This document shows positions 1 through 64,000 of a stretch of 64,000 nucleotides of DNA, piece by piece (position 1 is the stretch's first letter; every line of letters starts with the position of its first letter). The notes under the pieces are model-generated. The model was not told the DNA's origin and did no database searches. It saw only the letters and a program-made list of their open reading frames with translations. This DNA is from Caulobacteraceae bacterium (lineage in GTDB: Bacteria > Pseudomonadota > Alphaproteobacteria > Caulobacterales > Caulobacteraceae). The position numbers were made by a program, and so were the translations under genes. The DNA lies in contig CANGCO010000003.1 in the NCBI GenBank assembly GCA_947452365.1, forward strand, positions 1-64,000. The letters run 5' to 3'.

Positions 1-1
1 C

Positions 2-418
2 CGGATCGGCCTTGCCGCTGAGATGATCGGCACAGCCACCCAGGCCTTTGAGATCACGCTCGATTATCTCAAGACCCGCACCCAATTTGGCCAGGGCATT
101 GGCACCTTCCAGGCCCTGCAACACCGCGCTGCCAAGCTCTATACCGATCTGGAATTGGCAAGGTCCTGCGTTCAAGCCGCCCTTGATGCCCTAGATGACA
201 AGACCAATGATGTCCGCGCCCTGGCCTCATTGGCCAAGGCCAAGGTTGGTGATGTGCTGCATCTGGCCTCCAATGAAATGGTGCAGATGCATGGCGGCAT
301 TGGCATGACCGATGCCCATGATGCGGGCCTCTATATGAAGCGCGCGCGGGTAGCGGAGGCCAGTTTTGGTGGCTCGTCCTATCACCGCGACCGCTATGCC
401 AAGCTCGGCGGGTTCTAG
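2..418 (+). CDS. Acyl-CoA dehydrogenase, C-terminal part (5' end cut by window)
   Basis: This is the C-terminal helical domain of an FAD-dependent acyl-CoA dehydrogenase, which makes the alpha,beta double bond in acyl-CoA thioesters. The frame is open from base 2, so the ATG at 23 is probably internal and the true start lies outside the window. Family features are the TRTQFGQ-like segment that contacts FAD near the start of the fragment, and QMHGGIGMT followed by YMKRARV near the end, typical of the final FAD-binding helices. It stops 4 bases before the SDR gene and likely forms one lipid-oxidation transcript with it and the hydratase. Substrate chain length cannot be read from the fragment. 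Confidence 0.9.
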   Translation, partial: RIGLAAEMIGTATQAFEITLDYLKTRTQFGQGIGTFQALQHRAAKLYTDLELARSCVQAALDALDDKTNDVRALASLAKAKVGDVLHLASNEMVQMHGGIGMTDAHDAGLYMKRARVAEASFGGSSYHRDRYAKLGGF

Positions 419-422
419 ATCC

Positions 423-1274
423 ATGCCAGTCAAGGGTGCGGTTGCGGTCATAACGGGCGGCGCTTCGGGCATAGGCCTTGGCATTGCCACGGCCCTGGCC
501 AAGCGCGGCGCCAAGGTCATTCTGGCCGATATCCAGGCCGAGCGCGCGGCCGAGGCGGCAAAGGCCCTGAGCGATCAGGGTCTGGCCGCCAAGAGCGCTG
601 GCCTTGATGTGACCGAGCCCGACAGCTGGGCCGCCTTGGTGGCTCTGGCCCCGAGCCTGTTTGGCCAGCCGGTCCAGATGCTGTTCAATAATGCCGGTGT
701 GGGTATGCGCGGCACGGTGCACCAGACCCCGCGCCATATGTGGGACTGGTCCTTCGCGGTCAATGTCACCGGGGCCTATTCGGGCGTGACCAGTTTTGCG
801 CCCGGCATGCTGGCTAGCGGCCTGGACTGCAAAATCGTCAATACCGCCTCAGAACACGCCTTGGGCCTGCCCGAAAGCGAGCGCGGCGGGATCTTGGCAC
901 CCTATACTTCCGCCAAGCATGCCCTGATGGGCTATAGCCTATGCATGCGCCGCGATTTTGCGGGCACCAATATCTCTACTGGCGTGATCTGTCCTGGGGT
1001 GGTGGTCAGCGATATTTGGGATTCCTTGCGCCATCGTCAGGCCCGGTTTGGCGGCCCGCGCGAAGTGCCTGCCCAGGTCGCCGCCGATATGATTGCCACC
1101 GCAACAGCCAAGGGCATTCCCTGGCAGACCGCGGGCGAGCGCATTGCCGACCAGGTCGAGGATGACCAGTTTTTCATCTTCACCAATGGTCCCGACGAGA
1201 CCGAGGTCGCAACCGACTACCAGACCGAGATCATGGCCGCTCTCGGGGCTTTCAATCGCCGCTATGGCCGCTAG
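423..1274 (+). CDS. SDR family NAD(P)-dependent oxidoreductase
   Basis: A 283-residue classical short-chain dehydrogenase/reductase. Visible features are the Rossmann dinucleotide motif TGGASGIGLG near residues 11-20, NNAG near 89-92, a catalytic Ser in NTASEHA near 143, and YTSAK giving Tyr161 and Lys165. The aspartate after beta-2 (LADIQ) suggests NAD(H) rather than NADP(H). I start at the ATG at 423, only 4 bases after the upstream stop, because the track's earlier start adds a tail overlapping the acyl-CoA dehydrogenase. Its place between a dehydrogenase and a crotonase suggests a hydroxyacyl or alcohol substrate, but that is inference. Confidence 0.88.
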   Translation: MPVKGAVAVITGGASGIGLGIATALAKRGAKVILADIQAERAAEAAKALSDQGLAAKSAGLDVTEPDSWAALVALAPSLFGQPVQMLFNNAGVGMRGTVHQTPRHMWDWSFAVNVTGAYSGVTSFAPGMLASGLDCKIVNTASEHALGLPESERGGILAPYTSAKHALMGYSLCMRRDFAGTNISTGVICPGVVVSDIWDSLRHRQARFGGPREVPAQVAADMIATATAKGIPWQTAGERIADQVEDDQFFIFTNGPDETEVATDYQTEIMAALGAFNRRYGR

Positions 1275-1321
1275 AGCCGTCCGCCACACTTCTTCACCCC
1301 AGATTTAACAAGAGTAATCCC

Positions 1322-2098
1322 ATGCTAAATATCGAAATTGACGGGCCCGTTGCGACCCTGACCCTTAACCGGCCAGAGGCGATGAATGCCTTGTCACGAG
1401 CCATGCGCACGGCCTTGCGCGATGCTCTGGTCAAGCTGGACGCCGATGACAGTGTGCGGGCCATTGTCCTGACCGGCGCAGGCCGCGCGTTTTGCGCAGG
1501 CCTGGATCTGAAGGAATTGGGAAGCGAAGAAGGCGCGCTGGGCAGCGCTGTTGGCACAGACCCAGCGGCCAATCCGGTGGCGGCCATGGATGCCTGTAAA
1601 AAGCCGATTATTGGCGCGATCAATGGCGCAGCCATTACTGGCGGGTTTGAAGTGGCTCTAGCCTGTGACGTCCTGATCGGCTCGACCCTGGCCCGCTTTG
1701 CCGATACCCATGCTCGGGTCGGGATCATGCCCGGCTGGGGCCTGTCGCAAAAACTTAGCCGTGCCATTGGCATTTCCCGCGCCAAGGAATTGTCGCTCAC
1801 CGGCAATTTCCTCGATGCGGCCACTGCCGCTGATTGGGGCCTGATCAATCGGGTCGTCGAGCCACAAGACCTGTTGGCGGTCTGCCAAAAACTAGCCGCC
1901 GACATGGCCAGCGTGCCCCAGCCAGCGGCGCAAAACTATAAGGCCCTGATCGATGAAGGCTTTGGCCTGTCCTTCAAGGACGCCGTGGCCCTCGAGGCCA
2001 GTGTCTCGCAAAAACTTAACCCCGGCGTCTCGGCCGCCTCGGTCGCTCAAGCCCGGCTTGAAGTCACAGCCCGCGGCCGCGACCAGACCGCTAGCTAG
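1322..2098 (+). CDS. Enoyl-CoA hydratase/isomerase (crotonase family)
   Basis: A 258-residue crotonase-fold protein. The N-terminal strand pattern and LNRPEAMNALS are typical. FCAGLDLKELG and the AINGAAITGGFEVALACD stretch form the CoA-binding and oxyanion-hole region. In hydratases the two catalytic acids lie after this region. One position is visible in THARVGIMPGWG, where the usual Glu is not obvious, so isomerase or another crotonase activity is possible. It follows the SDR after a 47-base gap and probably completes a small acyl-CoA degradation operon. A hairpin downstream separates it from the convergent RND operon. Confidence 0.85.
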   Translation: MLNIEIDGPVATLTLNRPEAMNALSRAMRTALRDALVKLDADDSVRAIVLTGAGRAFCAGLDLKELGSEEGALGSAVGTDPAANPVAAMDACKKPIIGAINGAAITGGFEVALACDVLIGSTLARFADTHARVGIMPGWGLSQKLSRAIGISRAKELSLTGNFLDAATAADWGLINRVVEPQDLLAVCQKLAADMASVPQPAAQNYKALIDEGFGLSFKDAVALEASVSQKLNPGVSAASVAQARLEVTARGRDQTAS

Positions 2099-2107
2099 CC
2101 ACAATCC

Positions 2108-2136
2108 GCCCTTCCTTGAGCATTTCAGGGAAGGGC
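2108..2136. terminator. Hairpin between convergent hydratase and RND genes
   Basis: An 8-bp perfect stem, GCCCTTCC paired with GGAAGGGC, around a 13-base loop. It lies between the stops of the convergent hydratase and RND permease genes. There is no clear T-tract directly after it on the plus strand, so it may act as a weak bidirectional terminator or only as an mRNA 3'-end structure. Confidence 0.45.
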
Positions 2137-2149
2137 GCGCTTGCGCCTA

Positions 2150-5100
2150 TCAGGCTTTTTCTTCGGGCGCTTCCTTGGGCGTAATGAAGCGGGCCAGCTT
2201 GGGCCTGAGCCAGTTTTCAAAGTCATCAATCACTTCATAGACGACCGGCACCAGAACCAGGGACAAGACGGTCGAGGTGATCAGGCCACCAATCACCGCC
2301 ACAGCCATGGGCTGACGAAACTCTGAACCCTTGCCCAAGGCCAGGGCTGTCGGCAACATGCCCGCAGCCATGGCCACAGTCGTCATGATGATCGGCCGCG
2401 CCCGCTCTCGGCAGGCCTCGATCAGGGCCTGTCTTTGGCTAACGCCCGTCCGCTCAAGCTCAATGGCATAGTCCACCAACAGGATCGAATTCTTGGCGGC
2501 CAGACCCAGCAGCATCAATATGCCGATCAAGGAAGGCAGGCTGATCGACAAATGCATGATCATCAGCCCAAGAAAGGCCCCGCCAATCGCCAGAGGCAAT
2601 GCCGATAGAATGGTGGCAGGCTTAAAGAAGCTGCGGAACAACAGGGCGAGGACGCCGTAAATCATGCTGACCCCGGCAAAGATCGCCATGCCAAGCGCAC
2701 CAAACAGCTCGGCCATGGCCTTTTGGTCACCGGCAGCGGCCGGCCTAACGCCATCGGGCAGGGCCTTCATGGTCGGCAGATTGTCAATAGCGGCCACGGC
2801 ATCGCCCAGTTGCGCCCCATGATCCAGATCGGCCTCAATCGTAATTTGGCGCTTGCGGTTAAAACGATTGATCTTGGCCGGGCCGGCCTGGAACACCACA
2901 TCGGCCACAGCGCCAAGCGGCACGGTTCCGCCGCTCATGGTTGCTACGGGCAGGGCCTTAATGGCTTCAAGATCGGTGCGTGCGGCCTGGTCTAGACGCA
3001 CCCGGATCGGCACCCGGCGACCAGCATCATTAAATTTAGACACATTGGCATCAATATCGCCCACAGTCGCAACACGGGCGGCGGCGGCAATGGCCTGGGC
3101 TGTGGTGCCCAGCCTTGCAGCCTCGTCCTTGCGCGGCAGGATGACGATTTCAGGACCGCTGGGCGGTGAGGATGGTCTTGGATCTGAAACCTGTTCCAGC
3201 TCATGCATTTCCCGCTCGACCTGCAAGGCCGTGCGTTCCAGCGCAGGTCCATCTTCGCTGGTGAGAATGGTCTGGACATCCGCGCTGCCAAACCCGCCTA
3301 AGAAATTCACCCGGGCATCGGGTATGGTGCGAAGATCAGCGCGCATTTCCTGCTTGATCTGGGTCACGGTCAAGGCGCGGTGATCTTTCAACACCACCGT
3401 AATCGTGCCGTCTCGAACATCCGCCGCGCCGCCGCCACCGCCTGGACCCGTGGTCATTATGGTTGAACCAACCTGGGCAAAGACCATTTCGGTTTCCGGC
3501 CGCGCCATGAATAGGCGTGTAACCTCGCCGACTGTGCGGTCCATATCGGCGCGGGTTGCCCCCGGCGAGCCCTGAACCTTGACATAAAAGAAATTGTCAT
3601 TCGAGGCCGGCTGAAAGCCCTTGGGCAAGAAGCCGGTTAGCATAATCGATAGGACAAAAACCGCGCCGCCGACCGCCACCGAAATAATCCGGTGATCCAG
3701 CGCCCAGTCCAACGCCTTGCGATAGGGCCCTTCAAATGGCTTGCGCGGCTTGGCATGGTGAACGGGTTTGAGCAGATAGGCCGCCATCAAGGGCGTAACG
3801 AACCTGGCCACCGCCAGTGAGAACAAGACCGCGACCGAGACGGTGAGACCAAATTCTTTGAAAAACTGCCCCGCAACGCCGGGCATGAAGGAGACAGGCG
3901 TAAACACCACCACAATCGTCGCCGTGGTCGCGACAACGGCTAGGCCAATCGAATCCGCACCCTCCATCGAGGCGCGATAGGGCCTGGCGCCGGCCTGGAT
4001 CCGTTTTTCAATATTTTCGATTTCGACAATAGCATCATCAACCAGAATGCCGATCACCAAGGTCAGGGCCAAAAGCGTGACCACATTCAGGCTGAAGCCC
4101 ATGATCGCCATAAAGGCAAAGGTCGGGACCAGGGATAGCGGCATGGCTATGGCGGTGATCGCGGTTGACCGCCACTCGCGCAAGAAGGCAAACACCACAA
4201 GGGCCGCCAGCCCCATGCCCTCAAGCATGGACAGCAAGGTGGCATGATAGCTGGCCCGGGTCTCATCGACGGTCGAGAAAATCTTATAGATCTTGATGTC
4301 GCGGCCAGCCTTGGCCTGGGTGGCTTCAAGTCGGGCAATCGCTGCCTTGATCCGGTCCTCAACCTGAACATCGCTGGCCTCCTTGGTCTTCATGACCTGG
4401 AAGCCGACGGCGGGTCGGCCATTTAGACGGGCAAATCCGCGCTCTTCAGCAGCGCCATCGCCAATCTGGGCAATATCGGCCAGACGCACATAGCGGCCCT
4501 GGGCTGGGATCATCAGATTGCGGATCTGGTCAACAGAGGTCGCAGCGCCCAAGACCCGCAAGGTCTGTTCACGCCCGCCGATCTGGGCCCGGCCACCGGC
4601 CACATCGGCATTGAACACGCCCAAGGCCTCGTTCACCGCATTGGCGGTTAGGCCATAGGCGCGAAGGCGTTGGGGATCGAGAATGATATTGATTTCGCGA
4701 TTAACGCCGCCGACGCGCGAGATTTGCGACACGCCCTTTTCGCCCTGAAGGGTCCGCGCGACCGTATCATCAATAAACCAGCTCAGCTCTGACTGGGTCA
4801 TGCCCGGGGCAGAAACGGCATAGGACAGGATAGGCGCATTATCCATTTCCAGCCGCTGCACAATCGGTGACTCGATTTCGCGCGGCAGGGATTGGCGAGT
4901 TTGATCGACCTTGGAGCGGACATCATCCGTGATCTTTTGCAGATCTTGGCCCAGCTCAAACTCGATCACTGTGGTCGAGACGCCCTGGACCACCGAAGAG
5001 CGGATATTCTTCACATTGGACAGGCCAGCCACCGCATCCTCAATCGGACGCGTAATCTGGTTTTCAATTTCCGACGGGGCAGCCCCGCTCTGAACCACAG

Positions 5101-5251
5101 TCACCGCGACCGCGGGGAAGCTGACATTCGGATATTGTTTGATCGGCAATAGGCCATAAGCGAAGGTGCCGGCTATGGTCAGGGCCGCAAAAATGACCGC
5201 GACCGGAATCGGATTCTTGATCGCCCAGGCCGATATGCGAAGCTGTGCCAT
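2150..5251 (-). CDS. RND efflux pump inner-membrane permease (AcrB/MexB-like)
   Basis: A 1033-residue resistance-nodulation-division transporter, the usual family length. It would use the proton gradient to export hydrophobic compounds from the periplasm or inner membrane. TM1 lies at about residues 10-30 and is followed by a large periplasmic loop. TM4 carries the proton-relay pair in GILVDDAIVEIEN. TM10 carries AAKNSILLVDYA with the conserved Lys. The N-terminal IKNPIPVAVIFAALTIAG segment is typical. Its start overlaps the adaptor stop by one base (TAATG), which fits translational coupling in an OMF-adaptor-permease operon. There is no local TetR-type repressor. Substrates are unknown. Confidence 0.95.
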   Translation of the reverse strand: MAQLRISAWAIKNPIPVAVIFAALTIAGTFAYGLLPIKQYPNVSFPAVAVTVVQSGAAPSEIENQITRPIEDAVAGLSNVKNIRSSVVQGVSTTVIEFELGQDLQKITDDVRSKVDQTRQSLPREIESPIVQRLEMDNAPILSYAVSAPGMTQSELSWFIDDTVARTLQGEKGVSQISRVGGVNREINIILDPQRLRAYGLTANAVNEALGVFNADVAGGRAQIGGREQTLRVLGAATSVDQIRNLMIPAQGRYVRLADIAQIGDGAAEERGFARLNGRPAVGFQVMKTKEASDVQVEDRIKAAIARLEATQAKAGRDIKIYKIFSTVDETRASYHATLLSMLEGMGLAALVVFAFLREWRSTAITAIAMPLSLVPTFAFMAIMGFSLNVVTLLALTLVIGILVDDAIVEIENIEKRIQAGARPYRASMEGADSIGLAVVATTATIVVVFTPVSFMPGVAGQFFKEFGLTVSVAVLFSLAVARFVTPLMAAYLLKPVHHAKPRKPFEGPYRKALDWALDHRIISVAVGGAVFVLSIMLTGFLPKGFQPASNDNFFYVKVQGSPGATRADMDRTVGEVTRLFMARPETEMVFAQVGSTIMTTGPGGGGGAADVRDGTITVVLKDHRALTVTQIKQEMRADLRTIPDARVNFLGGFGSADVQTILTSEDGPALERTALQVEREMHELEQVSDPRPSSPPSGPEIVILPRKDEAARLGTTAQAIAAAARVATVGDIDANVSKFNDAGRRVPIRVRLDQAARTDLEAIKALPVATMSGGTVPLGAVADVVFQAGPAKINRFNRKRQITIEADLDHGAQLGDAVAAIDNLPTMKALPDGVRPAAAGDQKAMAELFGALGMAIFAGVSMIYGVLALLFRSFFKPATILSALPLAIGGAFLGLMIMHLSISLPSLIGILMLLGLAAKNSILLVDYAIELERTGVSQRQALIEACRERARPIIMTTVAMAAGMLPTALALGKGSEFRQPMAVAVIGGLITSTVLSLVLVPVVYEVIDDFENWLRPKLARFITPKEAPEEKA

Positions 5252-6372
5252 TATTTTGCGCTCGTGGTCGCTGCGGCCTGATAGGGCTTGATCGTGTCGC
5301 CATTAATCACAAACGAGGCGGCGCCCAAAACCACCGTCTCACCAATGTCTGGCCCTTGAACAAGCTCGACATAACCCTCGCTGCGCTGGCCCGTCTTGAT
5401 CTGAACCTGAGTGACCTTGCCATTGGCTGCGACCGTCATCAGCGAGGCGCCATCAGCGTCAAACCGAACCGACGCCTCGGGCACCACGCGAACGGGGCGG
5501 GCTGAGCCGCTAAACACAGCCTTGGCATAGCCGCCCGGGCGCAGATCGGAATCGATCGGTAACTGAATCCGCACTCGACCCAGTCGAGACTGGACATCGA
5601 TCTTTGGACTGATCAAACGCACGCGGCCCGACAAGGTCTTGCCCGAGGACAAGGTCACTTCGGCCTTGTCGCCGACCGATAGCTTGGCCAGATCAGTCTC
5701 AGGCATCTCAGCATCCAGCTCGACCAAGGCGCCGCGGGCTATACGAAAATAGCTGCCACCGCCCGAGACATCGCCCGGCCGCACTGTGCGTTCAAGCACC
5801 CGGCCAGCCACTGGTGCCCGCACAGTCAGTCGCGCCTGGCGCGTCAATAATTCGTTCAATTGGGCCTTTTGCGCGGCCAGAACGGCCTTGGCATTATCGG
5901 CTTGAAAACGCCTTTGCTGGATCTGCTCATCGGACAAGACGCCGCGGCCGTCTAGGCCATCCACGCGATGGGCCTCGGTCTGGGCGATCTGAGCGGCAAG
6001 GACCCTCTGCTCCAGCAGGGCCCTTTGCTGATCGATCTGGGCACGCAATAGGGTGTCATCCAGTTGCAACAGGGCCTGGCCTTGCTGCACCATGGCCCCC
6101 TCCTCGACCAGCACCTTGGCCACGCGATAGCCAACCAGCTCGGACCCGGCCACAGCCTCTTCACGCGAGACCAAAAGCCCGCTGGCGGCAATGCCACCGG
6201 TCATGTTGCGGCTCTCGACCTTGGCCACGCGCACCGAGCGCGCCTCTGCTGTGATTGCGCTGGCGGCGTTCGGCGCCTTGGACTTGCCACAACCCGCCAA
6301 GGGCACTGTGATCACGAGGGCCAAGGCGCAACTGGCCATAAGAGAGGAACGGATCATGGGAATACGGCTCAT
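5251..6372 (-). CDS. RND efflux periplasmic adaptor (membrane fusion protein)
   Basis: A 373-residue HlyD/AcrA-type adaptor that bridges the inner-membrane pump and the outer-membrane channel. The N terminus is a lipoprotein signal with lipobox LAGC around residues 25-28, so it is likely lipid-anchored. It has a lipoyl-like half (GAMVQQGQALLQLDD), a coiled-coil alpha hairpin near residues 105-165, the second lipoyl half (RAPVAGRVLERTVRPGD), then beta-barrel and membrane-proximal domains. It overlaps the upstream outer-membrane factor by 4 bases (ATGA) and the permease by one base, so the three are co-translated. Confidence 0.95.
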   Translation of the reverse strand: MSRIPMIRSSLMASCALALVITVPLAGCGKSKAPNAASAITAEARSVRVAKVESRNMTGGIAASGLLVSREEAVAGSELVGYRVAKVLVEEGAMVQQGQALLQLDDTLLRAQIDQQRALLEQRVLAAQIAQTEAHRVDGLDGRGVLSDEQIQQRRFQADNAKAVLAAQKAQLNELLTRQARLTVRAPVAGRVLERTVRPGDVSGGGSYFRIARGALVELDAEMPETDLAKLSVGDKAEVTLSSGKTLSGRVRLISPKIDVQSRLGRVRIQLPIDSDLRPGGYAKAVFSGSARPVRVVPEASVRFDADGASLMTVAANGKVTQVQIKTGQRSEGYVELVQGPDIGETVVLGAASFVINGDTIKPYQAAATTSAK

Positions 6373-7799
6373 TTCGAAGTTCGTTTTGTCAAATCAGCGG
6401 ACCAGCCGCCGCCAAGGGCCTTAAAGGCCTGAACAGACCTTTGCAGGGCCGTAATCTTTGCGCCGGTCATGGCCGAACGGGCCGCGCGCCAATTGCGTTC
6501 GGCCTCCAGGGCCGCGCTCATCGGAATAAGACCGGCCTTATAGCTGAGCACGGCGGCGTCACTGGCCCGGTGTGCCCTGGCCTCGCCATCGGTCAATAGG
6601 CCAAGCCGGGTCTGGTCAGCCGCGAGCCGCACCAGGGTATTGTCGGTCTCGGCAAAGGCGCCCTGAACGGTTTTTTCATAGGCAATCACGGCCTGGGTCG
6701 CGCGGGCTTTTTGCACGCCCAATTGCGCAATCAGCCTGGGCTGGTCGAGGATGGGAACCGACACCCCGCCGCCCATCGACCAGAAGGACACGGTTGAGCC
6801 ATAGACCTTGTTCTGGCTGTCGGACCATCCGGCCCCGGGCAGAAGTGTAAAGGTCGGGAAGAAGGCCAGCTTGCTCAAGGTCAGGCGGCCCATGGCATCG
6901 ACCAAACGCGCCTGGGATTCACGCACATCGGGCCTGCGCTGCAATAGATCGCTCGGCAGGCTGGCAGGTACTTGCGGCACAGACCCCAAGGCTTCGCTCA
7001 AGCTTAGGGATGCGATCGGGTCGGGCCCACGCCCCAGCAGGGTCAAGAGACTGCGCTTAGCGGCTTGATACTCGGCGGTCAGACGCGCCAATTCGGCCTG
7101 GGACTGGGCCAGATCGGCGGCTGTGCGGTCGAGATCATAATCCGAGCCAAAGCCGCGGCTATTGCGCATCTTGGCCATGTCATACAAGTCGGTTTGGATA
7201 CGTACGGTCTCGGCGGCATCACTATGTTGAATGCCCAGGCCGCGAACCTGAAACACGCCTTCGGCGACATTGGCGGCAAGGGCCGCACGCGCCGCCTCGG
7301 CATTAAAGCGCGCTGCGGCCAGATCGGCCTTGGCCACCTTGCGCGTGAAATAGCGCCGGCCGAACAGGTCGATTTCCCAACTGACCTGAAAATCACCCGC
7401 CGCCGTCTTGCTTTCGCCCGATTGGGAAAGCAGCGGCGAGCCACCGCTGATCTGGTCGGTTTCGGTGCGGTTCAGATTGCCGCGCACTGCGCCTTGCGGA
7501 TTAAAAGCCAATAGGGCGCCAGACCGGATCGCCCTGGCCTCGGCCAGCCGCGCTGCTGCCAGCCGCGCATCGGGCGCATTGGCCAGCGCCTGCTCGACCA
7601 GATTGGTCAGGTCCTGATCTTGGTAAACCTGCCACCATTGGTCCAAAACTTCTGGGGCGGCAGCCGATCGTTGCAGATTTCCGGACTCATAGGCCTCAGG
7701 CAGGGTGACATGCGCGGGCTTGGGCACAGCCGCACAAGCCGCCAGCACCGGAACCGTCAGGCAAAGGATCAATCCAAAACGCGTCATAAGTCTTCCCAA
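6369..7799 (-). CDS. Outer-membrane efflux lipoprotein (TolC/NodT family)
   Basis: A 476-residue outer-membrane factor. A signal peptide ends in the lipobox LAAC around residues 18-21, as in OprM and NodT. Two tandem OEP repeats follow, with the typical FQVSWEIDLFGRR segment in the first and FFPTFTLLPGAG plus VSVPILDQPR in the second. The start at 7799 is used, and an ATG four codons later is also possible. It is first in the RND operon and is transcribed away from the M28 peptidase. The shared intergenic region contains a palindrome that may be the operator. Confidence 0.95.
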   Translation of the reverse strand: MGRLMTRFGLILCLTVPVLAACAAVPKPAHVTLPEAYESGNLQRSAAAPEVLDQWWQVYQDQDLTNLVEQALANAPDARLAAARLAEARAIRSGALLAFNPQGAVRGNLNRTETDQISGGSPLLSQSGESKTAAGDFQVSWEIDLFGRRYFTRKVAKADLAAARFNAEAARAALAANVAEGVFQVRGLGIQHSDAAETVRIQTDLYDMAKMRNSRGFGSDYDLDRTAADLAQSQAELARLTAEYQAAKRSLLTLLGRGPDPIASLSLSEALGSVPQVPASLPSDLLQRRPDVRESQARLVDAMGRLTLSKLAFFPTFTLLPGAGWSDSQNKVYGSTVSFWSMGGGVSVPILDQPRLIAQLGVQKARATQAVIAYEKTVQGAFAETDNTLVRLAADQTRLGLLTDGEARAHRASDAAVLSYKAGLIPMSAALEAERNWRAARSAMTGAKITALQRSVQAFKALGGGWSADLTKRTSK

Positions 7800-7861
7800 A
7801 CCTGAACACTCGCTGGCTTAGTCTCTATCGGTTGAAAGATATAGGTCGCTGACGCTCCGCG

Positions 7862-7877
7862 ACAAAATGAATTTTGT
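7862..7877. promoter_or_regulatory. Palindrome in the RND/M28 intergenic region, possible operator
   Basis: ACAAAAT-GA-ATTTTGT is a perfect 7+2+7 inverted repeat. It lies 63 bases upstream of the efflux operon start and 96 bases upstream of the M28 peptidase start. Its size and symmetry fit a dimeric repressor such as a TetR or MarR protein, families that often control RND pumps. No such regulator is encoded nearby, so the binding partner is inferred to be elsewhere or absent. Confidence 0.4.
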
Positions 7878-7972
7878 GCAATGCAGCAAATTTACACCTT
7901 CCCTTGCGGAACACTTTGCGATCTTTTCAGGCTCATCTATCCTCACTCAGAATTGATTTTTGGGAGTGGACT

Positions 7973-9616
7973 ATGCGCAGGTTTCAGCTTGGACTTTTGA
8001 TTTCCGTCGCCTGGATCAGTACTGCGTTTGCAACCGAACCGGCCGTGCCGATCGAGGCGGCCAAGCTGTCGGATCATATTCGCATCCTAAGCTCGGATGC
8101 TTTCGAAGGCCGCGGCCCCGCGACCGAGGGTGAGAAAAAGTCCGTTGCCTATATTAGCGCGCAAATGAAGGCGATTGGCCTGGTGCCGGGGGCCAAGGAC
8201 GGCGGCTGGACCCAGCCGGTAAAGCTTAACCGCTTTGCCATTACCCGCCCAGTCAAGGCAGCGATCAATCTGACCGGCTGGAACCGGCCCCTTCTGGACG
8301 GCGATGATGTCGTGATCGGCTCGCGCCGGGTTGGAACCGAGGTCAAGATTGACCAGGCCCCTTTAGTGTTTGTCGGCTATGGCGTTCACGCGCCTGAGCG
8401 CGGCTGGGATGATTTCAAGGGCATGGATCTGCACGGCAAGATCATGGTGGTCTTGGTCAATGACCCTGATTTTGAGACCGCTCAGCCCGGCGCATTTGAG
8501 GGTAAGGCTATGACCTATTATGGCCGCTGGACCTATAAGTTCGAAGAAGCCGCCCGTCAGGGCGCTTTAGGCGTGCTGGTGGTGCACGAAACCGCCGGCG
8601 CTGGGTATGGCTGGACGACGGTGCGCAATTCCTGGTCCTCGGACCAGTTCGACATTCTGCACAGCGACACCAATGCCACCGCGCCGATGGAGGGCTGGAT
8701 TCAACGCTCGGTCGCTGTGGACCTGTTTCGGCTGGCCGGGCTTGATTTTGAACAGTTAAAAGCAAAAGCCCAGACCAAGGATTTCAAGCCGGTCGCCCTG
8801 GGCGGCGCAACCTTGTCGGCCAGTTTTGCGATGAAGGCCGAGACCATCACCTCTTCCAATGTCATCGGCCGCTTGCCGGGAAAGTCCCACCCAGACCAGA
8901 CCATCCTCTATACCGCCCATTGGGACCATCTGGGCAGGGGCCGTCCGGATGCCAAGGGCGACGATATCTATAATGGCGCATTGGACAATGCGTCTGGCGT
9001 GGCGGGCCTATTGGAACTGGCGCGCGTCTTCAAGGCCGGAAGCCCTACCCAGCGCTCGGTCGTCTTTATGGCCGTCACAGCTGAGGAAAAGGGCCTGCTC
9101 GGCTCTGACTATTACGGCGCCAATCCGGTCTATCCCCTGTCCAAGACCGTGGTGAATTTGAATATGGACGGCCTGCCCATGAACGGGCCTTCGCACGATG
9201 TGGTGGTGGTCGGCGCAGGCAAGGGCACGATTGAGGATGATCTGGCCAAGGCGGCGGCCGATCAGGGCCGGGTGATCGCGCTCGATCCGGTGCCAGAAGC
9301 TGGCCACTATTATCGCTCCGACCATTTCTCCTTGGCCAAGCGCGGCGTACCCGCCCTGCATGCCGGCGCAGGCGAAGACCTGATCAAGGGCGGACCTGAA
9401 GCCGGTGAGGCGGCGCGCAAGGACTATATTGTCAATCGCTATCACCAGCCTGCCGATGAATGGAAACCCGATTGGGACTATTCGGGCGCCATCCAGGACT
9501 TAAGCCTGCTTTACACCCTTGGCCATGATTTGGCCGACAGCACACGCTGGCCCGAATGGAAGCCGGGGGCGGAGTTCAAGGCCATTCGCGATGCCAGCGC
9601 CAAGGATCGACGCTAG
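7973..9616 (+). CDS. Secreted M28 family zinc peptidase
   Basis: A 547-residue M28 aminopeptidase-like protein. I start at the ATG at 7973, which follows a GGGAGTGGA ribosome site and gives a clean signal peptide (RRFQLGLLISVAWISTAFA). The track start adds an unlikely tail. A PA-type insert lies around residues 120-280. Zinc ligands are visible in TAHWDHLG, NGALDNASG, EEKGLLGS (catalytic Glu and ligand), LNMDGLP and the late YRSDHFSLAKRG. It is predicted to be periplasmic or secreted and to trim N-terminal residues from peptides. It stands alone and diverges from the efflux operon. Confidence 0.92.
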   Translation: MRRFQLGLLISVAWISTAFATEPAVPIEAAKLSDHIRILSSDAFEGRGPATEGEKKSVAYISAQMKAIGLVPGAKDGGWTQPVKLNRFAITRPVKAAINLTGWNRPLLDGDDVVIGSRRVGTEVKIDQAPLVFVGYGVHAPERGWDDFKGMDLHGKIMVVLVNDPDFETAQPGAFEGKAMTYYGRWTYKFEEAARQGALGVLVVHETAGAGYGWTTVRNSWSSDQFDILHSDTNATAPMEGWIQRSVAVDLFRLAGLDFEQLKAKAQTKDFKPVALGGATLSASFAMKAETITSSNVIGRLPGKSHPDQTILYTAHWDHLGRGRPDAKGDDIYNGALDNASGVAGLLELARVFKAGSPTQRSVVFMAVTAEEKGLLGSDYYGANPVYPLSKTVVNLNMDGLPMNGPSHDVVVVGAGKGTIEDDLAKAAADQGRVIALDPVPEAGHYYRSDHFSLAKRGVPALHAGAGEDLIKGGPEAGEAARKDYIVNRYHQPADEWKPDWDYSGAIQDLSLLYTLGHDLADSTRWPEWKPGAEFKAIRDASAKDRR

Positions 9617-9657
9617 ACCTAGCCTTGGGCGCGATCATAAGGTTTGACGGCCAAGCT

Positions 9658-9672
9658 CAGGCTGATAGCCTG
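9658..9672. promoter_or_regulatory. Inverted repeat upstream of the flavin monooxygenase
   Basis: CAGGCT-GAT-AGCCTG is a perfect 6+3+6 inverted repeat 38 bases upstream of the monooxygenase ATG. It could be an operator or a short 5'-leader hairpin. No adjacent regulator gene helps decide. Confidence 0.25.
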
Positions 9673-9710
9673 TATATGAACAGCGATAACAAACATCAGG
9701 GACGCACGTC

Positions 9711-11081
9711 ATGGGATCGAACCTGCCAAAGGCCTGCATTATCGGCGCGGGCTGCTCGGGCTTTACAACCGCCAAGCGGCTCAAGGATTTTGGCGTGCCT
9801 TATGACTGCTTTGAGATGAGCGATGATATTGGCGGCAATTGGTATTACAAAAACCCCAATGGTCTGTCGGCTTGTTATGAGAGCCTGCACATAGACACGT
9901 CCAAATGGCGTCTAGCCTTTGAGGATTATGCGGTTCCGTCCGACTGGCCCGACTTCCCCTCCCATGCCCAGTTGCTGCAATATTTCAAAGACTATGTGGA
10001 CCATTTTGGCCTGCGGCCGACCATTACTTTTAACACCGCGGTTAGCCGGGCCGAGCGCGCAGCGGACGGCCTGTGGGACGTAACCCTCTCGACTGGCGAG
10101 ACCCGGCGCTATGACGTCTTGATCGTCTGTAATGGCCACCATTGGGACCCGCGCATCCCCGACTATCCCGGCACATTCGAGGGCGCGGCCTTCCATTCCC
10201 ATGCCTATTGCGACCCTTTCCAGCCCTATGACCTGCGCGGCAAGAATGTGGTCGTGGTTGGCATGGGCAATTCGGCCATGGATATTGCCTCAGAGCTGGC
10301 CCAAAGGCCCATTGCCAAAAACCTGTGGGTCTCGGCCCGGCGCGGGGTCTGGGTCCTGCCCAAATATATGAATGGCAAGCCCGCCGACAAATCGGCCATG
10401 CCGTCCTGGATGCCGCGCAAGCTGGGCCTCAGCCTCGCGCGCTCTGCGATCAAAAAGGCCATTGGCAATATGGAAGATTATGGCCTGCCCAAGCCAGACC
10501 ATGAACCCCTGTCGGCCCACCCTTCCGTATCGGGCGAGTTTTTGACGCGGGCGGGCTGTGGCGATATCAAGTTCAAGCCTGCGATCAAGGCATTCGAAGG
10601 TCACAATGTCCGGTTTGACGATGACAGTGTCGAACATGTCGATGCGGTGATCTTTGCTACCGGCTATAAGATCAGCTTCCCCTTTCTGACCGACCCGGCC
10701 TTTAAGACCGATGCCGATAATCGCCTGCCCCTGTTTAAGCGTATGGTCCCAGCGGGCGTCGATAACCTGTTTTATATGGGCCTAGCCCAGCCCCTGCCGA
10801 CCCTGGTCAATTTCGCCGAACAACAGGCCAAGCTCTTGGGGGCCTATCTGGCCGGGCGCTATCATCTGCCGTCCGCCACAGAACGCGCTGAGACCACCGC
10901 CAAGGACGAGGCGTTTTACTTGGGCGGCTATTACAATTCGCCGCGCCACACCATCCAGGTCGATTTTGGCCATTACTGCTCTGACCTGACCAAGGAAATC
11001 ACCCGCGGCACAGCGAGGGCCAAGGCCGCGGACTGGAGCCTGCCTGTACCGGCCCGCGCCAAGGCCGCTGTGGGTGGCTAG
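9711..11081 (+). CDS. Flavin-containing monooxygenase (FMO/BVMO-like)
   Basis: A 456-residue class B flavoprotein monooxygenase. The FAD motif is IGAGCSGFTTAK near the N terminus, the NADPH-binding glycine motif is GMGNSAMDIASEL near residue 185, and the FMO fingerprint FEGAAFHSHAY (FxGxxxHxxxY) is near residue 157. ATGYK near residue 320 is the usual C-terminal signature. Such enzymes oxygenate nitrogen or sulfur heteroatoms or, less often, ketones. The length fits FMOs better than classical Baeyer-Villiger enzymes. It is monocistronic, followed by a GC-rich hairpin. The substrate is unknown. Confidence 0.9.
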   Translation: MGSNLPKACIIGAGCSGFTTAKRLKDFGVPYDCFEMSDDIGGNWYYKNPNGLSACYESLHIDTSKWRLAFEDYAVPSDWPDFPSHAQLLQYFKDYVDHFGLRPTITFNTAVSRAERAADGLWDVTLSTGETRRYDVLIVCNGHHWDPRIPDYPGTFEGAAFHSHAYCDPFQPYDLRGKNVVVVGMGNSAMDIASELAQRPIAKNLWVSARRGVWVLPKYMNGKPADKSAMPSWMPRKLGLSLARSAIKKAIGNMEDYGLPKPDHEPLSAHPSVSGEFLTRAGCGDIKFKPAIKAFEGHNVRFDDDSVEHVDAVIFATGYKISFPFLTDPAFKTDADNRLPLFKRMVPAGVDNLFYMGLAQPLPTLVNFAEQQAKLLGAYLAGRYHLPSATERAETTAKDEAFYLGGYYNSPRHTIQVDFGHYCSDLTKEITRGTARAKAADWSLPVPARAKAAVGG

Positions 11082-11092
11082 AGACACTATCA

Positions 11093-11126
11093 CCCTCCCC
11101 CACATCGCTAAGGGCGAGGGGGAGGG
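11093..11126. terminator. GC-rich hairpin after the FMO gene
   Basis: A 9-bp perfect stem (CCCTCCCCC with GGGGGAGGG) encloses a 16-base loop, 11 bases after the FMO stop. No T-tract follows. A similar CCCTCCCC/GGGGAGGG hairpin follows phoH at 45395, so this may be a recurrent intergenic element of the genome. Confidence 0.5.
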
Positions 11127-11236
11127 GCAAGGTTTCTGGCTGGGCCAATCGAAAATCCATTCCAATCAACCGCAACAGACCCTAGCATACCGATAACACG
11201 CCAAAGGGCGGACCGGTCTTGATGGGAGAGTGCGCT

Positions 11237-13192
11237 GTGCGGGCAAGGGTTTGGATTGGACTTTTCGCGGCCATGAGCCTGGCCTGCCCCGCTGCACAAG
11301 CAGGCGAGCCTGCCTCGAGCGCCACCAAGGCGGCCCAGGCCGATTTTGCCAAGACCCTGCCGCTGGAAGATCGTCAAGATTTTGACTTTGCTAGTCGCGG
11401 CTATGTCGGCACCCGCACCGATCCCCTGATCAAGCGGGCGGATGGGGCGGTGGCCTGGAACCTGGCCGCCTATGACTTCATCAAGGGCGATGCGCCCGAT
11501 ACGGTCAATCCAAGTCTTTGGCGGCATGAACAGCTCTTGTCCAAGGCGGGCCTGTTTCAAGTCTCAGACCGGATCTGGCAGGTACGCGGGTTTGATATCT
11601 CCAATGTCACCTTCATCAAGGGCGATACCGGCTGGATCGTGATTGACCCCCTGACCAGTATGGAGGTGGCACGCGCCGCGCTTGATCTGGTCAATGAAAA
11701 GCTGGGCGCCCGGCCCATTGTGGCCATGATCTATACCCACAGCCATAGCGACCATTTTGGCGGTGCCAAGGGCATGATTAGCCAGGCCGATGTCGATGCC
11801 GGCAAGATACCCGTGATTGCGCCGCAGGGCTTTTTGGAACATGCCGTCAGCGAGAATGTGATTGCCGGTCAGGCCATGGGCCGCCGCGCCACCTATCAAT
11901 TTGGCTTTAATCTCAGCCCGGGCCTTGATGGCCAGATGGGGGCGGGCATTGGTCAGGCCGTATCGCGCGGCACCACCACCCTAATCGCCCCGACCATCAG
12001 TATTACAAAGACCGGCCAAGAGCTGACCCTCGATGGCGTGCGCATCCAGTTCCAGATCACGCCCGGCACCGAAGCGCCGTCAGAGATGAACTTTTTCCTG
12101 CCCGATCTGCATATCCTCTGCATGGCGGAAAACGCCAATGTCAGCATGCACAATGTCCTGACCCCGCGCGGCGCCCTGGTGCGCGATGCCAAGGCCTGGG
12201 CCGAGTATTTGAGCGAAGCCGTGCGGCTCTATGGCGCCCAGAGCGACATTATGTTTACCAGCCATGGCTGGCCGCGCTTTGGTAAGGCCGAGGTCAATAC
12301 CTTCCTCGAAAACCATAGGGACGCCTATAAGTTCCTGCATGACCAATCGGTGCGGCTGATGAATAAGGGCCTGACCGGGCCTGAAATCGCCGACCAGATC
12401 GCCCTGCCCGATGTCCTGGCCAAGAGCTGGTATAATCGCGGCTATTACGGGACCATGCGCTTCAATAGCCGGGCGGTGTATCAACGCTATATGGGCTGGT
12501 ACGATGCCAATCCTGTGCATTTGCAAGAGCTGGCACCTGCAGACTCTGGCCGCAAATATGTCGAGGCCATGGGCGGAGCCGACAAGGTCATGGCCCTAGC
12601 CAAGACCGCGATCGAGGCGGGTGATTATCGCTGGGGCTCAACGCTTTTGAACAATGTCGTCATGGCCGATGCCAAGAATCAGGCGGCGCGCGACATGCTG
12701 GCCGGGGCCTATGACCAGATGGGCTATCAGGCCGAAAGTGCCATTGGCCGCAACATGTATCTGGTTGGGGCCAAGGAGCTGCGCCAAGGCGTGCAAAAAT
12801 CGGCCGCTGGGGCTGCGATCGGCGCGGATATGATCGCCAATCTGCCGACCGCCATGCTGTTTGACCTGCTGGCTGTGCGGCTTGATTCCGACAAGGCTAA
12901 GGGTGTGAGCTTAAAGCTGGCCATGGTGTTTCCTGACCGCAATGAAAGCGTCTATATCCGGGTGCGCAATGGCGTCCTGATTACCGAAATCGGCGCCGCC
13001 CCTGGTCCGGTCGATGCGACCCTGACTGTGCCTAGGCCGCTATTTTTAAACAGTATTATGACCGGGCAATCCCTAGTCTCAGCGGTCTTGACCGGCAAGG
13101 CCAAGATCCAAGGCGATGCCGGGGCCTTTCGCAAATTGACCGACTTGTTCGACAAGGGCGATGGCGATTTCCCGATTATTACCCGCCAATAA
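11237..13192 (+). CDS. Alkyl/aryl-sulfatase, metallo-beta-lactamase superfamily (SdsA1/BDS1-like)
   Basis: A protein of about 651 residues with the three-domain layout of secreted alkylsulfatases. A signal peptide ends near PAAQA. The zinc-binding MBL domain has THSHSDHFGGAKG near residue 175. An alpha-helical dimerisation region lies around residues 400-520. The C terminus has an SCP2-like domain. Such enzymes cleave alkyl sulfate esters such as dodecyl sulfate to the alcohol and sulfate. I prefer the GTG at 11237, placed 6 bases after GGGAGAG, which gives a compact basic N-terminus. ATG at 11222 is the alternative. The gene is monocistronic. Confidence 0.88.
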   Translation: MRARVWIGLFAAMSLACPAAQAGEPASSATKAAQADFAKTLPLEDRQDFDFASRGYVGTRTDPLIKRADGAVAWNLAAYDFIKGDAPDTVNPSLWRHEQLLSKAGLFQVSDRIWQVRGFDISNVTFIKGDTGWIVIDPLTSMEVARAALDLVNEKLGARPIVAMIYTHSHSDHFGGAKGMISQADVDAGKIPVIAPQGFLEHAVSENVIAGQAMGRRATYQFGFNLSPGLDGQMGAGIGQAVSRGTTTLIAPTISITKTGQELTLDGVRIQFQITPGTEAPSEMNFFLPDLHILCMAENANVSMHNVLTPRGALVRDAKAWAEYLSEAVRLYGAQSDIMFTSHGWPRFGKAEVNTFLENHRDAYKFLHDQSVRLMNKGLTGPEIADQIALPDVLAKSWYNRGYYGTMRFNSRAVYQRYMGWYDANPVHLQELAPADSGRKYVEAMGGADKVMALAKTAIEAGDYRWGSTLLNNVVMADAKNQAARDMLAGAYDQMGYQAESAIGRNMYLVGAKELRQGVQKSAAGAAIGADMIANLPTAMLFDLLAVRLDSDKAKGVSLKLAMVFPDRNESVYIRVRNGVLITEIGAAPGPVDATLTVPRPLFLNSIMTGQSLVSAVLTGKAKIQGDAGAFRKLTDLFDKGDGDFPIITRQ

Positions 13193-13321
13193 TCAAGGCT
13201 GGGCGGTTTGTGATCAAGACTTGCTGGGTCCCGCCGTTTCACCCCTTGCCAGTCGCGCTCGGCTGCCTCTAATAGCCATGGCTTTCGCATGGCCGTGACG
13301 CCGGGTGATTGGGTATGAAGA

Positions 13322-14605
13322 ATGACGGCTGACCTGCCTCCTCCCGATCCAGCGCCACGTAAGCCTTCGTTTTTTGGCGATCTTGGGCCAGGCCTGATCA
13401 CGGGTGCAGCCGATGATGATCCCGGCGGCATTGCCACCTATTCCCAGGCCGGGGCCGTGTTTGGCCTCAATATGCTCTGGACGGCGGTAGCAACCTTTCC
13501 GCTGATGGCGGCCATACAGTCGATCAGCGCCCGGATTGGCCGGGTGACTGGCCGAGGCCTAGCCAGCAATTTCAAGCGCAGCTTTCCGCCCTGGGTGCTG
13601 CACCTGCTGGTTGGCCTTTTATTCTTGACCAATACCTTGAACATTGCCGCCGATATTGCCGCCATGGGCGAGGCAGCCAGGCTGGTATTTGGCTTTGGCG
13701 AACACATATTCGCGCTTGGCTTTGGTATATTTTCCCTGCTTTTACAGGTGTTTATGCCCTATAGCCGCTATGTGCGGGTGCTCAAATTCCTGACCCTTAG
13801 CCTGTTTGCCTATGTGGCTGTAGTCATGACCGTGCATGTGCCTTGGGGCGAGGTGGCGCTGCGCACAGTCATGCCGCATCTGGCCTTAAATGCTGCGACC
13901 TTGACCATGGTGGTGGCCGTGTTTGGCACCACGATCAGCCCCTATATGTTTTTCTGGCAAAGCGCTCAGGAGGTGGAAGACCTCAAGGCTGATCCCCATG
14001 CCAAGGCCCTACGCGACCATCCCAAGGACGCCAAGGCTCAACTGAACCGGATTCGGTTTGATACCTATCTGGGTATGGGCTTTTCCAACCTGATCAGTTT
14101 TGCCATCATCCTCTCGGCGGCCGTGGTCCTACATGCCAGGGGCATTACCGAGATTCAAACCTCGGCCCAGGCGGCCCTGGCCCTGCGTCCCTTGGCCGGT
14201 GAAGGCGCGTTTTTCCTGTTTAGCTTGGGTATTATCGGCACCGGCCTCTTGGCTGTGCCGGTGCTGGCCGGGTCGGCGGCCTATGCCATTGCCGAGGCTC
14301 AAGGCTGGTCAGAGGGCCTAAACCGCAAGGCCATGGAGGCACGCGGCTTTTATGGCGTGATCGCGGCAGCCATGGTGATTGGCATGGCGCTTGGCTTTTC
14401 GCCGATTGACCCGATCAAGGCCCTATATTGGAGCGCCGTGCTCAATGGCGTGATTTCTGTGCCCATCATGGCGGCCATGATGATTGTGGTGACCAGCAAA
14501 AAACGCATGGGCGATTTTACGGCCACGCCGAGCCAAAACCTGCTCGGCTGGGCGGCGACCGTGATCATGGGCTGCGCCGTGGCGGCGATGTTTATCCTCT
14601 TATAG
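13322..14605 (+). CDS. Nramp-related divalent metal transporter, atypical metal site
   Basis: A 427-residue integral membrane protein with about 11 predicted helices and Nramp-family layout. TM1 reads GAADDDPGGIATYSQAGA where canonical Nramps have DPGN. The TM6 region reads GTTISPYMFFWQ where canonical ones have MPH. So the Asn and Met that coordinate Mn or Fe in MntH-type carriers are replaced, and a different ion such as Mg is possible. It stands alone and converges on eda. I see no MntR- or Fur-like box in the 129 bases upstream. Confidence 0.85.
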   Translation: MTADLPPPDPAPRKPSFFGDLGPGLITGAADDDPGGIATYSQAGAVFGLNMLWTAVATFPLMAAIQSISARIGRVTGRGLASNFKRSFPPWVLHLLVGLLFLTNTLNIAADIAAMGEAARLVFGFGEHIFALGFGIFSLLLQVFMPYSRYVRVLKFLTLSLFAYVAVVMTVHVPWGEVALRTVMPHLALNAATLTMVVAVFGTTISPYMFFWQSAQEVEDLKADPHAKALRDHPKDAKAQLNRIRFDTYLGMGFSNLISFAIILSAAVVLHARGITEIQTSAQAALALRPLAGEGAFFLFSLGIIGTGLLAVPVLAGSAAYAIAEAQGWSEGLNRKAMEARGFYGVIAAAMVIGMALGFSPIDPIKALYWSAVLNGVISVPIMAAMMIVVTSKKRMGDFTATPSQNLLGWAATVIMGCAVAAMFILL

Positions 14606-14699
14606 GCTTACAGCGCAGGCTGTGCCTGGCGATCTTGATCCGCGCCTAGGCAAGCCTAGAGGTCTCAACAGGACCAAGCCAGAGATCGCATTCATCGGA

Positions 14700-15332
14700 T
14701 CATGCCGACAGGGCCGATGCTGCCGCAGCCGCGCGAGCCGTAATGGCAGGCCAGTCCCCGGCCGCGATCAGATCGCTAGGCGCAATCCATGTACCGCCCA
14801 CACACAAGACATTGGGCTCGGCCAGATAGGCATGGGCATTGTCGAGGCTAACCCCGCCGGTTGGACAAAACATGGCCTGGCCCAAGGGCCCGTGCAGGGC
14901 CTTGAGCCAGGCGGGGCCGCCCAGAATCGCCGCCGGAAATAGCTTCATGGTCGTCAGGCCAGCGGCCAGGACGGCCATGACTTCTGAGGCCGAAGCAACG
15001 CCCGGCACAAACGGGATGGGGCTGGTCCTGGCCGCCACTAGCAGTTCCGGCGTCGCGCCGGGAGACAGGGCAAATTGCGCGCCTGCCGCCGCCACGGCCC
15101 GCAGATCGGCAGGGGACAGGACCGTGCCTGCGCCCACCGCCATATCAGGCACCACGGCCGCGATCGCCTCGATACAGGCCAGGCCCGCTGTGGTGCGCAA
15201 GGTCACCTCGATTGCGTTTAATCCCCCTGCTAATAGGGCCTTGGCCAGGGGCACGGCATCATTGACCGACTCGATGCTTACGACCGGCAAGACCCTTGCC
15301 CGGCGAAAAAGGTCTTGAATATCCAGGCTCAT
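14700..15332 (-). CDS. eda: 2-dehydro-3-deoxy-phosphogluconate (KDPG) aldolase
   Basis: A 210-residue class I aldolase that splits KDPG into pyruvate and glyceraldehyde 3-phosphate, the last step of the Entner-Doudoroff pathway. The Schiff-base lysine is in TMKLFPAAI near residue 131. The catalytic Glu is in AIEVTLRT near residue 44, and GAGTVLS follows. Its ATG overlaps the glk stop by 4 bases, so it is translationally coupled as the last gene of zwf-edd-glk-eda. Confidence 0.96.
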   Translation of the reverse strand: MSLDIQDLFRRARVLPVVSIESVNDAVPLAKALLAGGLNAIEVTLRTTAGLACIEAIAAVVPDMAVGAGTVLSPADLRAVAAAGAQFALSPGATPELLVAARTSPIPFVPGVASASEVMAVLAAGLTTMKLFPAAILGGPAWLKALHGPLGQAMFCPTGGVSLDNAHAYLAEPNVLCVGGTWIAPSDLIAAGDWPAITARAAAAASALSA

Positions 15333-16336
15333 GGGGCCGTCTCCGAACCAGAGGTCTTGGGCAATAACAGATTAGCCGCACCGATCAGGCCCGGCTGGGC
15401 ATGGCGGATCAGGGCGATGGGCAAGGTGCCGAGCAGGGGCCGCGACCGGCCCTTGGCCTCAAAGCGCAAGCGCACAGCGGCCGTATTCAAAAACTGGGTC
15501 ATACGCGGGGCCATGCCACCGGCAATCGCCACAGCCGAAGCCCCCTGGATCAAGGCGACATCGCCCATGACCGAGCCTAGGATCAGACAAAACCGCTCCA
15601 CAGCCTCGACCGCGAGCGTGTCGCTGCCCTTGATCGCGGCCTCTAATATGGCGGGGGCTCCCGGCGAGATGACCGCCCGGCCCCTAACCTGAGACAGCGC
15701 TTCGTAAAGGTGACCAAGGCCAGGCCCCGACAATATCCGCTCATTCGAGACCCGCGGGAACTTGCCCAGCATGACCTTTAAGATCTCGATCTCAATACCA
15801 TCAATCGGGGCAAAACTGGCATGCCCGCCCTCGCTAGCAATAATGACCTCGCCGCCATCGGTATTCAGGATGCGCGCCCCGACCCCCAGACCCGTGCCTG
15901 GCCCAATAATCGAGACCACGCCGCTCAGTTGATCGGGCCAATCCGGCCCGGGCAAGGATTCCCAGTCCTGGTCGCGCAAGGCCCCAACCGCATGGCCAAT
16001 CGCCGAAAAGTCATTGATCACCTCCAGCCGGTTAAGCTGAAAGGCGTTTTTCAGTCCCTCAATACTGAAGGACCAGTCCCGATTGGTCAGTTGGATCTGG
16101 TCGCCAGTCACAGAGCTAGCCACCCCAAAGGCGGCCTGATGCGGGCGCAGGCCAGGCGCGAGCCCCTCCAGATAGGTAGTTAGGCACAAGGCCAGGCTGG
16201 CATGGTCAGCCGCCGCTAGGGCCTTGCTGTGTCCGAGATGCAAGGCCCCGGCCTGATCGCGACGCGCCAAGGCGAACCTGGCATTTGTGCCGCCAATATC
16301 GGCAACCAGGCCAATCTGATCTTGCGCCATCGTCAT
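15329..16336 (-). CDS. glk: Glucokinase
   Basis: About 335 residues of the ROK-independent bacterial glucokinase (Glk) family, phosphorylating glucose with ATP to feed zwf. ADIGGTNARFAL at the N terminus is the phosphate-binding loop. INDFSAIGHAV carries the catalytic Asp. GPGTGLGVG and SEGGHASFAP are family signatures. The ORF track starts at 16360 inside edd. The ATG at 16336, 11 bases after the edd stop and giving the N terminus MTMAQDQIGL, fits better. It overlaps eda by 4 bases. Confidence 0.94.
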   Translation of the reverse strand: MTMAQDQIGLVADIGGTNARFALARRDQAGALHLGHSKALAAADHASLALCLTTYLEGLAPGLRPHQAAFGVASSVTGDQIQLTNRDWSFSIEGLKNAFQLNRLEVINDFSAIGHAVGALRDQDWESLPGPDWPDQLSGVVSIIGPGTGLGVGARILNTDGGEVIIASEGGHASFAPIDGIEIEILKVMLGKFPRVSNERILSGPGLGHLYEALSQVRGRAVISPGAPAILEAAIKGSDTLAVEAVERFCLILGSVMGDVALIQGASAVAIAGGMAPRMTQFLNTAAVRLRFEAKGRSRPLLGTLPIALIRHAQPGLIGAANLLLPKTSGSETAP

Positions 16337-16347
16337 GGGAAGGGGTC

Positions 16348-18171
16348 CTAGATCTGGCAAAACAAGCCGCCGCCCTGATCGGCAGGCAGGGCCTGGCTAC
16401 GCAATTGCGCAAACAGCTCACGACCAAGGCCGCGATTACACGTCTGATCCAGCTTGAAATCAGGCCGCGCCGCCAGATCTGCGTCTGCAACATCAATGTG
16501 CAGGCGACCGGTTTCGGCATCCAAGGTGATGATGTCGCCATCCTTGATCTTGCCGATGGCACCGCCGTCGAGGGCTTCAGGCGTCACATGAATGGCGGCC
16601 GGAACCTTGCCCGATGCGCCCGACATACGGCCGTCCGTGACCAGGCCAACCTTTTGACCGCGATCCAGCAGCGTGCCGAGCACGGGGGTCAGATTGTGTA
16701 ATTCTGGCATACCATTGGCCTTGGGGCCTTGGCCGACGATCACGGCGATAAAATCGCCGGTCAGTGCACCGGCTTCAAAAGCCACTTTCAGAGCCTCCTG
16801 GGTGGCAAACACCTTGGCCGGGGCCTTGACCTTGTGGTCGGCGGGCTTGAGGGCAGAGGTTTTCAAGATGCCCCGGCCGAGATTTCCAGTCAAAAGCGTC
16901 ATGCCGCCGTGCGATGAGAAGGGGTCGGAGACAGGGCGCAGCACGTCCAGATCGCCACTGACCGCCGGGGCATCGCGCCAGCTCAAGGTCTCTCCATCGA
17001 GCCAGGGCTCCTGGGTCTGGCGGGTAAGCCCATAGCCGCTGACGGTCTGGACATCCTCATGCATTAGGCCCGCCGCCAAGAGCTCGCGGAACACAAAACC
17101 GCATCCGCCCGCCGCCTGGAAATGGTTTATGTCGGCCACGCCATTGGGATAGATCCGGGCCAATAAGGGCGTCACTTCGGACAACTCAGCAATGTCTTGC
17201 CAGGTCAGGACAATCCCCGCGGCCTTGGCCATGGCCACCAGATGTAGGGTGTGGTTGGTCGAACCACCGGTCGCCAGCAGGGCCACCGTGGCATTGACCA
17301 GGGCCTTGACCCCAATCACCTGATGGAAGGGCATATAATCCTTGCCCAACGTGCTGATCTCGACGGCCCTGTGGGTCGCAGCCCAGGTCAGGGCGGCGCG
17401 CAGGGGCGTGTTTGGCGCGACAAAGGCTGAGCCTGGCAGGTGCAGGCCCATGGCCTCCATCAGCATCTGGTTGGAATTGGCCGTGCCATAAAAGGTACAG
17501 GTGCCCGGCGCGTGATAGGACTGGGACTCCGCCTCTAGCAATTCAGCGCGGCTCGCCTGACCAGTGGCATAGCGCTGGCGCACCTTGGCCTTGTCGGGAT
17601 TAGGCAGGCCAGACGGCATGGGGCCCGCGGGCACAAAAATCGTGCCGAGCTGACCAAACCGGGCCGCGGCAATAAACAGGCCCGGCACGATCTTGTCGCA
17701 AACACCGAGATAGAGTGCGGCGTCGAACAGGTCGTGCGACAGACCAATGGCCGCCGACAGGGCAATGACATCACGGCTGAGTAGGGATAGCTCCATGCCG
17801 CCGCGCCCCTGGGTGACGCCGTCGCACATGGCTGGAACCCCGCCCGCGACCTGGGCCGTGGCGACCACTTCGCGCGCCGCCTTGCGGATGAGATCGGGAT
17901 AGGTCTCGAACGGCTGGTGCGCCGAGAGCATGTCATTATAGGCGGTGATAATGCCGATATTGGGCCGCTCAGCCAGCTTGAGCGCCAGCTTGTCCCAGGC
18001 CTCGTCCGCCGCGGCAAAGCCATGGGCCTGGTTGCCACAGCTCAGGCGGCCGCGCGCCGTGCCATCATGCAGGGCCTGGGCCATCTGGTCTTCATAATCG
18101 GCGCGGCTGTCTCGGCTAGCGGCCACAATACGGGCCGTGACAGCGGCAACGACGGGATGAATCGGGTTCAT
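16348..18171 (-). CDS. edd: 6-phosphogluconate dehydratase
   Basis: A 607-residue IlvD/Edd-family dehydratase that converts 6-phosphogluconate to KDPG. Edd enzymes hold an iron-sulfur cluster, and candidate cysteines appear in [22 protein letters not shown] and AAGGCGFVF. The signatures [13 protein letters not shown] and the C-terminal [13 protein letters not shown] are clear, and the length is standard. It lies 4 bases after zwf and 11 before glk on the minus strand, so it is the second gene of the Entner-Doudoroff operon. Confidence 0.97.
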
Positions 18172-18175
18172 GGCA

Positions 18176-19621
18176 CTAGTCCAACCATTGACGGCCAGAC
18201 CGCTCGGTCAGGCCAAAGGCACCGGACGGGCCCCAGGATCCGGCAAGATAGGGCTTTGGGGTCATCTGGGCCTCGAGCCAGGCCTTTTCCAGCCCATCGA
18301 CAAAGGTCCAGGCCTGTTCGACCTCATCACGACGGACAAACAAGGTGCGGTCGCCGCGGAATACGTCGAGCAATAGACGCTCATAGGCAATGCGCCGCCG
18401 CCCATTTTCGCCGCCATAGCTGCTCGCAAGGCTTAAGGACAGGGGCATGTTTTGCAGGCGCATACCGCCATGATCCAGGCCCGGGCGCTTATTCATCAGG
18501 CTCAGCGAAATGTCCTCATCGGGCTGCAGATCGATCACCAGACGATTGGGTGACAGGTCTTGGCTGCCCGCGCCTTGAAAGATCGAGTGCGGCACCGGCT
18601 TGAACTGGATGACAATCTGGGTGCGGCGCTCGGCCATGCGCTTGCCGGTGCGTAGGAAGAAGGGCACGCCAGCCCAGCGCCAGTTATCGATCTCGCAGCG
18701 CAGGGCAACAAAGGTCTCGGTACCGGTCGCGCGGCCAACCTCATCCAGATAGGCCGTGACCGGCTTGCCACCGACATTTCCAGCCATGTATTGGCCGCGC
18801 ACACTGTGCTGCTGGGCCGAGGCCTGGGTAAAGGGGCGCAAGGAGCGCAGAACCTTGACCTTTTCACTGCGCACGGCGTCGGGATCGAGATCCGATGGCG
18901 GTTCCATCGCCACCAGACACAGAAGTTGCAGCATATGGTTTTGCACCATGTCGCGCAGGGCGCCGTATTCATCATAATAGGGCCAACGATCGCCAATGCC
19001 TTCGGTCTCAGCAATCGTGATCTGAACATGGTCAATCGTGCGATTGGTCCAGAGCGGCTCGAACAAGGTATTGGCAAAGCGCAGCGCAATCAGGTTCTGC
19101 ACCGTCTCCTTGCCCAAATAATGGTCGATGCGGAAGATCTGCTCTTCCTTGGCGACAGCCGCGACTGCGGCATTGATCGCCTTGGAACTGGCCAGGTCGC
19201 GGCCGATTGGCTTTTCAAGCACCAAGCGGGTGGAATCAACGATCAGGCCCGCAGCCTTCAGGTTCGTACAGGCGGCGGCATAGAGGCTCGGCGACAAGGC
19301 GAAAAAATAGGTTAGTTGCTCAACCGGCCCCATGGCCTTGGCCAGGGCCACTGCCCCCTCTGGCTTGGTGACATCGCAGGGCAGATAGCGAATCCGGCCC
19401 ATGAAACGGGCGATCACGCCGTTATCGACGCCTTCGCGCCCGCTTAGGGCCGCCTCTAGACTAGCCTTAAAACTGGCCTCGGTTTCGTCGTGCCGGGCCA
19501 CCCCGATCAGCCCCAAGGCCTTGGGCAAAAGGCCATCCGCATCCAGATGCAGCAAGGACGGCCACAGCATGCGCCGCGCCAAATCGCCGGTGGCGCCCAA
19601 CAAGACCAGAGCCTGTGTCAT
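18176..19621 (-). CDS. zwf: Glucose-6-phosphate 1-dehydrogenase
   Basis: About 481 residues. It oxidises glucose 6-phosphate with NAD(P)+ and commits carbon to the Entner-Doudoroff route. Nucleotide motif [12 protein letters not shown] is near residue 10, the active-site signature RIDHYLGKE is near 170, and the C-terminal domain has the expected length. I choose the ATG at 19621, placed after GGAAACGGAC, over the track's in-frame GTG four codons upstream. It is first in the operon. The palindrome GACAACGTTGTC, 73 bases upstream, is a candidate sugar-responsive operator. Confidence 0.96.
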
Positions 19622-19693
19622 GTCCGTTTCCACTGCTTGCTACCCAAGGATATCACGCCAAACTTCGCGATTGGCCTTTGCTTTGATTAAACT

Positions 19694-19705
19694 GACAACG
19701 TTGTC
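19694..19705. promoter_or_regulatory. Palindromic operator candidate upstream of zwf
   Basis: GACAACGTTGTC is a perfect 12-bp palindrome with the central AACGTT-like core common in LacI-family operators. On the minus strand it contains TTGTC of a possible -35 (TTGTCA), so binding would block zwf transcription. It also lies 103 bases upstream of the divergent aminotransferase. Control by a LacI-type regulator of the Entner-Doudoroff genes is inference. Confidence 0.5.
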
Positions 19706-19807
19706 TTAGGCCAATCTTGACAAATTGCCAGTCATTCCTATCGCCGCGCTTGCCCAGCATGATAGATCAGCGACCTTAAGATCGCCGACCGTTGAAAGTC
19801 CTAGACA

Positions 19808-20989
19808 ATGACCTTGCCGACCCTGGCCAACCGAACAGACAAGATTGAGCCGTTTCACGCCATGAATCTGGTCAAGAAGGCGGCGGTCATGGCCCAGTCT
19901 GGACGATCGGTTATTGTGCTCAGCATTGGTGAGCCCGATTTTACCGCCCCGCCCATGGTGGTTGAGGCCCTGCATCAGGCCGCCTTGCGCGGACAAACCG
20001 CCTATACCGGCGCTCTGGGCATCGAGCCCTTAAGGGCCGCCATCGCGCAATATTATAAGGACGAATTCAATATTAATCTGGACCCGGGCCGGGTGGTGGT
20101 CACAGCCGGGGCCTCGGCGGCCCTAACGCTTGCCTGTTGCGCCCTGGTCAATCCCGGCGATCAGGTCCTACTCAGCGATCCGACCTATCCCTGCAATCGC
20201 CAATACATTAATGCCTTTGACGGCGAGCCCGTGCTGATCCCGGTCGGCCCTGAAACCCGGTTTCAACTGACCGCCGATCTGGTCGCGCGCAATTGGGGCC
20301 CAAAGGTGCGCGGCACACTGGTGGCCACTCCCGCCAATCCCACCGGCACGGCCATCCCGTTTGACGAGCTTGGCCGCATACTGGACGTGGTCCGAGCCAA
20401 GGGCGGGTTTAGCATTGTCGATGAGATTTATCTTGGTCTGCAATATGACGGCCAGGCCCGAAGCGCGCTGGAATATGGCGATGACATGATCATCACCAAT
20501 AGCTTTTCCAAATTCTTCAATATGACCGGCTGGCGGCTGGGCTGGCTGGTGGTGCCGCCCGCCTTTGTCGCCACCTTTGAAAAGCTGGCTCAGAACCTGT
20601 TTATCTGCCCATCAACCCTGGCCCAGCACGCAGCGCTGGCCTGTTTCACGCCTGAAGCCATGGCGATTTTCAGGGCACGGCGCGATGAGATGCGGGTGCG
20701 CCGCGACTATATCGTGCCTGCCCTGATATCCCTGGGCTTTGGCGTTCCGGTCACGCCGGACGGGGCATTTTATGTCTATCTCGATTGCAGCCGCTATTCG
20801 CATGACAGCAACCAATTTGCCCATGACATGCTCGATGCCACGGGCGTGGCCCTGACGCCGGGCCTTGATTTTGGCAGCAATCAGCCAGAACGCTATTTGC
20901 GCCTGTCCTATGCCACCAGCCTAGACCATCTCAAGGACGCGGTTGAGCGATTGGGGGCCTGGCTGCCGACCTTGTTGCAAAAGGCCTAG
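19808..20989 (+). CDS. PLP-dependent aminotransferase, class I/II
   Basis: A 393-residue fold-type I aminotransferase of the aspartate aminotransferase superfamily. The PLP-binding lysine is in TNSFSKFFNMTGWRLGW near residue 235. TPANPTGTAIP holds the conserved Asn, DEIYLGLQYD the Asp that contacts the pyridine nitrogen, and YLRLSYATS near the C terminus the substrate-carboxylate Arg. The substrate cannot be set from sequence alone; aspartate, aromatic or valine-pyruvate type are all possible. It diverges from zwf and shares its TAG with the stop of the convergent histidine kinase. Confidence 0.88.
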   Translation: MTLPTLANRTDKIEPFHAMNLVKKAAVMAQSGRSVIVLSIGEPDFTAPPMVVEALHQAALRGQTAYTGALGIEPLRAAIAQYYKDEFNINLDPGRVVVTAGASAALTLACCALVNPGDQVLLSDPTYPCNRQYINAFDGEPVLIPVGPETRFQLTADLVARNWGPKVRGTLVATPANPTGTAIPFDELGRILDVVRAKGGFSIVDEIYLGLQYDGQARSALEYGDDMIITNSFSKFFNMTGWRLGWLVVPPAFVATFEKLAQNLFICPSTLAQHAALACFTPEAMAIFRARRDEMRVRRDYIVPALISLGFGVPVTPDGAFYVYLDCSRYSHDSNQFAHDMLDATGVALTPGLDFGSNQPERYLRLSYATSLDHLKDAVERLGAWLPTLLQKA

Positions 20990-22371
20990 GCCTCTGCGGC
21001 GGGCAGGTTGATATCAACCCGCAGGCCGCCAAGATCAGCGCCCGCCAGCTGCACCCAGCCGCCATAGGCCCTAGCCAATTCATCAATTATGGACAGACCA
21101 AGGCCAGAGCCGGGGGCCGTCTCATCCAGACGCGCACCGCGTTGCAAGACCTCGGCCCGGCGCTCAGGCGGCAGGCCGGGACCGTCATCCTCGATCACCA
21201 CCAAGAACCGCCCATCAACCTCTGGCATAATCTGGACTGTCACCGCGCTCTTGCCCCATTTGCAGGCGTTTTCGAGCCCATTGCCGATGATTTCCAACAG
21301 GTCCTGCCGTTCGCCCAAAAACGCCAGCTCAGCCGGGCAGGTCCAGTCGATCTGGACACCCCGGTCTTGAAAAATCTTTTCGAGCGTGCGCGCCAATTCG
21401 TCGATCACGGGCTCAACCAGGGTGCGCTCGCCTGCGCCTTGCGACCGGGCAGCAGCCCTCGCCCGGCGCAGATAATGATCAACCTGCTGACGCATGACCT
21501 CGACCTGGCGGCGAACAACCAAGGCTAGGTCGCCCGTATGCCGCTCGGCTTCGGCCTGCATCACTGAGAGGGGGGTTTTTAGGGCATGGGCAAGATTGCC
21601 GACATGGGTGCGCTGGCGCTCCACCACCTCCTGATTATGCGATAAAAGTGCATTCAGCTCTTGAGCCACAGGCTCCAACTCCGACGGATAGGCCCCGGCC
21701 AGTCGCTCGGCCTTGCCTTGGCGCACGCCAGCAATATCGCGGCGCAAATCAAACAAGGGCTTGAGGCCAAACCGCACCTGGATCACCACGGCGGCGATCA
21801 GGCCCGCGCCCAAAAGGATTAGGGCGAGCGCCGTGGCGGCGGCAAATCGCCGATCATCCCGGTCGACGGGAGATCGATCCTCTGCCGCCATAAAAACCAC
21901 GGCAAGCTTTCGTCCCGGCAGACGGGCCAGCAGGGCCGCAGCCCGCAAGGGCTCATTATCAGGCCCCGCCACATCATAATAAATCACAGTGCCAGGTGCT
22001 TTTTGCAGGCGCTGGGCTAGCCCGGCCCCAGCCTTGAGCTCGGCATCAAACAGTGATCTTGACCGCACCAACGTCCTTAGGCCATCGCCCGCCAAAGGCT
22101 CGGCAATCTGCCAATAGCGGCCCGAATAGGCGCGCAGGGCCCGCACATCGGTCAGGGCCGGGGCCAGAACCTGACCGCGCTCATCAAGGCTTGATCCGGA
22201 ATAAAGCCCCTGCACCACATCATTGAGACCCTGATCAAACCGGCTCAAGGCCGCCTGATGAAACAGGGCGGTTAGAACTAAACCCGTAACCACCAAGACC
22301 ATCAGGCTCCAGCCAGAGGCCAGCAATACCAATCGCCGAACCAGAGACGGACGCCCAGCCTGCGCCGTCAT
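20986..22371 (-). CDS. Sensor histidine kinase (PhoQ-like)
   Basis: A 461-residue membrane kinase. TM1 is near residues 14-36 and TM2 near 175-197, enclosing a periplasmic sensor of about 140 residues, followed by a HAMP-like linker. The H-box is NLAHALKTPLSV near residue 258, the N-box NGLENACKWG, G1 EDDGPGLP and G2 GSGLGLSI. The true start is the ATG at 22371, which overlaps the TGA of the response regulator (TGATG); the track begins one codon earlier at a TTG. With the regulator and PepSY gene it forms one operon, probably sensing an envelope or cation cue. Confidence 0.92.
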   Translation of the reverse strand: MTAQAGRPSLVRRLVLLASGWSLMVLVVTGLVLTALFHQAALSRFDQGLNDVVQGLYSGSSLDERGQVLAPALTDVRALRAYSGRYWQIAEPLAGDGLRTLVRSRSLFDAELKAGAGLAQRLQKAPGTVIYYDVAGPDNEPLRAAALLARLPGRKLAVVFMAAEDRSPVDRDDRRFAAATALALILLGAGLIAAVVIQVRFGLKPLFDLRRDIAGVRQGKAERLAGAYPSELEPVAQELNALLSHNQEVVERQRTHVGNLAHALKTPLSVMQAEAERHTGDLALVVRRQVEVMRQQVDHYLRRARAAARSQGAGERTLVEPVIDELARTLEKIFQDRGVQIDWTCPAELAFLGERQDLLEIIGNGLENACKWGKSAVTVQIMPEVDGRFLVVIEDDGPGLPPERRAEVLQRGARLDETAPGSGLGLSIIDELARAYGGWVQLAGADLGGLRVDINLPAAEA

Positions 22372-23045
22372 CAAGCGCGCTCGCCCTCTAGCGGCGTCAA
22401 GCGATAGCCGAGCCCGCGCAGGGTCTCGATCCGGTCCGGGCCAATCTTTTTGCGCAGGCGACCGATAAACACCTCAACCGTATTGGAGTCGCGGTCAAAG
22501 TCCTGATCATACAGGTGCTCGGTCAATTCGGTGCGGCTGATGACCCGGGCCTGATGCATCATCAAATAGTGTAGAAGCCGATATTCCAGCGAGGTTAGGC
22601 GCAGGGGCTCGCCATCGACCGAGGCCCGCGCCGCCCGCGGATCAAGCCGAAGGGCCCCACTGGTCAAGACCGCAGCCGCATGGCCAGCCGTGCGGCGCAA
22701 AAGGGCGCGCAGGCGGGCAAGCAGTTCTTCGGTGTGAAACGGCTTGGTCAGGTAATCATCGGCCCCAGCATCAAAACCGCTGACCTTTTCGCTCCAGGCG
22801 CCGCGCGCGGTTAGGATCAGGACCGGCATGGCCCGCCCCTCACGCCGCCAACGCTCCAGCACCGAGACCCCGTCCATCTTGGGCAGGCCCAGATCGAGGA
22901 TCACAGCATCATAGGGCTCATTAGCCCCAAGATAATGCGCTTCTTCGCCGTCCGGGGCATGGTCAACCACATAGCCGGCATCCAGCAAGCTGGCCTTAAG
23001 TTGGCGCGACAGGTCGGGATCGTCTTCGGCCAATAATATGCGCAT
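22371..23045 (-). CDS. OmpR/PhoP-family response regulator
   Basis: A 224-residue two-domain regulator. The receiver domain has the acidic pair in AEDDPDL, phospho-acceptor Asp51 in VILDLGLPK, and the conserved Lys in LTKPFHTEEL. A winged-helix DNA-binding domain follows from about residue 125, with SRTELTEHLYDQDFDRDSNTVEV as the recognition region. It is translated just after the PepSY gene (3-base gap) and is coupled to its kinase through TGATG. Confidence 0.94.
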   Translation of the reverse strand: MRILLAEDDPDLSRQLKASLLDAGYVVDHAPDGEEAHYLGANEPYDAVILDLGLPKMDGVSVLERWRREGRAMPVLILTARGAWSEKVSGFDAGADDYLTKPFHTEELLARLRALLRRTAGHAAAVLTSGALRLDPRAARASVDGEPLRLTSLEYRLLHYLMMHQARVISRTELTEHLYDQDFDRDSNTVEVFIGRLRKKIGPDRIETLRGLGYRLTPLEGERA

Positions 23046-23048
23046 GGT

Positions 23049-23414
23049 CTAGCCTCCATTGGCCTGAAGAATGGATCCGTTTTCGGCATCGACCAGAAAA
23101 TCGATCCGGCGACCATCCTCGGTCGCCCAGCGCACGCGATAGACGGTGCGGCCATTCCAGTCTTCTAGGCCCGCATCAAGCGGTCGGCCGGATACGCGGC
23201 GGCGCAGCATGTCGATAATCCGCGCCAAGGGTATGGCCCTGCCGGTCTGGACCGCCTCACGCGCCTCACTTTGCTGCTGACGCCAGCCTGCGCCCAGCGA
23301 GTCTGGACCGGCCATAGCCCACTGACCCATTGGCCGCGCCAATGCACTGACCGGCTCAGCCAGCATGGCCAAGGCCACGCCCAGTGCGATAACCAGATGT
23401 GAAATCGTCTTCAT
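23049..23414 (-). CDS. PepSY-domain periplasmic protein
   Basis: A 121-residue exported protein. The signal peptide ends near SALARP. A single PepSY domain covers about residues 60-118, with LARIIDMLRRRVSGRPLDA, TVYRVRW and DFLVDAENGSIL. PepSY domains act as inhibitors or modulators of enzymes and sensors in the envelope. It is the first gene of the operon with the PhoP/PhoQ-like pair, so it probably tunes the sensor or is an output of the system. Confidence 0.85.
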   Translation of the reverse strand: MKTISHLVIALGVALAMLAEPVSALARPMGQWAMAGPDSLGAGWRQQQSEAREAVQTGRAIPLARIIDMLRRRVSGRPLDAGLEDWNGRTVYRVRWATEDGRRIDFLVDAENGSILQANGG

Positions 23415-23477
23415 GCCCTGACCCTAAGCGCCCTTGGCTGAATAGGGCCTGAATAAGCCGACAAGGCAAGGTCGGCG

Positions 23478-23491
23478 CGCCTGATCAGGCG
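23478..23491. promoter_or_regulatory. Palindrome upstream of the PepSY two-component operon
   Basis: CGCCTGATCAGGCG is a perfect 14-bp palindrome, 39 bases downstream of the DUF1150 stop and 64 bases upstream of the PepSY start, both on the minus strand. Without a T-tract it is not a typical terminator. It may be an operator or a small hairpin between the two transcription units. Confidence 0.3.
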
Positions 23492-23530
23492 GGAAACCTG
23501 ACCATGCTTCAGAGCGCCCTGCGCCTTGCC

Positions 23531-23788
23531 CTAATGCACCGAGACCGGGGCGAGTTCATTGGCCACCGCCGCCGCCATGGCAGAATCCCGGTCTGATAGG
23601 ACCGCCAGACAGGCCCCATCGGCGCTATGGACCGCATAAAGGGTTTGGGCGGGATCGAGTACAATGCCCTGCATCGCCTCAACCGGGGTCGAGGCAATCA
23701 GGTCCGCCGCCTTGATCGGCCGAACATAAACGAGGTTTGGCGCACCCAGAACGGCAAATTCTTGGTTCGATAGTTTGGACGTCATCAT
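23531..23788 (-). CDS. DUF1150 family protein
   Basis: About 85 residues. The family is widespread in alphaproteobacteria, often next to small heat-shock proteins, and has no known function. I start at the ATG at 23788 (another ATG directly follows), placed after GGAGACGGAC, instead of the track's upstream start. The core reads LSNQEFAVLGAPNLVYVRPI and ends with YAVHSADGACLAVLSDRDSA. No signal peptide or membrane segment is visible. It lies 41 bases after the Hsp20 gene, so the two are likely co-transcribed. Confidence 0.85.
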   Translation of the reverse strand: MMTSKLSNQEFAVLGAPNLVYVRPIKAADLIASTPVEAMQGIVLDPAQTLYAVHSADGACLAVLSDRDSAMAAAVANELAPVSVH

Positions 23789-23829
23789 GTCCGTCTCCAT
23801 TTTACGCAATTTCCGGATCGCTCAGGCCC

Positions 23830-24252
23830 TCAAGCCCCGGTCCGGATCGGAATCTCCCGCACCAGCCTGGCTGGCTCGGGTCTTAGAACATCAATATGCA
23901 ATAGGCCGTGCTCCATACTGGCTCCCTCGACATCCATGCCGTCAGCCAGCACAAACGAACGCACAAAGTTTCGCGCCGCTATGCCGCGGTGTAAAAAGGC
24001 CCGGTCGGCTGCGGTGCGGTCCTTATCGCCGCGCCCGGTGACCACCAATTGATTGTCCTCGAGCGAGACACTGAGTTGATCAGCGGCAAACCCGGCCACG
24101 GCCAAGGTGATCCTCAGCCTGCCCTCACCGCATTCTTCGACATTATAGGGCGGATAGCCCTCAGAGGCGGCCTTGGCCGCGCGCTCGATCAGGCTGCGCG
24201 TATGGTCAAAGCCCAGTAAGAAGGGGCTGTCGAACAAGATGGTTCGGTTCAT
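23830..24252 (-). CDS. Hsp20/alpha-crystallin small heat-shock protein
   Basis: About 140 residues of an IbpA-like holdase. A short N-terminal region (DSPFLLGFDHTRSLIER) precedes the alpha-crystallin domain at about residues 35-125. That domain has YNVEECGEGRLRITLAVAGF, an ENQLVVTGR-like strand and the Gly-Ile-Ala-rich AFLHRGIAARNF stretch. The ATG at 24252 is used since the track start at 24267 is a TTG with no advantage. The minus-strand upstream region has CTTGAAA like a sigma-32 -35 box, but no matching -10, so heat control is likely but not shown. Confidence 0.92.
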   Translation of the reverse strand: MNRTILFDSPFLLGFDHTRSLIERAAKAASEGYPPYNVEECGEGRLRITLAVAGFAADQLSVSLEDNQLVVTGRGDKDRTAADRAFLHRGIAARNFVRSFVLADGMDVEGASMEHGLLHIDVLRPEPARLVREIPIRTGA

Positions 24253-24377
24253 TGGCCAAGTCCTCAAATCCTAAGCGACCGTCCTGCCGCCAAACCCACC
24301 CATTCCGGCATAGACCCAGCAGCAACAGGGCTTAGTTGGCCATCCCCCAGCCCGGTTTCAAGACGGGCCGTGTAAGA

Positions 24378-24405
24378 TTGACATCTGGCGGCCTGATCCT
24401 AGACT
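24378..24405 (+). promoter_or_regulatory. Candidate sigma-70 promoter of the desaturase gene
   Basis: TTGACA (24378-24383) and TAGACT (24400-24405) are separated by 16 bases and lie about 30 bases upstream of the desaturase ATG. The -35 is a perfect match and the -10 is moderate. Confidence 0.4.
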
Positions 24406-24436
24406 TGCGCCCTGACCGATAAGGGAAAAACACATC

Positions 24437-25348
24437 ATGGCCGTCGCCGCCCGGGTCAAACCGCTGGATTATTTTGCGCCAGAAGAGTGGGCAAAACTGT
24501 CGGCGCGCTCGCACTGGAAAGGCCTGGCCCTGGTGGCGCATGGCTGGGCCGTGATCGGGCTGACCATGGTGGCGGGCGTGCTTTGGCCCATCACCATCCC
24601 GCTTGGTATTATGATCATCGGCACGCGCCAGCTTGGCCTAGCTGTGCTGCAGCATGACGCCGCCCACGGGGCCCTGCACCCCAATCTCAAGATCAATGAC
24701 TGGGTCGCTGAATGGCTGTGTTCGCCGGGGGTACAGCGCTATCGCGACTATCACCTGCAACACCATAAATATGCCCAGCAGGCCGAGGATCCGGACCTGA
24801 TCCTATCGGCCCCCTTCCCAATCAGCCCGACCTCCCTAAGGCGCAAAATCGTCCGCGACCTGACCGGCCAGACCTTTCTCAAACAGCGGTTTGGCCTGCT
24901 CTATGCGCGCAAGCCCGGCCAGCCGCTTTGGCCGGTCTTAAAGGCGCAAATCCTGCGGCAAAAGCGGCTCTTGATCAGCAATGGGCTCGGCCTCTTGGCC
25001 TTTAGTCTAGCCGGTTATGCTTGGGTCTATATTGCGCTATGGCTCGTGCCGATGGCGACCTGGTTTCCCTTGGTCACGCGGCTTCGCAATATTGCCGAAC
25101 ATGCCCTGATCGCCAAGGACGAGCCCGACCCCCTGCGTCATGCCCGCACGACCCGCGCAAACCTGATAGAGCGGGCCCTGATCGCCCCCTATTGGGTCAA
25201 TTACCATGCCGAGCACCATATGTTCATGCACATGCCCTGCTGGAGCCTGCCAAGGGCCCACAAGCTCCTGACCGCCAAGGGCGCGACCAAGGCCATGGAA
25301 ATAGCCCCAAACTACCGCGCTGTGCTCAGCGCCGCAGCAGGGGCCTAG
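24437..25348 (+). CDS. Membrane fatty acid desaturase family protein
   Basis: A 303-residue diiron membrane enzyme. It has the three histidine clusters: HDAAH near residue 73, HLQHH near 110, and HAEHH near 256. Four hydrophobic segments lie around residues 35-70 and 180-210. Such enzymes introduce double bonds or hydroxyl groups into acyl chains in the inner membrane. Its TAG is shared, as CTAG, with the stop of the convergent thiolase-like gene. The substrate is unknown. Related proteins also act in carotenoid or sphingolipid modification. Confidence 0.88.
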   Translation: MAVAARVKPLDYFAPEEWAKLSARSHWKGLALVAHGWAVIGLTMVAGVLWPITIPLGIMIIGTRQLGLAVLQHDAAHGALHPNLKINDWVAEWLCSPGVQRYRDYHLQHHKYAQQAEDPDLILSAPFPISPTSLRRKIVRDLTGQTFLKQRFGLLYARKPGQPLWPVLKAQILRQKRLLISNGLGLLAFSLAGYAWVYIALWLVPMATWFPLVTRLRNIAEHALIAKDEPDPLRHARTTRANLIERALIAPYWVNYHAEHHMFMHMPCWSLPRAHKLLTAKGATKAMEIAPNYRAVLSAAAGA

Positions 25349-26883
25349 ACCCCCTCAAACCCGATGGCGCGATTGCGGCCTTTTTCGTCGGTGGCCAAGG
25401 TGACAGTGCCGCCCAAGGGGTCTTGATCGATCAGGGTCTGGACCAGGGTCTGGTCATCGCTCATGGCCGGCAGGCGTTGGCCGTCTGGGGTGCGGGCGAT
25501 CAATATGGCGCGCGGGGCCTGGCCGCTATAATCGATCGTATAGGTCTCAATCTTGGCCGGGCCGGTTGCGGTCTCGGCGACCGGCGGGGCGGGCCAGGCA
25601 TTGATTTCAGCCTGGATGGCCTTGCTATCGAAATCGGTCCAGGCGGAAGGCTGGGTCGAATAGACCCCGGCCGAATACTTGGACAAGAAGCCGCCATTGG
25701 CCCCGACGAGGCCAAAGGCCCCCGGCCTTGCGCGCAGGGCCCGCACCATGCTGGCAATGGCATGCATGGAATAATTATTCCCCGCGCCGCCAAAAAACGG
25801 CAGGCCGCCGGTCACGGTCAGGCCGCGCGCGTCTTGCGGACTTAAGCCAAACGCATCGCAAACATTGAACACGGCGACCGGAAAACAGCTATAAAGATCA
25901 AATATATCAACCTGATCCATGCCGATTCCAGCCAGATCCAGAGCCTGTTGTACGGCCAGCACACTGGCGGGGCTGGCCGACAGGTCCTGGCGCTCAATGA
26001 TTATCCGCTCCTTCACATCGCCGCCGCCATGCAGATAGACCCAGCGATCCTCGGCAATGCCCAGTTCCCGCGCCTTGCCAACGCAGGTGAGCAGAACAGC
26101 CGCGCCCTGATTGGCCTGGTCGCGCGAGACCACACGGCGCGGAAAGGGATCACAGATCAGCCGGTTGCGCGGCGTCACCGTGGCGATCTCCTGCGCCGAA
26201 AACACCTCTTGCGACATGGCATGGGGATTGGCGTGGGCCACATCCGTAAAGGGCGCAAACAAGGCGCCCATTTCCAGACCATAGGCTTCCCGGTCCAGGC
26301 CCCGGCGCGCGCGGCGGGCGTTTTCGAACAGGGCATAGGCCTGGATTGGCGCGCGCACCCCGTGCTGGATCAGTTCGCCGGTCAAGAGGCCTTCGAGCCC
26401 ATAGCCACGGTCCTCCATCTGGCCGCCAATGGTCTGGGACCAGTCGCGGGTCTCGCCGATCGATTGCAGGTGGCGCACGGTAGAAATGGCTTCAGAGCCA
26501 AAAATCAGGGCCATATCGGTCTGGCCCGCGGCAATGGCGTGGCAAAGCTCATGCACCAAATGCTGCGGCCCCTGCCCGCCTGTGACCTCCAAAATCGCCT
26601 TTGCCGGATTGGCCCCGATCCGCTCGGCCACTGCCCTTGGCATATTATCGGCGCAGCCAAACGGCGCGACCGCAACGGGGGTGGAGATTTCAAACTGGCG
26701 AATAGCCGCAACCAAATCAATATGGGCCGCGAGATTTCCGCCCGCCTTGGCATCCTCACACGCCGCCCGCCCAGCCCGCGCCGCCAGCTCAACCGGTGAG
26801 GCCGCCGAATAATCTGCCGCCTCAATCCGCTCCGACGCCTCACCAACACCAACCAGGATAGGGGTACGATCAAATGTGGTCAT
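25345..26883 (-). CDS. Thiolase-like acetyl-CoA acetyltransferase, non-canonical active site
   Basis: About 512 residues with a thiolase fold and an extra C-terminal domain of about 100 residues. I start at the ATG at 26883 (MTTFDRTPILVGVGEASER). The usual nucleophile segment (CGSG) is replaced by VTGGQGPQHL near residue 110, so the active-site Cys appears absent. The usual GHP is replaced by GLPFFGGAGN. The C-terminal domain resembles those of long acetyl-CoA acetyltransferases in actinobacteria and alphaproteobacteria. It diverges from an acyl-CoA dehydrogenase gene, which supports lipid metabolism, but classical thiolysis is doubtful. Confidence 0.8.
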   Translation of the reverse strand: MTTFDRTPILVGVGEASERIEAADYSAASPVELAARAGRAACEDAKAGGNLAAHIDLVAAIRQFEISTPVAVAPFGCADNMPRAVAERIGANPAKAILEVTGGQGPQHLVHELCHAIAAGQTDMALIFGSEAISTVRHLQSIGETRDWSQTIGGQMEDRGYGLEGLLTGELIQHGVRAPIQAYALFENARRARRGLDREAYGLEMGALFAPFTDVAHANPHAMSQEVFSAQEIATVTPRNRLICDPFPRRVVSRDQANQGAAVLLTCVGKARELGIAEDRWVYLHGGGDVKERIIIERQDLSASPASVLAVQQALDLAGIGMDQVDIFDLYSCFPVAVFNVCDAFGLSPQDARGLTVTGGLPFFGGAGNNYSMHAIASMVRALRARPGAFGLVGANGGFLSKYSAGVYSTQPSAWTDFDSKAIQAEINAWPAPPVAETATGPAKIETYTIDYSGQAPRAILIARTPDGQRLPAMSDDQTLVQTLIDQDPLGGTVTLATDEKGRNRAIGFEGV

Positions 26884-27068
26884 GAAGCGCTTCCTTTGGT
26901 GTTTTTGTGTTCTGCCCCATTGGTAACCTAGGCCAAGACCAAACGCCAAGCCGTCCCTAGGGTAAACTTGGCGAGGGAAAAAAGCGGCGCTCAGCACAGC
27001 CCGAGACTATCCAGCACACCAAACCCCGTTAAGATCGACTCCCGCATACCAACAAGGACCCCTGCCCC

Positions 27069-28235
27069 ATGCATTTTGAATTGGCTGAAGAGCACCGCAT
27101 GCTCCAGGACCTGGTCCAAAAATTTGTGCGCGATGAACTAATGCCCCTCGAAACCGCGGTCATGGCGCGCGAAGCATCTGGTCAGGATGCCGCCCTGACC
27201 GCTAGCGAACGCGAAAGACTGGACAAGGTGTCAAAAGACCTTGGTCTTTGGAGTCTGGATGCCCCCGAAAGCGAGGGCGGCATGGCCATGCCCTATGTCG
27301 CCCTGGTGGCAGTCAATGAGGCGCTGGGCAGTACGATTGCCACCTATACCCTGCCGCCGGACTCGCCCAATCTGCGCATGCTTGCGGCCACGGTGAATGA
27401 GCGCCAGCGCGAGGCCTATCTGGCCCCCTATGCGCGCGGCGAGACCATATCGGCGATCGGGATTTCAGAACCGGGCGCAGGCGCCGATCCGGCCGGCATG
27501 CGAACCCGCGCCGTGCGCGACGGCGATGACTGGATCATCAATGGCCGCAAGATCTGGATTACGCGCGCGGCCGAGGCCGATTTCACCATTCTGATGGCCA
27601 CTACCACGCCCGAAGGCAAGGCCAAGGCGGGCATGACCGCCTTCTTGGTTGATCGCGACACGCCCGGCTTTCAAGTCGTGCGCCGCATCCCCATGCTGGC
27701 GGGCGAGGTGACCTATGAGGTCCTGCTGGAGGATTGCCGGGTGCCGGACTGGAAGCGGCTCGGCGAAGAGGGCCAGGGCTTTGGCCCCATGCAGATCCGG
27801 CTCGGCACGCGGCGGATGGAAATGGCCGCCTGGTGTATTGGCGGGGCGCAAAGGGCGCTGGACATGATGCGCGACTATGCCCCGCAGCGCCGCACCTTTG
27901 GCCAGCGCCTATCGGAGCGGCAATCGATCCAGTGGTGGGTCGCCGATGGCGCGACCAAGATTCATGCCTGCCGCCTGATGGCCTATCACTGCGCCTGGAA
28001 ACTGGATCAGGGCCAGGACGTGCGCACGGAAATCTCCATGCTCAAGGTCTATGCCACCGAAATGGCGCAGGAGATTATCGATAATGCCATGCAGTGCTTT
28101 GGCGCCATGGGCATGACCAAGGAAATGCCGCTGCATATCCTAGCCGGACGGGTTCGTAACATGCGCATCTATGATGGGCCGTCAGAAGTCCATCGCATGG
28201 TGGTGGCGCGCAATCTGATGGATACGCGGCCCTAA
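27069..28235 (+). CDS. Acyl-CoA dehydrogenase
   Basis: A 388-residue FAD enzyme of full family length. The N-terminal helical domain starts with MHFELAEEHRMLQDLVQKF. AIGISEPGAGADPAGM and the following WIINGRKIWITRA form the FAD/substrate region. The C-terminal helices contain QCFGAMGMTKEMPLH and IYDGPSEVHRMVVAR, the end signature of the family. AAGGA-like spacing upstream supports the start. It diverges from the thiolase-like gene across 185 bases and is probably its functional partner. Chain specificity is unknown. Confidence 0.92.
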   Translation: MHFELAEEHRMLQDLVQKFVRDELMPLETAVMAREASGQDAALTASERERLDKVSKDLGLWSLDAPESEGGMAMPYVALVAVNEALGSTIATYTLPPDSPNLRMLAATVNERQREAYLAPYARGETISAIGISEPGAGADPAGMRTRAVRDGDDWIINGRKIWITRAAEADFTILMATTTPEGKAKAGMTAFLVDRDTPGFQVVRRIPMLAGEVTYEVLLEDCRVPDWKRLGEEGQGFGPMQIRLGTRRMEMAAWCIGGAQRALDMMRDYAPQRRTFGQRLSERQSIQWWVADGATKIHACRLMAYHCAWKLDQGQDVRTEISMLKVYATEMAQEIIDNAMQCFGAMGMTKEMPLHILAGRVRNMRIYDGPSEVHRMVVARNLMDTRP

Positions 28236-28256
28236 GCCAGATCTATGGCGCGCGCC

Positions 28257-29777
28257 CTAGCCCACAGGCTGGGGGGCGTCATCGATCTTGGCCTGGATCG
28301 GCATCATGGGCGCATAATCGCGCCAGCCGCCATAGCGGTAATAGGCCAGGGCCAGTATGGCCGAACTGACCGAGCCGACCGGAAAGCTCCACCAGATTGC
28401 GGCCGAGCCAAGCCAGGGCTGGAGCGCGGTGGCAAACGGGATGCGAAATGCCCACATGGTCACGGCATAGATCAAGGTTGGGGCAAGGGTAGCGCCATTG
28501 GCCCGCACCACCGCTGACATGCCAGACGTAATGGCCAAGACCACCCAACCCCACAGCACAATACTGTTTATGCTGCGCGCCATGGCCAGGGGCTCGCCGC
28601 CCTGGGGCAGAAACAGGCGCAAGGGCAGATCGCCAAGCAGGTGCACGAGCACGGCAGCCAAAAAGGTCAAGGACACCCCAACCAGACAGCCCTTGATCGC
28701 AATCGCCTCAACCCGCTTCCATTGGCCAGCGCCAATATTCATCGCGGCCATGGCTGACATCGAGGCGCCAAGCGCCATGGCCGGCATTTGCACATAACCC
28801 CAAAGCTGAGCCGCTGCACTATAGGCCGCCGCCGTCGCTGCCCCATGCGCATTGACCAGCGATAGCAGCATGAAATAGGCGCCCTGAATGATCAGGGTCT
28901 CGAGCGCCATAGGCCCGCCGCGCCGGATCAGCATCAAGAGCAGCTGCGGGTCTGGCTTCAAATAACGAAGGTCTGGGCCATATAGGGCCACGGGCAAATT
29001 ACGCCGATAAATATAGACCAGCATGGCGCTAAGCGCGGTCAGATTGGCAACCAGGCCGCCAATGGCCACCCCGGCTATGCCGAGTTTTGGTGCGCCAAAC
29101 GCGCCCGTCAGCAAGAGCGGCGACAGCACAAGCCCCAGCCCGATCCAGACCAGGGTAAAGCGAAACGGCGTGCGCGCATCGCCCGACCCGCGCATCATCA
29201 TCATGATAAAAATATAAGAAAAAATGCTCGGCAAGGACAGGCTCATAAACCGCAAATAGGTCACGGCCATATCGAGCGAGGCAGCCGGCATCTTGACCAT
29301 GCTTAAGATTTGCGGCGCGAAGATATAGCCTGTCGCGGCAATCAGTGATGAGACCACCACCACAAAGCTCATAGATGTGCCAACCACCCGCTTGACCGCC
29401 TGCATGTCACCGGCGCCGCGCGACTGTCCCACCGCAATGCCTGCCGCCGTGCCAACCCCCATAACCATGCCCATCATCATGAACATGAAGACATTGGCAT
29501 TGACTACAGCCGTCAGGGCGCTGGGCCCCAAGGTATGGCTGACCCAGATCGCGCCCCAGGTTCCAGACAAGGCATTGAGCAGATTGGTGGTCAGAAGCGG
29601 CATGGCAAACCGCACCAGGGTCGGGGTAATGGCACCCTCAATCAGCCGCTTGCGGTCGGCGCTGTGTGGGCCGTGGGCATGGCTTGCCGGAACCTGTGGC
29701 GGGGTCTTGGTCAATGTCTCGCCTGTCTGCTCGATCTTGTGAGGTTCATGGCTAAGCTGGTTTTGCGCCCTTGTCAT
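28257..29777 (-). CDS. MATE family multidrug efflux transporter
   Basis: A 506-residue membrane protein with about 12 helices. A hydrophilic N-terminal tail of about 50 residues, rich in His and Pro, comes before the first helix. The core starts with ITPTLVRFAMPLLTTNLLNALSG and has the DinF/NorM-like internal repeat. Such carriers export cationic compounds using Na+ or H+ gradients. It ends 21 bases from the convergent acyl-CoA dehydrogenase. No regulator is nearby, so the substrate is unknown. Confidence 0.9.
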   Translation of the reverse strand: MTRAQNQLSHEPHKIEQTGETLTKTPPQVPASHAHGPHSADRKRLIEGAITPTLVRFAMPLLTTNLLNALSGTWGAIWVSHTLGPSALTAVVNANVFMFMMMGMVMGVGTAAGIAVGQSRGAGDMQAVKRVVGTSMSFVVVVSSLIAATGYIFAPQILSMVKMPAASLDMAVTYLRFMSLSLPSIFSYIFIMMMMRGSGDARTPFRFTLVWIGLGLVLSPLLLTGAFGAPKLGIAGVAIGGLVANLTALSAMLVYIYRRNLPVALYGPDLRYLKPDPQLLLMLIRRGGPMALETLIIQGAYFMLLSLVNAHGAATAAAYSAAAQLWGYVQMPAMALGASMSAMAAMNIGAGQWKRVEAIAIKGCLVGVSLTFLAAVLVHLLGDLPLRLFLPQGGEPLAMARSINSIVLWGWVVLAITSGMSAVVRANGATLAPTLIYAVTMWAFRIPFATALQPWLGSAAIWWSFPVGSVSSAILALAYYRYGGWRDYAPMMPIQAKIDDAPQPVG

Positions 29778-29811
29778 GGCGTTTGACCAGGTGTGGCTGC
29801 AATCCCCAAGC

Positions 29812-30345
29812 CTAATCTATCGCCCCAATGCCCGGATAACCGCGATACTGGCCGCCTGCATCCATGCCATAACCGACCAGGAAACGGGCCGGCGCTTCCC
29901 AAGCGACGAAATCGGGCTGGCCCAGGCGCTCTGTCGGCCACGGCTTGCGGGCAAAGACCGCGCTTAGGACCTCGCTAGCACCGGCCTTTTGCATAATCTG
30001 GACCGCCTGGCCCAAGGATAGGCCGCTATCAAATACATCATCCATCAATAGGACCTGACGGCCTGTGACCGGTCTTTGCAGACCGCCGCGCACCTCGACC
30101 TGACCGCTGGATTGGTGGGCATCACCATAAGAGGACAGCCAAAGCGCATCAAATTGCGGATGACGGCCGCGGACCGACATGGCCCGCATAAGATCGGCCG
30201 AAAACCAAAGCCCGCCCGTCAACAGACAAACACAAACCGAATCGTCAGTAATGGCTGGGGCAATACGATCGGCAAGCGTCTCGACATATGCGCTAACGGC
30301 TTGGGCGGATAAAAGCGGGGCAATCGTCAAGGAGACAAAACTCAT
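29812..30345 (-). CDS. Phosphoribosyltransferase (hypoxanthine/guanine type)
   Basis: A 177-residue type I phosphoribosyltransferase, probably salvaging hypoxanthine or guanine with PRPP. The PRPP motif is VLLMDDVFDSGLSL near residue 100. The flexible loop WLSSYGDAHQSSG is near 70, and the C-terminal YGMDAGGQYRGYPGIG resembles the base-recognition tail of hypoxanthine phosphoribosyltransferases. It overlaps the zinc-ribbon gene by 4 bases (ATGA), so both are in one transcript. Confidence 0.85.
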   Translation of the reverse strand: MSFVSLTIAPLLSAQAVSAYVETLADRIAPAITDDSVCVCLLTGGLWFSADLMRAMSVRGRHPQFDALWLSSYGDAHQSSGQVEVRGGLQRPVTGRQVLLMDDVFDSGLSLGQAVQIMQKAGASEVLSAVFARKPWPTERLGQPDFVAWEAPARFLVGYGMDAGGQYRGYPGIGAID

Positions 30346-31166
30346 GGTGCGTGAGGTAGGGCGATACCGCGCGCGGGCAGGCCTTGTTCGGACCTAGCAT
30401 GGCCATCCAAAGCGAATGTGACAGACAGGTCGCGCGATTGCACCGGCGGCTCGACCAAGACCGTCGCAAAATACCGCTCCTGGCGCGCCGGAATGCGCAC
30501 GCCATCCATGCGGCCAATCTGCACCATGACTTCCTTACCTTGCGGATCCAGGAGGGCGATGCGCACCGGAGGCAGGTCACGCGCCTCTTGCTCAATATTG
30601 CGAATGGCCCCCGAGACCCGAAGGGCCGCGCGGCCGTCTTGCATGATCCGCACCGCCTTGACCTTTTCAAAAGTCAAGCCCGTCGGATTGATCGCCAATC
30701 CAACCAAAGCATAGGCGCTGGCTGATTTTGGCCAGACCTCAACCACCTTGGTACGAAACATTGCTGCCATCACCAGGGCACTGGCCAGTACCAGCCCGGC
30801 CATAGCCCAGACCAGGCCTGAAAAACGGGCGCTTGGCTTTGCCGATTTGCGCGACCGACCAGTCAGCCGAGACGAGGCGAACATAGGCGCCCCCACGCCG
30901 ACGGCACCCGCAGCTTGCCCGGAAAATTCGCCCAGATCCTCGGCATATTGGTCACGATCGCGGTCAAGATTTTCTAACGGCGCAGGGGATGTACCGTCCC
31001 AAGCCGCGTCAATCTCAGGCGCATCCAACCCACCGACTGCGGCCTCTGCATCTTGTGCAAACCATCTTTCACCGCAAGACGCACAGCGCACAGTCCGTCC
31101 CGCCGAACCAATCATGTCGTCGGCGACAAAATAGCTGCTGGCACAAGAGGGACAGGTCAGTATCAT
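30342..31166 (-). CDS. MJ0042-type zinc-ribbon membrane protein with DUF3426-like C terminus
   Basis: A 274-residue protein. The N terminus is a zinc ribbon with two CxxC pairs (CPSC and CASC) in the MJ0042 pattern. An acidic linker of about 90 residues follows, then one TM helix near residues 128-150 (VWAMAGLVLASALVMAAMF), and a DUF3426-like periplasmic domain. The function is unknown. In alphaproteobacteria this family is often divergent from ftsE, as here (83 bases apart), which hints at an envelope role. It is co-translated with the phosphoribosyltransferase. Confidence 0.82.
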   Translation of the reverse strand: MILTCPSCASSYFVADDMIGSAGRTVRCASCGERWFAQDAEAAVGGLDAPEIDAAWDGTSPAPLENLDRDRDQYAEDLGEFSGQAAGAVGVGAPMFASSRLTGRSRKSAKPSARFSGLVWAMAGLVLASALVMAAMFRTKVVEVWPKSASAYALVGLAINPTGLTFEKVKAVRIMQDGRAALRVSGAIRNIEQEARDLPPVRIALLDPQGKEVMVQIGRMDGVRIPARQERYFATVLVEPPVQSRDLSVTFALDGHARSEQGLPARGIALPHAP

Positions 31167-31249
31167 GGCAAGCGAATCGGACGCTCCAAAAGCACTATTA
31201 TCGAGGTCGCCGATTTTTGTCCTTCTGTCCAGCAGCGCCGGCGAGTCCC

Positions 31250-31996
31250 GTGGTAAATTCCGCCGTCCCCAGTGAAAAGCCGCCGACCGTCCGTTTTCGA
31301 GACGTGGGGCTGCGCTATGGGCGCTCGCCAGAGATACTACGTGATATCAGTTTCGATCTAGAGCCGGGCAGCTTTCATTTTCTGACCGGGGCCTCGGGGG
31401 CGGGTAAGAGCAGTTTGCTCAAATTGATCTATCTGGCCAATCGCCCGACCCGCGGTCAGGTTCAGATCTTTGGGCAAGATGCGCAAAGAATGCGTCCAAA
31501 AGACCTACCCGGCTTGCGCCGGCGCATAGGCGTGGTGTTTCAAGAGATCTATCTTATGGAACATCTTAATGTGTTCGATAATACGGTCTTGCCCCTGCGT
31601 ATTGCCGGACAAAACCCGCAAGATTATCGTAATGATGCGGCTGAACTGCTAAACTGGGTTGGGCTGGGTCGACGCATGGATGCCATGCCTGAAACCCTAT
31701 CGGGCGGCGAGCGGCAAAGGCTGGCGATTGCCAGGGCGGTTGTGGGCCGTCCGAGCATTGTTCTCGCCGATGAACCCACTGGCAATGTCGATCATGAAAT
31801 GGGCCTGAGAATCTTGCGTTTGCTGGTTGAGCTAAATCGGCTTGGCACCACCATCTTGATTGCCAGCCATGATCAGGACCTGGTGGCGCGATCGGGCATG
31901 CCGGTTATGCATCTGGATGGGGGCAGGCTATCGCACAGCCAATCGCCCTTTCAGCCTGACCTTGGTGCCGAGCCAATGGGCGCGGGAGATATTTGA
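31250..31996 (+). CDS. ftsE: Cell division ATP-binding protein FtsE
   Basis: About 248 residues of the cytoplasmic ATPase of the FtsEX complex, which couples divisome assembly to peptidoglycan hydrolysis. Walker A is GASGAGKSS, the Q-loop is in VVFQEIYLMEHLNV, the signature motif is LSGGERQRLAIARA, and Walker B is IVLADEPTG, followed by the ASHD switch His. The track start at 30989 lies inside the divergent gene. The GTG at 31250 is the likeliest in-frame start, though its ribosome site is weak. It overlaps ftsX by one base. Confidence 0.9.
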   Translation: MVNSAVPSEKPPTVRFRDVGLRYGRSPEILRDISFDLEPGSFHFLTGASGAGKSSLLKLIYLANRPTRGQVQIFGQDAQRMRPKDLPGLRRRIGVVFQEIYLMEHLNVFDNTVLPLRIAGQNPQDYRNDAAELLNWVGLGRRMDAMPETLSGGERQRLAIARAVVGRPSIVLADEPTGNVDHEMGLRILRLLVELNRLGTTILIASHDQDLVARSGMPVMHLDGGRLSHSQSPFQPDLGAEPMGAGDI

Positions 31997-32889
31997 TGGC
32001 CAAGGCCTTTGATCATCGCCGCTGGATACCCGCCCCGCTTTTGCCACGCCAAGATGGCCGCGACGCCTCGCTCGTGTTCGTCATTGCCGTATTATGTTTT
32101 TTAGCCTGCCTGACCGGGATAGGCGGGCTAGGCGCCGACCGCGCTGCCCAGGGCTGGGGGCGCCAACTCAAGGGCTCAGCAACCATAATTGTGCGCTCGA
32201 CCATAAGTCAGGTGCCCGACGCGGTCGCCGATCAAGCCGTGCAGGTCCTAGGCCAGGTACCCGGTGTCAAATCGGCTATTGCGCAAGACCGGTCAGAGGC
32301 TGAAGCCTTACTGGCCCCTTGGCTTGGTCAGGATAGTGTATTGCAAAACCTGCCCTTGCCGCGCCTCGTCAATGTCCAGCTGGATGTCCTAAAGCCGGCC
32401 ACATCTGAGAGCATGGCCAATGCACTAAAGGCCGCAGGCCTGGATGTCACAGTCGATGATCATACGCTCTGGATGAAGGATATTGGCCGAGCCGGAGACA
32501 TGGCCCGGGGCCTAGCCATAGCGACCTTTGCGCTCATGGCCCTGTCCGCTGCCGCTGTGATTACCTTTGCCACCCGTGCAGGGATGTCGATGCGCCATCA
32601 GATTGTCGAGCTTCTGCACCTGACCGGCGCCCAGGACCGCTTCATTGCCGACCTGTTTCAGACCCGTTTCGCCATCATGGCGTTTTTTGCCGGATTTCTC
32701 GGCGCGGGGGCTGCGGCAGGGCTTGCGGCAGTGGTGCGAACCTTGGGCGGTGCAGAAGGCCTGACGCCGGTTCTGCCCATTGCCTGGACAGATCTATTGA
32801 TTACCCTGCCATGCCCCGTGGTCGCCGCTCTTGTTGCGGCCTTGGCGGCCCGCCTGACCACATTGGGCCTATTAAGGGCCATGCCGTGA
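31996..32889 (+). CDS. ftsX: FtsX-like permease, cell division protein
   Basis: About 297 residues. The N-terminal TM is near residues 30-50, a periplasmic loop of about 120 residues follows, and there are three further TMs near 170-195, 220-250 and 265-290. This is the FtsX layout. It is the membrane partner of FtsE and would relay ATP hydrolysis to a periplasmic amidase activator. The ATG at 31996 overlaps the ftsE TGA and follows GGGAGA. Its own stop overlaps the next start as GTGA. The periplasmic loop is poorly conserved, so the symbol rests on context and topology. Confidence 0.88.
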   Translation: MAKAFDHRRWIPAPLLPRQDGRDASLVFVIAVLCFLACLTGIGGLGADRAAQGWGRQLKGSATIIVRSTISQVPDAVADQAVQVLGQVPGVKSAIAQDRSEAEALLAPWLGQDSVLQNLPLPRLVNVQLDVLKPATSESMANALKAAGLDVTVDDHTLWMKDIGRAGDMARGLAIATFALMALSAAAVITFATRAGMSMRHQIVELLHLTGAQDRFIADLFQTRFAIMAFFAGFLGAGAAAGLAAVVRTLGGAEGLTPVLPIAWTDLLITLPCPVVAALVAALAARLTTLGLLRAMP

Positions 32890-33503
32890 AAACCATTGCG
32901 GCGCTCCTGATCATTTTGATGATCTGGACGGTCGGCTTGCTGGCCTTTGCCGCGCGCGTGGATGCATTTACCCCCGCTCAGGAACCGGCAATATCCGACG
33001 GCATTGTCGCCCTGACCGGGGTCTCGACCGACCGCATCCGCGAAGCCATGAAGCTGTTGCAAGAAGGCAGGGCCCAGCGAATGCTGATTTCAGGGGTCAA
33101 TCCCAAGGCCACCCCCGCCGAGATTCGCAGCGTCGCCAAGGCCAGCCGCCGGATTTTTAACTGTTGCGTCGATCTGGGTTTTGAGGCGGCCGACACATTG
33201 GGCAATGCGCGCGAGATTGCCGCCTGGGTCAAGGCCAAGCACTATGCCACCTTGATCGTCGTGACCTCGGACTATCACATGCCCCGCAGCCTGATGGAGC
33301 TGCGCGCCGCTGCGCCGCAAGTGATCTTGACACCCTATGCTGTGCGCACCGGCGAGCTTGACGCCAAGCATTGGTGGCGCACGGCCGAAAGCGCCCGGCG
33401 CATGATCAAAGAATACAATAAATATCTGGCCATCCTACTACGCGAAGGGTTTCTAAGCCTTGGGCCCAAGGATGATGGCCACCCAAGGGAGCCCGCAGCA
33501 TGA
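32886..33503 (+). CDS. YdcF/SanA family (DUF218) membrane-anchored protein
   Basis: About 205 residues. An N-terminal membrane anchor (AALLIILMIWTVGLLAFAA) is followed by a DUF218 domain. The core motifs are DGIVALTGVSTDRIREAM, MLISGVNPKATPAEI, SDYHMPRSLMELR and a C-terminal REGF segment. Members (YdcF, SanA, ElyC) affect envelope integrity and peptidoglycan precursor handling, with no firm reaction known. I use the GTG at 32886, which overlaps the ftsX stop by 4 bases; the track start lies inside ftsX. It overlaps plsC by 4 bases too, so translation is coupled. Confidence 0.86.
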   Translation: MKTIAALLIILMIWTVGLLAFAARVDAFTPAQEPAISDGIVALTGVSTDRIREAMKLLQEGRAQRMLISGVNPKATPAEIRSVAKASRRIFNCCVDLGFEAADTLGNAREIAAWVKAKHYATLIVVTSDYHMPRSLMELRAAAPQVILTPYAVRTGELDAKHWWRTAESARRMIKEYNKYLAILLREGFLSLGPKDDGHPREPAA

Positions 33504-34213
33504 TCTGGATCCGGTCTGTCCTGTTCACCATCTGGCTGTTTTTCTGGACCGCCGTCTTGGGCACAGCCTATCTGCCACTTGTGCTTTTGCCGCGCCAATT
33601 CATGGCCAGGGCCCTCAAGCTCTGGGCCCATGTCATGCTGTTTGGCCTGCGCTGGATCACTGGCGTTCGGATAGAGATCCGCGGACAGCAATATGTCCCG
33701 ACCGGGGCGGCCCTGATTGCGGGCAAGCATATGGGCATGCTCGATACGATTGTGCCCTTTGTCGTCCTGCCCGATGTCTGCTTTGTCATGAAGCGCGAAC
33801 TGACCTTTATTCCCCTATTTGGCTGGCACGCCATGAAGGCGACCATGATCTGGATCGACCGCGGTGCCCAGGCCAAGGCCCTGCGCAAAATGGTCAGCGA
33901 TGCGCAGGACCGGTTTGTGCATGACCGCCAGGTGGTGATCTTTCCCGAAGGCACCCGCAAAATGCCAGGCGCTGAGCCGGACTATAAGCCGGGCGTTGCC
34001 GCGCTTTATCGCGACCTGAACCTGCCTTGCAGCCTGGTTGCCACAAATTCTGGCCAACACTGGCCCGCCAAGGGCATTTTGCGCCATCCAGGAACCGTGG
34101 TGTTTGAATTTCTTGAGCCCCTGCCCGCAGGCTTGCGGCGCGGCGAGTTCATGAAGGCGATGCAGGTCAAGATTGAGGATGCCTCAAACGCCCTAATGGC
34201 CCAAAACCTCTAG
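33500..34213 (+). CDS. plsC: 1-acyl-sn-glycerol-3-phosphate acyltransferase
   Basis: A 237-residue membrane-associated acyltransferase. The N-terminal hydrophobic anchor spans about residues 5-30. The catalytic HxxxxD is in KHMGMLDT near residue 77. The second signature is FPEGTRK near residue 150. It transfers an acyl chain to lysophosphatidic acid, making phosphatidate for phospholipids. It is the fourth gene of the ftsEX group with ATGA coupling, which links membrane synthesis and division genes in one transcript. Its stop shares CTAG with the convergent ChaC-like gene. Confidence 0.92.
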   Translation: MIWIRSVLFTIWLFFWTAVLGTAYLPLVLLPRQFMARALKLWAHVMLFGLRWITGVRIEIRGQQYVPTGAALIAGKHMGMLDTIVPFVVLPDVCFVMKRELTFIPLFGWHAMKATMIWIDRGAQAKALRKMVSDAQDRFVHDRQVVIFPEGTRKMPGAEPDYKPGVAALYRDLNLPCSLVATNSGQHWPAKGILRHPGTVVFEFLEPLPAGLRRGEFMKAMQVKIEDASNALMAQNL

Positions 34214-34761
34214 CCCGCCGCCTCGAGGGCCTGGACCCTGACCAGTAGGGCCTCAAGGTGGGAATCGCAAATGCCGTCGGCGCGCAGGTGCTCGACCAGA
34301 TCGGTCAGATAATCGATATTGCGGCCCGACAGCCCGCTTGCCCCGGCGATCAACTGGGCCTGGGCCTCAAGGCTAAGGTCACCGGCCCATTGCGGATGTT
34401 TAAGATCGGACAAGAACACCAGGGCCTGGACCCTTTGGCCGTTGGGCAGGCTGACCATGGCCTTGGATTCAAGATAGGTTTCGGTCGGCTGTTCGCGTTC
34501 GCACAGATAGGCATAGACATCTGGCCATTGGTCCTTGGCCACCCGATAGGCCCGCCCGCGCACGGCGCCGCCGGGGGCTAGGCCTAAAACCAATCCCGGG
34601 CGCTCATAAGTGCCGCGATGATGCACCGAATAGATACAAAAAGCCCGCCTGCGCCCATGGAGTAGGGCCGCACTTGCCTCTACAAAGTCAAAACCTGGCC
34701 GCCACATCAGCGAGCCATAGCCAAACACCCACCTCTCCCCATCGGGGCCCGTCAATACCAT
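34210..34761 (-). CDS. Gamma-glutamylcyclotransferase, ChaC-like
   Basis: About 183 residues. The N terminus carries the ChaC/GGCT substrate loop VFGYGSLMWRPGF. The conserved RGTYERPGLVLGL and RGRAYRV segments follow, and the catalytic Glu is probably in YLESKAMVSLP near residue 115. ChaC enzymes cleave glutathione to 5-oxoproline and Cys-Gly. I prefer the ATG at 34761 (MVLTGPDGERW); the track start adds 21 residues reading into the divergent DUF2125 gene. The two divergent genes nearly abut, so their promoters must lie within one another's coding ends. Confidence 0.88.
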   Translation of the reverse strand: MVLTGPDGERWVFGYGSLMWRPGFDFVEASAALLHGRRRAFCIYSVHHRGTYERPGLVLGLAPGGAVRGRAYRVAKDQWPDVYAYLCEREQPTETYLESKAMVSLPNGQRVQALVFLSDLKHPQWAGDLSLEAQAQLIAGASGLSGRNIDYLTDLVEHLRADGICDSHLEALLVRVQALEAAG

Positions 34762-34798
34762 GTCGTCAAACACTCTAGACCCAGAAACCGGTACGACC

Positions 34799-35836
34799 AT
34801 GCCCGAGCCCGCTCCCGAGCGCAAACCGCCCAGCCGGTTCTGGCTCTATGCCCCCTATGCTCTAGTCGGAGTCGCGGCCCTAGGCTGGAGCCTTGGCTGG
34901 TGGGTAATGAGCGGTCAGGTCAAGACCGGCATGGACAAACAGGCCAATGATCTGCGCCAAGCGGGCTATCAGGTCAGCTGGGCCGGCCGCAAGATTGGCG
35001 GTTATCCGTTCCGGGTGGACGTGACCCTGACCGAGGCCAAATTGTCCGAACCTTCAGGCTGGGGCCTGAGCTTTCCTGTGCTCAAGACCGAGGCCTTTGC
35101 CTATAGGCTTGACCATTTGGTACTGGTCGCCCCCGATGGCGTCACGGTTAAGCGGCCGGTCGCAGGCCCATTACGGGTGACGGCCAAGGGACTAAGGGCC
35201 AGCCTGGTTCAGTCGGGGGTCGCCCTGCCTAGGCTCGCGGTTGAGGGTGCCGGGCTTGGCTTTAGCCCAGAACCGGGCGCAGGAAACTTTGCCCTCGCCA
35301 GCGCTGATAAGCTGGAATTTCACCTGATCCCGGGCGGCGACAATGAAATGGCCATGCTGTTGCGGCTGGATGGTGGCAAGGCGGCGGGCGGTGGCCTGAC
35401 CGCGCGCCTGGCGGGAACCAAGCCGGTATCGCTGCTATGGGACGCAACCTTGAGCCAAAGGGAGGCCTTTAAGGGCCGGGACTGGCCCAGCGCTGTGCAG
35501 TCCTGGACGGCGCTGGGCGGGGCCTTGAGCCTAAAACAGGGCGGCGTTTCGCTCGGCGATACTCATATGGGCCTGACAAATGGCCGCCTTACAGTCGGGG
35601 CGGATGGCCGCCTTCGCGGAACGCTCGAGGCCAATTTAAGGCTGGGCGCGCAAGTCTTGCTGGCCATGGGCGATACCGGCCTGATCGATCCCTCCGCCGC
35701 CCAGATCGCCGCCGCCGTTGTCCAGGCGCGCGAGGGCGGCATTGAAGCCAAGGGCGCTCGGGTCAATTTGAGCTTCGAGGCGGGCCGCACCACCATTGGC
35801 CCCGTGGCCCTTGGTCAAGCACCAAGGGTCTATTAA
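34799..35836 (+). CDS. DUF2125 domain protein
   Basis: About 345 residues from the ATG at 34799, or 358 from 34760. I prefer the shorter form because the longer one overlaps the divergent ChaC start. A TM helix near residues 15-35 (YALVGVAALGWSLGWWVM) anchors a periplasmic beta-rich domain. GYQVSWAGRKIGGYPFRVDVTL is the typical DUF2125 opening, similar to AsmA-like lipid-transfer-fold proteins. The function is unknown. Its stop overlaps the chorismate mutase start by one base (TAATG). Confidence 0.85.
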   Translation: MPEPAPERKPPSRFWLYAPYALVGVAALGWSLGWWVMSGQVKTGMDKQANDLRQAGYQVSWAGRKIGGYPFRVDVTLTEAKLSEPSGWGLSFPVLKTEAFAYRLDHLVLVAPDGVTVKRPVAGPLRVTAKGLRASLVQSGVALPRLAVEGAGLGFSPEPGAGNFALASADKLEFHLIPGGDNEMAMLLRLDGGKAAGGGLTARLAGTKPVSLLWDATLSQREAFKGRDWPSAVQSWTALGGALSLKQGGVSLGDTHMGLTNGRLTVGADGRLRGTLEANLRLGAQVLLAMGDTGLIDPSAAQIAAAVVQAREGGIEAKGARVNLSFEAGRTTIGPVALGQAPRVY

Positions 35837-36564
35837 TGGCTAGGGACACAGCCACACGCCTAGACGCCATAGACGCAGCCCTTTTGGCCCTGATTGATGA
35901 ACGGGCCAGCTTGGCAGGCGCGCTTGATCCCTCGCAGGCCATATTAACCCTGCGCCGGGTCGCGGCCCTGCCGCGTACCACGGCCCGCCTAGGGCTTATT
36001 GTGCGGCTGTGGCGCGAAATCTTGGCCGAGGACCGCGCGCGTCAAACGGCCAGCCATCTTAGCATCTGGAGCGGCAAGGATGGGGCCCATACGCTTGAAC
36101 TGGCCCGCCAGACCTTTGGTGCGGCCTCGCCCGCCAGGCTGGTTGCCAAGGCCGAAGAGGCGCTAGCCGCCGCCAAGACCCCCGGCGGTATTGCGGTCCT
36201 GGCCCTGTCAGGCGATCACCCCTGGTGGCTGCGGCTTTTGGCCGAGCCAGGCTTGCAAGTGTTTGCCGCCCTGCCTGATCTGGCCTCCAGCGGCCCCATG
36301 GCCGCCTTGGCCGTGGCGGACCTGACCCCAGAGCCGACCGGCGCGGACCAGACCTTTTGGGTGACCGATGCGCCGGGCCCCGTGGCGGCAATTGCTGAAA
36401 GCCTAGCCCGCGACGGCGTTGCGGCACATCTGGTTTGCGAATCGGGCGGCCTTAGACTGTTTAGCCTGGCCGGATTTTATCAGCGCGATGATGTAAGACT
36501 GATCCGCGCGCCTGGCCAATTGTCTGGCGTGATCGGCGCTTCTCCCGAGCCGTTTTACGTGTAA
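35836..36564 (+). CDS. Chorismate mutase (AroQ-type N-terminal domain)
   Basis: A 242-residue protein. The N-terminal AroQ helices carry LDAIDAALLALIDERASLAG and RLGLIVRLWREIL, giving the Arg/Glu residues that bind chorismate. It converts chorismate to prephenate for Tyr and Phe. The remaining 150 residues resemble the periplasmic-binding-like fold of prephenate dehydratase poorly (LSGDHPWWLRLLAE), so they may be a degenerate domain. It precedes an aminotransferase and prephenate dehydrogenase, completing a tyrosine pathway cluster. Confidence 0.85.
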   Translation: MARDTATRLDAIDAALLALIDERASLAGALDPSQAILTLRRVAALPRTTARLGLIVRLWREILAEDRARQTASHLSIWSGKDGAHTLELARQTFGAASPARLVAKAEEALAAAKTPGGIAVLALSGDHPWWLRLLAEPGLQVFAALPDLASSGPMAALAVADLTPEPTGADQTFWVTDAPGPVAAIAESLARDGVAAHLVCESGGLRLFSLAGFYQRDDVRLIRAPGQLSGVIGASPEPFYV

Positions 36565-36610
36565 AAAACCCTTTGTTTCATTTGTACCATTTCCAAGGCT
36601 ATGGACTGCC

Positions 36611-37726
36611 ATGACCATCCCACGCGACCTGACCCAGCCGACGCCCAAGCCGGGGATTCTCGACATCCATGCCTATAAGCCTGGCCGCGCCACAGCCGAG
36701 GGCGTTGCCGATCCGATCAAGCTATCGGCCAATGAGAATATTCTGGGCTCCAGCCCCAAGGCCAGGGCCGCCTTTGCTGCGGGCATGGACCGGCTGCACC
36801 TCTATCCCGATGGCCAAAGCCAGACCCTGCGCGCCGCGATCGCGCAACGTTATCAGCTCGAGCCAGAACGCCTGACCTTTGGCTGTGGCTCGGACGAGAT
36901 TTTCGCGCTCCTGAATCAGGTTCTGCTCGAGCCCGGCGATAATATTGTTCAGGGCCAATATGGCTTTGCTGCCTATGCGATTGGGGCAAGGGCCTGCCAG
37001 GCCGAGGTGCGGTTTGCGCCTGAGCCAAACCTGCGTATCGATATTGACCAGACCCTGGCCCAGATTGATCAGCGCACCCGGATTGTCTTTATCGCTAATC
37101 CTGCCAATCCGACCGGAACCTGGCTAACGGGCGAAGAGATTGCCCAGCTTCATGCTGGCCTGCCGCCCAGTGTTTTGCTGGTCCTGGACGGGGCCTATGC
37201 CGAATTTGCCACCGACCCCGCCTTTAGCGACGGCCTAGAACTGGCGCGCCAAAACAACAATGTTTTGGTCACGCGCACCTTTTCCAAAATGCACGGACTT
37301 GCGTCCTTACGGATCGGTTGGGGCTATGGCTCGGCCAGCCTGATTGACGCGCTGGAGCGTATTCGCCCGCCGTTTAATACCTCAATCCCTGCGCAAGAGG
37401 CCGCCATAGCCGCCTTGGGCGATGATGAGTTTCAAGCCCAATCCGTGGCCCATATCGAACAATGGCGGCCTTGGCTGGCTCAGCAATTGGGCGGCCTTGG
37501 GCTAGAGACAACGCCGTCGGCCGCCAATTTTCTGCTTGTGCGTTTTCCAAGCCGGGCGGGTGCGACGGCCGCCGAGGCCGAAGCCTTCTTAGCATCGCGC
37601 GGGCTTCTCGTTCGCGCTGTTGCCGGTTATGGCCTGCCAGAGCATTTACGCATCACGGTCGGTCTGGACCCTCACAACCGGGCCCTCATGGCGGCCTTGC
37701 ACGATTTTATGAGCCATAAGGACTGA
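36611..37726 (+). CDS. hisC: Histidinol-phosphate/aromatic aminotransferase
   Basis: A 371-residue PLP enzyme of the HisC family. Marker segments are LSANENILGSSPKA near residue 37, the PLP lysine in TRTFSKMHGLASLRIGW near residue 222, and IANPANPTGTW. Arg is present in EHLRITVG near the C terminus. HisC-type enzymes in alphaproteobacteria often also transaminate prephenate or aromatic 2-oxoacids. Its place between chorismate mutase and prephenate dehydrogenase suggests Tyr/Phe synthesis as at least one role. It ends 2 bases before the dehydrogenase start. Confidence 0.9.
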   Translation: MTIPRDLTQPTPKPGILDIHAYKPGRATAEGVADPIKLSANENILGSSPKARAAFAAGMDRLHLYPDGQSQTLRAAIAQRYQLEPERLTFGCGSDEIFALLNQVLLEPGDNIVQGQYGFAAYAIGARACQAEVRFAPEPNLRIDIDQTLAQIDQRTRIVFIANPANPTGTWLTGEEIAQLHAGLPPSVLLVLDGAYAEFATDPAFSDGLELARQNNNVLVTRTFSKMHGLASLRIGWGYGSASLIDALERIRPPFNTSIPAQEAAIAALGDDEFQAQSVAHIEQWRPWLAQQLGGLGLETTPSAANFLLVRFPSRAGATAAEAEAFLASRGLLVRAVAGYGLPEHLRITVGLDPHNRALMAALHDFMSHKD

Positions 37727-37728
37727 TT

Positions 37729-38661
37729 ATGACCGGGCAGCTGTTTGAACGCATCGCCCTTATTGGCTGCGGCCTGATCGGATCCTCCGTGGCCCGGGCG
37801 GTGCGCGAGCGCGGGCTTGCGCGCCATCTGGCCATTTATGATCTGAGCCCCAAGGTTAGGGACCGGGTGCGCGAGCTTGGCCTCGCGGATACGGTGACCG
37901 ATAATATTGCCGAGGCGGTCACCGGTGCGGACCTGATCATTTATGCCACCCCGCCCATGGCCATGGCCGAGGCGGCCGCTGCCGCTGCGCCCCACTATGC
38001 CACGGGCGCGGTGATCAGCGATGTCGGTTCGGTCAAGGGCGCGATTGCCGACATATTGAACAAGGATGCCCCAGAAGGCGTATTTGTCATTCCAGGCCAC
38101 CCGATTGCCGGAACCGAGCAGTCTGGACCAGATGCGGGCTTTGCCGCCCTGTTTGACGGCCGCTGGGTGATCTTGACCCCGTCGGACCGCGCCGATGAGG
38201 CCTATGCTGTGGCCGTGGCCAAGCTTTCGGCCTTTTGGCGCGGCCTGGGTGCCCAGGTCGAGCTCATGGATGCGCGTCACCATGACCTGGTTCTGGCCGT
38301 CACCAGCCACCTGCCGCACCTGATCGCCTATAATATTGTCGGCACGGCCGCCGATCTCGAAGAGGTCACCCAGGCCGAGGTGATGAAGTTTTCCGCCGGC
38401 GGCTTTCGCGATTTTACCCGCATCGCCGCGTCTGACCCGGTCATGTGGCGTGATGTTTTTATCCTGAACAAGGACGCCGTGCTCGAAATCCTTGGCCGGT
38501 TTACCGAGGACCTTCAGGCCCTGTCACGCGCCATTCGTTGGGGTGAGGCGGACAAGCTTGAAGAGCTGTTTACCCGCACCCGCGAAATCCGCCGCGGCGT
38601 TATCGCGCTTGGTCAAGAAGACCCGACCCCCAATTTTGGCCGCAACCGCGCCAAGGACTAG
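37729..38661 (+). CDS. Prephenate/arogenate dehydrogenase
   Basis: A 310-residue NAD(P)-dependent TyrA-family enzyme that decarboxylates prephenate or arogenate on the way to tyrosine. The nucleotide motif is GCGLIGSSVARAVRERG near residue 14. The catalytic His is in GHPIAGTEQSGP near residue 123. The helical C-terminal domain has AVTSHLPHLIAYNIV. No ACT domain is present, so allosteric tyrosine control through that domain is not expected. It follows hisC by 2 bases and ends 3 bases from convergent pdxH. Confidence 0.93.
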   Translation: MTGQLFERIALIGCGLIGSSVARAVRERGLARHLAIYDLSPKVRDRVRELGLADTVTDNIAEAVTGADLIIYATPPMAMAEAAAAAAPHYATGAVISDVGSVKGAIADILNKDAPEGVFVIPGHPIAGTEQSGPDAGFAALFDGRWVILTPSDRADEAYAVAVAKLSAFWRGLGAQVELMDARHHDLVLAVTSHLPHLIAYNIVGTAADLEEVTQAEVMKFSAGGFRDFTRIAASDPVMWRDVFILNKDAVLEILGRFTEDLQALSRAIRWGEADKLEELFTRTREIRRGVIALGQEDPTPNFGRNRAKD

Positions 38662-38664
38662 GGC

Positions 38665-39324
38665 TTAAGGATAAAGCCGCCCTGTCGACCAACCGGTGCC
38701 AGAGCGGCTAAAGACCAGCCGCTCGTGCAGACGAAACGGCCGGTCGCGCCAAAACTCGATCGACTGGGGCTCTAGGTGAAAACCCGACCAGTGCGGCGGG
38801 CGCGCCACCTTGCCCAGGCCAAATTTCAAGCCAAATTCCGCAATCCGCTTTTCCAGTGCAAAGCCGTCTCCAAGGGGCTGGGACTGGTCCGAGGCCCAGG
38901 CCCCGATCTGGCTGGCGCGGGCGCGGGTGGCGAAATAGGCATCGGCATCGGCGTCGCTGACCGCGGTTACTGCGCCGCGAATGCGGATTTGGCGACGCAG
39001 CGATTTCCAGTGAAACAGGAGCGCGGCCTTGGGGTTGGCCGCTAGTTCCTGGCCCTTGGCACTGTGAAGATTGGTGTAAAACACAAACCCGCCCGCATCG
39101 ACGCCCTTGAGCAAGACCATGCGCACATCGGGTAAACCCTCGGCATCAACGGTCGCCAAGGCCATGGCATTGGGATCATTGACCTCGGACGCCTTGGCCG
39201 CTTCTAGCCATTCGGCAAACAGGGCCATGGGGTCTGAGCCGGGATTCAGCGGCGGGCCCGCCGATTGGCTAGCCGCAATATATTCGGCTTCAGAGGGCGA
39301 AGCAGGGATTAGGGGTTCGGTCAT
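38665..39324 (-). CDS. pdxH: Pyridoxamine 5'-phosphate oxidase
   Basis: A 219-residue FMN flavoprotein that oxidises pyridoxine or pyridoxamine phosphate to PLP. The FMN-binding region is [29 protein letters not shown], with [15 protein letters not shown] next. The C-terminal signature [18 protein letters not shown] is present. It stands alone and diverges from the J-domain gene. Its product, PLP, serves the two aminotransferases in this window. Confidence 0.95.
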
Positions 39325-39401
39325 GACACAATCATAGGCCAGATCACGCCGAGGGCCAGTGCGTTAACCCATCATTGACCATAATATTGCAACCTTGGAT
39401 C

Positions 39402-40085
39402 ATGACGAATGATGATTTTGCTCTAACCACGCCCAAGGCCATGGCCATACTCGGCCTCGAGGGCAGCGCGGATCTTGAGGCGATCAAGACGGCCTTTCAA
39501 AGCCTGGCGGCATCGGACCATCCCGACCGGCCGGGTGGTGATCCTGTGCGGTTCAACCGGGTCCTGCTGGCCTATCGCTATCTGCAGTCTGCCTTGCCAC
39601 GCACAAACGGTCTGGATCAGGGCCTAGAGCTGTTGGCAATTTCGCCGCAGGAAGCCTGCCAAGGCGGCAAACGGCGCTTGGCCCAACCGATCGGGCCCGA
39701 TCTGGATGTCATGTTTCCCGCAGGGCTCAGGACCGGCGAGCGCTTTAGTCTGGCCACTGAGCCGGTCGAGATCGTCATTCGCCCTGAAGGCAATCTTTCG
39801 GTAGAGGGCGATGATGTCTGGCTGACTGTGGAGGCCTCGCACAGCCTACTGCAGAGCGGCGGGCGACTGGAGTTTAGCCTATTTGATCAGCCCTACCGAA
39901 TCTGGCTTACCAAGGCGCTCGCCCAGGCCCGGCAGATCCATTTGCCTGGCCTTGGCCTGCCGGCGCGCGCAGACCATGGCCAAGGCGATGGCTTTGTGCA
40001 GCTTGTCACCCGCCCATCAGAGGCCAATGGCACCCGTGCGCAACAGCGGCGGCGACAATTTATTGCTGACTGGATTGAGCTCTGA
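39402..40085 (+). CDS. J-domain protein with degenerate DnaJ C-terminal region
   Basis: About 227 residues. The N-terminal J-domain has the HPD motif in ASDHPDRPGGD near residue 45. A C-terminal region resembles the beta-sandwich substrate domains of CbpA/DnaJ (LLAISPQEACQGGKRR, MFPAGLRTGERF). No zinc-finger repeats are present. Hsp70 co-chaperone activity is likely. I start at the ATG at 39402 (MTNDDFALTTPK) rather than at 39375. It lies 60 bases upstream of aroC, a neighbour often seen in alphaproteobacteria. Confidence 0.8.
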   Translation: MTNDDFALTTPKAMAILGLEGSADLEAIKTAFQSLAASDHPDRPGGDPVRFNRVLLAYRYLQSALPRTNGLDQGLELLAISPQEACQGGKRRLAQPIGPDLDVMFPAGLRTGERFSLATEPVEIVIRPEGNLSVEGDDVWLTVEASHSLLQSGGRLEFSLFDQPYRIWLTKALAQARQIHLPGLGLPARADHGQGDGFVQLVTRPSEANGTRAQQRRRQFIADWIEL

Positions 40086-40145
40086 TCAGTTCCCGCGCAA
40101 ACTCAGGCTTTGGGATCGGTAAAAGGTTCGGCTAAAAGCCCTTTC

Positions 40146-41270
40146 ATGTCACACAATACTTTTGGTCAATTGTTTCGTGTCACCACCTGGGGCGAGAGCC
40201 ATGGGCCAGCGCTTGGCTGTGTGGTGGATGGTTGCCCCCCTGGGCTAGCGCTTCGCCCTGAAGACATTCAGGTCTGGCTGGATCGGCGCAAGCCCGGCGG
40301 CAGCAAGTTCGTTACCCAGCGCCAAGAGCCCGATTCGGTGCGCATCTTGTCCGGCGTTTTTGAAGATGAGCGCACAAACGGCCAGGTGACCACGGGCACG
40401 CCCATTTCGCTCATGATCGAGAATGTCGATCAGCGCTCCAAAGACTATTCCGAAATCGCCCGCGCCTTTCGCCCCGGCCATGCCGACCATGCCTATTTTG
40501 CCAAATATGGCGTGCGTGACTATCGCGGCGGCGGCCGATCTTCGGCCCGTGAAACCGCCGCTAGGGTCGCGGCCGGGGCTGTTGCGCGCAAGATCTTGGG
40601 CGAAGGCGTGCGCATTCGCGCAGCCCTGGTCCAGATCGGCCCGCATGCCATTGATCGCAGCCGCTGGGACTGGGACCAATGTGATCAAAACCCGTTCTGG
40701 TGCCCTGATGCGCAAATGGCGGCGCAGTGGGAAGACTATCTGGACGGGGTACGCAAGTCTGGCTCCTCGATCGGGGCTGTGGTTGAGGTGATCGCCGAAG
40801 GTGTGCCCGCAGGCTGGGGCGCACCGCTCTATGGCAAGCTTGATGCCGAACTGGCCGGCGCCCTGATGTCCATCAATGCGGCCAAGGGGGTTGAGATCGG
40901 GGCGGGCTTTGACAGTGCCACATTGTCGGGCGAGGCCAATGCCGACCAGATGCGCATGACTCCGCATGGCCCGGTCTTTACCTCCAACCATGCCGGCGGC
41001 GTACTGGGCGGCATATCGACCGGCCAAGACCTGATCGCCCGGGTGGCCTTTAAGCCGACCAGCTCCATCCTGTCACCGCGCCAGACCGTGGACGAAGACG
41101 GGCATGAGGTCGATCTGCGCACCAAGGGCCGGCATGACCCTTGCGTCGGTATTCGCGCCGTGCCGGTGGTCGAGGCCATGACCGCCTGTGTCCTGGCCGA
41201 TGCGTTTTTGCGCCACCGCGGCCAGACCGGCGGCGGCGCCTTTGTGCCGGGCCAGACTGGACGGCGCTAG
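40146..41270 (+). CDS. aroC: Chorismate synthase
   Basis: A 374-residue FMN-dependent enzyme that forms chorismate from 5-enolpyruvylshikimate 3-phosphate. The N-terminal signature is [12 protein letters not shown]. The second signature, [20 protein letters not shown], and the C-terminal [18 protein letters not shown] are clear. The true start is the ATG at 40146 ([11 protein letters not shown]), as the track's extra 12 residues lack family support. Its product feeds the chorismate mutase gene a few kilobases upstream. Confidence 0.97.
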
Positions 41271-41337
41271 GCTGATTGGACTTGGAAAACCGGGCGCGCC
41301 TTCCTATCTGTTGGGCTGATAATACGGAGCTGTTGCC

Positions 41338-42036
41338 ATGATTGATCACCGCCCCTTTGCCAAGCTTGGCCATGCCAATCACGGCTGGCTCAATGCCCGC
41401 CACCACTTCTCCTTCTCCAGCTATCGTGATCCTAACCGAATGAGCTGGGGCGATTTGCGGGTCTGGAATGATGACGAGATCGCTGCGGGCACAGGCTTTG
41501 CCCCGCATGGCCATGAGGACATGGAGATCATCACCTATGTCCGCACCGGCGCCATTACCCACCAAGACAGCCTGGGCAATACAGGTCGCACAGAGGCTGG
41601 GGATGTTCAGGTCATGAGCGCAGGCTCGGGCGTTCGCCATTCGGAAAACAATCGCGAGACTGAAACCACCACCCTGTTCCAGATCTGGATCGAGCCCAAG
41701 ACCCGCGGCGGTGACCCGTCCTGGGGCGCCAAGCCGTTTCCAAAGTCCGATCGCTCTGGCCAATTCATGGCTCTGGCTAGCGGATTTGCGGTGGATACGG
41801 ATGCCTTGCCGATCCGTGCCGAAGCGCGGGTGCTGGGCGCGACCCTAAAGGCTGGGCAAAGCACGATCTATGCCCTAGCCCCCGGCCGCCATGCCTATCT
41901 GGTTCTGGCGGCTGGCTCTGCGGACCTCAATGGCCTGATCTTGCAAACCCGCGATGGGGCGGCGGTTCATGATGAGGACACACTGACCGTCACCGCCTTG
42001 ACCGATGCCGAGCTGGTTCTCGTCGATAGTGTCTAG
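41338..42036 (+). CDS. Pirin family protein
   Basis: A 232-residue bicupin. The N-terminal cupin has the metal ligands in FAPHGHEDMEI (two His) and GVRHSENNRE (His and Glu), as in YhhW and human pirin. Such proteins bind Fe and some degrade quercetin; their bacterial roles vary. The gene is single. Its TAG shares CTAG with the stop of the convergent beta-lactamase. Confidence 0.9.
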   Translation: MIDHRPFAKLGHANHGWLNARHHFSFSSYRDPNRMSWGDLRVWNDDEIAAGTGFAPHGHEDMEIITYVRTGAITHQDSLGNTGRTEAGDVQVMSAGSGVRHSENNRETETTTLFQIWIEPKTRGGDPSWGAKPFPKSDRSGQFMALASGFAVDTDALPIRAEARVLGATLKAGQSTIYALAPGRHAYLVLAAGSADLNGLILQTRDGAAVHDEDTLTVTALTDAELVLVDSV

Positions 42037-42899
42037 GCCGCAGGCCAAACCCCGATCTTGGTCAAGGCCGATTTAAACCGGGTTTGCAATTCGCGGCCCG
42101 GCAGGGCACTAGCGCCCTCCATCGAGACGGCAAAGGCCAGATTCTGGTCCTTGGCCTGAACCCGCCCGACCCACCAGCCGACCGAACGCGAGCCGTCGGC
42201 AAGGCTGGAACAGGTGCCGGTCTTGCCGCTCATGGTCGCATCACCGCGCCGCTCATCGACCATGATTTGCTCAACCACCTCGGTGCTCGAGGCCTTGACC
42301 GGCAGCTGACTATTATAAAGCCGGGCGATAAATGCGCTTTGCTGGCGGGTTGAAATGGTTAGCCCGCCGCCGGCCTGGGGCCCAAGCCAGAACTGGTCGA
42401 CCGGGCCGGCTGGATCGGCCGAGCCATAGTCTAGGGCCTTTAACTGCTTGGCATAGACATCATGCCCAACCGATCGGGCCAGTTTTTGAAACCAGGGCAC
42501 CATGGACAGCTTAAACGCCTTGGCCAGATCCGCGTCCGTCTCCCAGGCCTTGACCGGCTGAGGCTTGCCATCCCAAACCACCACCGCGCTTGGCGTAATC
42601 AGGCCCGCATCCAGCCCGATTAAGGCATTGGCGATCTTGAAGCTGGAACAGGGCGGCAATTGGCGCATGCACACAGCATTGGAGCCATAGGCATAGACCT
42701 CGGCCCCGGTCTTGACCTCGCGGATCGAGACACAGGTGCCCTGACCGCCAAAGCCCTGATCAATGATCGGATTGAGCGCGGCAAAATCAATGCCCTTGGC
42801 CCCGGGCACCTTTGCGGGCGCGCAAGAGGCCAAGATCAGGGCCACCACCGCAATCTGGCCCAGACGCAGGCGACGAGACAAGATTGCAGTTTGGGTCAT
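42033..42899 (-). CDS. Class D beta-lactamase (OXA-like) lipoprotein
   Basis: About 288 residues. The N terminus ends in the lipobox LASC near residues 24-27, so the enzyme is predicted to be lipid-anchored. Catalytic motifs are SSFK (Ser-x-x-Lys), SMV (SxV), YGS in place of the usual YGN, FWLG with the Trp of the omega region, and KTGT. The motif set supports an active serine beta-lactamase. Extra cysteines lie near residues 50, 70 and 77, close to the active site. I use the ATG at 42899 after AGGACG, because 42926 overlaps the upstream crotonase. Resistance spectrum is unknown. Confidence 0.88.
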   Translation of the reverse strand: MTQTAILSRRLRLGQIAVVALILASCAPAKVPGAKGIDFAALNPIIDQGFGGQGTCVSIREVKTGAEVYAYGSNAVCMRQLPPCSSFKIANALIGLDAGLITPSAVVVWDGKPQPVKAWETDADLAKAFKLSMVPWFQKLARSVGHDVYAKQLKALDYGSADPAGPVDQFWLGPQAGGGLTISTRQQSAFIARLYNSQLPVKASSTEVVEQIMVDERRGDATMSGKTGTCSSLADGSRSVGWWVGRVQAKDQNLAFAVSMEGASALPGRELQTRFKSALTKIGVWPAA

Positions 42900-42910
42900 T
42901 CGCTTTCGTC

Positions 42911-43690
42911 CTATTTTCCGGTCCATTGGGGCGCGCGTTTCTGCGCAAAGGCCATGGGTCCCTCGACAAAATCCGCCGATTTAAACATTGAGGCCACGGC
43001 CGGATAGCCAAACTGGCCGCCAATTGCCTCGGCCAAGGTCACGTCCAGGCCCTTATGAATGGCTTCTTTCGAGGCGCGGATCGACATGGGGCTGCACTCG
43101 CAAATCAGGGCGGCCCATTTATGGGCGACCGCCATCAAATCGGAATGCGCAGCAACTTCATTGACAAAACCGAGGTCTAGGCCCTCTTGCGCCGAAACCC
43201 GCCGTCCGGTCAGGATCATGCCCATGGCCCGCTTGAGGCCAATCTGGCGCGGCAGGCGGTGCAGGCCACCGGCGAGCGCCGCCAAGCCCACGCGCGGCTC
43301 TGGCAGGGCGAAAATCGCCTTGTCCGAGGCAATGATCAGGTCGCAGGCCAAGGCAATCTCAAACCCGCCGCCCATGGCAATGCCATTGACAGCGGCAATC
43401 AAGGGCTTGTTCAGATCAAACCGCGAGGTCAGGCCGGCAAAGCCCGAGGGCGGCGAGCCCATCTTGCCGCCCGTGGCCTGGTGTTTGAGGTCATTGCCTG
43501 CGGAAAAGGCCCGGTCACCGGCACCGGTGACAATCCCGACCCATTGTTCAGGATCGGCCGCAAACGTGTCGAACACCTCGTGCAGTTCAAAATGGGCTTC
43601 AGAATGCAGGGCATTCATGACATCGGGGCGGTTCAGGGTGATCGTGGTTATGGGCCCTGCGCGTTCGACAGTGACAAATTGATAGGCCAT
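42911..43690 (-). CDS. Enoyl-CoA hydratase/isomerase family protein
   Basis: A 259-residue crotonase. The oxyanion-hole segments FSAGNDLKHQ and AVNGIAMGGGFEIALACD are present. The Glu in ALPEPRVGLAALAGG near residue 135 is a candidate catalytic acid. It is followed by the beta-lactamase gene 11 bases later, so the two may share a transcript even though their functions seem unrelated. A ribosome site AGGAAA precedes the ATG. Confidence 0.9.
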   Translation of the reverse strand: MAYQFVTVERAGPITTITLNRPDVMNALHSEAHFELHEVFDTFAADPEQWVGIVTGAGDRAFSAGNDLKHQATGGKMGSPPSGFAGLTSRFDLNKPLIAAVNGIAMGGGFEIALACDLIIASDKAIFALPEPRVGLAALAGGLHRLPRQIGLKRAMGMILTGRRVSAQEGLDLGFVNEVAAHSDLMAVAHKWAALICECSPMSIRASKEAIHKGLDVTLAEAIGGQFGYPAVASMFKSADFVEGPMAFAQKRAPQWTGK

Positions 43691-43747
43691 GGGGTTTCCT
43701 TTGATTTTAGGTTCTTGGTTTTGATTCTATTGGGATGCGGTAAAGGC

Positions 43748-44275
43748 CTAGACGTCTATCAGGCCCTTTTGATAGCGCTTCCAGTTTTCGACATAGTGCA
43801 GGGCCGAGCCGGTCAGCATCTGGATCTGGCCCTCACTGACCTCGCGCACCACCTTGCCCGGCGCGCCCATGACCATTGAATTGTCGGGAATTTCCTTGCC
43901 CTCAGTGATCAGGCTATTGGCCCCAATCAGGCAGTTGCGGCCTATTTTGGCCCCATTGAGAATGATCGAGCCAATGCCGATCAGGCTGTTGTCGCCAATC
44001 GTGCAGCCATGCAGCATGACCATGTGACCAACCGTGACATTCTTGCCAATGGTTAGTGGCATGCCAACATCAGTGTGCAAGACACTACCGTCTTGAATAT
44101 TAGTGTTTTCGCCGATTTCTATGGGATCATTGTCGCCGCGCACAGTAACATTGAACCAGATACTGGCGTTCTTTTTCAAAATGACATTGCCCATCACCGC
44201 TGCATTGGGCGCTATCCAGTAATCACCTTCTGAAGGCAGGGACGGTGTCTTGCCGTCCAGGCTATATACAGTCAT
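43748..44275 (-). CDS. Gamma-class carbonic anhydrase family protein
   Basis: A 175-residue left-handed beta-helix protein with hexapeptide repeats ([10 protein letters not shown]-like turns, [26 protein letters not shown]). The three His zinc or iron ligands are in VLHTD and GHMVMLHG. Members include carbonic anhydrases and the PaaY/YrdA group, which can also be thioesterases. The gene is on the minus strand, divergent from phoH. The 339-base region between them holds the phoH leader. Confidence 0.9.
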
Positions 44276-44316
44276 CCGTGCACCTCATATTCAAAATAGT
44301 GATCGAAATTAACCCG

Positions 44317-44344
44317 TTGGCAACGGCTATTATATTATCATAAT
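44317..44344 (+). promoter_or_regulatory. Sigma-70 promoter of the phoH leader
   Basis: TTGGCA (44317-44322) and CATAAT (44339-44344) are separated by 16 bases in a locally AT-rich stretch. Transcription would start near 44351, about 264 bases before the phoH ATG, giving an unusually long leader. Confidence 0.55.
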
Positions 44345-44350
44345 GCAGCG

Positions 44351-44580
44351 ACTCAGCTTGGCTATAGCCATTCTGGGTTCAGGGTCTGGATCTGGCCTCG
44401 CCGAGGTTGGACCTGGTCCAATTTGCGGAGCATGGCGTGTTTCGACTGGCCAAGTTTTACACCTCAATCCCCCGGTTTTCGGGGCTGACTGTGCCGCCAC
44501 CCGGTACGGCCCCCGGCCTCGGCGACCTACCCACCCCAGCCTACCCAAAGAGCGGTCCAATGTGGATACGCTCTTTTTTA
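44351..44580 (+). ncRNA. Candidate structured leader or small RNA upstream of phoH
   Basis: About 230 nt between the promoter at 44317 and a terminator-like hairpin. Visible elements, in order, are: the palindrome TGGCTATAGCCA (44359-44370); a 9-bp closing stem TCGCCGAGG (44398-44406) with CCTCGGCGA (44516-44524); the hairpin TTGGAC-CTG-GTCCAA (44407-44421); CCCCG/CGGGG around 44472-44486; and the terminal hairpin. GGTCCAAT occurs both as an arm of the hairpin and again in the terminator loop, so TTGGACC could pair with either. It matches no RNA family I can name; a 4.5S, 6S, tmRNA or RNase P signature was not seen. Confidence 0.5.
44547..44580 (+). terminator. Intrinsic terminator-like hairpin upstream of phoH
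   Basis: AAAGAGCG pairs perfectly with CGCTCTTT around a 14-base loop and is followed by a T-run (TTTTTTATT), 35 bases before the phoH start. The loop contains GTCCAAT, complementary to TTGGAC at 44407. It may end a small RNA or act as an attenuator of phoH. Confidence 0.65.
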
Positions 44581-44614
44581 TTGTCCTTTTCCCTGACCTG
44601 ATACGGAGAGTCCT

Positions 44615-45385
44615 ATGACCAAACGGGCCCTGAAGCGAATGGTACGCGAAGGTGAATTTGATGCCGGACAATTTGAAGACGCCAAGGTTAGGCGCTTGCC
44701 GGTCGAGCGGGGCTGGTCCCCGATTGGCAGCGCGACCCAAAGGGACGAGGATCGCGATCAGGCCTATGTCAAAACCATAAAACCCAAATCGATTGGCCAA
44801 AAACAATTGATGGACGCAATTGACGCCAAGGCCCTGGTTATGGCGCTTGGTCCCGCAGGCACGGGCAAGACCTATCTGGCCATTGCCAAGGCCGTTGAGG
44901 CGCTCGAGGCCGGCACAGTTGGCCGCATTGTTCTGTCGCGCCCAGCCGTCGATGCTGGCGAGTCGATTGGTTATCTGCCCGGCGATATGGAGGACAAGTT
45001 GGCGCCCTATCTGCGGCCCCTGTTTGATGCCCTGACCGACCGGCTATCCATGAAGCGGGTGCGGGCCCTGATGGCGGAGGGCGCAATCGAGATTGCCCCG
45101 GTTGGCTTTATGCGCGGCCGGACCCTGAATAATGCCTTTGTGGTGCTCGATGAGGCCCAGAACTGCACCTATGCCCAGCTAAAAATGCTGCTGACACGGC
45201 TGGGATGGCACTCCACCATGATTGTGACGGGCGATCCCAATCAGTCGGACCTATTGCCGGGCGTATCGGGACTGGCCGAGGTCGCTAACCGGTTTGAGGC
45301 CCTGGACAATATTGCCGTGGTGCGCCTGTCGGATGTGGATATTGTCCGCCATCCCCTGGTCGCAGAAATGCTCGGCGTCTTATAG
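44615..45385 (+). CDS. PhoH family ATPase
   Basis: A 256-residue PhoH-like P-loop NTPase. A basic N-terminal part of about 50 residues precedes IKPKSIGQKQLMDAI. Walker A is GPAGTGKTYLA near residue 83 and Walker B FVVLDEAQN near 177. SRPAVDAGESIGYLPGD and TGDPNQSDL are PhoH signatures. No PIN or KH domain is fused. It is alone, unlike the common miaB-phoH-ybeY group. PhoH proteins are linked to RNA metabolism or stress. The strong CGGAGAG ribosome site lies just after the terminator-like hairpin. Confidence 0.92.
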   Translation: MTKRALKRMVREGEFDAGQFEDAKVRRLPVERGWSPIGSATQRDEDRDQAYVKTIKPKSIGQKQLMDAIDAKALVMALGPAGTGKTYLAIAKAVEALEAGTVGRIVLSRPAVDAGESIGYLPGDMEDKLAPYLRPLFDALTDRLSMKRVRALMAEGAIEIAPVGFMRGRTLNNAFVVLDEAQNCTYAQLKMLLTRLGWHSTMIVTGDPNQSDLLPGVSGLAEVANRFEALDNIAVVRLSDVDIVRHPLVAEMLGVL

Positions 45386-45394
45386 CCACAAAAC

Positions 45395-45418
45395 CCCTCC
45401 CCTGCTGGCAGGGGAGGG
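45395..45418. terminator. GC-rich hairpin between convergent phoH and DUF3126
   Basis: CCCTCCCCTGC faces GCAGGGGAGGG with almost no loop, in the 40 bases between the convergent stops of phoH and the DUF3126 gene. It is a perfect, very stable hairpin that probably ends both transcripts. It resembles the hairpin after the FMO gene. Confidence 0.55.
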
Positions 45419-45425
45419 TGCTGGC

Positions 45426-45635
45426 CTAGGCGTCTAGGTCTTCGGCGAGGATGGCCATTTCGAACATGAATGAGCCGTCCTCGTCTTCGTCTTGATAGAT
45501 CAAGCCGATAAACTCATCTCCAATATAGACCTCGGCGGAGTCCTTTTGCTTTGGCCGGGCCTTGAGGCTGAGGGTGGCATTGGCAAAAGTGCGCTTGAGA
45601 TGGGCCTCAATGCGGGCCATGTCCTTGGCGTCCAC
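45426..45635 (-). CDS. DUF3126 family small protein
   Basis: A 69-residue protein from a GTG start placed 6 bases after AGGAGC. The family is confined mainly to alphaproteobacteria and lacks a known function. The core pattern is MARIEAHLKRTFANATLSLKA, followed by EVYIGDEFIGLIYQDEDEDGSFMFEMAIL. No membrane segment is visible. It follows cysE by 34 bases on the same strand, a neighbour pair seen in related genomes, so a link to cysteine synthesis is possible but untested. Confidence 0.85.
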   Translation of the reverse strand: MDAKDMARIEAHLKRTFANATLSLKARPKQKDSAEVYIGDEFIGLIYQDEDEDGSFMFEMAILAEDLDA

Positions 45636-45669
45636 GGGATAGCTCCTGAAAAAAAGTCCGATTACGGCC

Positions 45670-46500
45670 CTAGATCACATAGTCATAGACCGCGTCAGCA
45701 AGGGTATGATCCATGCTCTTAGCAGGCTGATCCCCGGTGGGGCAATTGACCAAACGCGCAGGCACACCCGCAGCCGTGCAATGCGGCGGCACCGGCTTGA
45801 GCACGACCGAGCCTGAGGCAATCTTGGCATAGTCACCGATCTGGATATTGCCCAGCACCTTGGCCCCTGCGCCAAGCAGCACGCCGCGGCCGATCTTGGG
45901 GTGACGGTCGCCGCGTTCAGCGCCGGTGCCGCCTAGCGTTACGCCATGCAGCATGGAGACGTCATCACCGATCACAGCGGTCTCGCCGATCACAATGCCT
46001 GTGCCATGGTCAAAAAACACGCCCGACCCGATCACGGCGCCGGGGTGAATATCGAGCTGGAATAATTCAGACACTCGGCTTTGCAAATAATAGGCAAGCG
46101 TCTCGCGGCCCCGGCCGTGCAGCCAATGGGCAATGCGATAGGTTTGCAGGGCCATAAAGCCCTTAAAGAACAAGAAGGGCTGGACATAGCCCTTGCAGGC
46201 AGCGTCGCGCTCAAACACGGCACGCAGATCGGCCTCGGCCTTTTCAACCAGGCTGGGATCAGCAGCATAGGCCTCTTCGGCGATTTCGCGCACGCTCATG
46301 GCGGGCAATTCCTGATCACCGAGCTTGCGGGCCAATTGATAAGATAGGGCGCAGCCCAGGCCATCATGCTTGAGCACGACCGCATTGACCAAGGAGGCCA
46401 TGGTCGGCTCGGCCTTGGCCAGATGGGCCGCTTCATTGCGCAGGGCGACCCAGACCGAGGTCACGGTTTGTGGCGATACGACTTCAAAGCGCTGTGACAT
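45670..46500 (-). CDS. cysE: Serine O-acetyltransferase
   Basis: About 276 residues. It makes O-acetylserine from serine and acetyl-CoA for cysteine synthesis. The N-terminal helical domain is followed by the left-handed beta-helix from about residue 150. FDHGTGIVIGETAVIGD and LHGVTLGGTGAERGDRHPKIG hold the catalytic Asp/His and substrate residues. The true start is the ATG at 46500, 7 bases after GGGAGA; the track's start adds 7 residues. The C-terminal tail, which binds CysK in other species, is somewhat longer than in E. coli and ends in DYVI. Confidence 0.94.
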   Translation of the reverse strand: MSQRFEVVSPQTVTSVWVALRNEAAHLAKAEPTMASLVNAVVLKHDGLGCALSYQLARKLGDQELPAMSVREIAEEAYAADPSLVEKAEADLRAVFERDAACKGYVQPFLFFKGFMALQTYRIAHWLHGRGRETLAYYLQSRVSELFQLDIHPGAVIGSGVFFDHGTGIVIGETAVIGDDVSMLHGVTLGGTGAERGDRHPKIGRGVLLGAGAKVLGNIQIGDYAKIASGSVVLKPVPPHCTAAGVPARLVNCPTGDQPAKSMDHTLADAVYDYVI

Positions 46501-46528
46501 GACGCTGTCTCCCAAGTCCAATAGGTCG

Positions 46529-47167
46529 CTAGTCTAGCATAAGTTGGGCCAGATCGCTCATAATCTCACCTTCGCGCGCCATATGATAGGCCCGCAAAAG
46601 CAGGGTCTGGGTGATCAGGTCACGCATATGTCCTGACATGGCTAAGCTCAAGGCTTGTTTAAAGGGCACTCTTGCCAGGGTAATGTCTTCGGTATCGTCG
46701 GGCTCCAGCCCCACTGGGCTAAGGGCTGTAGCAATATAGCCAATGCCGCTTTCGTCCGTAATCGAATTGGACACATCAAAGGCCAGCACTTTTTGCCAAT
46801 GCGCCGCCGCCAGCCCCGCCTCCTCGGCCAGTTCGCGCTTGGCCGAGATCAAGGGATCGATATCGAGCGGCCCGCCACCTTCAGGCACCTCCCAAGAATA
46901 GGCTTGCAAGGGAAAGCGATGCTGGCCAACCAGGGTAATGGTGCCATCGGCATGCAGGGGCAATATGCCTATGGCCAAGTTCTTCATGCCGACCAAGCCA
47001 TAGAGGGCGGGCTTACCCGTCGGGGCCACGGCGTCAAATTCGCGCACCGTGATCCAGGGATTGTCATAAATCGGGCGAACCGCGACCCTTTGCCAAGGCC
47101 TGCCCTTGGCGGCCATCCAGTCGGGCTTTGAGGTCATTTCGGTCTCTGAGGTCGCGGCCTTGGCCAT
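46529..47167 (-). CDS. NUDIX hydrolase (ADP-ribose pyrophosphatase-like)
   Basis: About 212 residues from the ATG at 47167; starts at 47137 and 47116 are also possible, and the track start overlaps the divergent nitroreductase. The NUDIX box appears as EVPEGGGPLDIDPLISAKRELAEEAG. The final REL-x-EEAG part is intact, while the upstream Glu of the consensus is replaced by Ile. That variation is common in the ADP-ribose pyrophosphatase-like clade. The VGQHRFPLQAYSWEVPEG lead-in supports that clade. Substrate is probably a nucleoside diphosphate linked to another moiety. Confidence 0.85.
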   Translation of the reverse strand: MAKAATSETEMTSKPDWMAAKGRPWQRVAVRPIYDNPWITVREFDAVAPTGKPALYGLVGMKNLAIGILPLHADGTITLVGQHRFPLQAYSWEVPEGGGPLDIDPLISAKRELAEEAGLAAAHWQKVLAFDVSNSITDESGIGYIATALSPVGLEPDDTEDITLARVPFKQALSLAMSGHMRDLITQTLLLRAYHMAREGEIMSDLAQLMLD

Positions 47168-47216
47168 TGTTGAAACACGCAGATGCTTATACTTAAGGCT
47201 CACGCGCCCGCTTGTC

Positions 47217-47849
47217 ATGAAAGTCTTGCCCATGTCGCTCAATCTGCCGCCCGAGCCCGAATTTGGCCAAGCTATTGACCTTGTTGAGCGCCAGCAGGGG
47301 GTTTTGAACTTTCTGGCGACCCGGCGCTCGGCCTCGGCCCTCGCCCTGACCGAGCCTGGCCCGGACGCGGCGCAACTCACCGATCTCTTGCGCCTCGCCG
47401 CGCGGGTCAGCGATCATGGCAAGCTATTTCCTTGGCGCTTCATTGTATTACAAGGCAAGGCCAAGGCTAGGTTTGCCGAAGGTTTGCACGATATTGCCAA
47501 GACCCGGTCCGATGCGGAGAAGGCACAGACGGCCCTAGGCAAGCTGATCAATCCGCCGCTTGCCGTGGCCGTCATTTCTAGCCCAAAGCCTGGCAATATC
47601 GCCGAATGGGAACAGGTCTTGTCGGCCGGCGCGGTCTGCGCCAGCCTGGTCAATGCCGCCAGTGCCGCGGGCTTTGGTGCAAACTGGATCACCGACTGGT
47701 ATGCCTATAACGCGGCTGCGACCACCTTACTGGGTCTGGATGCGGGCGAGCGGGTGGCGGGCTATATCTATATCGGCACGGCCAAGGACGCCCCGCTTGA
47801 GCGGGCCCGACCAAACCTCGACGGCCTGACCACGGTCTGGGGCAGCTAG
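47217..47849 (+). CDS. Nitroreductase family protein
   Basis: About 210 residues from the ATG at 47217, with 47232 as an alternative; neither has a clear ribosome site and the mRNA may be leaderless. FMN contacts are in TRRSASALAL near residue 30 and DHGKLFPWRFIVLQG near residue 70. GFGANWITDWYAYN near residue 145 and AGYIYIGTAKDAP follow. It resembles the YdjA-type nitroreductases. It diverges from the NUDIX gene, and its TAG shares CTAG with the convergent DJ-1/PfpI gene. Confidence 0.88.
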   Translation: MKVLPMSLNLPPEPEFGQAIDLVERQQGVLNFLATRRSASALALTEPGPDAAQLTDLLRLAARVSDHGKLFPWRFIVLQGKAKARFAEGLHDIAKTRSDAEKAQTALGKLINPPLAVAVISSPKPGNIAEWEQVLSAGAVCASLVNAASAAGFGANWITDWYAYNAAATTLLGLDAGERVAGYIYIGTAKDAPLERARPNLDGLTTVWGS

Positions 47850-48538
47850 GGTTTCATGGCCTCGGCCACGGCGCGGACAGCCGCCCGCCGTGCGGGCATG
47901 GACTTGTCGAGATTGGCCTGCACCTGGGCCAGTATATGTGCTGGGGCCAGATCAGGGCGCCCTGCATTAAACGGCGGGGCTGGGGCATATTCGAGCACCA
48001 GTTGAATGCCTTGGGCCGCGTCTGCGCCCACCACCTCAGCAACCACGGTCAGGGCAAAATCGATCCCGGCCGTGACGCCGCCGCCGGTAATAATATGGCC
48101 ATCGCGCACCACTCGGCCCTCATCGGCAATCGCGCCAAAGGCACCGAGCATGTCACGCCAGGCCCAGTGACAGGCCGCCCGCCTGCCCTTGAGCAGGCCG
48201 CAAGCGCCCAGCGCCAGCGAGCCATTACACACTGAGGTGACAAACCGCGCGCCCTTGGCCAGCCGCGTGACCTGGCCAATAAATTCAGGGTCGGCCATGG
48301 CCTCGGTGACGCCATAGCCGCCCGGCACACAGATCATGTCGCAGGCTTCTATATCAGCCAATTTGTGCAGGCTGGAAAACGCGATCCCGCCCTCGGTCTT
48401 GACCGAGCCGCCGGTCGCGCTGGCTAGGCTGATCTTGGCCCCGGGCATGCGGCTAAAGACCTGATGCGGCCCGGTGAAATCGAGCTGGGTCAGGTTGGCA
48501 AACAGGGCAAAGACAATATGAAAGCTCTGGTCGGTCAC
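47846..48538 (-). CDS. DJ-1/PfpI family protein (isonitrile hydratase-like)
   Basis: About 230 residues. The GTG at 48538, preceded by TTTGGAG, is the preferred start (VTDQSFHIVFALF). The nucleophile Cys is in TSVCNGSLALGACGLL near residue 107, followed by the His of RRAACHW. QLDFTGPHQVFSRM is typical of the isonitrile hydratase and transcriptional-regulator-like branch. No DNA-binding domain is fused. Substrate is unknown. The stop overlaps the nitroreductase stop through CTAG. Confidence 0.86.
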   Translation of the reverse strand: MTDQSFHIVFALFANLTQLDFTGPHQVFSRMPGAKISLASATGGSVKTEGGIAFSSLHKLADIEACDMICVPGGYGVTEAMADPEFIGQVTRLAKGARFVTSVCNGSLALGACGLLKGRRAACHWAWRDMLGAFGAIADEGRVVRDGHIITGGGVTAGIDFALTVVAEVVGADAAQGIQLVLEYAPAPPFNAGRPDLAPAHILAQVQANLDKSMPARRAAVRAVAEAMKP

Positions 48539-48679
48539 GATCGGGCTCCAAAAGAATTCACGCCCACTTAAACCCAAGGCCGCATTTCTGCCAAGCGCTT
48601 GACCTTTGGGGGGCTAGTCCGCCAAATGCGCGCCTGTTCGCCTGACCCCATCAGGCCAAGTCTATAATAAGGCCACACC

Positions 48680-49483
48680 ATGACCCTTTCCGCTGCGCGC
48701 AAGACCATTTTCATTAGCGGCGGAGCCAGCGGTATTGGCCTGGCCACGGCCAAGCTTTTCGCCTCAAAGGGCTGGTTTGTCGGTCTGGGCGATATTGACC
48801 AGGCGGGCCTTGCCGCCGCGGTCAGTGCCCTGGGCACAGACAATGCCATGGGCGTGGCCCTGGATGTGCGCCACCCCGCCGACTGGACCTCGGCCCTTGG
48901 CGCCTTCGAAAAGGCCACAAACGGGCGGCTAGATGCCTTGATGAACAATGCCGGCATTGCCCGTTATGGCTGGTTTGAAGACATTGCCGCGGACGAGGCC
49001 AATCTCGAGATCGATATCAATATTAAGGGCGTGATTAATGGCGCCTATGCCAGCCTCGAAGCCCTGAAACGCACGCCCGGCTCGACCCTGATCAATGTCT
49101 CGTCCTGCGCTGGGCTTTATGGCGCGTCCAAGCTGGCCGTCTATGCCGCGACCAAATTTGCCGTGCGCGGCCTATCTGAGTCCCTAGACATCGAGTTCTC
49201 GCGCCTTGGGGTCAAGGTGCGCTGCATCATGCCCTGGTTTGTCGAGACACCGATCCTTGATGCCGGGGCACGTGGGACCAATAAGGCGATCCGCGACGTG
49301 CTCAAGGGCGCAAACTTCCCCGTCTATACGGTCGAGGAAGCCGCCCAAGTGGTCTGGGGCAGCCTAGAGGCCCCAGGCCTGCATCATCTGGTCGGCAAAC
49401 GCGCCAAGGACCTGCGCTTTGCCGCCCGCTTCTTCCCGAACGGGATCAGGAAACAGATGAAGGCTGGGCTGGCGGGGTCTTGA
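48680..49483 (+). CDS. SDR family oxidoreductase
   Basis: A 267-residue classical short-chain dehydrogenase. The Rossmann motif SGGASGIGLATAK is near residue 11, NNAG near 88, a catalytic Ser in NVSSCAGLY near 141, and YAATK near 155. LGDIDQAG after beta-2 contains the Asp that favours NAD(H). The gene overlaps the convergent cell-wall hydrolase by 38 bases at their 3' ends, which is unusual for this window, where convergent pairs overlap by 4 bases at most. Confidence 0.9.
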   Translation: MTLSAARKTIFISGGASGIGLATAKLFASKGWFVGLGDIDQAGLAAAVSALGTDNAMGVALDVRHPADWTSALGAFEKATNGRLDALMNNAGIARYGWFEDIAADEANLEIDINIKGVINGAYASLEALKRTPGSTLINVSSCAGLYGASKLAVYAATKFAVRGLSESLDIEFSRLGVKVRCIMPWFVETPILDAGARGTNKAIRDVLKGANFPVYTVEEAAQVVWGSLEAPGLHHLVGKRAKDLRFAARFFPNGIRKQMKAGLAGS

Positions 49484-50513
49484 TGATTGCCTGAGACGTC
49501 TCGGTAGGCTTGATGACCGAGACGGCGGGCTGGGCAGGATCCTGGACCGCCGACTTGACCGCCTTGGGCTCGGCAGGCACAGGCTCGGCCATTGGCGGCA
49601 CCAGGCTGGCATAGACCGGCTTGGTTGCCAGATCGATCGCGGACGGGGCGTCATCGATCTGATCAGGCTGAACATGCGCTCGCCCGCTAAAGCGATAAAA
49701 CACATGCAGGCCGATCTGGGCCACTTGTAGCAGGCTTCCGCCCCATTCTGGCGCCACATGGGTGGTGTGGAAATGGGTGGCATTGCCAATACTGGTCATG
49801 ACCGCGCCGTCCAGCGCTCTTGCCGCTACGCGTTCGGCGCGGTGCCAAGCGATTGGGTCTCTGCGCGCGTTTTGCGAGCCGTCACAGGCAAAGCTGAACT
49901 GGCAGGACTGGCCCGTTTGCGTACGCTGAAACACAACACCGCAGATGGTCTTGGGGAAGGCCGGATGGCGCACACGGTTTAGAACCACTTGTGCGACGGC
50001 AGCCTGGCCTGAAGGGGTCTCGCCCCGAGCCTCATAATAGACCGCGCGGGTCAGACAATCGAGATCGCGTGCATCGCGAAGCGCGTCAGACTGCTGCAGG
50101 GGATAGGGCCGCGCGGCGACGGCTGGGGCATAATTGGCCTGCAAGGCGAGGTGGCGCACTTCCAGCCTGCCGGTGGCAACCCCGTCAATATTGGCGCGCC
50201 GCTCTAGCCGGGCGCTGAGGACGGCGGTTTGCAGGTCGCGGCGCGTGGCGCTCGGGACAAAGCCTGTATCGTGGCGCAGGGCCATTTGCAGGACCGAGCC
50301 GGTGGAAGTTTTTACGCCCGCACGCAAGGCCTGATCGGAAAATCCGCCCGATGCCGCGCCGGCAAGGCGCTCTATCCTGGCATGGGTGGAGACGGCATGG
50401 GCCATGCCTCCGGCCAGATAGCTTGCACCAAGCGCCAATCCAACCACTGATCCCAAAGAAGCAGCGACGATTAGCGCGCGCGAATCCGCACGAGCTCCAG
50501 TAACAAACGTCAA
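49446..50513 (-). CDS. Cell wall hydrolase, SleB-like
   Basis: A 355-residue protein. A single N-terminal TM near residues 14-36 (IVAASLGSVVGLALGASYLAGGM) is followed by a linker of about 100 residues. The SleB hydrolase domain covers about 145-265: LDCLTRAVYYEARGETPSGQAAVAQVVLNRV with the catalytic Glu, then CQFSFACDG and THFHTTHVAPEW. The C-terminal 90 residues are Pro- and Ala-rich. It would cut peptidoglycan in the periplasm. The start is a TTG, since no ATG precedes the TM segment. It diverges from uvrB. Confidence 0.87.
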   Translation of the reverse strand: MTFVTGARADSRALIVAASLGSVVGLALGASYLAGGMAHAVSTHARIERLAGAASGGFSDQALRAGVKTSTGSVLQMALRHDTGFVPSATRRDLQTAVLSARLERRANIDGVATGRLEVRHLALQANYAPAVAARPYPLQQSDALRDARDLDCLTRAVYYEARGETPSGQAAVAQVVLNRVRHPAFPKTICGVVFQRTQTGQSCQFSFACDGSQNARRDPIAWHRAERVAARALDGAVMTSIGNATHFHTTHVAPEWGGSLLQVAQIGLHVFYRFSGRAHVQPDQIDDAPSAIDLATKPVYASLVPPMAEPVPAEPKAVKSAVQDPAQPAVSVIKPTETSQAIIKTPPAQPSSVS

Positions 50514-50822
50514 AACGATCGTGTCCTATATGGCGAGAGCCAATGCGCTCTCCTTGGTAGTCATTCTCAGGCCCGAATATTCTACTCTAGAACCTAAAAA
50601 CGGCGGATTAACCGGGTCACGAGATGGTTAAGTTCCGACTGAGCCAATGTCTATGTCGAGTCGGGATGGGATTGACAAGCTTTTTCGCAGCTTATGGTTA
50701 ATGCAAATTAATCAAGATTGTTGCAAAAGCAGGCCTGCCATTTGATTAAAAAGGCGTTTTTGCGGGATATTGAAATCTCTGGCCCACTGGTTTTTTTAGC
50801 CTCAAGGCCCTAGGTTAAGCCC
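50514..50822. other. 309-base AT-rich region between the SleB-like gene and uvrB
   Basis: I find no gene here. Possible uvrB promoter pieces are TTGACA at 50672-50677 with a weak -10 near 50693, and TTGCAA at 50721-50726 with GATTAA after 17 bases. I see no GTTC-N7-GTTC LexA box of the alphaproteobacterial type. TTAA-TGCAAA-TTAA occurs near 50697, one base short of CtrA spacing. Confidence 0.4.
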
Positions 50823-52985
50823 ATGAGCCGGTCGGAAAATACCCATCAAGGGCCCCTAGGCGTCGAGGAAGCCTCGGCGCGCTTCGTCCATGATTCGGCC
50901 AGTGCCCAGGCGCTTTGGATGCCGCACAGACCTTCACGGCCGCAAAAATCAGAGGGCGGGCGAAGGTTCAATCTGGTCAGTGAATACAGCCCTGCCGGCG
51001 ACCAACCGACCGCCATTGCCGAACTGTGCGAGGGTCTTCAGCGCGGCGAAAGCGACCAGGTCCTGCTCGGTGTGACCGGTTCTGGCAAGACCTTTACCAT
51101 GGCCAAGATCATTGAGCAGACCCAGCGCCCTGCCCTAATCTTGGCCCCCAACAAGACCCTAGCGGCCCAGCTCTATAGCGAATTTAAGAGCTTTTTCCCC
51201 GATAATGCGGTGGAATATTTCGTCAGCTATTACGACTATTACCAGCCCGAAGCCTATGTGCCTCGGACCGACACCTATATCGAAAAAGACTCCTCGATAA
51301 ACGAACAGATTGACCGGATGCGCCATGCCGCAACCCGCTCTGTATTGGAACGCGATGATGTCATCGTGGTCGCCTCGGTCAGCTGCATCTATGGCATTGG
51401 CTCGGTTGAGACCTATACGGCCATGACCTTTACCCTGCAGGTCGGTGACCGGATCGAGGATCGTAAGCTGATGGCCGATCTGGTCGCCCAGCAATATAAG
51501 CGCAATGATCAGGCCTTTGAGCGCGGCACCTTCCGCCGCCGCGGCGATGTGATCGAAATCTTCCCCGCCCACTATGAAGACCGGGCCTGGCGCGTCAGCC
51601 TGTTTGGCGACGAGGTCGAGGCGATCAGCGAGTTTGACCCCCTAACCGGCAAAAAGACCGCCGACCTGCCCCAGATCAAGATCTATGCCAATAGCCACTA
51701 TGTGACCCCGCGCCCGACCCTGAAACAGGCCATGGTCTCGATCAAGGAAGAGCTCAAGGTCCGTCTGGAATGGATGCATGCCAATGGCAAACTGCTCGAG
51801 GCCCAACGCCTAGAACAGCGCACCACATTTGATCTGGAAATGATGGAGACCACCGGCTCCTGCGCCGGGATCGAGAACTATTCGCGCTATCTGACCGGCC
51901 GCAGGCCCGGCGAACCACCGCCAACCTTTTTCGAATACATTCCCGACAATGCCTTGCTGTTCACCGATGAGTGTCACGTCACCGTGTCCCAGATCGGGGC
52001 CATGTATAAGGGCGACTATAGCCGCAAGTTTACGCTAGCCGATTACGGCTTTCGCCTGCCGTCCTGTCTGGATAATCGCCCCCTGAAATTTGAGGAATGG
52101 GACGCCATGCGCCCCCAGACCGTGCATGTCTCGGCAACGCCCGCGCGCTGGGAGCTGGAACGGACCGGCGGGGTGTTTGTTGAACAGGTGATCCGCCCGA
52201 CCGGTCTGATCGATCCGCCTGTCGAGGTGCGGCCCGTGACCAAGGACGGGGCCAGCCAGGTCGATGATGTCATTGATGAGTGCCGCAAATGCGCCATGCT
52301 CGGCCAACGCGTCCTTGTGACCGTCTTGACCAAGAAGATGGCCGAGGACCTCAGCGAGTACATGCATGAGCAGGGCCTGCGGGTGCGCTATATGCATTCC
52401 GATGTCGACACAATGGAGCGGATCGAGATCATCCGCGATCTTAGGCTTGGGGCCTATGATGTTTTGGTCGGGATTAATCTGTTGCGCGAAGGCCTCGATA
52501 TTCCCGAATGTGGTCTGGTCGCTATTCTAGACGCCGATAAGGAAGGCTTTTTGCGCTCCGAAACCAGCCTGATCCAGACCATTGGCCGGGCCGCGCGCAA
52601 TATTGATGGCCGGGTCATACTCTATGCTGACCGGATCACCGGCTCGATGGAGCGGGCCATGGCCGAAACCAGCCGCCGGCGGGAAAAGCAGAACGCCTAT
52701 AATATCGAACATGGCATTACGCCCGAAAGCGTCCGCCGCGACATCAAGGATATTCTCAACAGCCCCTATGAGCGCGGCGATCGGGTGACAATCCCCGCTG
52801 GGGTCTCGGAAGACTCCAAGCCATTCTTGGGATCAAATTTCCAGACCACCCTCAAGGACTTGGAAACCAAGATGCGGGCCGCCGCCGCCGATCTGGAGTT
52901 TGAGACCGCCGCACGGATGCGCGACGAGATTAAGCGTTTGAAACTGATGGAACTGGATTTTGCCAAGGATCAATTGGGCGGATAG
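50823..52985 (+). CDS. uvrB: Excinuclease ABC subunit B
   Basis: A 720-residue helicase-like subunit of nucleotide excision repair, which loads on damage with UvrA and then recruits UvrC. Walker A is [12 protein letters not shown] near residue 82. The beta-hairpin [21 protein letters not shown] wedges DNA strands. Helicase motifs include TDECHVT (DEAD-like) and QTIGRAARN. The UVR domain at the C terminus ([17 protein letters not shown]) binds UvrC. The N terminus is about 45 residues longer than in E. coli. There is no clear LexA box upstream. Confidence 0.97.
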
Positions 52986-53035
52986 GCTGTTGATATCGGA
53001 TCGGACCCTACCGCAAGCGCTTGGTCGCAATGGCC

Positions 53036-54157
53036 CTACCAGGTCATTTCCGTAGACGTTCCGCTAAAGGATAGGTTGTCGTCAAAATCGGAAAAAATCC
53101 GCAAGATCTCGGCCGCGGCAATGACCGGCTCTTTTCCGACCGGGAATCTAAAACCCCAATAGCTTATGATATGGCTGACGACACCCAGCCTTTCACCAAG
53201 CTCCTTAAACATGGACGGCGCCGTTAGCAAAAACTGTCGAAACGCTTGGGGCTCATTGTTTGAGGTCAGCCCAGCATAAGCGTCGTCATAGCGCTTCAAG
53301 GTCTCCTCAATATCACCGATCGTTTTAACAATATTGCGCGCCAAAGAGGCCCGAACCTTAACCAGATTGTCCCGGGTCTCATTGTCCATCGGTCCAGCCG
53401 GTTGATACTTAATCATCTGCTTCATAGCAGAATTAACCTTAGGTATTGAAGAAAAATGACACCATTTATAGTATAGGAATCCGCGCCAACAAAACAAACC
53501 TTCCGAAAATTCAGACGGCTTCATTTGAAGATTAATTCGCAATGGATCTAGGTCTTCATCCGCCGTGCTTGATAAGATCTTTGAAACCAACTTATTTGAT
53601 TTAGAAAAATTTCCGCCGCCAGCACCAAAGGATTTTGACACGAGCGCATTCACTTCTCGCGCGACAAAATTGTGCATGCGTTCAACATCAGCCTTGGAAA
53701 TTTCAAAATAGCAATCGGCCGGATAGATCCCAAATCGCTTCATTTGTTCCCGAAGCAAAAAAGGGTCGAGGGACGGCGTTGCATCCAATAGATCTAGGAC
53801 CGCTCGATCTCTATTATCACCGGTAAAAGAAACGCCAAAAGTACTTTGAGCGATGGCCTCAAAATTCTTCTGATTTATGAAAACATACCGGCCGCCCAAT
53901 TTTAAATCTTTACTATCAATCGGAACTAAAATCTTGGTTCCAGTTGATCTTTCATCACCAAATAAATCCATCTCATTAATTCTAAGCGTATGTTTAATAA
54001 TTATAGTTTTATTCAATATATTACTGTTGAAAAACGGCTTCGCGCTGTATTCAGGATCGGTGCGATTCTTATTCCAGATGGCAACAAGATTAAGCACCCG
54101 TGATGTCGACGCGGCATCCTGTAAGGCTAAAAGATTTCTAACAGCGCGGTCGCTCAC
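53036..54157 (-). CDS. Orphan hypothetical protein, AT-rich gene
   Basis: A 373-residue protein I do not recognise. It starts with GTG 8 bases after GAGG. It is soluble by eye, with no signal or TM segment, and has lysine- and asparagine-rich stretches (NSNILNKTIIIKHTLRINEM). The central segment FISKADVERMHNFVAREV looks helical and the C-terminal third has FGVSF- and FRFPVGKEP-like strands. Base composition is far lower in GC than neighbours, especially 53400-54300 and the 145 bases upstream. This suggests acquisition from elsewhere. It lies between convergent uvrB and a thiolase. Function, including any defence role, is open. Confidence 0.7.
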   Translation of the reverse strand: MSDRAVRNLLALQDAASTSRVLNLVAIWNKNRTDPEYSAKPFFNSNILNKTIIIKHTLRINEMDLFGDERSTGTKILVPIDSKDLKLGGRYVFINQKNFEAIAQSTFGVSFTGDNRDRAVLDLLDATPSLDPFLLREQMKRFGIYPADCYFEISKADVERMHNFVAREVNALVSKSFGAGGGNFSKSNKLVSKILSSTADEDLDPLRINLQMKPSEFSEGLFCWRGFLYYKWCHFSSIPKVNSAMKQMIKYQPAGPMDNETRDNLVKVRASLARNIVKTIGDIEETLKRYDDAYAGLTSNNEPQAFRQFLLTAPSMFKELGERLGVVSHIISYWGFRFPVGKEPVIAAAEILRIFSDFDDNLSFSGTSTEMTW

Positions 54158-54302
54158 AATGGACCTCAGGTCGGTTAATTCCCAACGGATGAGCTGAGCT
54201 TAACACCTGAAACTTACCCAAACAATAATGCTGTAAAAGTAGGAATTTAGTAATATTAAATACCTAAATTTATCCCAAATGGAAACTCTTTATCTAACAA
54301 TA

Positions 54303-55490
54303 CTAAACCATTTCCAAAGCCATGGCCGTGGCCTCGCCGCCACCGATACAAAGACTGGCAATCCCGCGCTTGCCGTTGCTCGCCTGCAGCGCAGAGAGCA
54401 AGGTGGTTAGGATACGCGCACCGGAGGCCCCAATCGGATGACCAAGGGCGCAGGCGCCGCCATTGACGTTCACCTTGTCATGCGGAATGGCCAGGTCCTG
54501 CATGGCAATCATGGCGACAACGGCAAAGGCCTCGTTAATTTCATAGAGGTCGACATCATCGACCATCCAACCAGCCTTATCCAGCACCTTGCGAATGGCA
54601 GGGACAGGGGCGGTTGTGAATAAGCCCGGTTCATGTGCATGGGCGGCGTGAGCAACAATCTTGGCCACCACCTTCAAGCCCAAGCGCTCGGCAACCGAGG
54701 CCCGGGTCATGATCAGGGCCGCAGCGCCGTCTGAAATCGAGCTGGAATTGGCCGCTGTCACGGTCCCGTCGCGACTAAAGGCAGGCTTTAGGGTCGGGAT
54801 CTTGGCGAGATCGGCCTTGATTGGCGCCTCGTCCGTATCGATGATCTCGACGCCCTTACGCGTAGTGACCTCAACAGCGACGATCTCGCGCTTAAAAGCG
54901 CCGCTTTCTACAGCGCGGCGCGCGCGGGTCAGGCTCTCGACCGCATAGGCGTCTTGGGCCGCGCGGGTAAATTGATAGGCACCCGCGGCTTCCTCTGCAA
55001 ACACACCCATCAGCTTGCCGGGGCTATACGCATCCTCAAGCCCATCCAGATACATGCTGTCCGACACCACATCATGGCCAATGCGCGCGCCGGCGCGATG
55101 CTTGGCCAGCAAATAGGGCGCGCCGCTCATGCTCTCCATGCCGCCTGCGACAATAATGTCCGAGGTCCCGGCCGCCAGAGCATCATGCGCCATCATGGCC
55201 GCCTGCATGCCACTGCCACACATCTTATTGACTGTGGTGGCGGTGACGCTAAGCGGCAGGCCAGCGCCAAGCGCGGCCTGACGCGCCGGGGCCTGGCCTA
55301 GCCCAGCGGGCAGGACACAGCCCATAATAATCTGATCGACCTGATCGCCTTGAAGGCCCGCACGCTCAAGCGCCGCCTTAACCACTGCAGCGCCGAGTGC
55401 CGTCGCCTTAACGCTCGACAGACTGCCCTGGAAGCTGCCCATAGGGGTGCGGGCATAGGCAGCAATGACGATGGGATCAGAAGCGGACAT
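54303..55490 (-). CDS. Acetyl-CoA C-acetyltransferase (thiolase)
   Basis: About 395 residues with all canonical thiolase residues. The nucleophile Cys is in NKMCGSGMQAAMMA near residue 88. The second motif is NVNGGACALGHPIGASGARIL with the catalytic His near residue 350. The C-terminal proton-acceptor Cys is in SLCIGGGEATA near residue 380. I start at the ATG at 55490, 7 bases after GGAG. It joins two acetyl-CoA or cleaves 3-ketoacyl-CoA, so it may serve polyhydroxybutyrate or degradation. In contrast to the 25345 gene it has a full active site. Confidence 0.93.
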   Translation of the reverse strand: MSASDPIVIAAYARTPMGSFQGSLSSVKATALGAAVVKAALERAGLQGDQVDQIIMGCVLPAGLGQAPARQAALGAGLPLSVTATTVNKMCGSGMQAAMMAHDALAAGTSDIIVAGGMESMSGAPYLLAKHRAGARIGHDVVSDSMYLDGLEDAYSPGKLMGVFAEEAAGAYQFTRAAQDAYAVESLTRARRAVESGAFKREIVAVEVTTRKGVEIIDTDEAPIKADLAKIPTLKPAFSRDGTVTAANSSSISDGAAALIMTRASVAERLGLKVVAKIVAHAAHAHEPGLFTTAPVPAIRKVLDKAGWMVDDVDLYEINEAFAVVAMIAMQDLAIPHDKVNVNGGACALGHPIGASGARILTTLLSALQASNGKRGIASLCIGGGEATAMALEMV

Positions 55491-55517
55491 GTTTAGCTCC
55501 AAAACAAAAACTTAACT

Positions 55518-56714
55518 CTAGGGCCGATAGGCGGCGATGGTCGAGGCGATGAAACCGCCGCCAAGCACCCGTTCGCCCTTGGTCGCCGGGTCATAAAGGA
55601 CGCAGGCCTGGCCCGGCGCAACGCCTTCTTCAGGCTCATCAAACTGGACCTGGGCCTGCCCGTCGACCATGGCCAAATGGCCTGGCCGAGGCTCGCGCGT
55701 CGATCGCACGCGGGCCAATATAGCCTGGCCTTGCTGCGCGGCCTGCTCCAAACTGGCCTGGTCACCCAACCAGTTGGTTTCTTTTAAAATCAAGGCCGCA
55801 GTCAGCAGCGCCTCGCGCGGGCCGACAATGACCTGACGACGATCCGCATCAATCTTGACGACGAACAGGGGCTCACCAACCGCAACCGCCAGGCCGCGCC
55901 TTTGACCCACTGTATAGCGGGTCACGCCCTCATGCTGGCCCAATACCCGGCCATCGATATGGACAATATCGCCCGGCACAGCGCCTTGGGGTCTGAGCTT
56001 ATCGATCAAGGTCACATAGCGCCCCTCGGGCACAAAACATATGTCCTGACTATCGGGCTTGTCGGCCACGGCCAGCCCCAGATTGGCCGCAATCGCCCGA
56101 ACCTGTGGCTTGGGCAAGCCGCCCAAGGGAAAACGGACAAAATCGAGCTGGTCTTGGGTGGTGGCAAACAGAAAATAGCTCTGGTCCCTGGCCAGATCGA
56201 TCGCGCGCAACAGCTTGGCAGGCGCGCCCATAGCTTGCTCGCGACGCACATAATGGCCCGTTGCCATGGCGGCGGCACCAAGGTCTCTGGCCATGTCCAA
56301 AAGATCGCGAAACTTGACCGTCTGATTACAGCGAATGCAGGGAATGGGGGTTTCGCCGCGCAGATAGGAATCGGCAAAATCTTCAATCACCGCCTGACGA
56401 AACCGGCTTTCATAATCGAGCACGTAATGGGCAATGCCCATGCGCTCGGCAGCGGTGCGGGCATCATGAATATCTTGCCCGGCGCAACAAGCGCCCTTTT
56501 TTTCGATAGCGACGCCATGGTCATAGAGCTGCAAGGTCACCCCGACCACGTCATAGCCCGCTTCCTTCAACAGGGCCGCCGCCACGGTAGAGTCAACGCC
56601 GCCCGACATGGCCACGACAATTCGCGTGCCCACAGGCAAACCAACGGCTTGCCGCGCGGCCTCGATTGCGCCCGAGGGGCTAGGCGCCTGAAGGGTTTGG
56701 TGGAGCATGACCAT
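55518..56714 (-). CDS. mnmA: tRNA-specific 2-thiouridylase
   Basis: A 398-residue enzyme that thiolates U34 of tRNA for Lys, Glu and Gln. The PP-loop is [14 protein letters not shown] near residue 35. The catalytic cysteines are in [12 protein letters not shown] and [12 protein letters not shown]. The alphaproteobacterial insertion [14 protein letters not shown] is present. It is on the minus strand downstream of flgL (66-base gap) and may be read through from the flagellar transcript. Start ATG at 56714; another ATG two codons later is possible. Confidence 0.95.
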
Positions 56715-56780
56715 GCCTAAAATCCGATCTTGCGCCCTATCTAGCGTCTAAAGACCGGTTTGCCGAGGCCCCAGAACGCC

Positions 56781-57706
56781 CTAGCGCAAGAAGTTGAGCA
56801 AGGACGAGCTTTTCAGCGCGTTAAATACCTCGGTTGAGGCCTGGACCGCGGCCTGGGCGCGCTGAACCTTGGATATGGCCTCGGCCTCGTTCACATCGGA
56901 CACATCGCCAATGACATTATCATAAAAGTCCCGGCGCTTGTTTTGCGTAGCGAGATTGGTTTGAACATTGGCATTGAGCTGACCATTGCGACCGACTTGG
57001 TTGGTCAGGTCGAGCCGGGCCGGGCCGCATCAAAAATGGCGATTTGACTGGTGAGAAACGTTTTTTGCGCAACGGTCAAGGGATCGGAGAAATCTCCATT
57101 CGCATTGACATAGTCCTGAATATTTTTGAAAGCCGTCATAATCCCGGTGCCAAGATCGCTCGCTAAAAAGCCGACCTTAATTGTCGAGGCACCATCAAAT
57201 TGGCTGGTCTGGGCAAGGTCGTCGTTTTGAAAGACACTCGGGACCGTTACGGCACCAAGATCAGCAAGATTGGTGACATTGACCGGTTTGGTATCAAATT
57301 TTGAACCTGAAAACAGGTATCGGCCTTCGTGCTGACCGTTCAAGGCCGCAACAAGGTTTCCAAACTGGATCTGCAATTCCGGCAACAGGTTTATACCGGA
57401 TGCCAAACCGACAGCGCTCAGCACGGACTGCTTGGCGGCCGAAACTGCATCCAGCGCCTTGGTCATATACAAGTCTTGTGCATCCAGTTGGCGGCCAAGA
57501 TCTTCAAGCACGGATATGGAGGACTCGGTCTTGGCGCGGGCGGTATTATTGGCCGCAAGCGTCTGGGCCTTGCCGCCATAACCCGCCAGGTCCGCGGCGA
57601 TCTTTCCGGTCGTGACCTGATTTTGAGCCGTCACCTGGTCGACCAGCTTGGTCATGATGGCGGTCGTCACACCCGTATAGCTATTGGCTGTACCTATCCG
57701 GACCAT
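56781..57706 (-). pseudogene. flgL: Flagellar hook-filament junction protein FlgL, frameshifted
   Basis: FlgL (HAP3) caps the hook-filament junction. The first 233 codons have the flagellin-like N terminus (GTANSYTGVTTAI) and end early at TGA 57005-57007. The next 75 codons lie in another frame and encode a clean FlgL C terminus (DVSDVNEAEAISKVQRAQAA, ending SSLLNFLR). The break is at a tandem CCGGG-CCGGG (57015-57024). Removing one 5-base unit joins the frames as AARLDLTNQ and gives about 306 residues, the normal length. It follows flgK by 3 bases. It may be a true mutation, slipped-strand variation or a sequencing error. Confidence 0.9.
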
Positions 57707-57709
57707 GAC

Positions 57710-59830
57710 CTAGCCTCCGACCATGTTTAGAAGAATATCGTAAATGTCTCTCGCCGCCGTTACCAAGCGGGCAGAGGCATTATAGGACTGTTGATAGGTG
57801 GTGAGCTTAGCAAGCTCTTCGTCGCGATTAACATCTTCTTCTGATGAACGACGATTTTCCACCTCGGTCGCGACAGACTGCGCACGGGTTTGATCGCCCT
57901 GGGCCAAGGTCGCGCGTTGGGCCAAGGCCCCTGCGACTTGAGCTGCATATTGACTAACCGACTTTAGACCGCCCAAAATATTCCCGGCCGGATCAAAACT
58001 GACCGCGTTGCTGCTTGAATTGGCAAGGGTCTGAGCCCCGCGTCCATCGCCTATTCTGAGATTGGCCTGACCGGCCGCGGGCGCAAGATCAAGCTTGGCC
58101 AGGGCCAGCTTACCAGGATCGGCCGCAATATCGCTCCGGATCGAATAGCCAAACAGGCGCGATGCGCGCTGATTGTCACCAATGCCAAACAACTGGCTGA
58201 TCGATGGGCTGCCCGTACCGCGCGTGGTGGTATCTGCCTGTACTGAAATAGTGACGGCGGCGGGGCCAAGAGGGGTAAAACGCAATCGGCCAACGGCATC
58301 CAAGGCATAGGTGCCATATTTGCCAACGCCAGTATTGGGATCATTCATCGCCGTCAAGAGATCAGCCATAGAGGTCCCTGAGGGAGTGGTGATGTTAACA
58401 TCAGCCAAGGTCTGACCATTGGGATCGCTTAAGCGCAGGCTCAGTACCTTGCCGGGGGTAAATCCCGGGTCACTGGCATTGGTCAGGCCGGTATCATAGG
58501 TCGATATGCCACTAGACTGGACCAGGTCATTGAGTCCGAAAAACTGGCTAAAGCCCTTACCGGCCTTGGTCGCGGGCGTCGTGGCGTCATCCGCGATTGC
58601 TATGCCCTTGCCCGCCGCTGCCGACAAGGACAGGGCATTATTGACAAAACTCGCTGTTGCGTCTGTACCGAGGGCCGTATTCAAGGTCGCTAAAAAGTTA
58701 GCCGGAGTAAAGCTTGTTGGTGCACCGGCACCAACCGTGATCGTTCCCGCTGTAAAATCGATCTTGACCGACTTGGCGATGAGATTGGTGCTGTTGCTCA
58801 AGACCGCAATCGTCGTGGACCCGGTAAATCCAGCAATCCCAGAGGTCAGGTCCAGACCGGTATTGCGGCCGGTCAAGGTTTGAAGCGCAGGCACTGCCGA
58901 GGCGGCATTATGAGCCCGATTGAGCTCTTCCGTCGCATGACTGACCAACTCACCGAGCTGGTTCATAATGGTTGGCAGTTCCTTGTCGCGCAATTGCAGC
59001 AGGCCAACCATCTCACCACTGACCATCCGGTCCACTAAGGGCTTGGTCGTGCCGCCCGGTTCGGTGACTGTGATTTCCCCAAACCCATTGCCCTTGGGCC
59101 CATAAGACAGGCTCGCTGGCCCGTTTAGGGCCACTAGGTTTAGCGAGTCCCCGCCCAGAATACTAACCCCACCGTTTGGCAAGCTGGACACCCGAATATC
59201 CATCAATGAGGACAGGGTCTTGATTAAGGCTCCCTGGGCATTAATCGCCCCGGTCGCGTCGCCATTGGCAGTCCCGGCGCTGCGAATTTCCGCGTTTAGC
59301 TTATCAATACCGGCCAAAAGCCCATTTATGGTTTCAACATTGGACTTAAGCTGGGCGTCCGCATCAGACTGAATGGCTTGAAGCGAGGTATAGATAGAGC
59401 GGCTCTCATTTAGAAAATTAGTAATGTCCGTTACCGCTCCGGACTTTTTCAATCCGTCAGTCGGGTTCGCCGCTAGGCTATTGAAATCGGCATAGATCCC
59501 GTCGAGCTGTTTGAAATAGTTTTGGTCAGCGGTTGGGTCGCCAAACAGGGCTTGTGCCCGATCGAGCAGGTCAGAGCCAATCTTGGCCTTGCCCAGATCG
59601 GCCGCCGCGCCATAGCCAGCGGCTTGGAGAAACGCATTTGCGGCCCTGCGGATGCGGGCAATATCAACGCCGGCACCGACACCGTTGGTTTGACTAGCCG
59701 TCTGGTCGGCAAGCTTGCGGACATAGCCGGGCGTATCGACATTAGCGATATTGTCGGCAACCACCCTCATATTGGTCTGGGCCGCATTCAGTCCCGAGTT
59801 TGCGATATTGAGGATGGAATTGATCGACAT
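57710..59830 (-). CDS. flgK: Flagellar hook-associated protein 1
   Basis: About 706 residues, longer than the E. coli protein, because of a central domain insert around residues 300-500. The N-terminal axial motif is SGLNAAQTNMRVVADNIANVDTPGYVRK. The C-terminal flagellin-like helix ends ESYNASARLVTAARDIYDILLNMV-like. The true start is the ATG at 59830 after GGGAGA; the track begins 7 codons earlier. The operon flgK-flgL runs from a minus-strand sigma-54 promoter near 60011 and diverges from fliK. Confidence 0.95.
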   Translation of the reverse strand: MSINSILNIANSGLNAAQTNMRVVADNIANVDTPGYVRKLADQTASQTNGVGAGVDIARIRRAANAFLQAAGYGAAADLGKAKIGSDLLDRAQALFGDPTADQNYFKQLDGIYADFNSLAANPTDGLKKSGAVTDITNFLNESRSIYTSLQAIQSDADAQLKSNVETINGLLAGIDKLNAEIRSAGTANGDATGAINAQGALIKTLSSLMDIRVSSLPNGGVSILGGDSLNLVALNGPASLSYGPKGNGFGEITVTEPGGTTKPLVDRMVSGEMVGLLQLRDKELPTIMNQLGELVSHATEELNRAHNAASAVPALQTLTGRNTGLDLTSGIAGFTGSTTIAVLSNSTNLIAKSVKIDFTAGTITVGAGAPTSFTPANFLATLNTALGTDATASFVNNALSLSAAAGKGIAIADDATTPATKAGKGFSQFFGLNDLVQSSGISTYDTGLTNASDPGFTPGKVLSLRLSDPNGQTLADVNITTPSGTSMADLLTAMNDPNTGVGKYGTYALDAVGRLRFTPLGPAAVTISVQADTTTRGTGSPSISQLFGIGDNQRASRLFGYSIRSDIAADPGKLALAKLDLAPAAGQANLRIGDGRGAQTLANSSSNAVSFDPAGNILGGLKSVSQYAAQVAGALAQRATLAQGDQTRAQSVATEVENRRSSEEDVNRDEELAKLTTYQQSYNASARLVTAARDIYDILLNMVGG

Positions 59831-60010
59831 CAGCAGGTCTCCCAAAGCCACGGGGTGATTTTTGCATGGGTCGGCATTTTTTGCCGCCCAAAGGGCGCTT
59901 GAGCGGTCAAGATTTCAATGGCCATACAGTTTAACATTCTGATTAAACTCATGCTTTCAAAACCCCGAGCTTGATCCAGTCCTTCGGACTTTAAAGGCAA
60001 TCTTGCTCAA

Positions 60011-60025
60011 GCAAGGGCCATGCCA
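60011..60025 (-). promoter_or_regulatory. Sigma-54 promoter for flgK-flgL
   Basis: On the minus strand this reads TGGCATGGCCCTTGC followed by TT. GG and GC are separated by exactly 10 bases, matching TGGCACG-N4-TTGCTT with one mismatch. Transcription would begin near 60000, about 170 bases upstream of the flgK ATG. Confidence 0.7.
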
Positions 60026-60083
60026 AAATCGCCATGCCCCGGGCGCTAAGCCTGAACAGCAAGGGCCTATTCGGAACGCCGCA

Positions 60084-60117
60084 CCGGCAAGAAACGATCG
60101 GGCGGCAAAATCGCGCC
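60084..60117. promoter_or_regulatory. Pair of ftr-like FlbD enhancer sites
   Basis: Two CGGCAA-cored elements, CCGGCAAGAAACG (60084-60096) and GGCGGCAAAATCGCGCC (60101-60117), lie between the two sigma-54 promoters. They resemble Caulobacter ftr elements bound by FlbD at the flaN/flbG enhancer. Identity with those sites is inferred from form and position. Confidence 0.45.
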
Positions 60118-60155
60118 AGCAACCAAAAGTTCTGAACAATAAATTTATACAATTA

Positions 60156-60168
60156 AATCAATGAATTA
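60156..60168. promoter_or_regulatory. IHF binding site
   Basis: AATCAATGAATTA matches the IHF consensus WATCAA-N4-TTR at every position. It sits 16 bases upstream of the plus-strand sigma-54 promoter in an AT-rich stretch, where DNA bending would bring the enhancer to the promoter. Confidence 0.65.
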
Positions 60169-60183
60169 GCGGAACGACCGGAC

Positions 60184-60201
60184 TTGGCCTAATCCTTGCT
60201 T
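60184..60201 (+). promoter_or_regulatory. Sigma-54 promoter for fliK-flgD-flgE
   Basis: TTGGCCTAATCCTTGCTT has GG and GC separated by 10 bases, the fixed spacing of sigma-54 promoters. The start would be near 60211, about 67 bases upstream of the fliK ATG. It pairs with the minus-strand promoter at 60011 in the 447-base region between flgK and fliK, which holds no gene. Confidence 0.7.
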
Positions 60202-60277
60202 GTTATCGGCCGAGCGAGAGAAAACCGTTTCTAACGCTCCAAACGGAAATCCTTCGGCCTGTGAGCCCGGCTAGATT

Positions 60278-62470
60278 ATGCAAACGGCGAGTAACCTTCT
60301 CAGTGCCATCAGTATAGGCACACCTGGCAATCCGCCCCCTGGCTCGAATTCCGGTGGCGTGAGCGTTAGTGCCACTGACGGACTAGGGCCGCTCGGTGAG
60401 GGCGAACCTTCTAGCCCGGCCACGTTTCGTTTTTCGGACCTATTGGCAGAAGCCTTAGTGCCCGCTCAAACAGACGGACCAGCGGTGCCGTTTCCTGCGC
60501 TTGCGACCGCCAGTCCGGCTATTGCCGCGAACCTGACAAACAAGCTAAGCGCTTCGATCGCGGCTGGAACCCCCATTTCGGCTCTGGTTCAAGCCCCGGC
60601 CCCAGCCGTAACCGGTGACCAAGACGAGGCCGCCGCTTCAGATGCCTTGATCTCGCCAGGACCAGAATTGGACGAACCCGAAGAGCCTAGGCTCGCCAAG
60701 ACAGACACAGCCAAACAGCCAGTTCTGCCTGAGGATGTCGTCCAGACGCAAATCGCACTGCCGGTCATGTCCATGGTCGCGATGGTCGCCGCTGCGCCCC
60801 CGGCCTCTCAGTCACCCACAGCCGATCCTGCAGTCGCCAGCCCTGCCGCTCCGGCACCGAACGCGCCCTTACCGCCGCTTAGCCCAGACCTTTCGCCTAG
60901 GGCAGACGCGGCAAACATCGCAGCGCTTGCAGACGACACGGCCCCCCCTGTGGCAGCGGCCTCTGCGCCCGCGACAAGCTTGGCCGCCCAGATCTCGGCC
61001 GACAAACTAACCAAGGCAGTCGCGCCGCCGGTCGCAAATCCGGCGCAGAATGCGCAAACCCAAAACCTGACGCCCGAACCCAGTATTGGCTCCGAACTCT
61101 CCACTCAGCCTGCCACATCAGCCCAGCCAATCCTTGCTTTGGCTGCCCAGGTTGCTCCGCCCGATGGTCCGGTAGAATTGGCGCCTGAGCCGTTCAATTT
61201 GGCGCAGCCATCCGCCGCAGCACCCAGCAATGCGTCGTCGCCTTTACCCAAGAGCACCGTCGAGGCCCAGCCCCTGCCTCAGACCCTTGGCGACTTGATG
61301 GCCAAACTCAATATAGATCCGGCTATGCCGCTGGCGGTTGCTGCGACCACCAAGCCCGTCATTGAGCCGCCCATCAGCACCCAGCCGGCGACCAATATGC
61401 CATTGCGCGAGGCCCTAGCCGCAAACCCAAGCCATACGGAGCTTGATATACCCCCAGCCCCACCGGCAATAGCCGAGGACGGCATAATCGCGCTCACCAA
61501 TCCGGTTGAAGCGGTCGCTGGCACCAAGCCTGCACAGGCACAAGCGCTCGCGTCAGAAACGCCTCTGGCCGCGCCGGTCACTGCCGCCAAGGCCCCAGAA
61601 ACGGTACCCAAGCCCAACCTAGCGCCTGTCGCCGAAAATCTTGCCGTGCAACCGCCTATGGCGACCGGTCTAGAGGCCGCCGATAGCGACCAGGCCAGCG
61701 CCGTCAACGCCCCGGTCTCGCCAGAGCCGGTGCGGCAGGCACAGGCGGTAAGGCCAGCGCCAGGGCCGGTTCGGACAGCAGACAATGCTGACCTGCCAGC
61801 GACGCAACCGGCGGCCCCAACAAACCTAGCGGGTGAGCAAGGTCAGGCCAGTCTGGAACAAGATGCCCAGGGCCAGGGCGGTCAGGCGGGCGAGGCACCA
61901 CGCCTATCGGCCAAGACCGAGACGGCAGCCACCGATCTCGAAACCGAGGCCAGGGACGCACCCGTGATCCAACCCCTGGCTGCCACGAGCCAAGCCCAGG
62001 CCGCGAGCTCGGATCGCCAAGCGACGGCGACGGCTCAGACTGTCCCCATGCTGGCAAACGAAATTCTTCGCAAATCTGGTGGGCGATCAGCGCAATTTGA
62101 TATCAGCCTGACCCCCGAAGGCCTGGGCAAGGTCGATGTCCAGATCTCTATTAATCCAAAGGGCGAACTTACCGCCTCAATGGTGTTTGACACGCCCCAG
62201 GCCGCCGCCGAATTGCGCGGACGTGCAGCCGAGTTGCAAAAAAGCCTTGAGCAGGCGGGATTCCAGGTCTCGCAAAATGGACTGAATTTTAGCGATACCA
62301 GCCGTCAGGGCTTTGGCTCAGCCCAGCAGCAGGCCCAGCATAATCAACGCCAAGGCCCAGATCACACACGGGCCTTTACGGAGGCCAGTGACACAGCTGC
62401 GCTTACCGATCTCGCGGTCGCCAAGGCCTATACCCCCTCAAACTCCCGCAGCATTGATGTGAGGATCTAG
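60278..62470 (+). CDS. fliK: Flagellar hook-length control protein FliK
   Basis: A 730-residue protein. The first 580 residues are an Ala- and Pro-rich, low-complexity, probably unfolded ruler region. The C-terminal Flg_hook domain near residues 610-680 has the hallmark LTPEGLGKVDVQISINPKG and LEQAGFQV. FliK measures hook length and switches secretion from hook to filament proteins through FlhB. It is the first gene after the sigma-54 promoter and is followed after 3 bases by flgD. The identity rests mainly on the C-terminal domain and context. Confidence 0.9.
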   Translation: MQTASNLLSAISIGTPGNPPPGSNSGGVSVSATDGLGPLGEGEPSSPATFRFSDLLAEALVPAQTDGPAVPFPALATASPAIAANLTNKLSASIAAGTPISALVQAPAPAVTGDQDEAAASDALISPGPELDEPEEPRLAKTDTAKQPVLPEDVVQTQIALPVMSMVAMVAAAPPASQSPTADPAVASPAAPAPNAPLPPLSPDLSPRADAANIAALADDTAPPVAAASAPATSLAAQISADKLTKAVAPPVANPAQNAQTQNLTPEPSIGSELSTQPATSAQPILALAAQVAPPDGPVELAPEPFNLAQPSAAAPSNASSPLPKSTVEAQPLPQTLGDLMAKLNIDPAMPLAVAATTKPVIEPPISTQPATNMPLREALAANPSHTELDIPPAPPAIAEDGIIALTNPVEAVAGTKPAQAQALASETPLAAPVTAAKAPETVPKPNLAPVAENLAVQPPMATGLEAADSDQASAVNAPVSPEPVRQAQAVRPAPGPVRTADNADLPATQPAAPTNLAGEQGQASLEQDAQGQGGQAGEAPRLSAKTETAATDLETEARDAPVIQPLAATSQAQAASSDRQATATAQTVPMLANEILRKSGGRSAQFDISLTPEGLGKVDVQISINPKGELTASMVFDTPQAAAELRGRAAELQKSLEQAGFQVSQNGLNFSDTSRQGFGSAQQQAQHNQRQGPDHTRAFTEASDTAALTDLAVAKAYTPSNSRSIDVRI

Positions 62471-62473
62471 ACC

Positions 62474-63172
62474 ATGGTTACAACCCCAACCGCCACAAAC
62501 CCGGCCGCAGCTGCGGCAACAAATCCCGGTACGGCAGCGGCAACGACAACAATCAATAACAGCCGCGACAAGCTGGTGACCAATTACCAGACCTTCCTGA
62601 CCCTTTTGACCACACAGCTGAAAAATCAGGACCCGACCAAGCCGCTGGATAATAACGAATTTACCCAGCAGCTAACCCAAATGAGCGGGGTCGAGCAGCA
62701 ACTCTTGTCCAATGAATTGCTCACCAAACTGGTCAATCAAGGTTCAGAATCGATCGGTTCCGCCGTCAATCTGATCGGCAAGGTCGCAACCGTGAATACC
62801 AATTCCAACATGCTGCAGTCGGGCAAGGCCGATTGGCGCTATGACCTGCCCGCCGGGATCACATCCGCCAGTATAGAGATCAAGAGCACCAATGGTGCCA
62901 TCGTCTATAGCGGCGCGATTACCGACCTTACGTCTGGACGAAAGACCTATAGCTGGAACGGGGTCACCAATACCGGGACAACCCTACCCGCAGGCGGTCC
63001 TTATACCGCCACCATCACGACCAACAATTCCAGTAATATTAGCGCTAAAATAACGCCATTTATTCAGGGCCTCGTCACTGGCGTTGAGAATGTGAACGGC
63101 TCTGTCCTGCTGTCGCTCGGCACAAATAAGGTGCCCTCGTCGGGCGTCATCGGCGTGGCCAACGACTCCTAA
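62474..63172 (+). CDS. flgD: Flagellar hook assembly protein FlgD
   Basis: A 232-residue hook-capping scaffold protein. The N-terminal export region is Thr/Ala/Asn-rich, followed by the conserved FLTLLTTQLKNQDPTKPLDNNEFTQQL motif near residue 40. The central Ig/FlgD-like beta domain includes the ADWRYDLPAG and YSWNGVTNTGTTLPAGGPY stretches. It polymerises FlgE subunits at the growing hook tip. It lies 3 bases after fliK and 91 bases before flgE. Confidence 0.95.
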   Translation: MVTTPTATNPAAAAATNPGTAAATTTINNSRDKLVTNYQTFLTLLTTQLKNQDPTKPLDNNEFTQQLTQMSGVEQQLLSNELLTKLVNQGSESIGSAVNLIGKVATVNTNSNMLQSGKADWRYDLPAGITSASIEIKSTNGAIVYSGAITDLTSGRKTYSWNGVTNTGTTLPAGGPYTATITTNNSSNISAKITPFIQGLVTGVENVNGSVLLSLGTNKVPSSGVIGVANDS

Positions 63173-63263
63173 ACCCGTCGGCTCGGATTTGTTTCCAAGA
63201 CTGCCGAATGATCAAACCAGGTCCCAATTTAATGATCGGACCTCATCTAGAAGGAAGTAAATT

Positions 63264-64000
63264 ATGGGTATTGGTTCATCCCTGCTTATTGGCGTCTCGG
63301 GCTTAACCTCCAATGCTGAGGCCATGTCCACCATTTCCAACAATATCGCGAATGTGAACACGACGGCCTATAAGAAAAATGGCACCTCGTTTCAACAACT
63401 GGTCGCAGGCAAGACCGCCGACGGGGCAACCGGTGCCTTTAACGGTACCGGAGTCGTTAACAAGATTCGCCAATTCATATCTCAGGCTGGCACACTTCAA
63501 AGAACAAACCAGCCCACCGACCTTGCCGTGGCTGGCAACGGATTCTTTGTCGTCGCGGACAAAAGTACCGGCCTGACGCCTACCGATGTGCGTTCCTTCA
63601 CGCGCCTTGGGGATTTTCAAGCCGACCCGGCTGGATATCTGAAGAATAGTAACGGCCAATATCTATTGGGTTGGCCCCAGGATACGCTGGGCAATATCGA
63701 TTATGATATTTCCGACCTTAACAAGCTGGTACCGATCAAGGTCACAGGTCTGTCGGGCATTGCAGTTCGCAGCACCTCAGTCAGCGTCGGTGCCAATATC
63801 AATGACGCCACGCCGATATCGGCCGGGGCAGCAACCTATAATGCGACCACAAAAAGCATGGCCCAATATGCAAGTGACCCAACGACAGGGACCAAGCCGG
63901 ACTTCGAAATCAGTATTCCGGTCATTGATTCAAAAGGAAACACCCGCAGTCTGACCCTGTCAGTTTTGAAAAAAGGCGCGAATGAATGGTATGCCGAAAT
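63264..64000 (+). CDS. flgE: Flagellar hook protein FlgE, N-terminal part (3' end cut by window)
   Basis: The reading frame from ATG 63264, preceded by GAAGGAAG, is open to the end of the window (about 245 codons) and is missing from the ORF track because no stop lies inside. The N terminus GSSLLIGVSGLTSNAEAMSTI continues with NNIANVNTTAYKKNGTSF, the axial-rod signature of FlgE. Near residue 85, DLAVAGNGFFVVADK and later SFTRLGDFQADPAGYL identify the hook protein. FlgE polymerises into the hook outside the outer membrane. The 91-base gap after flgD could hold another promoter, but none is clear. Confidence 0.93.
   Translation, partial: MGIGSSLLIGVSGLTSNAEAMSTISNNIANVNTTAYKKNGTSFQQLVAGKTADGATGAFNGTGVVNKIRQFISQAGTLQRTNQPTDLAVAGNGFFVVADKSTGLTPTDVRSFTRLGDFQADPAGYLKNSNGQYLLGWPQDTLGNIDYDISDLNKLVPIKVTGLSGIAVRSTSVSVGANINDATPISAGAATYNATTKSMAQYASDPTTGTKPDFEISIPVIDSKGNTRSLTLSVLKKGANEWYAE

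Follow-up and report, generated by a model that had tools for sequence, protein, structure and literature searches.

The pyrBI operon of Escherichia coli senses UTP through pausing of RNA polymerase. Its terminator sits within the 135-bp gene for a leader peptide (PMC4824070), and tight coupling across this leader, pyrL, prevents the terminator (PMC5021804). With a polyproline stall upstream of the pyrL terminator, downstream expression was strongly lowered only in the absence of EF-P (PMC5021804). Proline-rich leader ORFs that tie the speed of translation to downstream transcription are also found in mgtL and mgtP of Salmonella (mgtP: PMC5021804), where a stall raises expression via alternative hairpins. 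The trp, his and ilv attenuators, including the C. crescentus ilv leader (PMC4117421), combine a leader peptide with an intrinsic terminator in the 5' UTR. A ribosome-profiling study mapping the coding potential of Caulobacter reported 94 new CDSs; most were small and some encoded leader peptides, and its main text named leader CDSs of trpS, ileS and ilv. The same main text makes no mention of phoH, though the ORF described below may stand uncommented in the tables of that study. Literature searches returned no description of a phoH leader peptide or attenuator.

The window analysed here is a 64,000-nucleotide stretch of DNA from a member of the Caulobacteraceae. Its phoH leader resembles pyrBI in having an intrinsic terminator inside a leader gene upstream of the regulated gene, the leader gene being about 150-165 nt long for phoH versus 135 bp for pyrBI. 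It differs in that pyrBI has a U-rich pause region for the polymerase, none being evident by eye in the phoH leader, whereas the phoH leader has a conserved Pro-Pro-Gly (PPG) motif and mostly a stop codon over the phoH start. The EF-P reporter shares with it a proline stall motif before an intrinsic terminator inside an ORF; the reporter was engineered with PPPPPP (PMC5021804) whereas the phoH arrangement is natural and conserved. Unlike mgtL and mgtP, no alternative pairing is supported in the phoH leader and, unlike the trp, his and ilv attenuators, it has no conserved antiterminator and its ORF crosses the terminator. The phoH control region is probably a leader-peptide attenuator with a pyrBI-like logic, a conserved PPG and a stop/start overlap.

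The regulated gene, phoH (44615-45385, + strand), starts with an ATG at 44615 preceded by the Shine-Dalgarno sequence CGGAGAG (44604-44610, + strand). Its product of 256 amino acids is a PhoH-family ATPase according to Pfam (PF02562 PhoH, E = 1.6e-79), the score of 209 bits against NCBIfam PRK10536 PhoH being under the cut-off of 380. The closest relatives of the product are Caulobacter and Phenylobacterium proteins of ∼80-85% identity. The leader fills the space between phoH and a divergent upstream gene (43748-44275, - strand) for a hexapeptide-repeat protein resembling a gamma carbonic anhydrase. For comparison, up to 420 nt upstream of phoH were collected from 85 relatives and the window; the family counts below use 84 Caulobacteraceae loci. 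Six genomes of the same genus were included, with complete leaders in four genus mates (L008, L009, L011 and L012).

A first-pass annotation of this DNA had described a promoter, a leader, a terminator-like hairpin and several pairing segments, all of which were found within one base of the places given for them. It had overlooked the leader ORF (44437-44601) spanning the terminator and a GANTC site (44350-44354). The promoter it had chosen, TTGGCA-N16-CATAAT at 44317-44344, is present and is the best-scoring one but is not conserved, and relatives keep a TTAAC...(15 nt)...TAGCAT block instead. In the window, the place of this block is matched by TTAACC (44309-44314) with either TATATT (44331-44336) or TATTAT (44333-44338). 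This probable promoter (44309-44338, + strand), rather than the overlapping TTGGCA/CATAAT, is probably the one in use. The choice of promoter hardly shifts the predicted transcription start, which would lie at ∼44341-44347.

The predicted 5' end of the transcript carries CGACTCA (44349-44355, + strand), which includes the GANTC site for CcrM methylation. On the opposite strand this reads TGAGTCG, in agreement with the extended GcrA motif YGAKTCK, which marks the subset of CcrM sites activated by GcrA (PMC7987155). Of the 84 loci, 83 have a GANTC in the interval 40-135 nt ahead of the ORF start, compared with 23 for a control window of equal size, and CGATTCG, which fits YGAKTCK, is invariant in the core alignment (A1). 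The likeness to the GcrA/CcrM-controlled promoters of Caulobacterales is this conserved GANTC, usually CGATTCG and hence YGAKTCK, at the predicted phoH transcript start; the papers searched gave no binding or cell-cycle data for phoH. The main texts of the GcrA/CcrM papers searched do not mention phoH. The presence of GANTC at the promoter predicts cell-cycle and methylation-linked transcription of phoH.

The leader folds with an energy of -105.1 kcal/mol (z = -3.1), one of 200 shuffled sequences being equally stable. When the leader was used in a BLAST search, only the terminator end was matched even inside the genus, indicating that the leader evolves fast though its layout is constant. Downstream of TTAAC...TAGCAT, relatives have CGATTCG or a different GANTC and then two successive hairpins, with GGAG and the start codon coming next. 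A stretch rich in GC and one rich in pyrimidines lead to the terminator AAGGGCG...CGCCCTTTTTT, which is followed by the phoH Shine-Dalgarno sequence. Both 5' hairpins and the terminator were backed by RNAalifold and by pair counts, in which 91.8% of cells were paired and both sides had changed in 55 cells versus 20 in shuffles. Sliding the partners by 1-3 columns reduced pairing to 59-68% (towards 3') or 38-46% (towards 5'). The two 5' hairpins covary in Caulobacteraceae phoH leaders. The most conserved positions between the hairpins in the core alignment are the first and second bases of the PPG codons, the Shine-Dalgarno sequence and the start codon.

The individual pairings proposed for the window fared less well. 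The segments TTGGACC (44407-44413) and GGTCCAA (44415-44421 and again 44554-44560), which were thought to pair in alternative ways, are present, as is a 9-bp closing stem between 44398-44406 and 44517-44525, but the pairings and the stem are absent from all four genus mates with complete leaders. In the local fold, TTGGACC and the adjacent GGTCCAA are held within a lineage-specific hairpin, AGGTTGGAC-CTG-GTCCAATTT (44404-44424, + strand), which does not occur in the genus mates. A further local hairpin, CGGAGCAU-GGC-GUGUUUCG (44426-44444, + strand), covers the two initiation signals of the leader ORF, its Shine-Dalgarno sequence (44427-44430) and its start codon. Its arms are identical by sequence in L011, and the anti-Shine-Dalgarno pairing is variable elsewhere in the family. 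As both initiation signals lie inside this 8-bp hairpin in the window, initiation may be a second control point.

The leader ORF (44437-44601, + strand), recognised from its translation and from frame statistics, starts with GTG and encodes a peptide of 54 amino acids, MFRLAKFYTSIPRFSGLTVPPPGTAPGLGDLPTPAYPKSGPMWIRSFLLSFSLT. Between its stop and phoH lie 13 nt, and 2 nt separate the stop from the phoH Shine-Dalgarno sequence. In the 84 loci a Shine-Dalgarno sequence stands at a conserved place, and the start codon after the GGAG, whether GTG, ATG or TTG, keeps its position. This position was used to assign the starts, with ORFs required to have at least 15 codons; a few loci offered alternatives, and the sequences are related and not independent. 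In a few species the start is shifted by at least one codon, as in GTC TTG in L052 versus GTG TCG in L043. In Caulobacter vibrioides DSM 9893 (L046, upstream of position 3001) the conserved start reads GTGTGA (GTG TGA CTC TTG) and the ORF would have to begin at the next TTG.

The reading frame is preserved through the terminator. Over the 84 loci, the leader frame has 0 stop codons up to the end of the terminator and the other two frames have 34 and 36; past the T-run, the leader frame is open at 84/84 loci and the others at 56 and 58. With one representative per 70%-identity cluster, the leader frame is open in 26/26 and the others in 13 and 17. The distance from the ORF start to the phoH ATG is in phase 2 at 68 of the 84 loci, and it is at 68 that the ORF overlaps or abuts the phoH start, with the stop on ATGA (48) or T(A/G)ATG (16). 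Frameshifts after PPG are recurrent and yet, since the phase from start to phoH is mostly constant, the frame that ends at the phoH start is retained. A second open frame of 91 amino acids (44343-44618) in the window was considered as the leader gene and rejected: it begins at an ATG inside the predicted transcription start region, lacks a Shine-Dalgarno sequence and has no counterpart in the genus mates. This frame, which runs to an ATGA overlap with phoH, is probably open by chance.

The conserved part of the peptide follows the pattern M-S-R-x-x-x-R-R..PP..[E/G]-P-P-G, with R..PP...PPG as the motif common to the Caulobacteraceae; the window ORF does not have the RR motif. In the window, the codons CCG CCA CCC GGT (44494-44505, + strand) specify Pro-Pro-Pro-Gly, and PPG begins 60 nt past the start codon, the commonest distance in relatives. 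Translations contain PPG in 54 and PP in 79 of the 84 loci. The three aligned codons specify Pro in 77, Pro in 74 and Gly in 68 of 84 loci, with synonymous codons freely swapped and all four proline codons in use. CCNCCNGG shares the frame of the start codon (frame 0) in 50 of 54 cases, at distances of 51, 54, 57, 60, 63... nt, whereas the distances from PPG to the T-run are spread over three phases (26/6/18). This indicates that the coding frame and not an RNA spacing has been kept. Part of the conservation of the RR and first PP codons may be at the RNA level as these codons coincide with an RNA hairpin.

The C-terminal half of the peptide, through the terminator, is unconserved, and indels over the full ORF are not multiples of three. 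Thus the half after PPG is conserved as an open frame only and not as a peptide. Changes at codon positions 1/2/3 in paired sequences numbered 104/96/134 over the full ORF. This bias is weak, owing to the lack of peptide conservation in the 3' half and to the poor quality of distant alignments. Searches of Pfam and NCBIfam with the leader peptide gave no family match.

The intrinsic terminator, AAAGAGCGGTCCAATGTGGATACGCTCTTT followed by a T-run (44574-44579), lies inside the leader ORF at 44547-44579 (hairpin 44547-44576, + strand) and 35 bases before phoH. The first-pass annotation was right about this element: the window hairpin, though missed by a simple terminator scan, folds at -15.0 kcal/mol, and counterparts with a median energy of -19 kcal/mol and a median z of about -3.2 were found at 84/84 Caulobacteraceae loci. 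The stem begins 41 nt past the PPG codons in the window; in relatives, the distance from the end of PPG to the stem is 18-64 nt with a median of 39. In most loci a C-rich, G-poor stretch lies right before the terminator (44525-44546 in the window), and this could be a Rho loading site in addition to an unstructured spacer.

Comparison of the predicted elements indicates that the Caulobacteraceae (84 loci) share this phoH leader design and that it extends in part to the rest of the order. Twelve comparable leader ORFs, in which the terminator is read through, were found in other families of the order and in divergent family members; their starts were picked from read-through candidates and so these counts are supportive but not independent. 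Most of the 12 terminate at the phoH start, with the sequence ATGGGTAA, ATGGCTAA or TGATG. Read-through ORFs of this outgroup also occur where the GC content is 52-60%, a range in which frames are less often open by chance. In L139, from another family, MSHPPPGSRSGRNAPPGFSG... could be followed by eye through the terminator to ATGGGTAA. Across the class, a terminator was found at most 150 nt upstream in 41 of the 66 phoH upstream regions analysed, the families of the order included. One family of the order (f5: L123, L125-L128, L130) keeps GANTC and the phoH leader, with no canonical terminator recognised at these loci. Control of phoH may have shifted to another mode in this family; one member, L123, has an ORF with LRRPRP...DGPPGRAP.

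The comparisons, in which leader, terminator, ORF, reading frame, PPG and stop/start overlap all appear conserved, suggest that the phoH leader attenuates transcription in a translation-coupled manner, as pyrBI of E. coli does, a reading to which we give a probability of roughly 65%. This agrees with the broader proposal of the first-pass annotation, a regulatory, attenuator-like leader that would give a terminated RNA of ∼230 nt. RNA polymerase would start near 44345 at the GANTC promoter and transcribe two or three 5' hairpins, then the Shine-Dalgarno sequence and GTG (44437) of the leader ORF with the terminator inside it. A ribosome close behind the polymerase would keep the terminator unfolded and allow the polymerase to enter phoH, and on terminating beside the phoH start it would re-initiate on phoH. 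If the leader were untranslated or the ribosome lagged, the terminator would fold and phoH would be off. The lag would plausibly occur at the conserved Pro-Pro-Gly. At the spacing commonly seen, the hairpin would not be covered by a ribosome held there. We infer the translation of the leader ORF, the antitermination step and the re-initiation at phoH; a pause set by PPG and EF-P, drawn from analogy with the engineered reporter, is the most speculative element. Points against the model include the weak codon-position bias, the f5 leaders in which no canonical terminator was recognised and, in the window, the missing RR motif, the stop 13 nt short of phoH and the second open frame. A stronger version, which we regard as doubtful, is an order-wide natural polyproline-gated attenuator. 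In it, ribosome speed at PPG, whether set by EF-P or by general elongation capacity, would be read as termination, and expression of phoH would require both efficient elongation by ribosomes and prior activation of the promoter by GcrA/CcrM.

The conserved Arg and Pro codons of the leader peptide would also suit an attenuator of the trp/his/ilv type. There, a ribosome stalled at these codons would let an upstream arm form an antiterminator with the 5' arm of the terminator, and a shortage of charged tRNA would turn on phoH transcription. In L038, the GPP-coding segment does pair perfectly with the terminator arm (GGACCGCCC with GGGCGGTCC, -22.0 kcal/mol). However, this is an isolated case: no conserved antiterminator was found at 82 loci, where pairing of the terminator's 5' arm is no better for the ORF or leader of the same locus than for foreign ones (median rank 0.53-0.57). 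In addition, the leader ORF crosses the terminator and its stop lies after rather than before it, so amino-acid attenuation is rather unlikely. Given that there is no conserved antiterminator, the simplest reading follows pyrBI, with melting of the terminator by the ribosome itself. A small protein translationally coupled to phoH would account for the conserved N-terminal half of the peptide, M-S-R-x-x-x-R-R..PP..EPPG, but the half after PPG shifts frame between close species and the peptide belongs to no Pfam or NCBIfam family. This is the least probable of the explanations weighed here.

Two further explanations give the ORF no part in the control of phoH. The first-pass annotation had proposed a riboswitch or switch between mutually exclusive hairpins, and a ligand-binding RNA of this kind, with the ORF incidental, would be consistent with the stable, covarying hairpins and with the repeat of GGTCCAA in the window. 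This proposal did not survive the comparison with relatives: the named pairings are lost in the genus mates and the terminator's 5' arm showed no species-specific complementarity to its own leader or ORF. The Rfam 15 covariance models gave no leader match at the gathering threshold in the window or at 35 relative loci, nor up to E = 5 across 43900-44900; the first-pass annotation had likewise been unable to match it to a named RNA family. The conservation peaks described above, at PPG codon bases and initiation signals, are also unlike those of an aptamer core, and the reading frame is preserved; we consider a riboswitch very unlikely. A small RNA that ends at the terminator, whether independent or derived from the 5' UTR, with phoH expressed by partial read-through, would have its own promoter, a structured RNA and a strong terminator. 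It leaves unexplained why the frame is preserved through and past the terminator to the phoH start and is unlikely as a full account, though such an RNA can be a by-product of the attenuator.

If the pyrBI-type reading is right, the phoH leader would be a natural and widely conserved case of termination set by whether the ribosome keeps up across a proline motif; until now, pyrBI and the engineered EF-P reporter have been the main demonstrations of this architecture. It would sit upstream of a gene of unsettled function, in a group that includes the model organism Caulobacter crescentus, and would suggest the state of translation as a physiological input to PhoH in addition to a cell-cycle-linked promoter. 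We take the phoH product to be related to YbeZ, a partner in ribosome maturation. The source genome has two PhoH paralogs, the second of which (G000:C27:6398-6994, 47% identity) is presumably the ybeZ-type gene. Elsewhere in the window, the ORF at 42033-42926 (- strand) has the look of a class D beta-lactamase by eye, with SSFK and KTGTCSS motifs.
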